Assembly: GCA_021162935.1 (NCBI GenBank)
Contig: JAGGXR010000066.1
Location: 1 to 38,299, forward strand
Source of the DNA: Deltaproteobacteria bacterium
Lineage (GTDB): Bacteria > Myxococcota_A > Polyangia > HGW-17 > SLPX01
DNA length: 38,299 bases
Reading direction: 5' to 3'
A model generated the notes under the pieces. That model did no database searches and was not told the origin of the DNA. It was given only the letters and a program-made list of their open reading frames with translations. Positions within the stretch are counted from its first letter, which is position 1; each line of letters starts with the position of its first letter. This document shows, one piece after another, positions 1-38,299 of this stretch. Both the position numbers and the translations under genes were made by a program.

Positions 1-283
1 ACTGCTCGTCGTTCGTGGTCGCCTTGCAGGAATCACAGGCCGCCAGATCCTCTTCGCCGCAGTCCACCTTGCAACACGTCTGGAAGCAGTCGCAGGTCGA
101 ACGACACTTCTCCTGCATGTCGAGGGGCACCTTGTCGCAACAGGCCTGACAGCTCTGTTGGTTCTCGTCGCAAGCGTTCGTACAGGCGGGTCCCCCATGC
201 GTCCTCCCCCCCGACGGGTGACAAGCCGACAGCACCGACCAGAGGGCCAGACTCGCCATCACAACCAGCTTCGATGTCTTCAT
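1..283 (-). CDS. Cys-rich lipoprotein, 3' part outside window
   Basis: The gene reads leftwards and has no stop before the window edge, so only the first 94 codons are present. The start is fixed by a strong Shine-Dalgarno (AAGGAGG) just before the ATG at 283. The N-terminus is a lipoprotein signal: MKTSK, a hydrophobic stretch, then lipobox LSAC with Cys21 as the lipidation site. After it come many cysteines in pairs (CxxCC, CDCFQTCC, CxSC), roughly one in six residues, so the mature protein is probably a small disulfide-rich or metal-binding surface protein. It lies downstream of another Cys-rich lipoprotein on the same strand, but a 173-base gap with a possible promoter suggests its own transcription. 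I do not recognise a named family. The long overlapping frame at 33-416 lacks this signal peptide and is a shadow. Confidence 0.8.
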   Translation of the reverse strand, partial: MKTSKLVVMASLALWSVLSACHPSGGRTHGGPACTNACDENQQSCQACCDKVPLDMQEKCRSTCDCFQTCCKVDCGEEDLAACDSCKATTNDEQ

Positions 284-389
284 GGTCCCCACCTCCTTGG
301 CCAACACCACGTGGCAGCACCAACCATGTCACAGGACGAGCCTTCTCATGTCTCGCACGACGCCCATCCATCCTCGATTTCGCCCTTTG

Positions 390-417
390 ATAATACCATC
401 GATTGCACGAAACCAAA
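390..417 (-). promoter_or_regulatory. Possible sigma70-type promoter of the Cys-rich lipoprotein
   Basis: On the minus strand TTTGGT (412-417) and TATTAT (390-395) are 16 bases apart, about 105 bases ahead of the ATG at 283. The -10 is good and the -35 weak. By-eye match only. Confidence 0.3.
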
Positions 418-456
418 AAGGGACGATGATGCCGCCGAAACGAACGAAAGGGGAGG

Positions 457-1758
457 CTACTGGCAGGACACGCTCAACGTATAGTCTCCCCATGCAGAAA
501 CGTAATAGAACTCCACCACGAAGTAGTAGGTCCAGCCGGCGTGGGCGTTGAAGGTCACGTCTTCGGCGGTGCTGGTGCCATTGGAAATACCGATACAGAG
601 CTTTGGATGACAGGCGCCGCCCAGAACGATCAGGTCCAGGTCATCGCTCGAATCTGAAATCTGCAGGTGCACGGTCACCGACTGGTCCGCCGTGACCTGG
701 AATTGATAAATGGTGTCTCGCTCCGTATAGCTCAACCCTGAGCAGTTGTACCCAGAAACGTGATCCGAGCTGGATTCGGAGTCTGAATCCGACCCACCGC
801 AGGCGATGGTCTTCTGTTGGGTGCATTGGTTCTCCCAGGTGCAGGTCGCGCTGCATCCGTCGCCGGCCGTGGTGTTCCCGTCGTCACACTCTTCGGTGCC
901 CGCCACGGTTCCGTCTCCGCACACCGAGGCATCGGTGCAGGCGCTCTCATCCAGGGTGCAGTCATCCTTGCAGGTCAGGGTGCCGCCGTCGTGACCCAAT
1001 CCCTCACAGGTCTGATTGCCCAGATCCGTGCCATCACACGACTCCGTCCCTTCCTTGATACCGTTGCCACAATCGAAACAGCCAGACTCGTCGAAGATAC
1101 AGTCGTCTCCGCAGGCCAGGGTTCCGCCGTCGTGGCTCAGTCCCTCACAGGTTTGGGAGCCCAGATCCGTGCCATCACACGACTCCGTCCCTTCCTTGAC
1201 GCCGTTGCCACAGCCGAAGCATCCAGTCGTGTCGAAGGTGCAATCGTCTCCGCAGGCCAGGGTGCCGCCGTCGAATCCCTGGGACGCACAGGTCTCTTCG
1301 CCCAGATCCGTGCTGTCACACGACTCTCCCTGGTCGATCTTCGCGTTGCCGCAGCCCTCCACCATGGAACAGCCGGACGTGTCGAAGGTACAGTTCCCCG
1401 TGCAGGCCAGGGTGCCCGTCACGAACCCCTCATCCTTGCAGGACTTGCCGAACAGGTCCGTGCCATCGCAGCTCTCCTGGCCCTCGACCACGCCGTTGCC
1501 GCAGGACGGACCCTGACTGCATCCGCTCGTGTCCAGGATGCAATCAGCCGAGCAGGCGAGGACCCCGGTCACAAACCCCTGGTCCTGACAGGAATGACCG
1601 CCCAAATCCGGCCCATCACAGGCCTCTCCTTCTTCCAGCACAGCGTTGCCACATTTGGGTGGCTGCGGCTCGACGGTTGTCGGGCTCTGAGCGCAACCGC
1701 CGATCAGCGCAACCGAAACGAGACAAAAAAACACCGACGTCCGCCGTGCCCCATTCAT
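457..1758 (-). CDS. Lipoprotein with CGNG/CDG Cys-rich repeats and C-terminal PPC-like domain
   Basis: Predicted surface lipoprotein of 433 residues. I start at the ATG at 1758 because it opens a signal peptide (MNGARRTS, hydrophobic core, lipobox IGGC); the open frame extends 36 codons further upstream without one. The body holds five repeats of about 47-50 residues, each opening CGN and continuing ESCDGTDL...C...GGTLAC..DC.FD.SGC, then one shorter unit CGDGT...EECDDGN...GDGCSATC of the type called DUF4215 or Myxococcus Cys-rich repeat. The last 120 residues (TIYQFQVTADQSVTVHLQ...DLDLIVL...YYFVVEFY) resemble a pre-peptidase C-terminal (PPC) beta-sandwich. It is probably extracellular, with adhesion or polysaccharide contact as possible roles; function is not shown by the sequence. 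It follows the EnvC-like gene on the same strand after a 222-base gap. Confidence 0.85.
   Translation of the reverse strand: MNGARRTSVFFCLVSVALIGGCAQSPTTVEPQPPKCGNAVLEEGEACDGPDLGGHSCQDQGFVTGVLACSADCILDTSGCSQGPSCGNGVVEGQESCDGTDLFGKSCKDEGFVTGTLACTGNCTFDTSGCSMVEGCGNAKIDQGESCDSTDLGEETCASQGFDGGTLACGDDCTFDTTGCFGCGNGVKEGTESCDGTDLGSQTCEGLSHDGGTLACGDDCIFDESGCFDCGNGIKEGTESCDGTDLGNQTCEGLGHDGGTLTCKDDCTLDESACTDASVCGDGTVAGTEECDDGNTTAGDGCSATCTWENQCTQQKTIACGGSDSDSESSSDHVSGYNCSGLSYTERDTIYQFQVTADQSVTVHLQISDSSDDLDLIVLGGACHPKLCIGISNGTSTAEDVTFNAHAGWTYYFVVEFYYVSAWGDYTLSVSCQ
971..1252 (-). repeat. Two 141-bp direct repeats inside the Cys-rich lipoprotein gene
   Basis: Bases 971-1111 and 1112-1252 align with a step of exactly 141 bases (47 codons) and are nearly identical over long stretches, for example the 30-odd bases after 1020 and after 1161. 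A third, more diverged unit follows at about 1253. They encode successive CGNG...GGTLACGDDC modules. Confidence 0.8.
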
Positions 1759-1980
1759 CACAGCCCCTTCCCATATGCATTCGCGAGGCCGTGACCAGTT
1801 TCCCCGGGCCTTCCACGACCAGCGACCTCCGCGAAACGAACCGCGCGCAAAGAGCGCTCCATCCAACCCGAACCGGGCAATACTTTATCACAACCGGCCC
1901 CGCTCCTGGTATCCTTTTGTACTTTGACTTTCCGTTCGGGCCCCGTCGAAGACTCTTTCGAGAAACGCCGCGCTACCGCG

Positions 1981-3555
1981 CTACTTTGCAGCCGACGCTA
2001 CGGAAAACAACTCTTGAGGAATAACACCCGGCACCTTGGGGCGCTGGATCTCGATCCCACGGTGTCGCCCCCCGTGGAACCACTGCACCGGATCGAGGGG
2101 CACTGCCCCCCTGCGCAGCTCGTAGTAGCAGGTCAAAGGCTCCTTGCGATCCCGGCCTGGACGTCCTCGCACGGCCCCCAGGACGGCGCCCCGCCGAATC
2201 CGCTGTCCGATTCGCACCTCAATCCGGGCCAAATACCCGACCACGGACAGAAAACCTTCTCCATGGTCGATCATCACGACATGACCGAATCCGGGAACCG
2301 GCCCGGTGAACCGCACCGTACCCGCCGCCGGCGCCCGAGCTTTCCATCCGCGTTCAGCACCGATGAGCACACCGTGGCTCCGTCTGCCCGCCCTGGCCAG
2401 ACGACGGTCCATGCGCGGCCGAATGACGATCCCAGGCACGGGGCGGGCCAGAAGTCCCTTGCGTTCTTCGAAACTGCGCCCCTCGTCCCGAACCTTCTCC
2501 TGCAGGTCCGCCACGGCACGGGCAAGGCGCCTGGCAGTCGCGTCCCAGACCTCGCGACTACGGTGCCGATGTTCCTTCCGCCTGAGTAGATCGCGAAACT
2601 CCTGGTTGAGCAGGGCGAGGCGTGCCTGGAGATGATCCCGCATGGCATCGAGTTGTGCCTCTCTGGTGATGGCCTGACGCAGGGTCGCCTTGGTGTCGTT
2701 CTGACGCTTCTCCAGATCCGCCAGGACCAATTTCTCCGACTGCAGTTCCTTCATCCGATGCGCGATGAGCAACGCCATCTCCACCCGACCGTCACCAGGA
2801 ACTTGGGCGCGCCGGTGGTCCATCAACGGAACGGACTGCCAGCCGTCCACGAGCTTGTACAGAGCCCGATACCAACGCGCAATCTCAGCTCGACGCCGCT
2901 CGATTCGCTTGCGCTGGGCTTTGACTCTGACCCGTCCCACGTCGATGATTTCCAGGGCATGGTGCCGCAAGCCCCTGGCCGCCCAGAGTTCTGACACAGT
3001 CCCTTTGATTTCCTTTTCGGTCTCGCCGATGAGCCCAAGAACCGCAAGCTCGGCTCGCAGATAATCCTGAACCACCGCATCCGGCCCTGGATGCGGCAAG
3101 GATCGACGTAAATCGTCCTCCTGGCTCCCCGCCTCTGTCTTGAAACCCGAGCCGCGACCAGCGCCCTGCCGGGCCGCCTGCCGGCCCGACGCGCCGAGGT
3201 CTGGTCCGACCGGTGCACGACCCGAGGCTGCTCGACCAGGATTCGCCCGTCCCCGGCCAAAGGCTTCCACCCGGCCCGTCTGTCCATTGGTCCGGCGATG
3301 GAACCCTCCCGCCCGTATCGCCCCATCGACGGATCCGAGGGCGCCCGATCCACGAACGCGGTCCCTGTGCAGTCCAGTTCGAAGCGACCAGGACGTTGAG
3401 GCGGACGCAGCTTGCCACGAGCCGCTTCTTGCACCAAAACCCGACGCTGCATCCATGTCGCCCAAGTGCTTCCAATCGAAGTCGGAAGACAAAAGGAACA
3501 GCACGAACAGCATGAGCCCGGCTGCGACGAGCCACAACAGTGAACGACGAAACAC
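1981..3555 (-). CDS. EnvC-like degenerate LytM (M23) coiled-coil protein
   Basis: About 524 residues. The N-terminus is a signal/anchor (FRRSLLWLVAAGLMLFVLFLL), then a charged linker, a long helical coiled-coil region (roughly residues 180-390, rich in R/E/L/A) and a C-terminal LytM/M23 fold. The metal ligands of active M23 peptidases are missing: the HxxxD position reads SHGVLIG and the HxH position reads CYYELRRG. This is the pattern of EnvC, which does not cut peptidoglycan but activates amidases under control of FtsEX. The gene lies directly downstream of ftsX, as expected for that partner. I place the start at the GTG at 3555, five bases after GGAGG; an ATG at 3585 is the alternative. 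Identity as an amidase activator is inferred from the family and context. Confidence 0.82.
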   Translation of the reverse strand: MFRRSLLWLVAAGLMLFVLFLLSSDFDWKHLGDMDAASGFGARSGSWQAASASTSWSLRTGLHRDRVRGSGALGSVDGAIRAGGFHRRTNGQTGRVEAFGRGRANPGRAASGRAPVGPDLGASGRQAARQGAGRGSGFKTEAGSQEDDLRRSLPHPGPDAVVQDYLRAELAVLGLIGETEKEIKGTVSELWAARGLRHHALEIIDVGRVRVKAQRKRIERRRAEIARWYRALYKLVDGWQSVPLMDHRRAQVPGDGRVEMALLIAHRMKELQSEKLVLADLEKRQNDTKATLRQAITREAQLDAMRDHLQARLALLNQEFRDLLRRKEHRHRSREVWDATARRLARAVADLQEKVRDEGRSFEERKGLLARPVPGIVIRPRMDRRLARAGRRSHGVLIGAERGWKARAPAAGTVRFTGPVPGFGHVVMIDHGEGFLSVVGYLARIEVRIGQRIRRGAVLGAVRGRPGRDRKEPLTCYYELRRGAVPLDPVQWFHGGRHRGIEIQRPKVPGVIPQELFSVASAAK

Positions 3556-3752
3556 GACATCCTCCGTGAGCGCAACCCCTGTCATGAGGCCGGCGCAAGA
3601 CCCACTCAAAAACGCCCCACCCTCAAAAGGGCGAGGCCGCCAGACAGACCAGACACGATCGATCCGGACGAAACGCCGACCCTGGACAGGTGGCAAATCC
3701 CGGCCCGGACCAAACCGTCACGTTCGGCCGATCGCTGAACCGCGGCGCGGCT

Positions 3753-4649
3753 TCATGACCGTCCGACCCGCACCAGGGTGAGGCGTCCTCCGATGAGCGC
3801 GGCCAACACCGTGGCGCCGATGGCCAAAGCGACCGTGGACCAGGGTACCAGGGACGAAAACCCAACCTTCAACCAGGGACCGGCCAATTCGGCCAGCTTG
3901 GGCGTCATCATGACATGAAGGCCGTACAGACCGGCAAGGCCGAGCAGGCCGCCAGCCAGGCTGCTCCACAGCGCTTCCAACAGGACCGGCGCCCTGGTGG
4001 TCCAGCCCGGAGCCCCCAACACTTTGAGGATCTCCGCATCCTGCCGAGCCGCCACGTGGCCGAGCCGTACGGTCATGGCCACCACGTATCCACACACCAA
4101 AAGGGTCAACACGACCACCACCCGGGCCACGTAGGTCAGCACCCCGGCAAGGCGATCCATCTTCTTGTGCCACTCCTGGACTGTGCGCACCTCTTCGATG
4201 CCATCCAGGGTCCGGCCCAGGGTCGTCAGCCGTTGCTGCGCCCCGATCATGACCGACCGCGCCCCACGCAACCGCACTTCGAAGGACTCGGGCACCCATT
4301 GAGGCTCCACGCCGACCAGCAGGGAGGCATCGGCCTGGAGATTCTTCTTGAGTCGATTCAAGGCGGCCCCATGGGAAAGATACCGGACGGAACGGGATCC
4401 GGGAATGCGCTCCAACGCCTCGCGAATCCTCTGGCGACCGGCATCGGTAACGTTGGGCTGTAGGTACACCGCGACCACGGCGCCCCTCGCCCAGGACTCC
4501 GCCCGCCTCGTGACCTGACGGCTGGCGATCCAGATGGTGCCAGCCAGGACGAGTGAGAGGGCGATGCTGCCCACGGCCAGTAGAATCGAAATCGGTCTGC
4601 GAATGAGACCTCGAAACGACTCCACCAGACAGAACGCAAACAGTCCCAA
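3753..4649 (-). CDS. ftsX: Cell division ABC transporter permease FtsX
   Basis: 298 residues, the usual FtsX length. There is one membrane helix near residues 20-42, an extracytoplasmic domain of about 130 residues with the typical VYLQPNVTDAGRQ...LERIPG...SFEVRLR segment, then three C-terminal helices (about 170-195, 215-240, 265-290) with the RQDAEILKVLGAPGW coupling region. FtsX transmits the state of FtsE across the inner membrane to a periplasmic LytM-type activator at the septum. The start is a TTG at 4649, seven bases after AAAGGAG. ftsE lies 119 bases upstream and the EnvC-like gene downstream on the same strand. Confidence 0.93.
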   Translation of the reverse strand: MGLFAFCLVESFRGLIRRPISILLAVGSIALSLVLAGTIWIASRQVTRRAESWARGAVVAVYLQPNVTDAGRQRIREALERIPGSRSVRYLSHGAALNRLKKNLQADASLLVGVEPQWVPESFEVRLRGARSVMIGAQQRLTTLGRTLDGIEEVRTVQEWHKKMDRLAGVLTYVARVVVVLTLLVCGYVVAMTVRLGHVAARQDAEILKVLGAPGWTTRAPVLLEALWSSLAGGLLGLAGLYGLHVMMTPKLAELAGPWLKVGFSSLVPWSTVALAIGATVLAALIGGRLTLVRVGRS

Positions 4650-4768
4650 CGTCTTACTCCTTTCCTTCTGCTTCTCTTCTGCGAACTCGTCTCCTCGGTG
4701 CGCATCGAACCGGACGCATGCCGCCCTTTGCCTCTTCGCACGGGTCCGATCCGACCCGCATCACTGGC

Positions 4769-5536
4769 CTACAGGGCCACGACACCCGAAACCGAAGAGT
4801 CGTCACCCCGGCCCATAGCGGATCGCTGCACATGGCCGCCGTCCGACCACTCGACGGACAGATGCCCGTCCCGCAACTCGGCCACGTCGTCCGCAGGAAA
4901 GGCCCCAGAAGCCAACATCTCACCCGAGGCAACCAGGACCGTGGCACCGGAACGAACCGTTCTGGCCAAAAGATCCAACACATATAAGGAATGTCTCGTG
5001 TCGAGATGCGCCGTAGGCTCGTCGGCAAGAATCAGGTCTGGCTCCGCCACGAGTGCCCGGGCAATCACGGCAAGCTGCCGCTCACTCGCCGCCAACTCGC
5101 CACACCGCACCTTGAGGTGCGCCTCCTCCAATCCAACCAAGCGGCAGGCCTCTGCAGCCGCAGCCGCAGCCCGACTCGGCCACCAGCCCTTGATGCGGAG
5201 GGGCAGGGCCACGTTGTCGACCACGGTACGGTCCTCGCTGAGTTGCAGATCCCCAAACACGTATCCAATGGAGCGACGCAGACGCTGGAGGCCACGTCGG
5301 CCCAGTCGCAACACGTTTCTGCCTTGCACCACGATCTGCCCCGAATCCGGGCGTTCCAACCCATAGAGCAGATTCAACAAGGTGGTCTTCCCCGATCCTG
5401 ATTCGCCCCGGATCAGAAATGCTGCCCCACCGGGCACCTCCAGGGCGACATCGCGAAGGGTCCAGTGACGGGCTCGATACCTCTTGCCAAGATTCGAAAC
5501 CCACACAGCGGTCCCTGTTCGCATCTTCGTACCCAT
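4769..5536 (-). CDS. ftsE: FtsE-type ABC ATPase with degenerate Q-loop, signature and H-loop
   Basis: 255 residues from the ATG at 5536, preceded by AAGGTG; an upstream GTG at 5596 is possible but less likely. FtsE is the cytoplasmic ATPase of the FtsEX divisome complex. Walker A is intact (GESGSGKTT, 44-52), as is Walker B (LILADEPT, 168-175), and the stretch DRTVVDNVALPL matches FtsE closely. Three other nucleotide-site motifs are altered. The Q-loop VFQD reads VFGD (Gly95), the signature LSGGE/Q reads LAASE (148-152), and the H-loop ATHD reads ASGE (Gly205, no His). ATP may bind with little or no hydrolysis. The neighbours ftsX and the EnvC-like gene support the assignment. Confidence 0.9.
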   Translation of the reverse strand: MGTKMRTGTAVWVSNLGKRYRARHWTLRDVALEVPGGAAFLIRGESGSGKTTLLNLLYGLERPDSGQIVVQGRNVLRLGRRGLQRLRRSIGYVFGDLQLSEDRTVVDNVALPLRIKGWWPSRAAAAAAEACRLVGLEEAHLKVRCGELAASERQLAVIARALVAEPDLILADEPTAHLDTRHSLYVLDLLARTVRSGATVLVASGEMLASGAFPADDVAELRDGHLSVEWSDGGHVQRSAMGRGDDSSVSGVVAL

Positions 5537-5749
5537 ACCACACCTTTTCTTCGGCAGCACAATCGGAACTTCCCGAAAAACACCGACTTGCGACACTCGT
5601 CACAGGTGGGGCGCATCGGAGCCGCCCCTCTTTCAAGCTGTACCACAGAGCCGTCAAGGCGGCAAAAAACGCCGCTCTTCATGCGCCCTGCTTCCGTTCC
5701 TGAAAAAACCCTGCTATGACGAACCGAAACGCAAAGGAGGAAACGCATT

Positions 5750-6169
5750 ATGTCCGATCAAGGAACATTCGAACGCATTGAAGACTCTTCGGAACAAAGG
5801 ATGTTCGGCCCGAGAGCCGTGCTCGTCTGCGGCCTGACAGCCGAAGAACAGGAGACCATGGCAGCCCTACTCGCCTCCTTCGATGACCTGCCCCTGTCGG
5901 TGGCTGGTCCGGACGACCTGGACCGCCCCGTCGGCGACCTGCTGTCCCGCCCCTCGGGCACGGGCGTGGGGCAAGACTCCACCCTGGCTCGTGCGATCAT
6001 CCTGTCCGGCCTGATGCACCGAGAACTGCATGAAATCATGCAGGCGTACAAAAAAACAGCCCTTTCGCGTCCTCTGTGGGCAGCTTTGACCCCCACATCC
6101 AAGGCCTGGCCTCTCAAGGACCTGCTCGCAGAACTCAACGCAGAACGGACTGCTTTGGACAAACGCTGA
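5750..6169 (+). CDS. Small cytoplasmic DUF3783-like protein
   Basis: 139 residues, starting at an ATG nine bases after AAGGAGG. It has no signal peptide or membrane helix. The C-terminal half reads ARAIILSGLMHRELHEIMQAYK, then LWAALTPTSKAWPLKDLLAELNAER, which resembles the domain I know as DUF3783 (ILSG...EL...., LTPTN..W.L..LL.EL). Function is unknown. It is divergent from ftsE across a 213-base gap that must hold both promoters. It is followed by a long non-coding stretch, so it is probably monocistronic. The family match is from memory. Confidence 0.75.
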   Translation: MSDQGTFERIEDSSEQRMFGPRAVLVCGLTAEEQETMAALLASFDDLPLSVAGPDDLDRPVGDLLSRPSGTGVGQDSTLARAIILSGLMHRELHEIMQAYKKTALSRPLWAALTPTSKAWPLKDLLAELNAERTALDKR

Positions 6170-6758
6170 CATTTTCCAGGCCTTGAAACAAAAGAAGTTC
6201 CTGCTTTCATCATTTGCGAACCACGACAGACAGAGAAGAACAAAACATCCGATCGCGCAAACACTGATATAATGCCGACTTGGTGATGTTCGCAAAGAAG
6301 CTCTACAGGTTACACCGCTCAACAAGCGGGCATGCCAGCCTCAGCGTTTTTGGAACAGACGACACCATTCTTTCCGATCGACATGATCCACAAGCCCCCA
6401 TTCACAAGGAAACACAAATGCGACAAATTTTCACCCTTGTACTATGCACCTTTGCACGAAAGGCACTGGCAACTCACCGTATTCAGCCCAGTTCCAACGT
6501 CATTACGCGCCAAATGCCTATTTTACAAGGGCCTGCGATTGCACACCTTCAAAGAAAACTTTTGTTTTTGCCCCTGATTCCAAATTCGCGCAAATTTTTT
6601 CTCTTTTGTTCTACGACTGGATGCCCAATCTTTGAACAAGGAGATACGTCCGCGAAGTTGCACGAAAATTTCTGCTTTGTCCACAGTGTTGTCCCCATGC
6701 AACCCCCACCATATGTAGCGAGGAACACGACACGACCCACAACATCTTGATGCAAAAC

Positions 6759-6787
6759 TTGACAGAAACGCCGTCTCGCAATACCAC
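6759..6787 (+). promoter_or_regulatory. Possible promoter of nrdJ
   Basis: A consensus -35 TTGACA (6759-6764) is followed after 17 bases by a poor -10 (TACCAC). If used, the transcript has a leader of about 250 bases. Low confidence because the -10 is weak. Confidence 0.28.
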
Positions 6788-6996
6788 CGTCAGTAGCTCC
6801 CCACAACGACGTGGGTTTGAAATTCTGGCCTATCAGAATCACGGGGATTTCTGTGCCTGGGCTTGACGAAAGCGTCTCGGATCGCCGGGCGCAGCAACGG
6901 GATGCAAGAGACGGACTCAGGACAACAACGACGGCAATCAACGGATGAGGACAGCTCGATCGAACCTGGGACAGCCCACTGAATGAGCGATTGGAA

Positions 6997-7012
6997 GCGG
7001 CGGGAACGCCGC
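6997..7012 (+). other. GC hairpin with GGAA loop just upstream of the nrdJ ribosome site
   Basis: GCGGCG, loop GGAA, CGCCGC is a perfect 6-bp stem ending about 20 bases before the GAGGAG Shine-Dalgarno and 31 bases before the ATG. There is no T run, so it is not a terminator. It could affect translation or mRNA stability. Confidence 0.5.
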
Positions 7013-7043
7013 GGGATGAGATGAGACCAACGAGGAGAATGCC

Positions 7044-9857
7044 ATGGAAACTGTGACCACCGAGCAGGAACGAACCATCGAACAGACCGGCCGCAGCACG
7101 ACGCAACGACAACGTCTCGGCATGCCCATTCCTCGCTACTACACCACGGCGGAACGACATCCGTACGAGGAAGTGGAATGGGAAACACGCTCAGCAAGCA
7201 TCGTGGGACAAGACGGAACGGTCATCTTCCGACAGGACGAAGTCGAGGTTCCGACGACCTGGTCTCAGACGGCGACAAACATCGTGGTCCAGAAGTACTT
7301 CCGAGGCGCCCAAGGAACCCCGGAACGCGAAACCTCGGTCAAACAGCTCATCGACCGCGTGGTGGACACGATCACCCGCTGGGGCACAGAACAGCATTAT
7401 TTCAAGTCGGAAAACGACGCAACGACCTTCAACTGGGAACTCAAGCACCTCCTCGTCCATCAAAAAGCCGCCTTCAACAGCCCTGTCTGGTTCAACGTGG
7501 GCGTCCAGGACAAGCCGCAATGCTCTGCCTGTTTCATTAATTCGGTCCACGACACCATGGATTCGATCCTCAACCTCGTCCACACCGAAGGAATGCTGTT
7601 CAAGTGGGGCAGCGGCACCGGGACGAACCTGTCCACCCTGCGCTCCTCCAAGGAGAACCTGGCAGGCGGCGGCACTGCGTCAGGTCCTGTTTCCTTTATG
7701 AAGGGCTACGATGCGTTCGCCGGCGTCATCAAATCGGGAGGCAAGACGCGCCGCGCCGCCAAAATGGTGATCCTCAACGTGGACCATCCGGACATCGTCG
7801 AATTCGTGCAGTCCAAGGCCCTCGAAGAAAAGAAGGCCTGGGCGCTCATCGAGTCCGGCTACGACAACTCGTTCGACGGAGAGGCCTACTCGTCGGTCTT
7901 CTTCCAAAATGCGAACAACTCGGTCCGCGTGACGGACGACTTCATGCGGGCCGTGGAAAACGACGACCACTGGCACACGAGGGCGGTCACCGATCCATCT
8001 CAGGTCCTGGGAACATACCGAGCCCGCGATCTCATGAAGATGATCGCCGAGTCGGCCCACCAGTGCGGCGATCCTGGTTTCCAGTTCGATACCACCACGA
8101 ACAAGTGGCACACCTGTCCGAACTCCGGCAGGATCAACGCATCGAATCCTTGCTCGGAGTTCATGTTCCTGGACAACAGCGCCTGTAACCTGGCGTCGCT
8201 GAACCTCAGAAATTTCCAGACCGAAGATGGCGAGATGGACGTAGAATCCCTGTCTCGGGCGGTGGACCTGATGATCCTGGCCCAGGAAATCATCGTAGAC
8301 AATGCCAGGTATCCTACTGACGACATCTCGAAGCACTCGAAGCGTTTCAGGCCCCTCGGCCTTGGCTATGCGAACCTCGGCGCCCTGTTGATGAGCCGAG
8401 GGCTGCCTTATGACAGTGAACCCGGACGCGCCTACGCGGCGGCAGTCACCGCTTTGATGACCGGCAGGTCTTACCTGCAGAGCGCACGGATGTCTGCCAC
8501 GGCCACCGGGCCGTTCCCAGAATTCGATAAGAACCGTGAACCCTTCATGGATGTGCTGCAGCAGCATCGAGACCACCTGGAAAAAGTGGATGCGGCCCTG
8601 GTCCCCTACGAACTCATGCAGGCGGCTCGCGAGGCATGGGCGGCGGCAATCGAGGAAGGAGCCAAGCACGGTTTCAGAAACGCTCAGGTGACTCTCCTCG
8701 CCCCGACCGGCACCATTGGATTCATGATGGACTGCGACACCACCGGCATCGAACCCGATATCGCCCTGGTCAAATACAAGCAACTCGTCGGTGGTGGCAC
8801 GCTCAAACTCGTCAATGGATCGGTGCGATCCGCCCTCCGCCGCCTCGGCTACACGGAGATGCAGATCGAGGACATCAGCGGCTACATGGAGGAAAAGGAC
8901 ACGATCGAAGGGTCCCCGCACATGCGCGAGGACCATTACCCAGTGTTCGACTGCGCCTTGCGACCGAGGAACGGCACGAGAACCATCCATCACATGGGCC
9001 ATCTCAAGATGATGGCGGCGATCCAGCCCTTCCTGTCCGGAGCCATCTCCAAAACGGTCAACCTTCCATCGGATGCCACGGTGGAAGACATCGAAGATGT
9101 GTACATGGAATCCTGGCGGATGGGGCTCAAAGCCGTGGCCGTATACCGGGACGGCAGCAAGCGGACCCAGCCGGTCATCCTGAACAAGAAAAAGGCGCAG
9201 ACCACGGGGACGAGCACCACCACGACCGAAGAAGAATTCACCCCGGTGCGGCGGAAGCTACCCCAGAACCGAATGTCCATCACCCACAAGTTCGAAGTGG
9301 CGGGGCACGAAGGCTACCTGACCGTCGGCTACTACGACAACGGCGCCCCTGGTGAAATCTTCATTCGGATGGCAAAGGAAGGCAGCACCATCTCGGGTCT
9401 GATGGACTCCTTTGCAACGGCCATCAGCCTGGCTCTGCAGTACGGCGTCCCCCTCAAGCTCTTCTGCGACAAGTTCATCCACAGCAGGTTCGAGCCGTCT
9501 GGTTTCACAAACAACCAGGACATCCCCATGGCGTCTTCGTTGATGGACTACATCTTCCGATGGCTCGAACAGCAGCATCTGCAGACCCGGAAACATCCTC
9601 TGGCGCAGAAGATGTCTCCAATCCTCCATCACCAGCCTGCGGACAGCCTGGCCAACCCATCCTACGAAGGCCAGATCATGGAAACGGCGGGCGAAATCGC
9701 CATGCTGGAAGAACCTGATGCCGGGATCGAAGAAACTATCGAAACCTACGTTCGGGAAACCGATGCACCGGCCTGTCCCGTCTGCGGATACATCATGGTG
9801 CGCAACGGCTCCTGTCACAAGTGCATCAACTGCGGCGCAACTTCTGGCTGTAGCTGA
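7044..9857 (+). CDS. nrdJ: Adenosylcobalamin-dependent (class II) ribonucleotide reductase
   Basis: 937 residues; the ATG follows GAGGAG. The enzyme reduces ribonucleotides to deoxyribonucleotides for DNA synthesis, using adenosylcobalamin to form the thiyl radical, so it works with or without oxygen. The active site N-x-C-x-E is seen as NPCSE (Asn368, Cys370, Glu372). The redox pair is probably Cys163 (QCSACFIN) and Cys381 (SACNLASLNL), with the same 11-residue spacing from the radical cysteine as in other class II enzymes. FKWGSGTGTNLS and LLAPTGTIGFMMDCDTTGIEPD are typical. The C-terminus carries the zinc-ribbon tail CPVCGYIM...CHKCINCGATSGCS of the long NrdJ type. No nrdA/B partner or regulator is next to it. 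The upstream leader is long and structured. Confidence 0.97.
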   Translation: METVTTEQERTIEQTGRSTTQRQRLGMPIPRYYTTAERHPYEEVEWETRSASIVGQDGTVIFRQDEVEVPTTWSQTATNIVVQKYFRGAQGTPERETSVKQLIDRVVDTITRWGTEQHYFKSENDATTFNWELKHLLVHQKAAFNSPVWFNVGVQDKPQCSACFINSVHDTMDSILNLVHTEGMLFKWGSGTGTNLSTLRSSKENLAGGGTASGPVSFMKGYDAFAGVIKSGGKTRRAAKMVILNVDHPDIVEFVQSKALEEKKAWALIESGYDNSFDGEAYSSVFFQNANNSVRVTDDFMRAVENDDHWHTRAVTDPSQVLGTYRARDLMKMIAESAHQCGDPGFQFDTTTNKWHTCPNSGRINASNPCSEFMFLDNSACNLASLNLRNFQTEDGEMDVESLSRAVDLMILAQEIIVDNARYPTDDISKHSKRFRPLGLGYANLGALLMSRGLPYDSEPGRAYAAAVTALMTGRSYLQSARMSATATGPFPEFDKNREPFMDVLQQHRDHLEKVDAALVPYELMQAAREAWAAAIEEGAKHGFRNAQVTLLAPTGTIGFMMDCDTTGIEPDIALVKYKQLVGGGTLKLVNGSVRSALRRLGYTEMQIEDISGYMEEKDTIEGSPHMREDHYPVFDCALRPRNGTRTIHHMGHLKMMAAIQPFLSGAISKTVNLPSDATVEDIEDVYMESWRMGLKAVAVYRDGSKRTQPVILNKKKAQTTGTSTTTTEEEFTPVRRKLPQNRMSITHKFEVAGHEGYLTVGYYDNGAPGEIFIRMAKEGSTISGLMDSFATAISLALQYGVPLKLFCDKFIHSRFEPSGFTNNQDIPMASSLMDYIFRWLEQQHLQTRKHPLAQKMSPILHHQPADSLANPSYEGQIMETAGEIAMLEEPDAGIEETIETYVRETDAPACPVCGYIMVRNGSCHKCINCGATSGCS

Positions 9858-10052
9858 TCCGTCACCGTGCTGCGATCGTTTTTTTCCTCTCTGACCGAAT
9901 CAGTCGACACCGCGCCAAAAAACCTAAAGAACTGGCAAAGCACTAAAAAACGCACTATCTTATGCAGGTGTTGTTCAAACTCGTCCAGGCCCAACGCAAA
10001 CCATCTTCGCTATCGGGCAGGACAACCGCAATCGACCAAAGAGGTGACCTGA

Positions 10053-11294
10053 GTGCTCGAATGTCCCACCTGCCATCGACTCTATGAAGACGGTCAGACC
10101 ACCTGCCCCGACGACGGGTCGCCGTTGATTCGGCCGACGGATCCCCGAGCAGGAACCGTCGTGGACAAGTATCGCCTCATGGGTCCAATCAGCAGCGGAG
10201 GCATGGGCAGCGTCTACCGAGGCGAACACGTGCTCATCGGCAAGGACGTCGCCATCAAGGTGCTCAGGAAAGAGTTTCAGAACCACGAACAAATCGTCCG
10301 CCGATTCCTCATGGAGGCTCGTGCAGCCAGCATGATCCGCCATCCGAATATCGTGGACGTATTCGACTTCGGTGTGACCGTGGATGGCTGCTCATACTGC
10401 GCCATGGAGTACCTCGAAGGCCCCAGTCTGGCGGACGTGCTCGACGAGCAGGGAGCCTTGCCCCTGTATCGAACGGTCAACATCCTCGTCCAGGTGACCA
10501 GGGCGCTCGCATCATGCCACGAAGTGGGAATCGTGCACCGGGATCTCAAACCGGAGAACATCATCCTGACCCCACGGGAAGGACGACGCCAGCTCGTCAC
10601 CTTACCGATGCAGGACGAGGACGATCTCGTCCTGGAAAAGGAGCCTTTCTATGATTTCGTGAAGCTCCTGGACTTCGGCGTCGCCCAAGTCCAAGAACTC
10701 ACCGCCGCCCTGGACGAGGAAAGTCGTGCTCAAGGGATCATCTTCGGCAGTCCGGACTACATCTCACCAGAACAGGCCTTGGGTCGAAAAGTGGATCATC
10801 GCACGGACATCTACTCCCTCGGCGTCATCCTCTATGAAATGCTCACCGGCGACATTCCTTTCCACGGCGACACGGCCCAGGAGGTCATCCTCGCCCATGT
10901 GCAGACGCAGCCCACTCCGCCGAGCGACCTTCGACCCGACCTGGACATTCCCCCAGAAGCAGACAAGTTGGTCATGGCCGCCCTGGCCAAAACACCCGAG
11001 CATCGCATCTCATCCATGGCGGAATTTCTTCAGGGACTCAAGCGATGCCTGGGCAAGACCCTGTACCGACGCGACCTCCACCGAGCCCTGAGTCGATTCG
11101 GAGACGCCGTCCGTCCGCCGACCCCCACCAGCGAAGACACGGACGAGAAAAGTGCCCTGCGGCACGAAATCAGCACCTTCTTCCACGAATCACGCAAGAA
11201 GCCTTCCCGGGTGTCCATCGAGGCCATCCCGGATGATGTAGAAGGCCCCACCGAAGAACTCGACGAACTGAAACGACTTCTCAGAGAGGACTGA
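10053..11294 (+). CDS. Cytosolic Ser/Thr protein kinase with N-terminal zinc ribbon
   Basis: 413 residues from a GTG start after GAGGTGA. The N-terminus has CPTCHRLY...CPDDG, a zinc-ribbon-like pair of CxxC/CPxDG knuckles. The kinase domain (about 38-330) has glycine loop ISSGGMGSVYRGE, Lys69 in VAIKVL, HRDLKPEN (Asp164), DFG (Asp207) and SPEQA, so it should be active. About 25 extra acidic residues (QDEDDLVLEKEPFYD) sit between the catalytic loop and DFG compared with PknB-type kinases. There is no membrane helix or sensor domain; the tail after 330 is charged and disordered. It lies 195 bases after nrdJ and converges on the propeller gene with a 40-base gap. Substrates are unknown. Confidence 0.93.
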   Translation: MLECPTCHRLYEDGQTTCPDDGSPLIRPTDPRAGTVVDKYRLMGPISSGGMGSVYRGEHVLIGKDVAIKVLRKEFQNHEQIVRRFLMEARAASMIRHPNIVDVFDFGVTVDGCSYCAMEYLEGPSLADVLDEQGALPLYRTVNILVQVTRALASCHEVGIVHRDLKPENIILTPREGRRQLVTLPMQDEDDLVLEKEPFYDFVKLLDFGVAQVQELTAALDEESRAQGIIFGSPDYISPEQALGRKVDHRTDIYSLGVILYEMLTGDIPFHGDTAQEVILAHVQTQPTPPSDLRPDLDIPPEADKLVMAALAKTPEHRISSMAEFLQGLKRCLGKTLYRRDLHRALSRFGDAVRPPTPTSEDTDEKSALRHEISTFFHESRKKPSRVSIEAIPDDVEGPTEELDELKRLLRED

Positions 11295-11334
11295 CGCCCC
11301 TCCACAGACCGACGAAAAACCAACATCGAGCAGC

Positions 11335-13950
11335 TCACCACAAACGAAGCGCCACCACCTCGTTGTCCCGGTACCCCAACTTCAACGGCGCCTCGGTGAC
11401 CAAAACCAGACCGTCGGTCGTGGGCTGGAACGAACCGAGTTCAAGACCCTTGCCCTGGCCAGGCGCCATGATGACGCGTGCAGTGCCGTCGGACAAACGA
11501 ATGGCGAACAGACGACTGCCCTTGCGACGACTTCCCGGCACCTGCCGAACGGAGCTGGCCGCCTGCCCCTCGCCATGTGGCTCCCCAGTCGCCGCCACGA
11601 ACAGGTAGCCCGATGCCACCACAGGAGTCCCAACCAACCGGTCGAAACACACGGTCCATGGGCTCTTGCCGTCCTTGGCCGCGATGGCCACGACGCATTG
11701 CCCCACCTCATCGGTGGTAACGAAAAACCGGCCTGCAGCCCGCACCCAGGCCACCGGCCATCGACGCTCACGCAAAACCGGCGAAGGCAGCCCGCCCGTT
11801 TCCTTGCGATGCACGTCCTTGCGCCACAGGACCTTTCCGGTTCTTCGGTCCAAGCCGATGTAGGAACCAACATACTCGGCAGGCTTGTACCGATGCTGGA
11901 TCCCAATCACCATCTGGTCATCCAAGGAAAACAAAGTGGACGTGCGACGCAACTTGGCTAGCACCGTTCCCGCGGCACGATCCAGCACCAGGAGGTTCCT
12001 ATCCGTCCGTACCATGAGGCGACGCGCATCGGCAAAGGCCACCGGGCCTTGATTCTTGGCCAAAGCTCCCGCAACCGGCTTGGCCAACTTCGATCCGGGA
12101 CCAGCGCCATAGGTCACCTTGCCCGCTGCGTCCACGAGAAACACCTGCCCGGAACCGAAATGGGTCACGTCCTGGTTCTTGACCGCCCGACGCCAGAGGA
12201 TCCTGGCGTCCGACAGGGCCACGGCCATGAGCAGATTGCCTCGTTCGAGCAGGGCCGTCTGTCCGCTGACGGAAAAGAGGGCCGTGCGTCGATCCGGGCG
12301 ACCGGGCTGGCCAAACTCACGAAGAATCTTGCCGTCTGTCGGACGAATGAGTCGGATGTTTTTTCCAACAGCGGAAAACACGAGGCGCTTCGACTTGGTC
12401 CCTCCAAGCACCACGGGAACCTTCAGATCCACCTCTCCCGCTCCTGCTCGCTTGGCCCTTCTGTCGGGACTCGGCTTGCCCAGACGCAGCTTCCACACAA
12501 TCGAACGACCGGCAGGATCCAGCCCGATCAAGTAGAACCGATCCAGGTTGGGTTGTGGCTGGTGGGTGCGCACCACGAGCACGATCCTGCCCTGTGCTTC
12601 GCCCACGACGGCCTTGACGCTGATGCGAACCCCATCGAGGAGCTTGGGCATTCGCCACGTGGCTTTCCCCGTGGCCGCATCCAGGACCCAAATCTTCGAC
12701 CCGGTCACCGCCACCACGTGGCTCCCCGCCGCTTGGACCGTCCGAAGACGATCCCGACGAGACCCCACGGACTGCTGCCAGGACAGAGCCCCGTTCGCAT
12801 AGGCCAAGGCCATGACCTGACCACCGCTGCGGCAAACCAGCCCACCTGTCATGCGACTGCATTCCCGAACCGAAGGGACCTGGACCATAGAGAGTTGCTT
12901 GCCCGTGTTCCTGTCCAGGGTCACGAGCCATCGTCTCTTGCCCGCGTCGGTCGTCAGCACCACCAAATGAGTTCCATCGGGCCATATCCACCGTCTCAAG
13001 GTCTTGCCCTCCAGGGCAGCCTTCCAGGCAGGACGACCCACGTCCGATCCGGCCTGCCCAGCCGACTTCCAGGCCACGAGCACGGTGATTCGCTGCGGAT
13101 CGGCGTATCCGGTGGGCACGAGCAGCACGCGATCGACCCAGGGGAGATGCATCACGTGCCGTCCCAGCTCGTTCTTCACGAAGAACCGCCAGGCCAGGCG
13201 ACCGGCCTTGGGGTCGATCATCTGGAGTTCGCCTCCATCCCGTCGCGTCACGAGGATCTTGCCCTCGATCCCGTCGAGAACAGTCTTGGACTTCAATCCA
13301 GTCCGCACCCCACCATGGCCGGCCCCAAGGGCAACCTGTGTCAGGTCCATCGAACGTGTTCGTGTGCCTGAAACCGGGTCCAACAGTTCCAATCCCTGGC
13401 CGTCGCTCACCGCCATTTTCCCAGAAACCCTCGCGACCCCATGGCGTGAAACCACGGTCCAGAGTCGGGTCCCGGTCTGTGCATCCAGCGCCGTGACCCT
13501 GTCCCTGCGGCGCTGGTAGGCAAACACGGTTTTTGCGCCCACCTGGTCCACCGCCCAAGACAACCCCCAAGGCACGCCCCGTCGCACCAGGGCCGGCGCG
13601 ATCAGCGCGGGCGCCTCCCACATCTTCTTCCCAGATCCGAGATCCAAGGCATACAGCCCACGGGGCACGCGTCCCCTGGTCGAGACCTCCACGATCCCGA
13701 CCTTGCCGATACTCGCAAGTGGCCGCAGCCGGCCCGCATGGGCCTGACGCCAAACCACCTTCGCCTTGGGCCAGTCCTTGACCGCAACCTTGGTCACGCC
13801 TGTCTTGCCCTTGTGGCCCTTGGACGTCTTCCCCCCCTTCGAACACCCGGCCCAGGTCCACGACCCAGGCAGGCAAAGGGAGAGCACGGCGACCGGCAGC
13901 CACGGCATCACCCCGAGGCGAGCCCTCCACATGGACCAAATCGTCCTCAT
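11335..13950 (-). CDS. Large PQQ-type beta-propeller lipoprotein
   Basis: About 871 residues from the ATG at 13950, chosen because it opens a signal peptide (MRTIWSMWRARLG, hydrophobic core, TWAGC with a probable lipid Cys). A pair of ATGs at 14031-14034 after GAGGAAAGG is possible and would overlap the preceding gene by 35 bases. The body has about 13 blades of the PQQ/BamB kind, each with a phrase such as LYALDLGSGKKMWE, VTALDAQTGTRLW, VLDAATGKATW or YIGLDRRTGKVLW, enough for two propellers. The tail ends DNEVVALRLW. None of the catalytic signatures of quinoprotein dehydrogenases is evident, so a scaffold or assembly role is more likely than an enzyme. The 14000-14833 gene lies 49 bases upstream on the same strand and may share a transcript. 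Confidence 0.88.
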   Translation of the reverse strand: MRTIWSMWRARLGVMPWLPVAVLSLCLPGSWTWAGCSKGGKTSKGHKGKTGVTKVAVKDWPKAKVVWRQAHAGRLRPLASIGKVGIVEVSTRGRVPRGLYALDLGSGKKMWEAPALIAPALVRRGVPWGLSWAVDQVGAKTVFAYQRRRDRVTALDAQTGTRLWTVVSRHGVARVSGKMAVSDGQGLELLDPVSGTRTRSMDLTQVALGAGHGGVRTGLKSKTVLDGIEGKILVTRRDGGELQMIDPKAGRLAWRFFVKNELGRHVMHLPWVDRVLLVPTGYADPQRITVLVAWKSAGQAGSDVGRPAWKAALEGKTLRRWIWPDGTHLVVLTTDAGKRRWLVTLDRNTGKQLSMVQVPSVRECSRMTGGLVCRSGGQVMALAYANGALSWQQSVGSRRDRLRTVQAAGSHVVAVTGSKIWVLDAATGKATWRMPKLLDGVRISVKAVVGEAQGRIVLVVRTHQPQPNLDRFYLIGLDPAGRSIVWKLRLGKPSPDRRAKRAGAGEVDLKVPVVLGGTKSKRLVFSAVGKNIRLIRPTDGKILREFGQPGRPDRRTALFSVSGQTALLERGNLLMAVALSDARILWRRAVKNQDVTHFGSGQVFLVDAAGKVTYGAGPGSKLAKPVAGALAKNQGPVAFADARRLMVRTDRNLLVLDRAAGTVLAKLRRTSTLFSLDDQMVIGIQHRYKPAEYVGSYIGLDRRTGKVLWRKDVHRKETGGLPSPVLRERRWPVAWVRAAGRFFVTTDEVGQCVVAIAAKDGKSPWTVCFDRLVGTPVVASGYLFVAATGEPHGEGQAASSVRQVPGSRRKGSRLFAIRLSDGTARVIMAPGQGKGLELGSFQPTTDGLVLVTEAPLKLGYRDNEVVALRLW

Positions 13951-13999
13951 GGATCGACCGCGGCCAACCAGGAGATCACGGTCCGAATCGTGAAAAATC

Positions 14000-14833
14000 C
14001 TACCCTCTGACCAGATACGATGGGAGTTCATCATCTGCCTTTCCTCGAAAGTCACATTCATGATGGCATTCGGCGCAACGCATCACCACGGGCGCCGGTA
14101 GCCTCGTCCCCTTGACCGACTCGACCTCGACCAGGGCCCGATCCACCTCGGCCTTTCGGCCCTCGACCACAAAGGTCACCGCCCCAAGCGAATCCGCCAG
14201 CCCCCCCGCAGCCACGGCCGTCACCTCGACTGGAGCCACCGTGGCGAGCGCCTCCCGCTCGGTGATCACCTTCGCGCCCACGAGCGGCATCATGCCCACC
14301 CTGGCCCCGATGCTGCGTTCCAGCCGATCGATACCCAACAGGCGAGCTGATTCCAAAACCGACGGGATCAGTTTCTCATATCCCACAGGGGTCACCACGG
14401 TCCAACCATTAGCCAGGAATCGAGCGAGCAGTCGCCCCACGGTCCCGCCGTCCCTGGCCGCCATCATCACCCCAGCCATTCCGCTCGGGTCCACGGCATT
14501 GGCCCCCTTGACGAGCACCTTGGGCTCATCGGGAAGCTCGAGTGCTTCGAGGGGCATCAGGTCCACGACCTTGCCCCGACGCAGCACCATATTGGGCAGA
14601 CGTTCTGAGCGTGGCGTCACGCACAGAACACCCCGGGCCACGATGCCAGCCACGAACCTGGATTCGTCCACGTCCTGGCCGGAGCAGGCTCGTGCCACCT
14701 GGGAGGCGGTCGACCCCACAGCAATCACCAGCACCCCGGTGTCGAGTGCCTGACGGACCTCCGCCACCCTCGCCACCGCCCTGCCGATGAGGCGCTTCGA
14801 CTCATCGGGCGTCAATGTAAACAAGGCTCTCAT
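14000..14833 (-). CDS. Conserved cytoplasmic protein of unknown function
   Basis: 277 residues; the ATG at 14833 lies four bases after AGGAGG. There is no signal or membrane helix. Its glycine-rich motifs suggest an alpha/beta fold: VIAVGSTASQVARA, KVLVKGANAVDPSGMAGVMMA, GGTVGRLLARFLANG, VTPVGYEKLIPSVLESARLLGIDRLE and VGMMPLVGAKVITE. I recall similar unnamed proteins in archaea and anaerobic bacteria but cannot give a family name. The C-terminus has CAECHHEC, four possible metal ligands; since the protein looks cytosolic, this is more likely a zinc or iron site than a c-type heme site. It probably starts a transcript that continues into the propeller lipoprotein gene. Confidence 0.8.
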   Translation of the reverse strand: MRALFTLTPDESKRLIGRAVARVAEVRQALDTGVLVIAVGSTASQVARACSGQDVDESRFVAGIVARGVLCVTPRSERLPNMVLRRGKVVDLMPLEALELPDEPKVLVKGANAVDPSGMAGVMMAARDGGTVGRLLARFLANGWTVVTPVGYEKLIPSVLESARLLGIDRLERSIGARVGMMPLVGAKVITEREALATVAPVEVTAVAAGGLADSLGAVTFVVEGRKAEVDRALVEVESVKGTRLPAPVVMRCAECHHECDFRGKADDELPSYLVRG

Positions 14834-15147
14834 GGTTCCTCCTGATCCACTCTGTTCCGTCCACCCCTCCCGACCAAGCACGCCTCCCACACCTTCTGCA
14901 GGCCTACCCGAACTGCCTCACAAAGTCCAGGGGATGGCACGCCCACGGAGGTCGAACCGATGGCTCGGCCAAAACAAACGACCGCTGTTTCAAAGACAAC
15001 TGCCATCCGCCCAAAATTCTTCCAGAACTTTTCCCAGGGTCAGGCGTCGTTTCTATTGTGCAGAAAAAATGCGAAGGACGACAAGACCAGGTTCCAATCC
15101 TTCGTATTCTAGTCTGGATCACGCAATCAGACGCTCTGGAGGACGCC
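14834..15147. other. Divergent intergenic region, nothing definite
   Basis: 314 bases between two divergent genes. It must contain promoters in both directions. An A/T-rich patch around 15050-15115 ends in TATTCTAG (about 15105), a possible -10 for the plus-strand gene, but I see no good -35. Open frames across it are shadows of the flanking genes. Confidence 0.5.
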
Positions 15148-15684
15148 ATGCCCGCAACACAAGCCAACCCAGACAACTTGAGAACCCAACTCCTCGACCT
15201 CGCTCTGCCCCTGTCACGCTGGCGCCGAACCGCCGTGGTCCTGGCCAGGACCGGCCCGACGCTCGCCGGCATCATTCTCGTCTCCATGATGGCAGCCGGC
15301 GTCGCCGCCCCAAGCTGGCCCCTGGTTCCCATCGTCTGCGGCCTGGCCGTCCTGTTCCTGGGCGCACGAATCGCCCAAGCCATTCTTCCCGCCAGCCGAC
15401 AGGCCATCATTGATGGGCTCGGTCGAACGGACCACCTCGCCGGACTGACGAGTGCGGCCCTCGACCTGACCGACGACATCGAAGCAACGGACGGCGGGAA
15501 CGAGCCAGGGACCCATCGTCTTGCAACCCCGAGGGCCCAAGCCCTGGCACTGGCCCACATCGAGCAGACCCTTGCCGCGCTCGAAACGGCACGTCCCACA
15601 AAAATGCTCTCAGCCGGGCTGGTGGACCGCCTCCAGATCACCGCCGTGCTGCTCATCTGCGCCGTCTCGGTTGCTCTGCTGTAA
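15148..15684 (+). CDS. Small membrane protein of unknown function
   Basis: 178 residues. The ATG at 15148 follows GGAGGACGCC, so I prefer it to the in-frame start 30 codons upstream. Two membrane helices are clear (about residues 36-54 and 57-78) and a third forms the extreme C-terminus (LQITAVLLICAVSVALL). Between them is a soluble segment of about 80 residues with IDGLGRTDHLAGLTSAALDL and LALAHIEQTLAALETARP. The protein stops within or right after the third helix. The arrangement resembles the N-terminal part of larger membrane proteins, so it may be a truncated relative. No function can be assigned. Confidence 0.7.
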   Translation: MPATQANPDNLRTQLLDLALPLSRWRRTAVVLARTGPTLAGIILVSMMAAGVAAPSWPLVPIVCGLAVLFLGARIAQAILPASRQAIIDGLGRTDHLAGLTSAALDLTDDIEATDGGNEPGTHRLATPRAQALALAHIEQTLAALETARPTKMLSAGLVDRLQITAVLLICAVSVALL

Positions 15685-15793
15685 CGCCCCCTCGATCATC
15701 GCGCCACATCACCCACGCTCATCGAATCGCCCCCTTCCGCCTTGCTATCTCGCTGTTCATCCGCATGAATCGGCCAACGCCCCATCCTCCATT

Positions 15794-15909
15794 TCCATGG
15801 TCAGACGCCAGGTGCCCAAGACGATCTCCTCCCTACTTCTCCATGGTCAGACGCCAGCTGCCCCAGACAATCTCCTCCCTACTTCTCCATGGTCAGACGC
15901 CAAGTGCCC
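15794..15909 (-). repeat. 46-bp tandem repeat (2.5 copies) over the 3' end of the Asp-box gene
   Basis: Units begin at 15794, 15840 and 15886, each with TCCATGGTCAGACGCCA; the third diverges after about 24 bases. Units 1 and 2 differ at only a few positions. Read on the minus strand, the copy nearest the gene encodes its last codons (WRLTMEK and the TAG), and the next two carry the same bases as non-coding sequence. This looks like tandem duplication of the gene end. Confidence 0.85.
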
Positions 15910-18074
15910 CCGCCCCACAGCCCCGCGAGAATCACGCTGCAATCGTCTCCGGCGAACGCAAGAGTCCAGATGGCGCGACTGGGAAAGAGACCATCGTTCA
16001 ACTCCTTCCAGGTCTGGCCACCGTCACTGGAACGCAACAACCCGTAGGTGGCGTCCTGGGGAACTGCGTCCACGGCCGCATGGGCCACATAGATCACGCC
16101 GGGACGATTCGGGTCGAGCAGGAGACCGGTCACCACGGCGTTCCGACTGGGCAGATCGAGGCGTTCGACCGTGGCGCCAAAGTCCGTGCTCCGATACAGG
16201 TCGCTGTTGACACCGCCGAGATACAGGGTTCCTGCCTGCGATGGAGAGGCTGCCATTCGAAGAATCGGCACGTTCGAAAGCCCGCCCACCTGCCAGGTGG
16301 CGCCGCTGTCGTGTGACACGAACAGATTGAGACTCGCCTGGTAGATCACGTTTGTCTGATCCGGATCCACGGCCACCGCCGAGGTGCCGAGGTCGGACAG
16401 CAGGTCCCAGTCCTGGCCATCGTTCTTGCTCAAGTAGAGGCCGTCGACCGCATCCACCTCTCCTTCGCGCGCCCCAAGGGCAGCCAGGACCCAGCCTGGA
16501 TGACCCGGGTAGGTCAGGATCTGATTCACGATGAGATGACGATCCTGGCTGACCAACACCGGATTCCAGGTCTGTCCTCCATCAGCGCTCCGATAGAGCC
16601 CTTCGTCCACGAACCCCGCCAGGATCACCTTCGAATCACGAGGCGAAATCCACAACCCGAAGGCGACATCCTTATCCAGTGGCAGCAGGTTCCAGGTCGA
16701 GCCGCCGTCGCTCGTCTGAAACAACCCAGGAGTGCCGCTGTACAGTTCGGTGGAGGACACGAGCAGGTGGTTCGAATCCTGTGGATCGACGGCGAGTGCC
16801 AGCCCATCGGTGGCCAAAAAGTTTCCCGAGACGCGGCTCAGACTCGCCCCACCGTCCTTGGTCCGGTACAGACCATTGCCAATGGTGCCCAGCAGCACGT
16901 CGGACGAATCGGCCGGATCCACGGCCACGCTGAATCCATACTCCCCCTTGCCTGCCGCCCATTCCAGATCGCTTCCCGCCTGGATCCAACGCCAGCCTCC
17001 TGGCCCCACCTCGCGTCCCTCGAAGAATCCATGAGGACACCAAGCTGCCACGTACAGGACATCTCCTTGGGACATGGTGTCCTGCGCCAGGGCCAGATGC
17101 GTCCAAGCCATGGATGGAATGTCGGGCGTGGCATCTTGGGTACCCATGGCGATCTGGCGCCAGGCCCGCCCCTCGCCATCCGCCTTGAACACGGAACCAA
17201 AAAAGAACCCGACGTAGAGGCTCGAGTCCGAACCGATCATGGAACTGACGGGCAGATGGGCGTCCAGAATGGACCTCCATCGGTCGTCTTCCAGTCGATA
17301 CACCTGGCCCGAAGAGCCATCAAGCTCACCTGTTCCAGCAAACACATTTTCCGGGTCCGAACCGGCTACCGCCACGGCCCAGACATCCTGCTCCTGCAGC
17401 CCGGTACTGAAATCCGACCAGGTCTGGCCGCTGTCGTCACTGACGAATAGGCCTGTTTCCGTCCCGATGTACATCCTGCCCGTCGCAGCAATCGCCATCG
17501 CGTGGATCCTGGTCCAGGGCGCCTGACCCCATGCCTGCCATGTCGTGCCGTCATCGGAACTCTTGAGCAGCCCGCGGTTGAACTCGGAAAATCCATAGAT
17601 CACGTTCGGATCATCGGGGTCGAAAACGAATCCATAGACCGACGTCTCGGTGGGGCTGTCCGCCAAGACCCAGGTCTGCCCGTCGTCGTCGGAATAGTAC
17701 AGGCCGCTGTCATCGTCACCGGACACGAACAGCCGACCCGAATTCGGATCGAACGCCACGGCGGCAATGAACCCGCCGGTGGGACCAACCGGTTCCCACT
17801 GATACGACAGGGCGGCGTCGCCACCGTCTCCTGCGTCCCCGCCCCCGTCCGTGGCACCGTCTATGAAGGAAGCGTCCGCGTCCGGCCCGGCATCATGCCG
17901 GCCACCTGCCGAATCGTCGCTGCAACCAACGAACCGGAATGCTGCCAGACCCAACGCCGCTGCAACGACAATCAATCGAACCCAACCGCGCGCAGCCGCG
18001 CCCGGATTTTTCACCCGAACCGCTCCCTTGTCTCGCCGCAAATCCGATCGATCTCTTCGTCGTTCCATGGTCAC
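15879..18074 (-). CDS. Asp-box (BNR) beta-propeller lipoprotein
   Basis: 731 residues from the GTG at 18074 (AGGA five bases upstream); the ATG two codons later is equally possible. The signal region is long and basic, then LIVVAAALGLAAFRFVGC with a probable lipid Cys, followed by an Asp/Gly/Ala linker (DAGPDADAS...DGGGDAGDGGDAA) typical of myxobacterial lipoproteins. The rest is a run of about ten Asp-box motifs SxDxGxTW, for example YYSDDDGQTW, LKSSDDGTTW, FVSDDSGQTW, FQTSDGGSTW, YRSADGGQTW and LRSSDGGQTW, as in sortilin/VPS10, GH74-like and Ycf48-like propellers. No catalytic residues can be placed with confidence. It diverges from the FAD oxidoreductase gene across 157 bases. Confidence 0.88.
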   Translation of the reverse strand: MTMERRRDRSDLRRDKGAVRVKNPGAAARGWVRLIVVAAALGLAAFRFVGCSDDSAGGRHDAGPDADASFIDGATDGGGDAGDGGDAALSYQWEPVGPTGGFIAAVAFDPNSGRLFVSGDDDSGLYYSDDDGQTWVLADSPTETSVYGFVFDPDDPNVIYGFSEFNRGLLKSSDDGTTWQAWGQAPWTRIHAMAIAATGRMYIGTETGLFVSDDSGQTWSDFSTGLQEQDVWAVAVAGSDPENVFAGTGELDGSSGQVYRLEDDRWRSILDAHLPVSSMIGSDSSLYVGFFFGSVFKADGEGRAWRQIAMGTQDATPDIPSMAWTHLALAQDTMSQGDVLYVAAWCPHGFFEGREVGPGGWRWIQAGSDLEWAAGKGEYGFSVAVDPADSSDVLLGTIGNGLYRTKDGGASLSRVSGNFLATDGLALAVDPQDSNHLLVSSTELYSGTPGLFQTSDGGSTWNLLPLDKDVAFGLWISPRDSKVILAGFVDEGLYRSADGGQTWNPVLVSQDRHLIVNQILTYPGHPGWVLAALGAREGEVDAVDGLYLSKNDGQDWDLLSDLGTSAVAVDPDQTNVIYQASLNLFVSHDSGATWQVGGLSNVPILRMAASPSQAGTLYLGGVNSDLYRSTDFGATVERLDLPSRNAVVTGLLLDPNRPGVIYVAHAAVDAVPQDATYGLLRSSDGGQTWKELNDGLFPSRAIWTLAFAGDDCSVILAGLWGGGTWRLTMEK

Positions 18075-18231
18075 ACCCGTCCTGCCTGCTTCATTTCGTC
18101 ACTGGTCCGTCCTGGCCCCAGTATGGGCCAGGCAGGCTCTCGACTCAAGGAGAACGCCCCCCTTTTTCTCGAATCAATAACGAACGTTCGAAGCATGTGG
18201 AACAGACTGGACAGAACCGAACGATGGGACC

Positions 18232-20685
18232 ATGATCCACTCTGTTATGAAACGTCTCCTTCTAATCGCCAACCGCGCCATTGTCATGGCCACGATCGGT
18301 CTCGCCGCAATGGGCTGCCGCAGCCGTGCCGTGGGCATTCCCATGACGGGTGACAGCGGTGCCAACCTCGGCGACGGCGGCGGCGACGGGGCATTCGGAT
18401 CCGATACAGGCGATGACGATGGAGGCGGCCCCTGGTCGGACGGCGGCTCTCAGAAGGTCGTGGGCACCAACCTGAAGTACGATGTGGTGGTGGTGGGCGC
18501 AGGCACCGGAGGCGTTGCGGCTGCCATCCAGGCGGCTCGACTCGGAGCCAAAGTGGCCCTACTCGAAGCATCGGACTGGGTGGGCGGCCAGGCTACGGCC
18601 GCTGGCGTGGGATCAATGGACGAACGAGGCTGGACAGGCCCCGTCGGCATCTATGGCGAATTCCGAAATCGAATCGTGGCGCATTACACAACCCTGGAAA
18701 AAACGGCAAACACCTGCTACTGGAATGCCTCGACTCTGTGTTTCGAACCGGTAGTGGCAAAAACGGTTCTGGAACAGATGCTGCTGGCCGAACCGGGCAT
18801 CGACCTTTTCCTCCGCATCAGGCCCGTTGCAGTGGAAACCGACGACGAGGCGGCACGGACCACTGTAGTGGCGCTCGAAGCAGAACAGACCACCCAATCC
18901 ACGACACGCCAGTACCACTTCGCAGCGCCGATGTTCGTGGACGCAAGCGAATACGGAAGTCTGATCGCTCTGACTCCCACCATACTGCGCCTGGGCAACC
19001 AGGAAACCCCGGATCTCGACGAAACCGCCTGCGTCCAGGCTATGACGTACACCATGGTCATCCAACGCTACCCGAACGGCGTGCCCGACGAACTCCAAAT
19101 CCACGCTCCCCCACCTGGATACGACGCATCCGTCGAAGGGGCCTTTGCCTCGGTGGTGACCCGTCATGGACACGACTGGCTCGATGCATCCGGTGGCTAT
19201 GCGGACTACGGATCCTATCCTGTGAGCTTCCAGACCCTGGTGGGCTACCGGGGCATGCCCGACTCGAGCAACCCAAGAACCTACACATCCTCTCAGCCCA
19301 CCCGCATCACCAAGACGAGCCTGAACTGGCCGAACCACATCCACCTGTCTGTCTCGGATATCACGAACGAAGGAGCCAGACGACGGGCCGTCTGCGCGGC
19401 AAAACTCCGAACCATCCAGTTCCTCTATTACATCCAAAGCGTGCTGGGACGACACGATTGGTCCGTGGCGAGCGACCAACAATACGACACGACGTACAAC
19501 AGGCAGGAGGCCTGCCCCGAAATTCCCGACGAACTCAAGGCCATCGAACGCCGGATGCCGCTCATCCCCTACGTAAGGGAGGCTCGCAGAATCGTCGGTC
19601 TGTACACCCTGACCGCGTCGGACATCAATCGGGAGAAGCCTGCCGAAGGCGGGCCACCTCGGACCGTTGCCAACTTTTCCACCACGCTCGCCACTGGTGA
19701 TTCCGCCATCGACCTGCATAGCTGCCACGCACTCTCAGACGTGGAGTCATCCCTGGAAACCTGGGCCGACGTGTCCAACCGGAACCGGGCCGGCCTGTTC
19801 CAAATTCCTTTCGGTACCTTCATTCCCGAATCCGTGAATGGCCTCGTGGTCGCAGAAAAGAACCTCTCGGTGAGTCGCCTCGTCAACGGCGCCATCCGCC
19901 AGCTCCCGGTCACCATGCTCACGGGTCAGGCCGCCGGCGCCTTGGCGGCCCTGGCCGCCCTACGCGACATCCAGCCACGCGATCTCCCACCGATCCTCGT
20001 CCAGTCCATTCTGGCCCGTGCGGGCAGCCGCCTCTCACGATTCCGATTCGACGACGTGCCACCGGACAGCCCATCCTGGTGGGCCGTCCAACTCGCCACC
20101 ACCTACGACATCATGGAGGGCCGCGGTGACGGCATCCAGTCAGATGGCCAGACAGGCTCCTCTGCGACCACCGATTGCTTCGGCGTGGGACAAGCATTGA
20201 CCAGGGAGCAGGCTGCCGTCCTGCTCTGCCGACTCGACCGGCTGGACCGCGACGACCCACCGGACGTGCCCTCGTTCCAAGACGTTCCCCTGTGGCGCTG
20301 GTCCTACGGATTCGTGGAGGCCGCCCAAGCGGCTGGGCTCATCACCGGTTGCGAGCCGGGCCGGTTCTGCCCTGAATCCCCGGTGAGCCGGGCCGACGCA
20401 GCGCTCCTGATCCTGACCGGCCTGGGCATCCAGCCCGACGACAACGCCACGTTCGACGCTGCCCGACCAGGAGACGTCGCTGAATCCGACCCACGGCTTG
20501 CCTGGATCCAAAAAGCGCTCGCGTTGCGCATGATGACCCCCTGCGACAATCAGGAGGGCGCCTCGAACCCAATCCGATTTTGCCCCGAGGAGCCCATCCT
20601 GCGCGAAGACGCCGCCGCCGCCCTGGCCGCAGGCCTACTGGCTATCACAGAATCCCCGACAACCAGTGGAGCAGGTTCAAGATGA
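18232..20685 (+). CDS. Lipoprotein: FAD-dependent oxidoreductase with C-terminal SLH repeats
   Basis: 817 residues. The signal ends in lipobox LAAMGC, then a Gly/Asp linker. From residue 84 a Rossmann FAD site reads DVVVVGAGTGGVAAAIQAARLGAKVALLEAS...GGQ, of the FAD_oxidored type found in secreted or surface enzymes of polysaccharide-using bacteria; the FAD-fold C-terminal segment GLVVAEKNLSVSRLVNGAIR..VTMLTGQAAGALAAL supports this. The last 210 residues hold three SLH-like units (DVPPDSPSWWAVQLATTYDIMEG, FQDVPLWRWSYGFVEAAQAAGLITG, DVAESDPRLAWIQKALALRMM) with Cys-rich inserts (CEPGRFCPESPVSRADA). A lipid anchor plus SLH is an odd combination. The start at 18232 has a weak ribosome site; Met6 is an alternative. 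Its 3' end overlaps the convergent gene by 41 bases. The substrate is unknown. Confidence 0.87.
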   Translation: MIHSVMKRLLLIANRAIVMATIGLAAMGCRSRAVGIPMTGDSGANLGDGGGDGAFGSDTGDDDGGGPWSDGGSQKVVGTNLKYDVVVVGAGTGGVAAAIQAARLGAKVALLEASDWVGGQATAAGVGSMDERGWTGPVGIYGEFRNRIVAHYTTLEKTANTCYWNASTLCFEPVVAKTVLEQMLLAEPGIDLFLRIRPVAVETDDEAARTTVVALEAEQTTQSTTRQYHFAAPMFVDASEYGSLIALTPTILRLGNQETPDLDETACVQAMTYTMVIQRYPNGVPDELQIHAPPPGYDASVEGAFASVVTRHGHDWLDASGGYADYGSYPVSFQTLVGYRGMPDSSNPRTYTSSQPTRITKTSLNWPNHIHLSVSDITNEGARRRAVCAAKLRTIQFLYYIQSVLGRHDWSVASDQQYDTTYNRQEACPEIPDELKAIERRMPLIPYVREARRIVGLYTLTASDINREKPAEGGPPRTVANFSTTLATGDSAIDLHSCHALSDVESSLETWADVSNRNRAGLFQIPFGTFIPESVNGLVVAEKNLSVSRLVNGAIRQLPVTMLTGQAAGALAALAALRDIQPRDLPPILVQSILARAGSRLSRFRFDDVPPDSPSWWAVQLATTYDIMEGRGDGIQSDGQTGSSATTDCFGVGQALTREQAAVLLCRLDRLDRDDPPDVPSFQDVPLWRWSYGFVEAAQAAGLITGCEPGRFCPESPVSRADAALLILTGLGIQPDDNATFDAARPGDVAESDPRLAWIQKALALRMMTPCDNQEGASNPIRFCPEEPILREDAAAALAAGLLAITESPTTSGAGSR

Positions 20686-21943
20686 ACTCAGGATTCTGCC
20701 TGGCCTTGGGGTGCCCCAGACCCATGGCCCGGCACCGCCGTCGCACCGTAGGACGGCCTGCCTTGGCATGCATCGCTGCACCAGCCCCCGCAGAAGCCTG
20801 CGCCGTTGCGCCCATCGATACAGACACCCCAGGCACCGAGGGATGTCTGCGTCTTCGGCATTGGACCTGGGCCGTAAACATGGCGGCCTCGCCGAACAGA
20901 GCGAGCCGGCCTGCGCCGACATGGGCGACGGCCCCCTGCCACCAGCCAGTGACGTTCACCCTGGGCGTCTTGGGCGAAAAACGCCAGGCAACGGCGGGCT
21001 GAAACGAGACCACCGAAGGGCCGAACAGGAGCAAAGGGGAAAAATGCACCGGGCCGGACACGGCATGTTTCAGGCGCGCCATCGCCTCGGCGTCTCTGGT
21101 GAAGGCCTGACCGGTGAAGGTGGTTACCTGGTCGACGAACTCGGACGCATTCCTGCCCCGGGTCACGGCATGATCCGCCAAGGTTCGGTCCCTGCGGCGA
21201 AACTCGAGGATGCCTTTCCGTCTCGTTCCACCCTGCATGGCAAAGACGAATCCGTCCAGGAAGTGTATCCCGAAGGCACGGGCGAGGCCCGCCGAGGAAC
21301 CGGAAAAGGGCATGTGGTCGGCGATGAGCAGGAGCCTGCCGCCTCGAATCACCCACTGTCTCACCGCGGCGATCTCGTCGCCCGAAAAGGCCGAATGAAC
21401 CGGCCGTCGCCAGTGATGCACGTTCTCGGCCGCCAGCGCATTGGCGATCACCAGGATGCCGCAAGACTTGAGTGACGATGACGAAAAGGCCTGGCGCAGG
21501 GAGCGGACCCGATAGCCGTCCAGACGCGCCAGGTCGCAAAAGGCCCGAAAACGGCCAGCGACTCTGTGGTAGTCGTGGTGCGCCTCGTCGAGGCACAACA
21601 CAGGGCCCTTGCCCGATGGATATGCAGGGTGGGTCACGGCCGGCACGAACCCTCGGTCGGCTCGCTGAACCACGCCGTCGTCCTGTCTGGATGCGCCTGG
21701 TTGCCGAGGGAAAAGCAGCGCCTTGCGGTTGTCTACCCCTACCCGTGGCCCAGTGGCCTGGGTGCTCTGTACGCTCCTGGTGCCACGACCGGGGCCGCAA
21801 TCGTTCGAGAACGAGACCATGACCAGCACCAGGACCAGGCATGCCGCGTTGAGCCCCCCGATTGGAGAACGTGTGCCAACGCCTGGTGCAGGCCGCCTCG
21901 CGGACAACCAAGCAATGGGCCGTATCTTAGAAAAGCACGACAT
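20645..21943 (-). CDS. DUF4350-like (GATase-fold) membrane-anchored protein
   Basis: 432 residues from the ATG at 21943, which lies 11 bases after the malG stop, so it is the last gene of the sugar-import operon. One hydrophobic segment (ACLVLVLVMVSFS, about residues 33-46) suggests an anchor or signal. The core GPVLCLDEAHHDYHR...FCDLARLDGYRV...CGILVIANALA and SGDEIAAVRQWVIRGGRLLLIADHMPFSG has the look of the DUF4350 / GldG-like class I amidotransferase fold, where the GG and DHMPF loop form a ligand pocket; no catalytic Cys is apparent at that place. A C-terminal Arg/Cys-rich stretch (QVQCRRRRHPS) is less conserved in appearance. It overlaps the FAD-SLH gene tail to tail. The start is uncertain. 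Confidence 0.72.
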   Translation of the reverse strand: MSCFSKIRPIAWLSARRPAPGVGTRSPIGGLNAACLVLVLVMVSFSNDCGPGRGTRSVQSTQATGPRVGVDNRKALLFPRQPGASRQDDGVVQRADRGFVPAVTHPAYPSGKGPVLCLDEAHHDYHRVAGRFRAFCDLARLDGYRVRSLRQAFSSSSLKSCGILVIANALAAENVHHWRRPVHSAFSGDEIAAVRQWVIRGGRLLLIADHMPFSGSSAGLARAFGIHFLDGFVFAMQGGTRRKGILEFRRRDRTLADHAVTRGRNASEFVDQVTTFTGQAFTRDAEAMARLKHAVSGPVHFSPLLLFGPSVVSFQPAVAWRFSPKTPRVNVTGWWQGAVAHVGAGRLALFGEAAMFTAQVQCRRRRHPSVPGVSVSMGATAQASAGAGAAMHAKAGRPTVRRRCRAMGLGHPKARQNPEFILNLLHWLSGIL

Positions 21944-21954
21944 GGCCCGAAAAG

Positions 21955-22803
21955 CTATCCCTTGACCCCGCCAGCGGTCAGACCGGACACGAGGTGTCGC
22001 TGCAGGACGTAGAACAGGGCCATGACAGGAATAGAAACCAGGATGGCGCCAGCGGCGAAGGCGCCCCACTGGGCCGACTTGTCTCCCACGAAGTGCTGGA
22101 GCACCACGGGAAGGGTGTAGGCGGCCTCGTCGTTCAAAAACGTTTCAGCCAAGATGTATTCGTTCCAGGCGGTCATGAAGGAAAACAGGGCGGTTACGGC
22201 AATGGCAGGCCGCGACAGAGGTAGGACCACGTGCCAAAATAGGCCCATCCTGCTCGCCCCATCGATCCGGGCGGCCTCTTCGAGTTCCTTGGGAATCGTG
22301 TCGAAGTAGCCTTTGAGCATCCAGACGCAGAAGGGAATCGCCGTGGTGGAATAGACCAGGACCAAGCCGGCCACCGAGTTGAGCAACCCCAGCTTGTCCA
22401 GAATCACGTAAAGTGGAATGAGCAGCAGCGTGCCGGGAAACATCTGCACAACCAAGAACATGGCCATGCCCGACTTCTGACCGGGAAACCGAAATCGACT
22501 GAAAGCATAGGCAGCGGTGGCAGCCAAAAACACGCCAAAGATGGTGGTGAGGCCCGCAACGACCAGGGAGTTTAGCACCTGTCGGCCGAACAGCCAGTGG
22601 CCGTCGAAATCCCGGGCCGTCACCACCTTCTTGTAATGCTGGCTAGTCACCTCGGTGGGGATCGGATTGAGGGAAAGGCGGAAGCTGTCGCCCGGGGTGA
22701 GCGACTTGCGGATCACGAGCAGGACCGGAAAGAGGGTGGCCAAAGTGAAGGTCATCAGAAACAGATGCGTCAGCAGCCGCGTGGCGAGCTTGCGTTTCAT
22801 CAT
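21955..22803 (-). CDS. malG: Maltose-type ABC transporter permease MalG
   Basis: 282 residues, normal for MalG, with six membrane helices. The EAA loop that docks on the ATPase reads EEAARIDGASRMGLFWHVVLPLSRP in two halves around Gly. Other typical phrases are FPGTLLLIPLYVILDKLGL, TTAIPFCVWMLKGYF and FMTAWNEYILAETF. It forms the inner-membrane channel with MalF for import of maltose, maltodextrin or trehalose-like sugars. The ATG at 22803 overlaps the malF TGA as ATGA, implying translational coupling. Confidence 0.96.
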   Translation of the reverse strand: MMKRKLATRLLTHLFLMTFTLATLFPVLLVIRKSLTPGDSFRLSLNPIPTEVTSQHYKKVVTARDFDGHWLFGRQVLNSLVVAGLTTIFGVFLAATAAYAFSRFRFPGQKSGMAMFLVVQMFPGTLLLIPLYVILDKLGLLNSVAGLVLVYSTTAIPFCVWMLKGYFDTIPKELEEAARIDGASRMGLFWHVVLPLSRPAIAVTALFSFMTAWNEYILAETFLNDEAAYTLPVVLQHFVGDKSAQWGAFAAGAILVSIPVMALFYVLQRHLVSGLTAGGVKG

Positions 22804-24764
22804 GATGCACCCTCCCGCGCTTTTCTGGTCACCCGACTCGTCAGATACGTATACCCAATCAAAATAACGAAAATGAGCGTGGCATAGGCAGCCGCCAGGC
22901 CGTAACGCTCATACCTGATGAAGGCCCATCGGTACGCCTCGGTGATCAGGATGTCGGTGGAGCCGCCAGGCTCGCCACCCGACACCAAATAGATCACGTT
23001 GAACATGTTGAAGGTCCAAATGGAGCCCAGGATCACCGCCGGCAGCAGGGCCGGCTGAATGAGCGGCCAGGTGATGGTCCGGAACATGGTCCACTTTCCG
23101 GCGCCGTCCACCTCCGCTGCCTCGTAGAGATCACGAGGAATGGACTGCAACGCGCCGAGGCACACCACCATCATGAAGGGAAATCCGAGCCAGGTGTTCG
23201 TCACGACGTTGGCCGTAAACGCAGTCCAGAACGAACTGAACCAGGACACGGGAGACAGACCGATGAGACGCAGCACCTGGTTGACGGCTCCGTACTGCTG
23301 GTGGAACATGCCCTTCCACATCAAGGCGGTGATGTAGTTCGGGATGGCCCAAGGAATAATGAGCAGCATGCGATAGATGCCCTTGAATCGGAGCAGCGGG
23401 TCGCGAAGGAGCAAGGCGAGTGCCAGGCCGATGCTCGTATGGAGCATCACGTTCACCGTGGTCCACAAAATGGTCACGCCGAGGGTGAAGTAGAAGTTGA
23501 GGGGATGGGTCAGAGGCGCTCCGCCGCCCGAGAGGATCTCGATGAAGTTGTGCAGGCCCACGAACTGGAACTTACCCTCGCAATGGTTGAAGAACCCGAG
23601 CGTCAATCCAAAGATGAAGGGAACGAGCACGAGCACGAGCATGCCCAGGACCGCCGGAGTGACGTAGAAATACGCCACATGGTGCTCCCGAAGATTACGG
23701 GAGGTGCGGCGGCCCCAGCCCAGATGCCGCCCCACCAAAACCAGCAAGGTCACGACCAGGAGGAGCACGACCACGACCAGGGTCCAACCAGCGAACAGGT
23801 GAGCCGCCCCCTGGCCCAGCAGATGCGCCGTGCTCCAATGCTGCGCAGGATGGAGGGCTGAACGAGCGACCCCTGAAAACCACAGGCTGGCTCCCAGCCA
23901 GAACAGGAGGCCGGCCGCCCAGGTTCCTACCTCCTGCCGTCCTCTCGGCTTCCAAAGCCAGGCGATGAGCGCAAGACCAGGCAGAATCAGGATCAGGAGC
24001 CAAAGCCCGGACGGCCAGACATAGCCTCCCACGGCCGGCTTCGCCTGCAGGAGCAGAATCGCATCCGACGCACCGGCCGACTGCCAACCAGGCACGGACA
24101 GCACGATGGCGCAGCCCACGCGCTCGGGATGGCCGGGGCGAGACGACCACCAAACGAACGGGGTCTTCGAAAACCGGGCAGCCCACGCACTCGTGGACCG
24201 GTCGTACATGGCCTTTGCGAGCCGACGTGATGCAACATCTCGGCCGGATCGCCGCAACGGCCCTTTCGCGAGCGCCTTGGATGAGGACGCCACGAGATAC
24301 AGGGGGGCCACCACCGATCTGGGCGATGAAGAAACATCAGCCGAACCAGGCGTCGATGCACGGGCCAAACCCGACGTTGACGAATCGGTCGAACCAGACC
24401 AACGTTCCACGGAAGGAGGTGCCCTCGTGCCGGTCGGCGTCGGAGACCCTGAACCCAAAGAAGCCGTGGCGCCTCGGCCAGCCCGATCGTCCGATGCCAC
24501 GACGCTGCGTCGCACCACCACGACCCACTGACCAGCCGTCCCGGACCAACGCTGCAACCGTGCATCCAGGTTCCGACCCTTGGCCGATTCGATGTCATGG
24601 GCCAACGTCCGCGCTCCATGGAGCAGGACCTGCTCATTGGCCTTCTGTACCGCTGGGTTCACCACACGAAGGGCGGCGATCCACAGGAACAACGAACCGA
24701 GACCGGCAAGAAGGAGGTAGGCGGCGAAACCGTTTCGCCAAATTTGGCCGATTCGCTGCTTCAT
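22800..24764 (-). CDS. malF: MalF-type permease with extra N-terminal extracytoplasmic domain
   Basis: 654 residues from the ATG at 24764, which overlaps the malE stop as ATGA and follows AAGGA. The last ~285 residues are an ordinary sugar permease (YFYVTPAVLGMLVLVLVPFIFGLTLGFFNH, EAA loop YEAAEVDGAGKWTMFRTITWPLIQPALL). The first ~360 are an addition: a membrane helix (about 13-32), an outside domain of about 210 residues (NEQVLLHGARTLAHDIESAKG..LDARLQRWSGTAGQWVVVV, then a Ser/Thr/Pro-rich linker), and three more helices (about 258-277, 290-307, 325-355). The outside domain resembles the periplasmic part of sensor kinases more than the P2 loop of enterobacterial MalF. It may sense ligand or gate transport; this is inference. 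Confidence 0.9.
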   Translation of the reverse strand: MKQRIGQIWRNGFAAYLLLAGLGSLFLWIAALRVVNPAVQKANEQVLLHGARTLAHDIESAKGRNLDARLQRWSGTAGQWVVVVRRSVVASDDRAGRGATASLGSGSPTPTGTRAPPSVERWSGSTDSSTSGLARASTPGSADVSSSPRSVVAPLYLVASSSKALAKGPLRRSGRDVASRRLAKAMYDRSTSAWAARFSKTPFVWWSSRPGHPERVGCAIVLSVPGWQSAGASDAILLLQAKPAVGGYVWPSGLWLLILILPGLALIAWLWKPRGRQEVGTWAAGLLFWLGASLWFSGVARSALHPAQHWSTAHLLGQGAAHLFAGWTLVVVVLLLVVTLLVLVGRHLGWGRRTSRNLREHHVAYFYVTPAVLGMLVLVLVPFIFGLTLGFFNHCEGKFQFVGLHNFIEILSGGGAPLTHPLNFYFTLGVTILWTTVNVMLHTSIGLALALLLRDPLLRFKGIYRMLLIIPWAIPNYITALMWKGMFHQQYGAVNQVLRLIGLSPVSWFSSFWTAFTANVVTNTWLGFPFMMVVCLGALQSIPRDLYEAAEVDGAGKWTMFRTITWPLIQPALLPAVILGSIWTFNMFNVIYLVSGGEPGGSTDILITEAYRWAFIRYERYGLAAAYATLIFVILIGYTYLTSRVTRKAREGAS

Positions 24765-26092
24765 GGCTGCGTCCTTGCGGCGGACCGATTCTGGCATCCC
24801 TTTTCATGCGCCAAAAGGCAGGAGCCCAAAAACCTTCCGACCTCCCAACGAGCCTCTTCGAGCGCCTTGCGAGGAGACTTGCCACGGGCAATCGCGGCGG
24901 CCAGTGCCTTGCTGTAGGGCCTCCACACGACGCGCATCATAGGCGTAGAGGGAGTCAGCCTCGCTGTTTTCCTCTGCTGCACGAAGGCCGCCAGAACAGG
25001 ATCCCGCTTCACGACCCGACGGGCCACGTCCCGATCCACGGGCAACTGCCTCGCCATTGAGAGGCGAAATGCCGAAGACCGGCGTGACGTCAAATACTTC
25101 ATGAAGACAAACGCCGCCTGTTTATGGCGACAGCGCGAACTCATGAAAATACCCTCGACGGACAAAAGTGGGGCAGCCGGTTTGCCTGTCTCGGACACGA
25201 TGGGCAGCACGGCGACTCCATAGTGGAGATGTCGAGCGCCCGCCAGGCCGCTCAGGAACCAGGGACCTGAAATGGCCATGGCTGCTCGGCCGGACCGGAA
25301 CAGGGTGGTCACGAGTTGCCCGGTCACCTCGGGCGGCACGATGCCATGCGGGCCGGCCAAACGACGGGCGAACTTGAGGGCAGTAATTGCCTGGTTCGAA
25401 ACGATGTCGGGAGCGTAGCCGCAACCCTTGCGGCGAAGCATCCGTCCCCCGAATCCGTAGAGCCAGGGCGCATGGAAGTAGACGTTCGTGGCCTGATACA
25501 CGAGACCATAGCGACCTTTGCCCCGATCGGTGAGCCGATGCCCCATGGCCAATAGTTCGTCGGTGGTCCTGGGTGGTCGCGGAACCAGATCCTTGTTGTA
25601 GAACAGAGCCACACTCTTATAGGTGAGGGGCAACCCATAAAGCGCCCCTTTTGCCGTGAAGGCGTCGAGCGTTCCTGAAAGAAACCTGCGGGCCATGGAA
25701 GGATCCACCCAAAATCCGACGGGCTCGATGAGACGCTTGCCCGTCCAATCGCCGAGGCGGTCGTGCGCAAAGATGAACAGGTCGGGGCCCTGGCCCCGAG
25801 GAATGGCGTTCGTAATTTTCTGGGGAAGATTGTCGAAGGAAACCTGGAGCAAACGAACATGCATGGACCCGGGCAAAGCGTTGTACTCGCGCACAAGTTT
25901 TTCCAGGGCCTTCTGCTCCAACCCAAAATAGGAATGCCACAGCACGAGTTCCGAATCCGAACGGGCCGAACCGGCGCCGGTGAACTGCGCGGCCACCAGA
26001 AGGGCCACCAACAGCGCCCCCATCAACACCGTACCCGAAACGCCGCGCTTGCGTCCCGGCTCTTTGATCGTATCGTGCCCAGATCCTGCCAC
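24761..26092 (-). CDS. malE: Maltose-type extracellular solute-binding protein
   Basis: 443 residues from a GTG three bases after the malK stop; AAAGGAG lies inside the malK end, nine bases upstream. The signal peptide is RKRGVSGTVLMGALLVALLVAAQF and no lipobox is seen. The mature part follows the MalE pattern: LVLWHSYFGLEQKALEKLVREYN, PDLFIFAHDRLGDWTGKRLIEPV, ALYGLPLTYKSVALFYNKDL and GRAAMAISGPWFLSGL. It captures the sugar in the periplasm and delivers it to MalFG. The order of the operon and the ATGA overlap with malF make the partner assignment firm; the exact sugar is not shown. Confidence 0.94.
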   Translation of the reverse strand: MAGSGHDTIKEPGRKRGVSGTVLMGALLVALLVAAQFTGAGSARSDSELVLWHSYFGLEQKALEKLVREYNALPGSMHVRLLQVSFDNLPQKITNAIPRGQGPDLFIFAHDRLGDWTGKRLIEPVGFWVDPSMARRFLSGTLDAFTAKGALYGLPLTYKSVALFYNKDLVPRPPRTTDELLAMGHRLTDRGKGRYGLVYQATNVYFHAPWLYGFGGRMLRRKGCGYAPDIVSNQAITALKFARRLAGPHGIVPPEVTGQLVTTLFRSGRAAMAISGPWFLSGLAGARHLHYGVAVLPIVSETGKPAAPLLSVEGIFMSSRCRHKQAAFVFMKYLTSRRSSAFRLSMARQLPVDRDVARRVVKRDPVLAAFVQQRKTARLTPSTPMMRVVWRPYSKALAAAIARGKSPRKALEEARWEVGRFLGSCLLAHEKGCQNRSAARTQP

Positions 26093-26095
26093 CCG

Positions 26096-27232
26096 CTACG
26101 ACTCCTTTCCCACTTCGGTCGGGGCCGCGTCTTTCCAATCGTATGCACGATCGAGGCTTCGTCCCGACTCGACGTCGAACAGATGCACCTTGTCCGCTGA
26201 CATCACCAGACGAACCCGGTCTGCCACCCTGGCTCCATGATGCGTATCCACCCGAGCCTGGAGCGCACCGCAGGACGAATCCAGGGTCAAGAACACCTCG
26301 GCGCCCATGGGTTCACGCACCTCGACCTCGGCCGCCAATCCAGACGCCTCGGGACCAGAGACGATCACGTCCGAGGGGCGCACCCCAAGCACGGCCCGCC
26401 GACCAGTTGGCCCATCGAACCGATCCCCGAGATCCAGATCCAATCCATCGGCATGGACCACGAGCCCGCTCGACCCACTGGCCGAGCCCTTGCTCACCTC
26501 CACGTCGATGAAGTTCATCTGCGGCGTTCCAATAAACCCGGCTACGAACAAATTTTTGGGCCTCTTGTACAGGTCCAGCGGAGCGCCCACCTGCTGGACG
26601 CGACCTCGGTCCATTGCCACCACGCGGTCGGCCAAAGTCATGGCCTCCACTTGGTCATGGGTCACATAAACGATGGTGGTGGACAGCTTGCGATGCAGCT
26701 TGGCGATCTCGCGCCGCATCTCGCCCCTGAGCTTGGCATCCAAATTCGAAAGGGGCTCGTCGAACAAAAACACCGAAGGCCGCCGCACGATGGCACGCCC
26801 CATGGCCACCCTCTGTCTCTGTCCTCCACTCAATTCCTTGGGTCTACGCCCCAACAAGTCGTCGAGACCGAGGATCTCGGACACATCCTCGACCCGCTTT
26901 CGAATCTCGTCACGAGGCAGCCTGCGCAGCTTGAGTCCGAACGCCAGGTTGTCCCACACTGTCATGTGCGGATAGAGCGCGTAGGATTGGAACACCATGG
27001 CGATGTCCCGATCCTTGGGCGCCACATCGTTCACCTTCCGCTCCCCAATGAGCACATCCCCGGAACTGACGAGTTCCAATCCGGCAATCAACCTGAGTGT
27101 CGTCGTCTTCCCGCAACCCGACGGCCCGACGAGCACGACGAACTCCTTGTCGGGGACCGTCAGGTTCAACTCCGGTATCACAGTATTGTCACCGAACCGC
27201 TTCGTCACATGCACGAATCGAACTTCAGCCAA
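26096..27232 (-). CDS. malK: Sugar ABC transporter ATPase MalK/MsmK/UgpC type
   Basis: 378 residues, the family length. All ATPase motifs are intact: Walker A GPSGCGKTT (36-44), Q-loop VFQSYALYPH, signature LSGGQRQR, Walker B VFLFDEP, and H-loop THDQ. The last 140 residues are the regulatory TOBE/OB domain (FIGTPQMNFIDVEV...LGVRPSDVIV...REPMGAEVFLTLD). The start is a TTG at 27232, six bases after AAAGGAG. It powers MalFG and lies between a small lipoprotein gene (21 bases upstream) and malE. Such ATPases can serve several sugar importers, so the symbol is by family. Confidence 0.95.
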   Translation of the reverse strand: MAEVRFVHVTKRFGDNTVIPELNLTVPDKEFVVLVGPSGCGKTTTLRLIAGLELVSSGDVLIGERKVNDVAPKDRDIAMVFQSYALYPHMTVWDNLAFGLKLRRLPRDEIRKRVEDVSEILGLDDLLGRRPKELSGGQRQRVAMGRAIVRRPSVFLFDEPLSNLDAKLRGEMRREIAKLHRKLSTTIVYVTHDQVEAMTLADRVVAMDRGRVQQVGAPLDLYKRPKNLFVAGFIGTPQMNFIDVEVSKGSASGSSGLVVHADGLDLDLGDRFDGPTGRRAVLGVRPSDVIVSGPEASGLAAEVEVREPMGAEVFLTLDSSCGALQARVDTHHGARVADRVRLVMSADKVHLFDVESGRSLDRAYDWKDAAPTEVGKES

Positions 27233-27253
27233 GGATTGCTCCTTTCACCTATT

Positions 27254-27739
27254 CTAGTCCGTCTTCTTCATCAGTCCGGATGCGTTGCCTTTGCGCGCCG
27301 CATGAACTCGATGGGGCCGAGCCGGAGGTATCCGACGACAGCCCCGGCAGCAACGCGCCGTGTGAAGATCTCCCTTGGGACCGGCCACCAGACAGCGCAA
27401 CGTGGGCAGACCCGCTGCCCGCACCTCGATCCGATGGGGCCAGCCAGCGAGCCCGCCGAACCAGCACCGCAACCTCGTCCCGTTGCGACGGCAGTCGTCC
27501 GAGCGTCGCACCCCGTCTACGAACACCTCGGCGCCACTCGCCGCGTCGTCGATCATGACGGACCACACGCCCTTTCCACCGGCCGACTCTACCAAAGTCG
27601 GTCGTTTCGTTCCAGTCCCACAAGCACCCAGGGATGCTCCCACCAAGAGACTGCCGAACAGGAGCCAAAACGACCCAAAGCAGATGTTTGCTGCCCGGTT
27701 TCCCATCCTGCCGCTTGTCAGGTTCTCATCCGTCATCAT
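27254..27739 (-). CDS. Small lipoprotein, first gene of the mal operon
   Basis: 161 residues from the ATG at 27739, after AGAGGG; Met12 is an alternative. A lipobox (SLGACG) ends the signal. The mature part has VWSVMIDDAASGAEVFVDGVRR...RCWFGGLAGWPHRIEVRAAGLPTLRC, which resembles a PEGA-type small beta domain, with several Cys (RCLVAGP, ARCCRGC). The last 35 residues are Arg-rich and look less protein-like, so a frameshift near the 3' end cannot be excluded. It ends 21 bases before malK, so it is co-transcribed. Role unknown; it may bind sugar or peptidoglycan at the membrane surface. Confidence 0.72.
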   Translation of the reverse strand: MMTDENLTSGRMGNRAANICFGSFWLLFGSLLVGASLGACGTGTKRPTLVESAGGKGVWSVMIDDAASGAEVFVDGVRRSDDCRRNGTRLRCWFGGLAGWPHRIEVRAAGLPTLRCLVAGPKGDLHTARCCRGCRRIPPARPHRVHAARKGNASGLMKKTD

Positions 27740-27825
27740 ACCCTCTTTCCATGTCCAATATCGAACGTCCCTGCGACACACCTCCGCCTCATTCGAACGG
27801 CGCCCATGCCACCGACACTCTTTCG

Positions 27826-27846
27826 AGGCCTCGACGGGCGAGGCCT
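27826..27846. repeat. Perfect inverted repeat followed by T-rich DNA
   Basis: AGGCCTCG (27826-27833), five-base loop, CGAGGCCT (27839-27846), then ATTATTTCCTTTTT. It has the form of a plus-strand rho-independent terminator, but no plus-strand gene lies upstream. It may be the end of a lost gene or insertion sequence, or an operator between divergent genes. Confidence 0.6.
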
Positions 27847-27916
27847 ATTATTTCCTTTTTCGAGCCTCTTGGGAACCAGATTCATCCCCAAAGAAGGTCC
27901 GAAAAGGAGGTCCGAC

Positions 27917-28096
27917 GTGGGTGAAGCCGACAAACTCCCACTCAAGCCAATATTCAACGGGTCGGTCAGCGTTGAAGCGCGACCGGAGCAACTCACCGCT
28001 GCGTCCGAAGCGCCGCTTTTCCGTGAGATCGACGAACGCCTTTCGAGCCAGCGTTCGCGGGCTTTCATCGTTGCATTGCGAAGCGGATATGAATAG
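27917..28096 (+). pseudogene. Short transposase-like fragment, truncated
   Basis: A GTG at 27917, five bases after a perfect AAAAGGAGGT, opens 59 codons ending in TAG at 28094. The sequence KPIFNGSVSVEARPEQLT, then AASEAPLFREIDERLS, recalls the N-terminus of IS1380-type DDE transposases (LT.DAG..LLRE.D.RLG); the part after RLS does not continue that pattern. A full transposase would be about 400 residues, so this looks like a remnant with its own intact ribosome site. The family call is from memory. If it is not a transposase, it is a genuine small unknown gene, since the start signal is one of the best in the window. Confidence 0.5.
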
Positions 28097-28154
28097 CATG
28101 AGATTACGCATATTAGGGATGGTCATCGAGTGGCTGCTGGCGGAAACGGAAAAA

Positions 28155-28997
28155 ATGAAAAAGTGCTGTGCGCATCTGACCCATCGAGGGGTGCTGATCC
28201 TGTCCGGGATCATGATGACTTGGGCGCGCCCAGCGTTGGCCGCTGCTCCTTCGGAGCATGGGAGCGGGTCTGTGGTGGTCCCAAAGGCGGAATCCCACCT
28301 GCCCCATGATCGGTACGTGTTTCAGCACTTCGGGGGTGGGGTACCTTCCTCTGTGAGCCTGGCGTATGAGTTGGGGTACGGCACCAGGGAGACTCGTTTT
28401 TTCGGAAACAAAGGTGTCGAGCAAGGAGTTCGCGCGAGATGGAACGTGACCTCCTGGCTCACGATGGAAGGATATGGCGGTTTGCTTCTGGCCCCTGCGG
28501 AGCCCGCCCGTCCCGGCGGCTCGGTGATGGCGCTCGCTCGCCCCCTGAATCAGGCTCGATTCGGAGTGGATCTGCACCTGGGCGCCGGATATGCATACGA
28601 TTTCCGGGGCGACCACGTGCTGCGTTTCATGCTGGGGCTTGGTCGCCGTTTCGGCCGGGTCCGCACGACCATATCGAGTCTGATCGAGGTGCCGCTGACA
28701 GGAGACCGGGATGCGGCCGATCTGATGGTCGCAGCTTCTGCCATGGTTCCGCTGACTGACTGGTATGCGCAGGGTGTCGAGTTCGGGGCCGAGGACATCG
28801 AAGGTCTTTGGGATCCCGAGGAGTCGGAAGGTGGCGCCAGATTTTTGCTCGGTCCAACGGCGCTGTTTCATGCCTGGAAAGGGCTCGTGGTCCGGCTGAA
28901 TGCCTCGCTCGTCTATGCCTATGTCGCCAATCGATTCGTGGCTCGGACTCCGCCCTTCGGAATTTCTGCCAAAATGTCGGTCGGCTACAGTTTTTGA
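28155..28997 (+). CDS. Outer-membrane beta-barrel protein
   Basis: 280 residues from the ATG at 28155, which opens a signal peptide (MKKCCAHLTHRG, core VLILSGIMMTWA, cleavage near ALAAA). An earlier in-frame ATG at 28089 is possible. The mature part alternates polar and hydrophobic residues: VSLAYELGYG, VRARWNVTSWLTMEGYGGLLL, FGVDLHLGAGYAYDF, HVLRFMLGLGRRFG and LVVRLNASLVYAYVAN. It ends SVGYSF, the terminal aromatic of outer-membrane proteins inserted by BAM. No specific family is recognised; it could be a small porin-like or structural barrel. Codon use is less C-ending than in nearby genes. Confidence 0.8.
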   Translation: MKKCCAHLTHRGVLILSGIMMTWARPALAAAPSEHGSGSVVVPKAESHLPHDRYVFQHFGGGVPSSVSLAYELGYGTRETRFFGNKGVEQGVRARWNVTSWLTMEGYGGLLLAPAEPARPGGSVMALARPLNQARFGVDLHLGAGYAYDFRGDHVLRFMLGLGRRFGRVRTTISSLIEVPLTGDRDAADLMVAASAMVPLTDWYAQGVEFGAEDIEGLWDPEESEGGARFLLGPTALFHAWKGLVVRLNASLVYAYVANRFVARTPPFGISAKMSVGYSF

Positions 28998-29035
28998 CCC
29001 TTAGGGAAAACGTGGGATTAGGGAATAGTTGAACC

Positions 29036-30868
29036 ATGCATGACACCAAGAGACCAACACACGACTGGTGGCTGCCATCTCATGCGCAGCCACTTGCGCA
29101 CCGACCCAAGGTCTCTTGTCGCCTCTTTGCGAGGCGGGCTGATGCGGCGTTGCTTTCCAGCGTCGCGTCACTGGCCGCAATCATGTGGTTTCTGGTGCCA
29201 TCGTCTGGATGTGATCGATCGAATGCCACGCACGAAGAAAGAGACGCTTCTGCCACAGATTCCAAAGTCACGATGGACGTGCGAGAATCCGACGCCGATT
29301 CACGGGACGCCCATGAGCCCGAGGCTGGTCCACAGGATGCGGCTCCCATCGACGGTAGCCTTGCAGACGCATATTTCTCCGACGGATCGACGACCGCCTG
29401 CGATCCCGCTGCTCCGGGAACGGGTCTGGTCGTCCACTCTGCCCCTACATTTTCGGTCGCCATCTCTGCTTCGACGCACACGTTCCGCAGCCTGACCAAC
29501 TATGGCATCACCCACTATCCGGACGGAGCGGTTTCCTTCGTGCAGACAGGTTCCGGCTGGCAGGCCTACCTCGCCGCTCGTGCGTCATCCTACCGGCTGA
29601 CCGGAGCGTCCCCAACGAACCTGTCTCTCGACCCGACGAATCCGCTCCTGGCTCCGACCGGTCAGTCACAGGACCCTCATGAAGACTACGCCGGCATGAC
29701 CTCCGTGTTTGCTTGCGGCGGCGCTCTCGTCGCCTTGTTCCACGCCGAGTACCATGCCATTCCCGTCACGCCCACAGCCTCCTGCCCGGCACCGTACCAC
29801 GCCTCCATGGCTCGGGCCCTTTCTGCAGACAACGGAGCATCCTTTGCGGTGGGAACCCCTGCCTGGGTCCTAAACTCTTCGGGAACCGCGTCCTATCAGG
29901 CGACCAAGTGCGCGTACGGCGCTGGTGGCGGCTCTGTGTTCGATCCCGGAGGAGACTACCTGTACATGTACTCCTTCGACTGGGACGCCTCGCCCCAGGG
30001 TATCTACCTGGCGCGCACCTGCCGATCAGATTGCGGTGCCCCGGGCACGTGGAAAAAATACAATGGCGGATCTTTCTCTTCGAACGCTTTGGCTGCAAAC
30101 TTCCTCCAGTCATCTGGACCAGCGACCGCCATCATCCCGGCGGGCGGCGGCAAATTCGACGCCTTTCAAACCGTGAGCTACAACAGCTACCTGGACTCCT
30201 ATTTGATGGTTGTGGCCACCGAGTCGGGATTCGGGCTCCGAGTGAGCGCCGACGGAATCCATTGGGGCGTACGTCTGGACATCCTCGGGCACGTGACCGC
30301 GTCGGACGTGACGAATCGCATCCTCTATCCGACGCTCGTCGACGCGAATACATGGTCCCGAAACCGAACGGGACGCCACCTCAAGCTCGTCCACGCCATG
30401 GAAGCCGACGACCTGGGGCATCATGGATCACATCGGGCCTATCTTGCGGACCTGGAACTCACCCTGACCACGGATCACCAGACCGTCACCTACAATCGGC
30501 GGATCCTGGCCCGATATGCAGAGTCCCACAGCCCCTACGACCACTGGTGCACCACGACATCCGTCACGGGGAGTTACACGTTCGAGGGCAACTTGGGCAG
30601 GCTGGCCGCCAACTCCATCCCCGGCACCAATCCCATCTATGACTGTCTCATGGGCTCGACGGATCACATGGTGAGCCGTGCCAGCACGTGCGAGGGAGGA
30701 ACGAGCCTGGGCGTCATGGGGTTCATCTGGGCCACGGCGGGCACGAACCGACACGCCATCTATCGATGCTCTCGGATCACCTCGGAAGGAAAGAGCGATC
30801 ACTTCGTGAGCATCGACTCCGGTTGTGAAGGTACGAGCGGAGAAGGGCTCCTTGGCTACGTCGAATAG
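29036..30868 (+). CDS. Secreted propeller/glycosidase-like lipoprotein with C-terminal DHFVS-CEG repeats
   Basis: 610 residues. The first 60 include a basic region and SSVASLAAIMWFLVPSSGC, a probable lipoprotein signal; the start at 29036 has a poor ribosome site and may lie further in. An acidic linker (DASATDSK...DADSRDAHEPEAGPQDAAP) follows. The central part (about 110-490) has motifs such as YPDGAVSFVQTGSGWQAYLA, DPHEDYAGMTSVF, HASMARALSADNGASF, GGSVFDPGGDYLYMYSFDW and LMVVATESGFGLRVSADGIHW, which read like five-bladed glycosidase or sialidase-like propellers (GH43/GH32/GH117 clan), but I cannot place catalytic acids. The end has two copies of a unit of about 45 residues, IYDC...DHMVSRASTCEG..LGVMGFI and IYRC...DHFVSIDSGCEG..LLGYV, likely a carbohydrate-binding or adhesion repeat. 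Confidence 0.8.
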   Translation: MHDTKRPTHDWWLPSHAQPLAHRPKVSCRLFARRADAALLSSVASLAAIMWFLVPSSGCDRSNATHEERDASATDSKVTMDVRESDADSRDAHEPEAGPQDAAPIDGSLADAYFSDGSTTACDPAAPGTGLVVHSAPTFSVAISASTHTFRSLTNYGITHYPDGAVSFVQTGSGWQAYLAARASSYRLTGASPTNLSLDPTNPLLAPTGQSQDPHEDYAGMTSVFACGGALVALFHAEYHAIPVTPTASCPAPYHASMARALSADNGASFAVGTPAWVLNSSGTASYQATKCAYGAGGGSVFDPGGDYLYMYSFDWDASPQGIYLARTCRSDCGAPGTWKKYNGGSFSSNALAANFLQSSGPATAIIPAGGGKFDAFQTVSYNSYLDSYLMVVATESGFGLRVSADGIHWGVRLDILGHVTASDVTNRILYPTLVDANTWSRNRTGRHLKLVHAMEADDLGHHGSHRAYLADLELTLTTDHQTVTYNRRILARYAESHSPYDHWCTTTSVTGSYTFEGNLGRLAANSIPGTNPIYDCLMGSTDHMVSRASTCEGGTSLGVMGFIWATAGTNRHAIYRCSRITSEGKSDHFVSIDSGCEGTSGEGLLGYVE

Positions 30869-30936
30869 GCATCTCACTCGCCACCGGGCTTCAAACCCAA
30901 ACGGTTGAAGTCAAAAGTTGAACTCGGAGATTCATC

Positions 30937-32316
30937 ATGACGTCGTCACGATCGACCGCACCACATCTCGTAGCTGCCGGTGCCACCCTGGTCGCCGTCT
31001 TGGTCATTACCAGATCGAGCACAGCGGCCGGGCTTGGACAGGCGTCGGCTGTGCCTGGGTCCCGATCGCGCGGTGCGGCCCGGCGCGCAACGCCGTCGGC
31101 AGGCAGCGTCCGACTCCGACTCGACCTCCAGCGCATCGCCCTCCACCTCTGTGTGGGCATGAACGCGGCACGGACCAAATCTTCCATTGCCGGTCTGTTC
31201 GACGGACGTCTGTTCTCGGCAAGCCTCATCACCAAGATTGCAGGGCACCTCTTTGAACTTCGGCATCGATACGGCCGCTGTCGCACGGCTGATCCCCAAT
31301 CGGCCACGCAGGTGTGGCTCGTGCTCAAAAGGGCCCGGATCCTGCTGACGCTTTATGTGAAGCACCAGGCGATCACCGGGTTCTGGTTCCGCCGGACCAT
31401 GGTCATCGATGATACCCTGGCACGCGTGGCCGCAGCATTTCGAAAACTGCCCGGCCGTATCTCTGTCATGGTCAGGCCTCGAAACAGACGCCCGCTCCTG
31501 GCTCTGGCGCCGCAGACATCGTTGGCCGTGGGATCGAGCTTCAAGCTATTCGTGCTACGTGCCCTGCTCGATGCCATCCACAAACGAACTGCTTCGTGGA
31601 AGGAAGTCATCCCGCTCCGCAAGAATTTGATGTCCCTGCCGTCGGGAATCTTGCAGACCTGGCCGCCACAGACGCCCGTGACTATCGCATCGCTCGCCGC
31701 TCTCATGATGTCGAGAAGCGACAACACGGCCACCGATCATCTCATCGTCCGCCTGGGTCGGCGTGCAGTGGAGCGGGTGGCGGGGCGGCGCAACCGGCCC
31801 TTCCTCACCACGTCCGAGATGTTCAAGCTCAAGAGTTGCTCGCCTCGACTCAAGGTCATCTCCGCTCGATTCCGCCGCGCCGGCCAGACCAGCCGACGCC
31901 GACTCCTTACAGAGCTGGATCGGTCACCGAATCAAGGCGTCGGCGCGCTGTGTCCCAACGGCCACGTCGGCCAACTTGAATGGTTCTTCACGACCGACGA
32001 GTTGTGTCGAACAGCCATGATGCTTCGAGGCCAAAAACTGCTGACCATCAACCCGGGCTTGGCTGACCGCGGGGCCTGGCGATTTGTGGGCTACAAGGGG
32101 GGATCGGAACCCGGCGTGCTGAACATGACCTACGTTCTTCAGAATCCCACGACTGGAACCTGGTTCTGCGTGAGCGCCACATGGAACCATCCCGGCCATC
32201 GGCTGAACAAAAGCATTTTCTACGATCTGGTTCGACGCATCCTGGCCATCGTGAGACGCCCTCCCATAAAAAATCGCGCAGCCACCGGACGCATCCGCCC
32301 CACCAAAAGACATTGA
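30937..32316 (+). CDS. Class A beta-lactamase-fold serine hydrolase
   Basis: 459 residues; the ATG at 30937 follows GGAG. A signal peptide (LVAAGATLVAVLVIT) is followed by about 160 residues of unclear N-terminal domain and then the serine hydrolase fold. The three motifs are present: Ser200-x-x-Lys203 (SSFK), Ser261-Asp-Asn263 (SDN) and Lys387-Gly-Gly (KGG in place of KTG). The omega-loop glutamate of true class A beta-lactamases (ExxLN) is not seen; instead there is FLTTSEMFKLKS, a phrase I associate with LpqF/ORF12-type relatives that also have an extra N-terminal domain. It may act on a cell-wall or ester substrate rather than give antibiotic resistance. It is 68 bases after the propeller lipoprotein gene. 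Confidence 0.85.
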   Translation: MTSSRSTAPHLVAAGATLVAVLVITRSSTAAGLGQASAVPGSRSRGAARRATPSAGSVRLRLDLQRIALHLCVGMNAARTKSSIAGLFDGRLFSASLITKIAGHLFELRHRYGRCRTADPQSATQVWLVLKRARILLTLYVKHQAITGFWFRRTMVIDDTLARVAAAFRKLPGRISVMVRPRNRRPLLALAPQTSLAVGSSFKLFVLRALLDAIHKRTASWKEVIPLRKNLMSLPSGILQTWPPQTPVTIASLAALMMSRSDNTATDHLIVRLGRRAVERVAGRRNRPFLTTSEMFKLKSCSPRLKVISARFRRAGQTSRRRLLTELDRSPNQGVGALCPNGHVGQLEWFFTTDELCRTAMMLRGQKLLTINPGLADRGAWRFVGYKGGSEPGVLNMTYVLQNPTTGTWFCVSATWNHPGHRLNKSIFYDLVRRILAIVRRPPIKNRAATGRIRPTKRH

Positions 32317-32347
32317 TTGGCAAACGGCACGATCCCAGATTCATGAT

Positions 32348-32375
32348 TTTGGATTGCTGCCGATTGGACTATACT
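32348..32375 (+). promoter_or_regulatory. Possible promoter of the MopE/FG-GAP lipoprotein gene
   Basis: TTTGGA (32348-32353), 16 bases, then TATACT (32370-32375), a near-consensus -10. It would give a leader of about 135 bases before the ATG at 32517. Confidence 0.38.
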
Positions 32376-32516
32376 GATGACACGAACAGAATCACAGGAG
32401 TGGCGAGGACCTTCACATTGAACCGACGGTCAATCGAGCACCAGGAATTGGTGTCTGGCCGGGACCCAAGCAACGAATAGGTCGCGCGGATGGATTCCTG
32501 ACGGGAGGGAACAACC

Positions 32517-34304
32517 ATGAATATGATAGGCCAAAGCTCGATGACAAGGGGGTCGCAACGCACGGGCGCAACGCCACATGAGCATGCATCATGTCTGGAT
32601 GCACTCCGAGTTTTGTTTCTCGGGGGCCTCGTGACAGCCGGGGTGACCCTCGCTGCCTGCGGAAGCCACCACACGAACACGACAACGTCGGACGCAGGAC
32701 AAGGGGATGGGACAGCCACCTCGGACGGATCTACCGTTGATGGCGCGCCCCACATGGTAGACAACGACCACGACGGATACGGGGCGAATCTGGGCGACTG
32801 TGACGACGACAATCCCGACGTGCACCCGGGAGCCACTGAGGTCTGCGGCGACAACGTGGACAACAACTGCAACGGCATCACGGATTCGGACTGCTACAAC
32901 CCATGCGAGGTCCACGAAGGCGATGAAGACGGCGTGGTGCCCTGCACGAAAAAGGCGCCGCCGGACAGCTTCGAACCCGACATCCAATGGACCTGGTCCG
33001 GTCACGATGCGGAAATATACAGCATCGTAACGCCACTGGTGGCCAACATGACTGACGACGACGAAAACGGGACCATCGACCTGTGCGACACGCCAGATGT
33101 CCTCGTCGTGGCCTCACAGGCGTCGGGCACCATGCACACCCCCGGTCACGTCTACCTGTTGGATGGAGCCACTGGTGAAATGGAACTCCAATTTCCCACG
33201 GCCGTGGACCATACGGTGACGCCTGCCATCGGTGACATCGACGGAGACGGGCTGCCCGAAGTGGTCACAGCGGATACAGCAGGCCACATCCTGGCCTTCG
33301 AGCACGACGGAACCCTCAAATGGACCTCCACGGCCACCTGGTCCGAGGCCTACTCGGGCGCTATCGCCCTGGCGGACATGGACGAAGACGGCGACGTGGA
33401 AATCATCGCCGGTAACATGCTCTTCGATCACGACGGCACCTTGCTGTGGACCGCATCCGAGCCGGCCGGCTCCTGGTCAGCCACCACGGCGGCCGACCTG
33501 GACGGCGACGGTCAAATGGAGATGGTGCTCGGCCATGCCGCTTTCCATGCGGACGGGAGCGTCGCCTATGTCAATTCGGAAGTCGATCCCGGCTATCCCC
33601 AGGTGGCGGACATGAATAACGACGGTCAGCCGGAGATCCTGGTCACGAACCGCAACGGCATCTCCTTGCTCGCCCACGACGGCACCACCATTTACAAGAA
33701 CATGCGGCCCACGAACGCTGCGGTGGGCTACACGACCTGGATCCGACCGGCCACGATCCACGACTTCGACGGCGACGGCCAGCCGGAATTTGCGGTCAGC
33801 TCCGCCTCCAGCTATGCGGTCTACAAGGCGGACGCCTCCATCGTTTGGCAGGCTCCCGTGTCCGACCAGAGCGGCATCGCCGCGGGAACTGCCTTCGACT
33901 TCCTCGGAGACGGCACGGCCGAAGCCATGTACGCCGACGAGCACCACATGTTCATCTTCGACGGAACGGGGCAGGTGCTCCTCCAGATCGATCGCACGAG
34001 CGGAACCCTGAGCGAGTACCCGGTCGTGGCCGACATCGACAACGACGGGTCGGCGGAAATCGTGGTGGTCTCCTGCCAGTACCCGAACGAACCCGCGTCT
34101 CCAACGGTCCAGGTGGTTCGCGACAAGGAGGATCGTTGGATCCAGGCACGACGCATTTGGAACGAACACACCTATCACGTCACGAACGTACGCGAGGACG
34201 CCACCATCCCACAACACGAAAAACCGTCCTGGAAAGCGCTGAACACGTTCCGCACCAATGCCCAGCTCGAAAACGGCGGAACCTGCAACCCGGTGGTGCA
34301 ATAG
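32517..34304 (+). CDS. MopE-type metal-binding and FG-GAP propeller lipoprotein
   Basis: 595 residues; the ATG follows GGAGGGAACAACC. The signal is long and ends in lipobox LAAC (Cys48), then a Ser/Thr/Asp/Gly linker. Residues ~80-125 (DNDHDGYGANLGDCDD, then NPDVHPGATEVCGDNVDNNC) are the repeat named after the copper-binding MopE of Methylococcus; its Asp-rich loops may bind calcium or copper. The rest is an FG-GAP/VCBS propeller with Asp loops such as GDIDGDGLPEVV, ADMDEDGDVEII, ADLDGDGQMEMV, ADMNNDGQPEIL, HDFDGDGQPEF and ADIDNDGSAEIV, as in integrin-like surface proteins. It is most likely a surface adhesion or matrix protein; a promoter-like site lies upstream. Confidence 0.9.
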   Translation: MNMIGQSSMTRGSQRTGATPHEHASCLDALRVLFLGGLVTAGVTLAACGSHHTNTTTSDAGQGDGTATSDGSTVDGAPHMVDNDHDGYGANLGDCDDDNPDVHPGATEVCGDNVDNNCNGITDSDCYNPCEVHEGDEDGVVPCTKKAPPDSFEPDIQWTWSGHDAEIYSIVTPLVANMTDDDENGTIDLCDTPDVLVVASQASGTMHTPGHVYLLDGATGEMELQFPTAVDHTVTPAIGDIDGDGLPEVVTADTAGHILAFEHDGTLKWTSTATWSEAYSGAIALADMDEDGDVEIIAGNMLFDHDGTLLWTASEPAGSWSATTAADLDGDGQMEMVLGHAAFHADGSVAYVNSEVDPGYPQVADMNNDGQPEILVTNRNGISLLAHDGTTIYKNMRPTNAAVGYTTWIRPATIHDFDGDGQPEFAVSSASSYAVYKADASIVWQAPVSDQSGIAAGTAFDFLGDGTAEAMYADEHHMFIFDGTGQVLLQIDRTSGTLSEYPVVADIDNDGSAEIVVVSCQYPNEPASPTVQVVRDKEDRWIQARRIWNEHTYHVTNVREDATIPQHEKPSWKALNTFRTNAQLENGGTCNPVVQ

Positions 34305-34355
34305 AAATGACTCGTGCCGCCCCCAGCAGACGATGCTCCTGAACCAAGCCGCACC

Positions 34356-35663
34356 ATGCAGGTTCTGATCCTCATCGTCATCGCTGCCCTCGCCTTCGCC
34401 CTGAACCGAATCCACCCTGGCGCAGATATGGGTGCACGGCTGACTCTTGGCTTCGGTTTCCTCGTCCTCGCCGGATACCTTTCCGGTGAGGTACTCGCCA
34501 AACTTTCGTTTCCAAGAGTGACCGGATACCTGCTCGCGGGGCTCATCTTTGGCCCCTACGGCTTGGGCATGCTCGATGTCGCCGTGGTCCACAAACTGAA
34601 GCTCGTCGATGAACTCGCCCTGTGCCTCATTGCGTTTGCTGCGGGCGGAGAACTCAAACTGGACCGGCTCAAACACAACGCTGCCGCGATTGGCTCCCTG
34701 GCCATCGCACAATTGGTTGCGATCTCGGTCCTCATGATGACGGCGTTTGCCCTGCTCGGCCGCCTTGCGCCCTTCGGCGCCCACATGACCACGATGCAAC
34801 TCCTGGACATCGGTGCCATGATGGGTCTTATCGCCTACGTCACGTCCATTGCATCCACCATGGGAGTCATCCTCGAAACCAAAGCATCGGGTCCCATCAC
34901 CGACACCGTGCTCGGCACGACCATCGTCAAGGAACTCATTGCCATCGTTCTCTTCACCATCGTCTTGAACCTGAGCCGTCCCCTTTTTAGCGCCTCGCAC
35001 GGATCGGGTTCCATGTGGATCATGCTCGCCGAGTTGCTCGGCAGCCTCACCGCCGGCCTCGTGCTTGGTCTGGTCGCCTTCGTTTACTTCGAACACGTGG
35101 GCAAGGAACTGGTGGTCTTCATCTTCGGCTTTTCCTTCGCCATCATCATCACCGCGCATCTCCTGCACTTCGAAATCCTGCTCGTGGCCTTGGCCGCTGG
35201 GTTCGTCGTTGCCAACTTCAGCCCACACGGAAAGGTATTCCTCGAAAGCCTGGAACACGCATCCGCCCCGGTCTTCATCGTCTTTTTCTGTATCATCGGC
35301 GCCGATTTGGATCTCCAATCCATCGGCGGCATCTGGTATCTGGCCGGCACGCTCGTCGTGCTGCGGGCGGCCGGCCTGTGGTTCGGCACCAAGGTCGGTG
35401 CGACAATCGCCCAGAGCCCAAACCAGGTCGCAACCAAAGGATGGATGGGATTCGTGGGCCATGCCGGGCTGAGCTTCGGGCTGGCCAGCATGCTCGCAAA
35501 GGCCTTTCCTTCCTTCGGCCCCCACGTCATGAAACTCGCCGTGGTCTGGATCGTGCTCGACGAACTCATCGGGCCTCTTGCCCTGCAACGGACCCTGGGA
35601 GCCACGGGAGAAACAATGCCGACCCGCGTTCGCCAGAGCCAAACCAGTCCCGTGCCGGACTGA
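34356..35663 (+). CDS. CPA2-type cation:proton antiporter
   Basis: 435 residues from the ATG at 34356 (MQVLILIVIAALAF); a GTG at 34314 is the alternative, and neither has a clear ribosome site. About 12 membrane helices are seen, with the CPA2 hallmarks GYLLAGLIFGPYGLGML and ELALCLIAFAAGGELKLDRL and the discontinuous helix AYVTSIASTMGVILE. At the place of the paired Asp-Asp of NapA/KefB the sequence reads TIVKELIAIVLF, so ion coupling may differ. There is no RCK/TrkA domain at the end. It probably exchanges Na+ or K+ for H+ at the inner membrane. Its last 46 codons are duplicated beyond the next gene. It starts within 52 bases of the preceding stop. Confidence 0.9.
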   Translation: MQVLILIVIAALAFALNRIHPGADMGARLTLGFGFLVLAGYLSGEVLAKLSFPRVTGYLLAGLIFGPYGLGMLDVAVVHKLKLVDELALCLIAFAAGGELKLDRLKHNAAAIGSLAIAQLVAISVLMMTAFALLGRLAPFGAHMTTMQLLDIGAMMGLIAYVTSIASTMGVILETKASGPITDTVLGTTIVKELIAIVLFTIVLNLSRPLFSASHGSGSMWIMLAELLGSLTAGLVLGLVAFVYFEHVGKELVVFIFGFSFAIIITAHLLHFEILLVALAAGFVVANFSPHGKVFLESLEHASAPVFIVFFCIIGADLDLQSIGGIWYLAGTLVVLRAAGLWFGTKVGATIAQSPNQVATKGWMGFVGHAGLSFGLASMLAKAFPSFGPHVMKLAVVWIVLDELIGPLALQRTLGATGETMPTRVRQSQTSPVPD

Positions 35664-35670
35664 CTACCAC
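35527..35670 (+). repeat. 144-bp direct repeat, copy 1 (end of antiporter gene)
   Basis: Covers the last ~46 codons and stop of the antiporter. Copy 2 lies exactly 2160 bases downstream. By hand count about 11 mismatches, 8 of them in the last 30 bases; no gaps. Confidence 0.95.
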
Positions 35671-35721
35671 CGAAGATATGCCGGCCCCGCAGTCGTACAA
35701 CACTCCCTCCAGCGTTTACCG

Positions 35722-35749
35722 TTGCTTTCCGACCCGTGGCTGCTAGACT
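35722..35749 (+). promoter_or_regulatory. Possible promoter of the permease-EIIA gene
   Basis: TTGCTT (35722-35727), 16 bases, TAGACT (35744-35749), followed by TAAATAC; about 40 bases before the ATG. Confidence 0.4.
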
Positions 35750-35788
35750 TAAATACTTACGCAGTCCGTTGCTTGCCGGAGTTCTTCC

Positions 35789-37678
35789 ATGACTACAGGA
35801 GCTGAGATCCAAAGCAACGCATCTCTAAAAAAATCACTGGGGACCTTGGACGTGTTCAGCATTGCTGCGGGTGCGATGATAAGTTCCGGCCTGTTCGTCC
35901 TGCCTGGTATCGCCTTTGGGTTGATCGGACCTGCCTTGATCGTTGCATATGTGCTGGCGGGTCTGCTCATGGTGCCGACCATGCTGAGTCAGGCGGAGTT
36001 GGCAAGTGCCATGCCTCGATCGGGTGCGAGCTACTTTTTCGTCGAGCGGAGCCTCGGAAGCCTCATTGGAACCTTTGCCGGACTTGCCAATTGGTTCTCC
36101 ATTTCACTCAAAGCAGCTTTTGCTCTCATCGGGATTGGAGCGCTGGGCACCTTCCTCTTTCCAGGCCTCGGGCTGTGGGGAACCAAACTCGTTGCAATCG
36201 CTGCCTGTGTGGGGTTCGGCCTCCTCAACGCGTTGGGGGCCAAGGATGTGGGCAGATTCCAGGTGTATCTGGTCTTTGGACTTATCGCCATTTTAGGTCT
36301 GTTCGTCTATGGCGGATCCCAACATCTGGACGCACAGTCGTTCACTCCATTCATACAGTCCGACTTGCGGTCTTTGTTTGCGGTGACCGGAATGGTATTC
36401 GTCTCATTCGGTGGATTGACGAAGGTAGTAGACGTGTCGGAGGAAGTCCGCAATCCGGCAAAGAGCATCGTCCGAGGTATGTTTCTCTCCTTCATCGTCG
36501 TCAACCTGCTCTACGTGCTCGTTCTGATCGTAACCGTGGGAACCGTCCCTGGCGGCGAACTCGCCGGCTCCTTGGTCCCGTTGAATCTGAGTGCGGAGAG
36601 GACCGTTGGGCGAGTTGGTTCCATTGCCATGACGATCGGTGCCTTTCTGGCCTTTGCGACCACTGCGAATGCGGGCATCCTTTCGGCTTCGAGATCGCCG
36701 ATGGCCATGAGTCGAGACGGACTGCTGCCCAAGGTGCTGTCGAAAACCAGCGTGCGGTACGCCACACCTCTAATCGCTATCTCGGTGACGGTCGCGTTCA
36801 TCGCGGTCGCGATCGCTGTGTTGCCGTTGGAGTCGCTCGTAAAGACTGCTTCGACGATGATGATCGTCATGTTCACGCTGGTAAACGTGGCTCTCTTGGT
36901 GATCCGGGGTTCGCGGCTGATGGCCTATCGTCCGACCTTTCGCGCTCCGCTCTATCCGTGGCTCCAGATAGCCGCCATTGTCGTTTACGGGTTTCTCATC
37001 GCGGAGATGGGATGGATCCCACTCGTTATCACTGGATCCTTTGCGCTCGCGGGTCTTGCCTGGTACGTCGGGTACGTGTCGCGCCGGATCGATCGGGAGT
37101 CGGCCTTCATTCATCTCGTAAGAAGCGTCGCAGCCGAGCGGATCCAGCGATCGGGCTTCGAAAATGAACTTCGCGAGATCGCGCTCCAGAGCGACCGCAT
37201 GGTCTTGGATCGATTCGACCGTTTGGTGCAACAATGCCCTATTCTCGATATCGATGAGACCGTTGCCGCCAACGAACTTTTCCAAAAAATTGCTGAGGTG
37301 CTCGCTCCCAGAGTAGGCAAGGAGATGGACGAACTCTACGAGCAGTTCTTGGCCCGTGAGCGCGAATCGAGCACGGTGGTCGAGCCAGGCCTGGCCATTC
37401 CACACGTGGTGGTAGAAGGCGAGAACATCTTCGAACTCGTGCTCGTACGCTGTCGCGGTGGAATCGTCTTCAGCGATCTTCATCCTCCGGTACGGACGGT
37501 GTTCGTGCTCGTCGGATCCCCAGACGAACGGAATTATCATCTGCGAGCGCTGATGACCATCGCCCATGTGGTCAGACATGCAGAGTTCCGGGAACGCTGG
37601 TTTCAGGCGAAAAACACTGAACAACTCAGAGATGTGGTCCTGCTCATGGAACGGGAAAGAGGGCGGACCGACCACTAG
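35789..37678 (+). CDS. APC-superfamily amino acid permease fused to a PTS EIIA domain
   Basis: 629 residues; GGAG eight bases before the ATG. Residues 1-440 form a 12-helix APC permease: DVFSIAAGAMISSGLFVLPG (the unwound first helix), PRSGASYFFVERSLGSLIGTFAGLANW, FVSFGGLTKVVDVSEEVRNPAKSI and GAFLAFATTANAGILSASRSPMAMSRDGLLP. A linker of about 40 residues leads to a C-terminal domain (about 480-625) of the fructose/EIIA-Ntr type, with the phosphorylatable His539 in EPGLAIPH and VFVLVGSPDERNYHLRALMTIAHVV. This suggests uptake controlled by PTS phosphorylation; the substrate is not evident. Codon use is less C/G-ending than in the antiporter gene. It is bracketed by the 144-bp direct repeat and lies upstream of a transposase, hinting at acquisition. 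Confidence 0.92.
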   Translation: MTTGAEIQSNASLKKSLGTLDVFSIAAGAMISSGLFVLPGIAFGLIGPALIVAYVLAGLLMVPTMLSQAELASAMPRSGASYFFVERSLGSLIGTFAGLANWFSISLKAAFALIGIGALGTFLFPGLGLWGTKLVAIAACVGFGLLNALGAKDVGRFQVYLVFGLIAILGLFVYGGSQHLDAQSFTPFIQSDLRSLFAVTGMVFVSFGGLTKVVDVSEEVRNPAKSIVRGMFLSFIVVNLLYVLVLIVTVGTVPGGELAGSLVPLNLSAERTVGRVGSIAMTIGAFLAFATTANAGILSASRSPMAMSRDGLLPKVLSKTSVRYATPLIAISVTVAFIAVAIAVLPLESLVKTASTMMIVMFTLVNVALLVIRGSRLMAYRPTFRAPLYPWLQIAAIVVYGFLIAEMGWIPLVITGSFALAGLAWYVGYVSRRIDRESAFIHLVRSVAAERIQRSGFENELREIALQSDRMVLDRFDRLVQQCPILDIDETVAANELFQKIAEVLAPRVGKEMDELYEQFLARERESSTVVEPGLAIPHVVVEGENIFELVLVRCRGGIVFSDLHPPVRTVFVLVGSPDERNYHLRALMTIAHVVRHAEFRERWFQAKNTEQLRDVVLLMERERGRTDH

Positions 37679-37686
37679 CTGCACGT

Positions 37687-37830
37687 TCATGAAACTCGCC
37701 GTGGTCTGGATCGTGCTCGACGAACTCATCGGGCATCTTGCCCTGAAACGGACCCTGGGAGCCACGGGACAAACAATGCCGACCCGCGTTCGCCAGAGCC
37801 AGACGCATCCAGTGCCCGACTGACTGCTAC
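37687..37830 (+). repeat. 144-bp direct repeat, copy 2
   Basis: Starts eight bases after the permease-EIIA stop codon. Identical to copy 1 at nearly all of the first 114 bases (three mismatches), less so at the end. Neighbouring sequence on both sides is unrelated to that around copy 1. Confidence 0.95.
37689..37823 (+). pseudogene. C-terminal remnant of a cation:proton antiporter gene
   Basis: The frame MKLAVVWIVLDELIGHLALK...PTRVRQSQTHPVPD and its TGA match the last 44 residues of the antiporter at 34356-35663, with five substitutions seen (for example GPLALQ to GHLALK, GET to GQT, TSP to THP). The rest of the gene is missing, so it cannot make a transporter. The frame is still open and ends at the same stop, which suggests a fairly recent event. 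Confidence 0.88.
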
Positions 37831-37949
37831 GCGACTCTCCTATGAAACCATCCGTATCTGACCGAGCATGACTTTGGTGGAAAAGTGGGGGATGCCAAGA
37901 GCTTAGAAATTTGGAAATATTGAAGGGGCGCAGCTTTTGTAATCTTCTG

Positions 37950-38299
37950 ATGAAGATACAAAGAAGAAAAAAAACAATCCGACCCGAGACAAGATACCAG
38001 TTTATCGAAGAATTTGTAGAGCGCTTTGATGGTCATATCACCGCGTCATTGCGAGCGGTGATTGTGGCGCTGTTTCGCGCACGGTCAGCGGTTGTGGGTC
38101 GTGTGGCCGCTCAGCTTGTGGAGTTGACCCATCTGACCGGTCACAGAGGGTTCATCCAGCTCAAGAGCTCCAGAAATCGCATCTGGCGGCTCCTGCGCAA
38201 CGAACGACTGTTGGACATGGACCTTGCAAAACAGCTTCTCAAGATGGCGGTCAAGGCCATTGCGGGCCGCCACCCGATAATGCTGCCAGTGGATTGGAC
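37950..38299 (+). CDS. IS4-like DDE transposase, 5' part only
   Basis: The frame from the ATG at 37950 stays open to the window edge (116 codons). It begins MKIQRRKKTIRPETRYQF and runs through a basic helical region (RAVIVALFRARSAVVGRVAAQLVEL, SSRNRIWRLLRNERL) to RHPIMLPVDWT, where the Asp of DWT fits the first catalytic Asp of IS4-type transposases. The rest lies outside the window, so activity cannot be judged. No clear ribosome site is seen. The preceding 120 bases (37831-37949) are AT-richer and should hold the left end of the element, but I could not fix its inverted repeat without the other end. Confidence 0.75.
   Translation, partial: MKIQRRKKTIRPETRYQFIEEFVERFDGHITASLRAVIVALFRARSAVVGRVAAQLVELTHLTGHRGFIQLKSSRNRIWRLLRNERLLDMDLAKQLLKMAVKAIAGRHPIMLPVDW

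Follow-up and report, generated by a model that had tools for sequence, protein, structure and literature searches.

FtsEX has been described as an ATP-powered mechanotransmitter whose function in E. coli reportedly depends critically on ATP hydrolysis. FtsE works catalytically as a dimer. Each of its two ATP sites is built from the Walker A and B motifs, the Q-loop and the switch His of one subunit together with the signature of the other (PMC11627006). In E. coli, the binding of ATP is thought to drive the activation of EnvC and its hydrolysis to reset the complex (PMC12505981), and a non-hydrolysing FtsE mutant, thought to be locked in the ATP-bound form, blocks septal synthesis through FtsA (PMC7343993). 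Engineered ATPase mutants of FtsE were found in the part of the literature that our search covered, and a description of a naturally degenerate FtsE was not.

The gene presented here lies in a window of 38,299 nucleotides (the whole stretch of DNA that was analysed, contig JAGGXR010000066.1 of a deltaproteobacterial genome). Its product has in common with FtsE of E. coli and P. aeruginosa (FtsEX-EnvC, type VII ABC; PDB 8hd0, 8i6o) the fold, the FtsX partner, an EnvC-like M23 protein in the operon and the Walker A and B motifs. It differs from them in replacing the Q-loop Gln, the Ser-Gly-Gly of the signature, the Gly-Asn of the D-loop and the H-loop His, and such a sequence would not be expected to support hydrolysis. 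The engineered ATPase-dead E. coli variants D162N and E163Q give an FtsEX without ATP hydrolysis, as the window protein probably does, but they retain the signature, Q-loop and H-loop, whereas the lesions in the window are natural, lie in the motifs of dimer closure and affect the resident copy. Asymmetric ABC transporters such as Pdr5, ABCB2/B3 and CFTR are a well-known case of degenerate ATP sites and carry substitutions in the same motifs; there, one site of the pair is degenerate while its counterpart still hydrolyses (PMC7756269), whereas a homodimer of the window protein would have both sites degenerate. Finally, EnvC and DipM have degenerate LytM domains, being, like the partner encoded downstream in the window, pseudo-enzymes that activate other hydrolases. 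That known degeneracy concerns the periplasmic activator, whereas what is new here is a degenerate ATPase half.

Identity and motifs of the window FtsE

The three genes follow one another on the minus strand in the order ftsE, ftsX and M23 gene (Table 1), and descent, gene order and predicted fold all identify the first of them as an FtsE. Its best NCBIfam model is FtsE TIGR02673 (174 bits, E 2.5e-51; LolD, 134 bits). This score lies under the curated cut-off of 264.85 bits, as do those of the FtsX-linked canonical FtsE of genomes G002, G005, G026 and G297 (248-263 bits). In a tree of 118 nucleotide-binding domains (NBDs) from which the motif columns had been removed, all FtsX-linked FtsE, degenerate ones and that of the window included, formed one clade against the LolD/MacB-type domains (support 100); the window protein has a long terminal branch there, and the nearest available FtsE is about 42% identical to it. 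The AlphaFold2 model (mean pLDDT 76, most core blocks at 90 or above, ends disordered) has as its best PDB fold match the E. coli FtsE of FtsEX-EnvC, 8hd0, and the best sequence matches among solved structures are FtsE chains.

Table 1. Coordinates of the ftsE locus and of the nucleotide-site motifs of FtsE
Feature	Position	Strand	Remarks
ftsE	4769..5536	minus	255 aa, ATG at 5536; FtsE orthologue with degenerate catalytic motifs
Walker A, GESGSGKTT	5381..5407	minus	residues 44-52; intact
Q-loop position	5252..5254	minus	Gln to Gly95; from alignment
Signature, LSGGE to LAASE	5081..5095	minus	residues 148-152; from alignment
Walker B, LILADE	5018..5035	minus	residues 168-173, catalytic Glu173; intact
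D-loop, TGNLD to TAHLD	5000..5014	minus	residues 175-179; from alignment
H-loop position	4922..4924	minus	His to Gly205; from alignment
ftsX	3753..4649	minus	298 aa; FtsX extracellular domain and permease domain; sole FtsX in genome
EnvC-like M23/LytM protein	1981..3696	minus	571 aa; extended N-terminal region; lacks zinc-ligand residues (activator type)

The motifs were read from an alignment with E. coli FtsE and relatives that is free of gaps at all of them. In the Q-loop stretch, E. coli IFQDHHLL is replaced by VFGDLQLS, the signature stretch LSGGEQQR has become LAASERQL, and ATHD at the H-loop reads ASGE; the Walker B stretch LILADEPT, with its catalytic Glu, is preserved. Changes have affected 11 of 31 motif positions that are conserved at 90% or more; elsewhere in the protein, 6 of 24 conserved positions have changed. 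A preliminary description of this DNA had proposed an FtsE homologue with three degenerate motifs (Gly95, LAASE and Gly205) and intact Walker motifs, and the alignment bears this out, the residue numbering included; we add that the gene is on the minus strand. Displacement of the motifs, as opposed to their loss, had been named there as a reason to abandon the proposal and is ruled out by the gap-free alignment together with the AlphaFold2 model. The same was said of close relatives with identical residues and normal ATPase activity, and the nearest members of the order turned out to be canonical. Since the Q-loop, signature and H-loop depart from the canonical forms of an ATP-hydrolysing NBD, the protein is filed here as FtsE by descent and not as an ATP-hydrolysing FtsE. 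Its open frame extends beyond the ATG at 5536 to a GTG at 5596.

The preliminary description was also right about the partners of the gene. The neighbouring FtsX matches PF18075 (47.6 bits, E 2.7e-12) and PF02687 (41.7 bits), both above the gathering cut-offs, as well as TIGR00439 (E 2.1e-40). Its apparent start is a TTG at 4649, but the open frame runs upstream towards the end of ftsE, and the true start is therefore uncertain. The degenerate LytM/EnvC-like partner matches PF01551 (E 2.3e-15, above cut-off) and the EnvC model NF008644 (E 2.3e-11); because the equivalog cut-off of the latter is not reached (43 of 270 bits), we name the protein only EnvC-like. On inspection of the sequence, the zinc-ligand motif is missing from its M23 domain. 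A lipoprotein-like ORF (457-1866, minus strand) lies 3' of the M23 gene and contains several Cys-rich repeats of the form CGNGVxEGxESCDGTDLG..., one of them being CGDGTVAGTEECDDGNTTAGDGCSATC.

Degenerate FtsE in related families

FtsE proteins adjoining FtsX were gathered from the order, class and phylum, and 164 of them could be fully scored for six residues: the Walker A Lys, the Q-loop Gln, the Ser and second Gly of the signature (Thr being accepted at the Ser position), the catalytic Glu and the H-loop His. All six were present in 132 proteins. The 32 non-canonical ones comprise the window protein, every one of the 22 sampled from family f15, all seven of f7, that of genome G020 (family f12) and those of genus g7 of the window's own order; this proportion is no estimate of the overall frequency of degenerate FtsE, because the sampling of f15 and f7 was targeted, once the first f15 cases had appeared. 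Loss of the H-loop His is found in 31 of the 32, and in G020 this residue is Asn. Genus g7 has Glu for the Q-loop Gln; in its loci L047 and L048, where ftsE stands beside ftsX, the Q-loop reads VHETD and the signature LSAGQ, and the His is kept. Most f15 proteins have lost the Walker A Lys (19/22) and the catalytic Glu (20/22). Chance variation of the core residues within the window's order is ruled out as an explanation, with both f2 members and most f4 members keeping them.

Divergence at other motif positions is seen in further f4 proteins, with odd motifs around an intact core (ISGGEKRK, LDEPVSGLD). The FtsE of locus L156 (genome G417, family f59) has a very long branch, 5 of 31 motif positions changed and all core residues intact. 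In the f15 loci that we inspected, the operon of ftsE, ftsX, M23 and S41 peptidase genes is intact, and the M23 domains are without zinc ligands, as in EnvC. A CtpA-like S41 peptidase gene regularly follows ftsE-ftsX-M23 in these loci (L202, 7700-8965; L214, 7963-8943; and others), and then comes a gene for an FHA-type protein. A short EnvC coiled coil was considered as a correlate of dead FtsE: the distance from the end of FtsX to the LytM motif is 171-219 aa in f15, about 170-180 aa in f7 and 477 aa in the window. It was dropped because several canonical families overlap in this measure and the window has the longest distance of all.

The origins of these losses were tested on a concatenated tree of FtsE (motifs removed) and FtsX. 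In this tree the window groups with f2 and f4, which belong to its own order (support 100); f12 and f15 form a clade beside the canonical family f21. A single clade of window, f7, f12 and f15 was rejected (AU p = 0.010), and one of f7, f12 and f15 was not (AU p = 0.53). A degenerate clade uniting the window with f7 and f15 is thus ruled out by FtsE and FtsX together but not by FtsE alone, for which it gives AU p = 0.40. The motif loss of the window is therefore independent of those in the f7 and f15 families, and the tests imply at least two strong origins of loss, with a further, mild one in f4. A gradation of loss is suggested within f12/f15, from LSAGE in f21, through Asn in place of His in f12 and in genus g38 of f15, to near-total loss in most other f15 genera.

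This recurrence bears on two less favourable readings of the window gene. According to the first, its altered motifs are an artefact of assembly or contamination, which the fragmented state of the genome might suggest (168 contigs, 3% contamination). However, like losses occur in independent genomes of other families, both FtsE and FtsX of the window group with their own order, and in-frame substitutions centred on motifs are atypical of sequencing error, so that we regard an artefact as exceedingly unlikely. According to the second, FtsEX is no longer important in this lineage, and the gene is decaying neutrally on its way to loss. FtsX was undetectable in one genome of the order (G003, 93% complete), which indicates that FtsEX can be absent from the order, and of 178 high-quality genomes from the class, 23 gave no FtsX match at the threshold used. 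The absence from G003, a fairly complete genome, makes decay towards loss conceivable, and the long terminal branch of the window FtsE is in keeping with it. Against decay stand the open frame of 255 unbroken codons, a codon-position GC of 0.69/0.50/0.70, which is an ordinary coding profile, the intact FtsX and M23 genes, and the retention of 18 of the 24 conserved non-motif residues. Whole families, moreover, have retained the degenerate gene, and it evolves there under purifying selection: pairwise dN/dS ranges from 0.13 to 0.38 for degenerate pairs of f7 and f15, and is 0.03 for the f4 genus g7 pair, with 0.11-0.14 in two canonical pairs. Constraint in the degenerate lineages is somewhat relaxed but clear, as measured on these relatives rather than on the window copy. 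The window gene thus has neither a broken frame nor, judging by its relatives, the lack of constraint of a pseudogene, and neutral decay appears improbable.

A probable FtsEX without an ATP cycle

The preliminary description had also suggested that a second, intact FtsE may be encoded elsewhere. In the window genome (5.13 Mb, 97% complete) this finds no support: there is one FtsX_ECD gene, that of the window, and no second FtsE was found, the next-best matches to the FtsE model being LolD-, MacB- and DevA-like proteins. Five control genomes that carry a canonical FtsE gave 248-272 bits for the gene linked to FtsX, versus at most 219 bits for other ABC subunits, and none of the nine genomes with degenerate FtsE had a match to the FtsE model above 219 bits. 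One may still imagine that a different, intact ATPase, such as one of LolD or MacB type, drives FtsX, with the window FtsE surviving as a vestige or a regulatory subunit, and many intact type VII NBDs, including the LolD-, MacB- and DevA-like ones, are indeed available in the genome. However, none of them scores like FtsE, none that we saw adjoins an ftsX, and degenerate FtsE stays beside FtsX, under purifying selection in the relatives; such a replacement is very unlikely. Loss of FtsA as an explanation is ruled out, since FtsA was found in 16 of 16 genomes tested, including those with degenerate FtsE. Amidase_3 enzymes are present in the window genome.

With a single gene for a protein that acts as a homodimer, both ATP sites would be degenerate. 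We consider it probable that the only FtsE of this genome descends from a normal ancestor and no longer has a working ATP site, and that FtsEX is kept as a scaffold that does not cycle. Loss of the ATPase, an open dimer and a scaffold function are all inferred here from sequence. Both sites of the dimer would be without the Gln that senses the gamma-phosphate, the signature loop that closes on ATP and the switch His, so that the protein may bind nucleotide through its Walker A and B motifs but would not form a hydrolysis-competent ATP sandwich. FtsE would then cap FtsX in the cytoplasm and help to place it at the Z-ring, and FtsX would keep the EnvC-like LytM activator positioned above the septum. 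This positioning, or some other control, would activate the amidases in place of ATP-driven strokes. A dimer that has lost its signature and Q-loop should stay open, not ATP-locked, and we propose that it therefore escapes the FtsA-dependent septal block seen with ATP-locked E. coli mutants. A weak ATPase activity is possible, given an intact catalytic Glu and the preserved Walker A and B motifs.

An alternative is a switch in which the binding and release of ATP, and not its hydrolysis, move FtsX and EnvC, with the reset perhaps provided by nucleotide exchange. The intact Walker A and Walker B motifs, with Glu173, are in line with it, and so is the attribution of the activating step in E. coli to ATP binding, hydrolysis serving to reset (PMC12505981). 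However, the parts lost in the window are the signature and the Q-loop, which are needed for ATP-driven dimer closure, and the more advanced f15 proteins have mostly lost the Walker A Lys and the catalytic Glu as well. The end state in f15 should therefore be independent of nucleotide, and it is the loss of the Lys that favours a nucleotide-independent role. Signalling by ATP binding alone, as suggested in the preliminary description, is thus conceivable for the window protein but does not hold in general, and even for the window we find it doubtful.

The non-cycling scaffold suggests that the FtsEX complex can work as a fixed structure rather than as an ATP-driven switch. We lean towards the wider view that an FtsEX with no ATP cycle is a stable state that has evolved repeatedly, reached independently by two or more lineages within a single class. 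FtsE would there be a conserved pseudo-ATPase with the structural role of capping FtsX, and control of the septal amidases would come from something else than ATP hydrolysis in the cytoplasm. Where FtsE, FtsX and the EnvC-like protein have stayed together without the catalytic residues, one can test directly which functions of FtsEX belong to the nucleotide cycle and which to the scaffold alone, and the related genomes offer a graded natural experiment that runs from a single change of His to Asn through to the near-total loss of the core residues.
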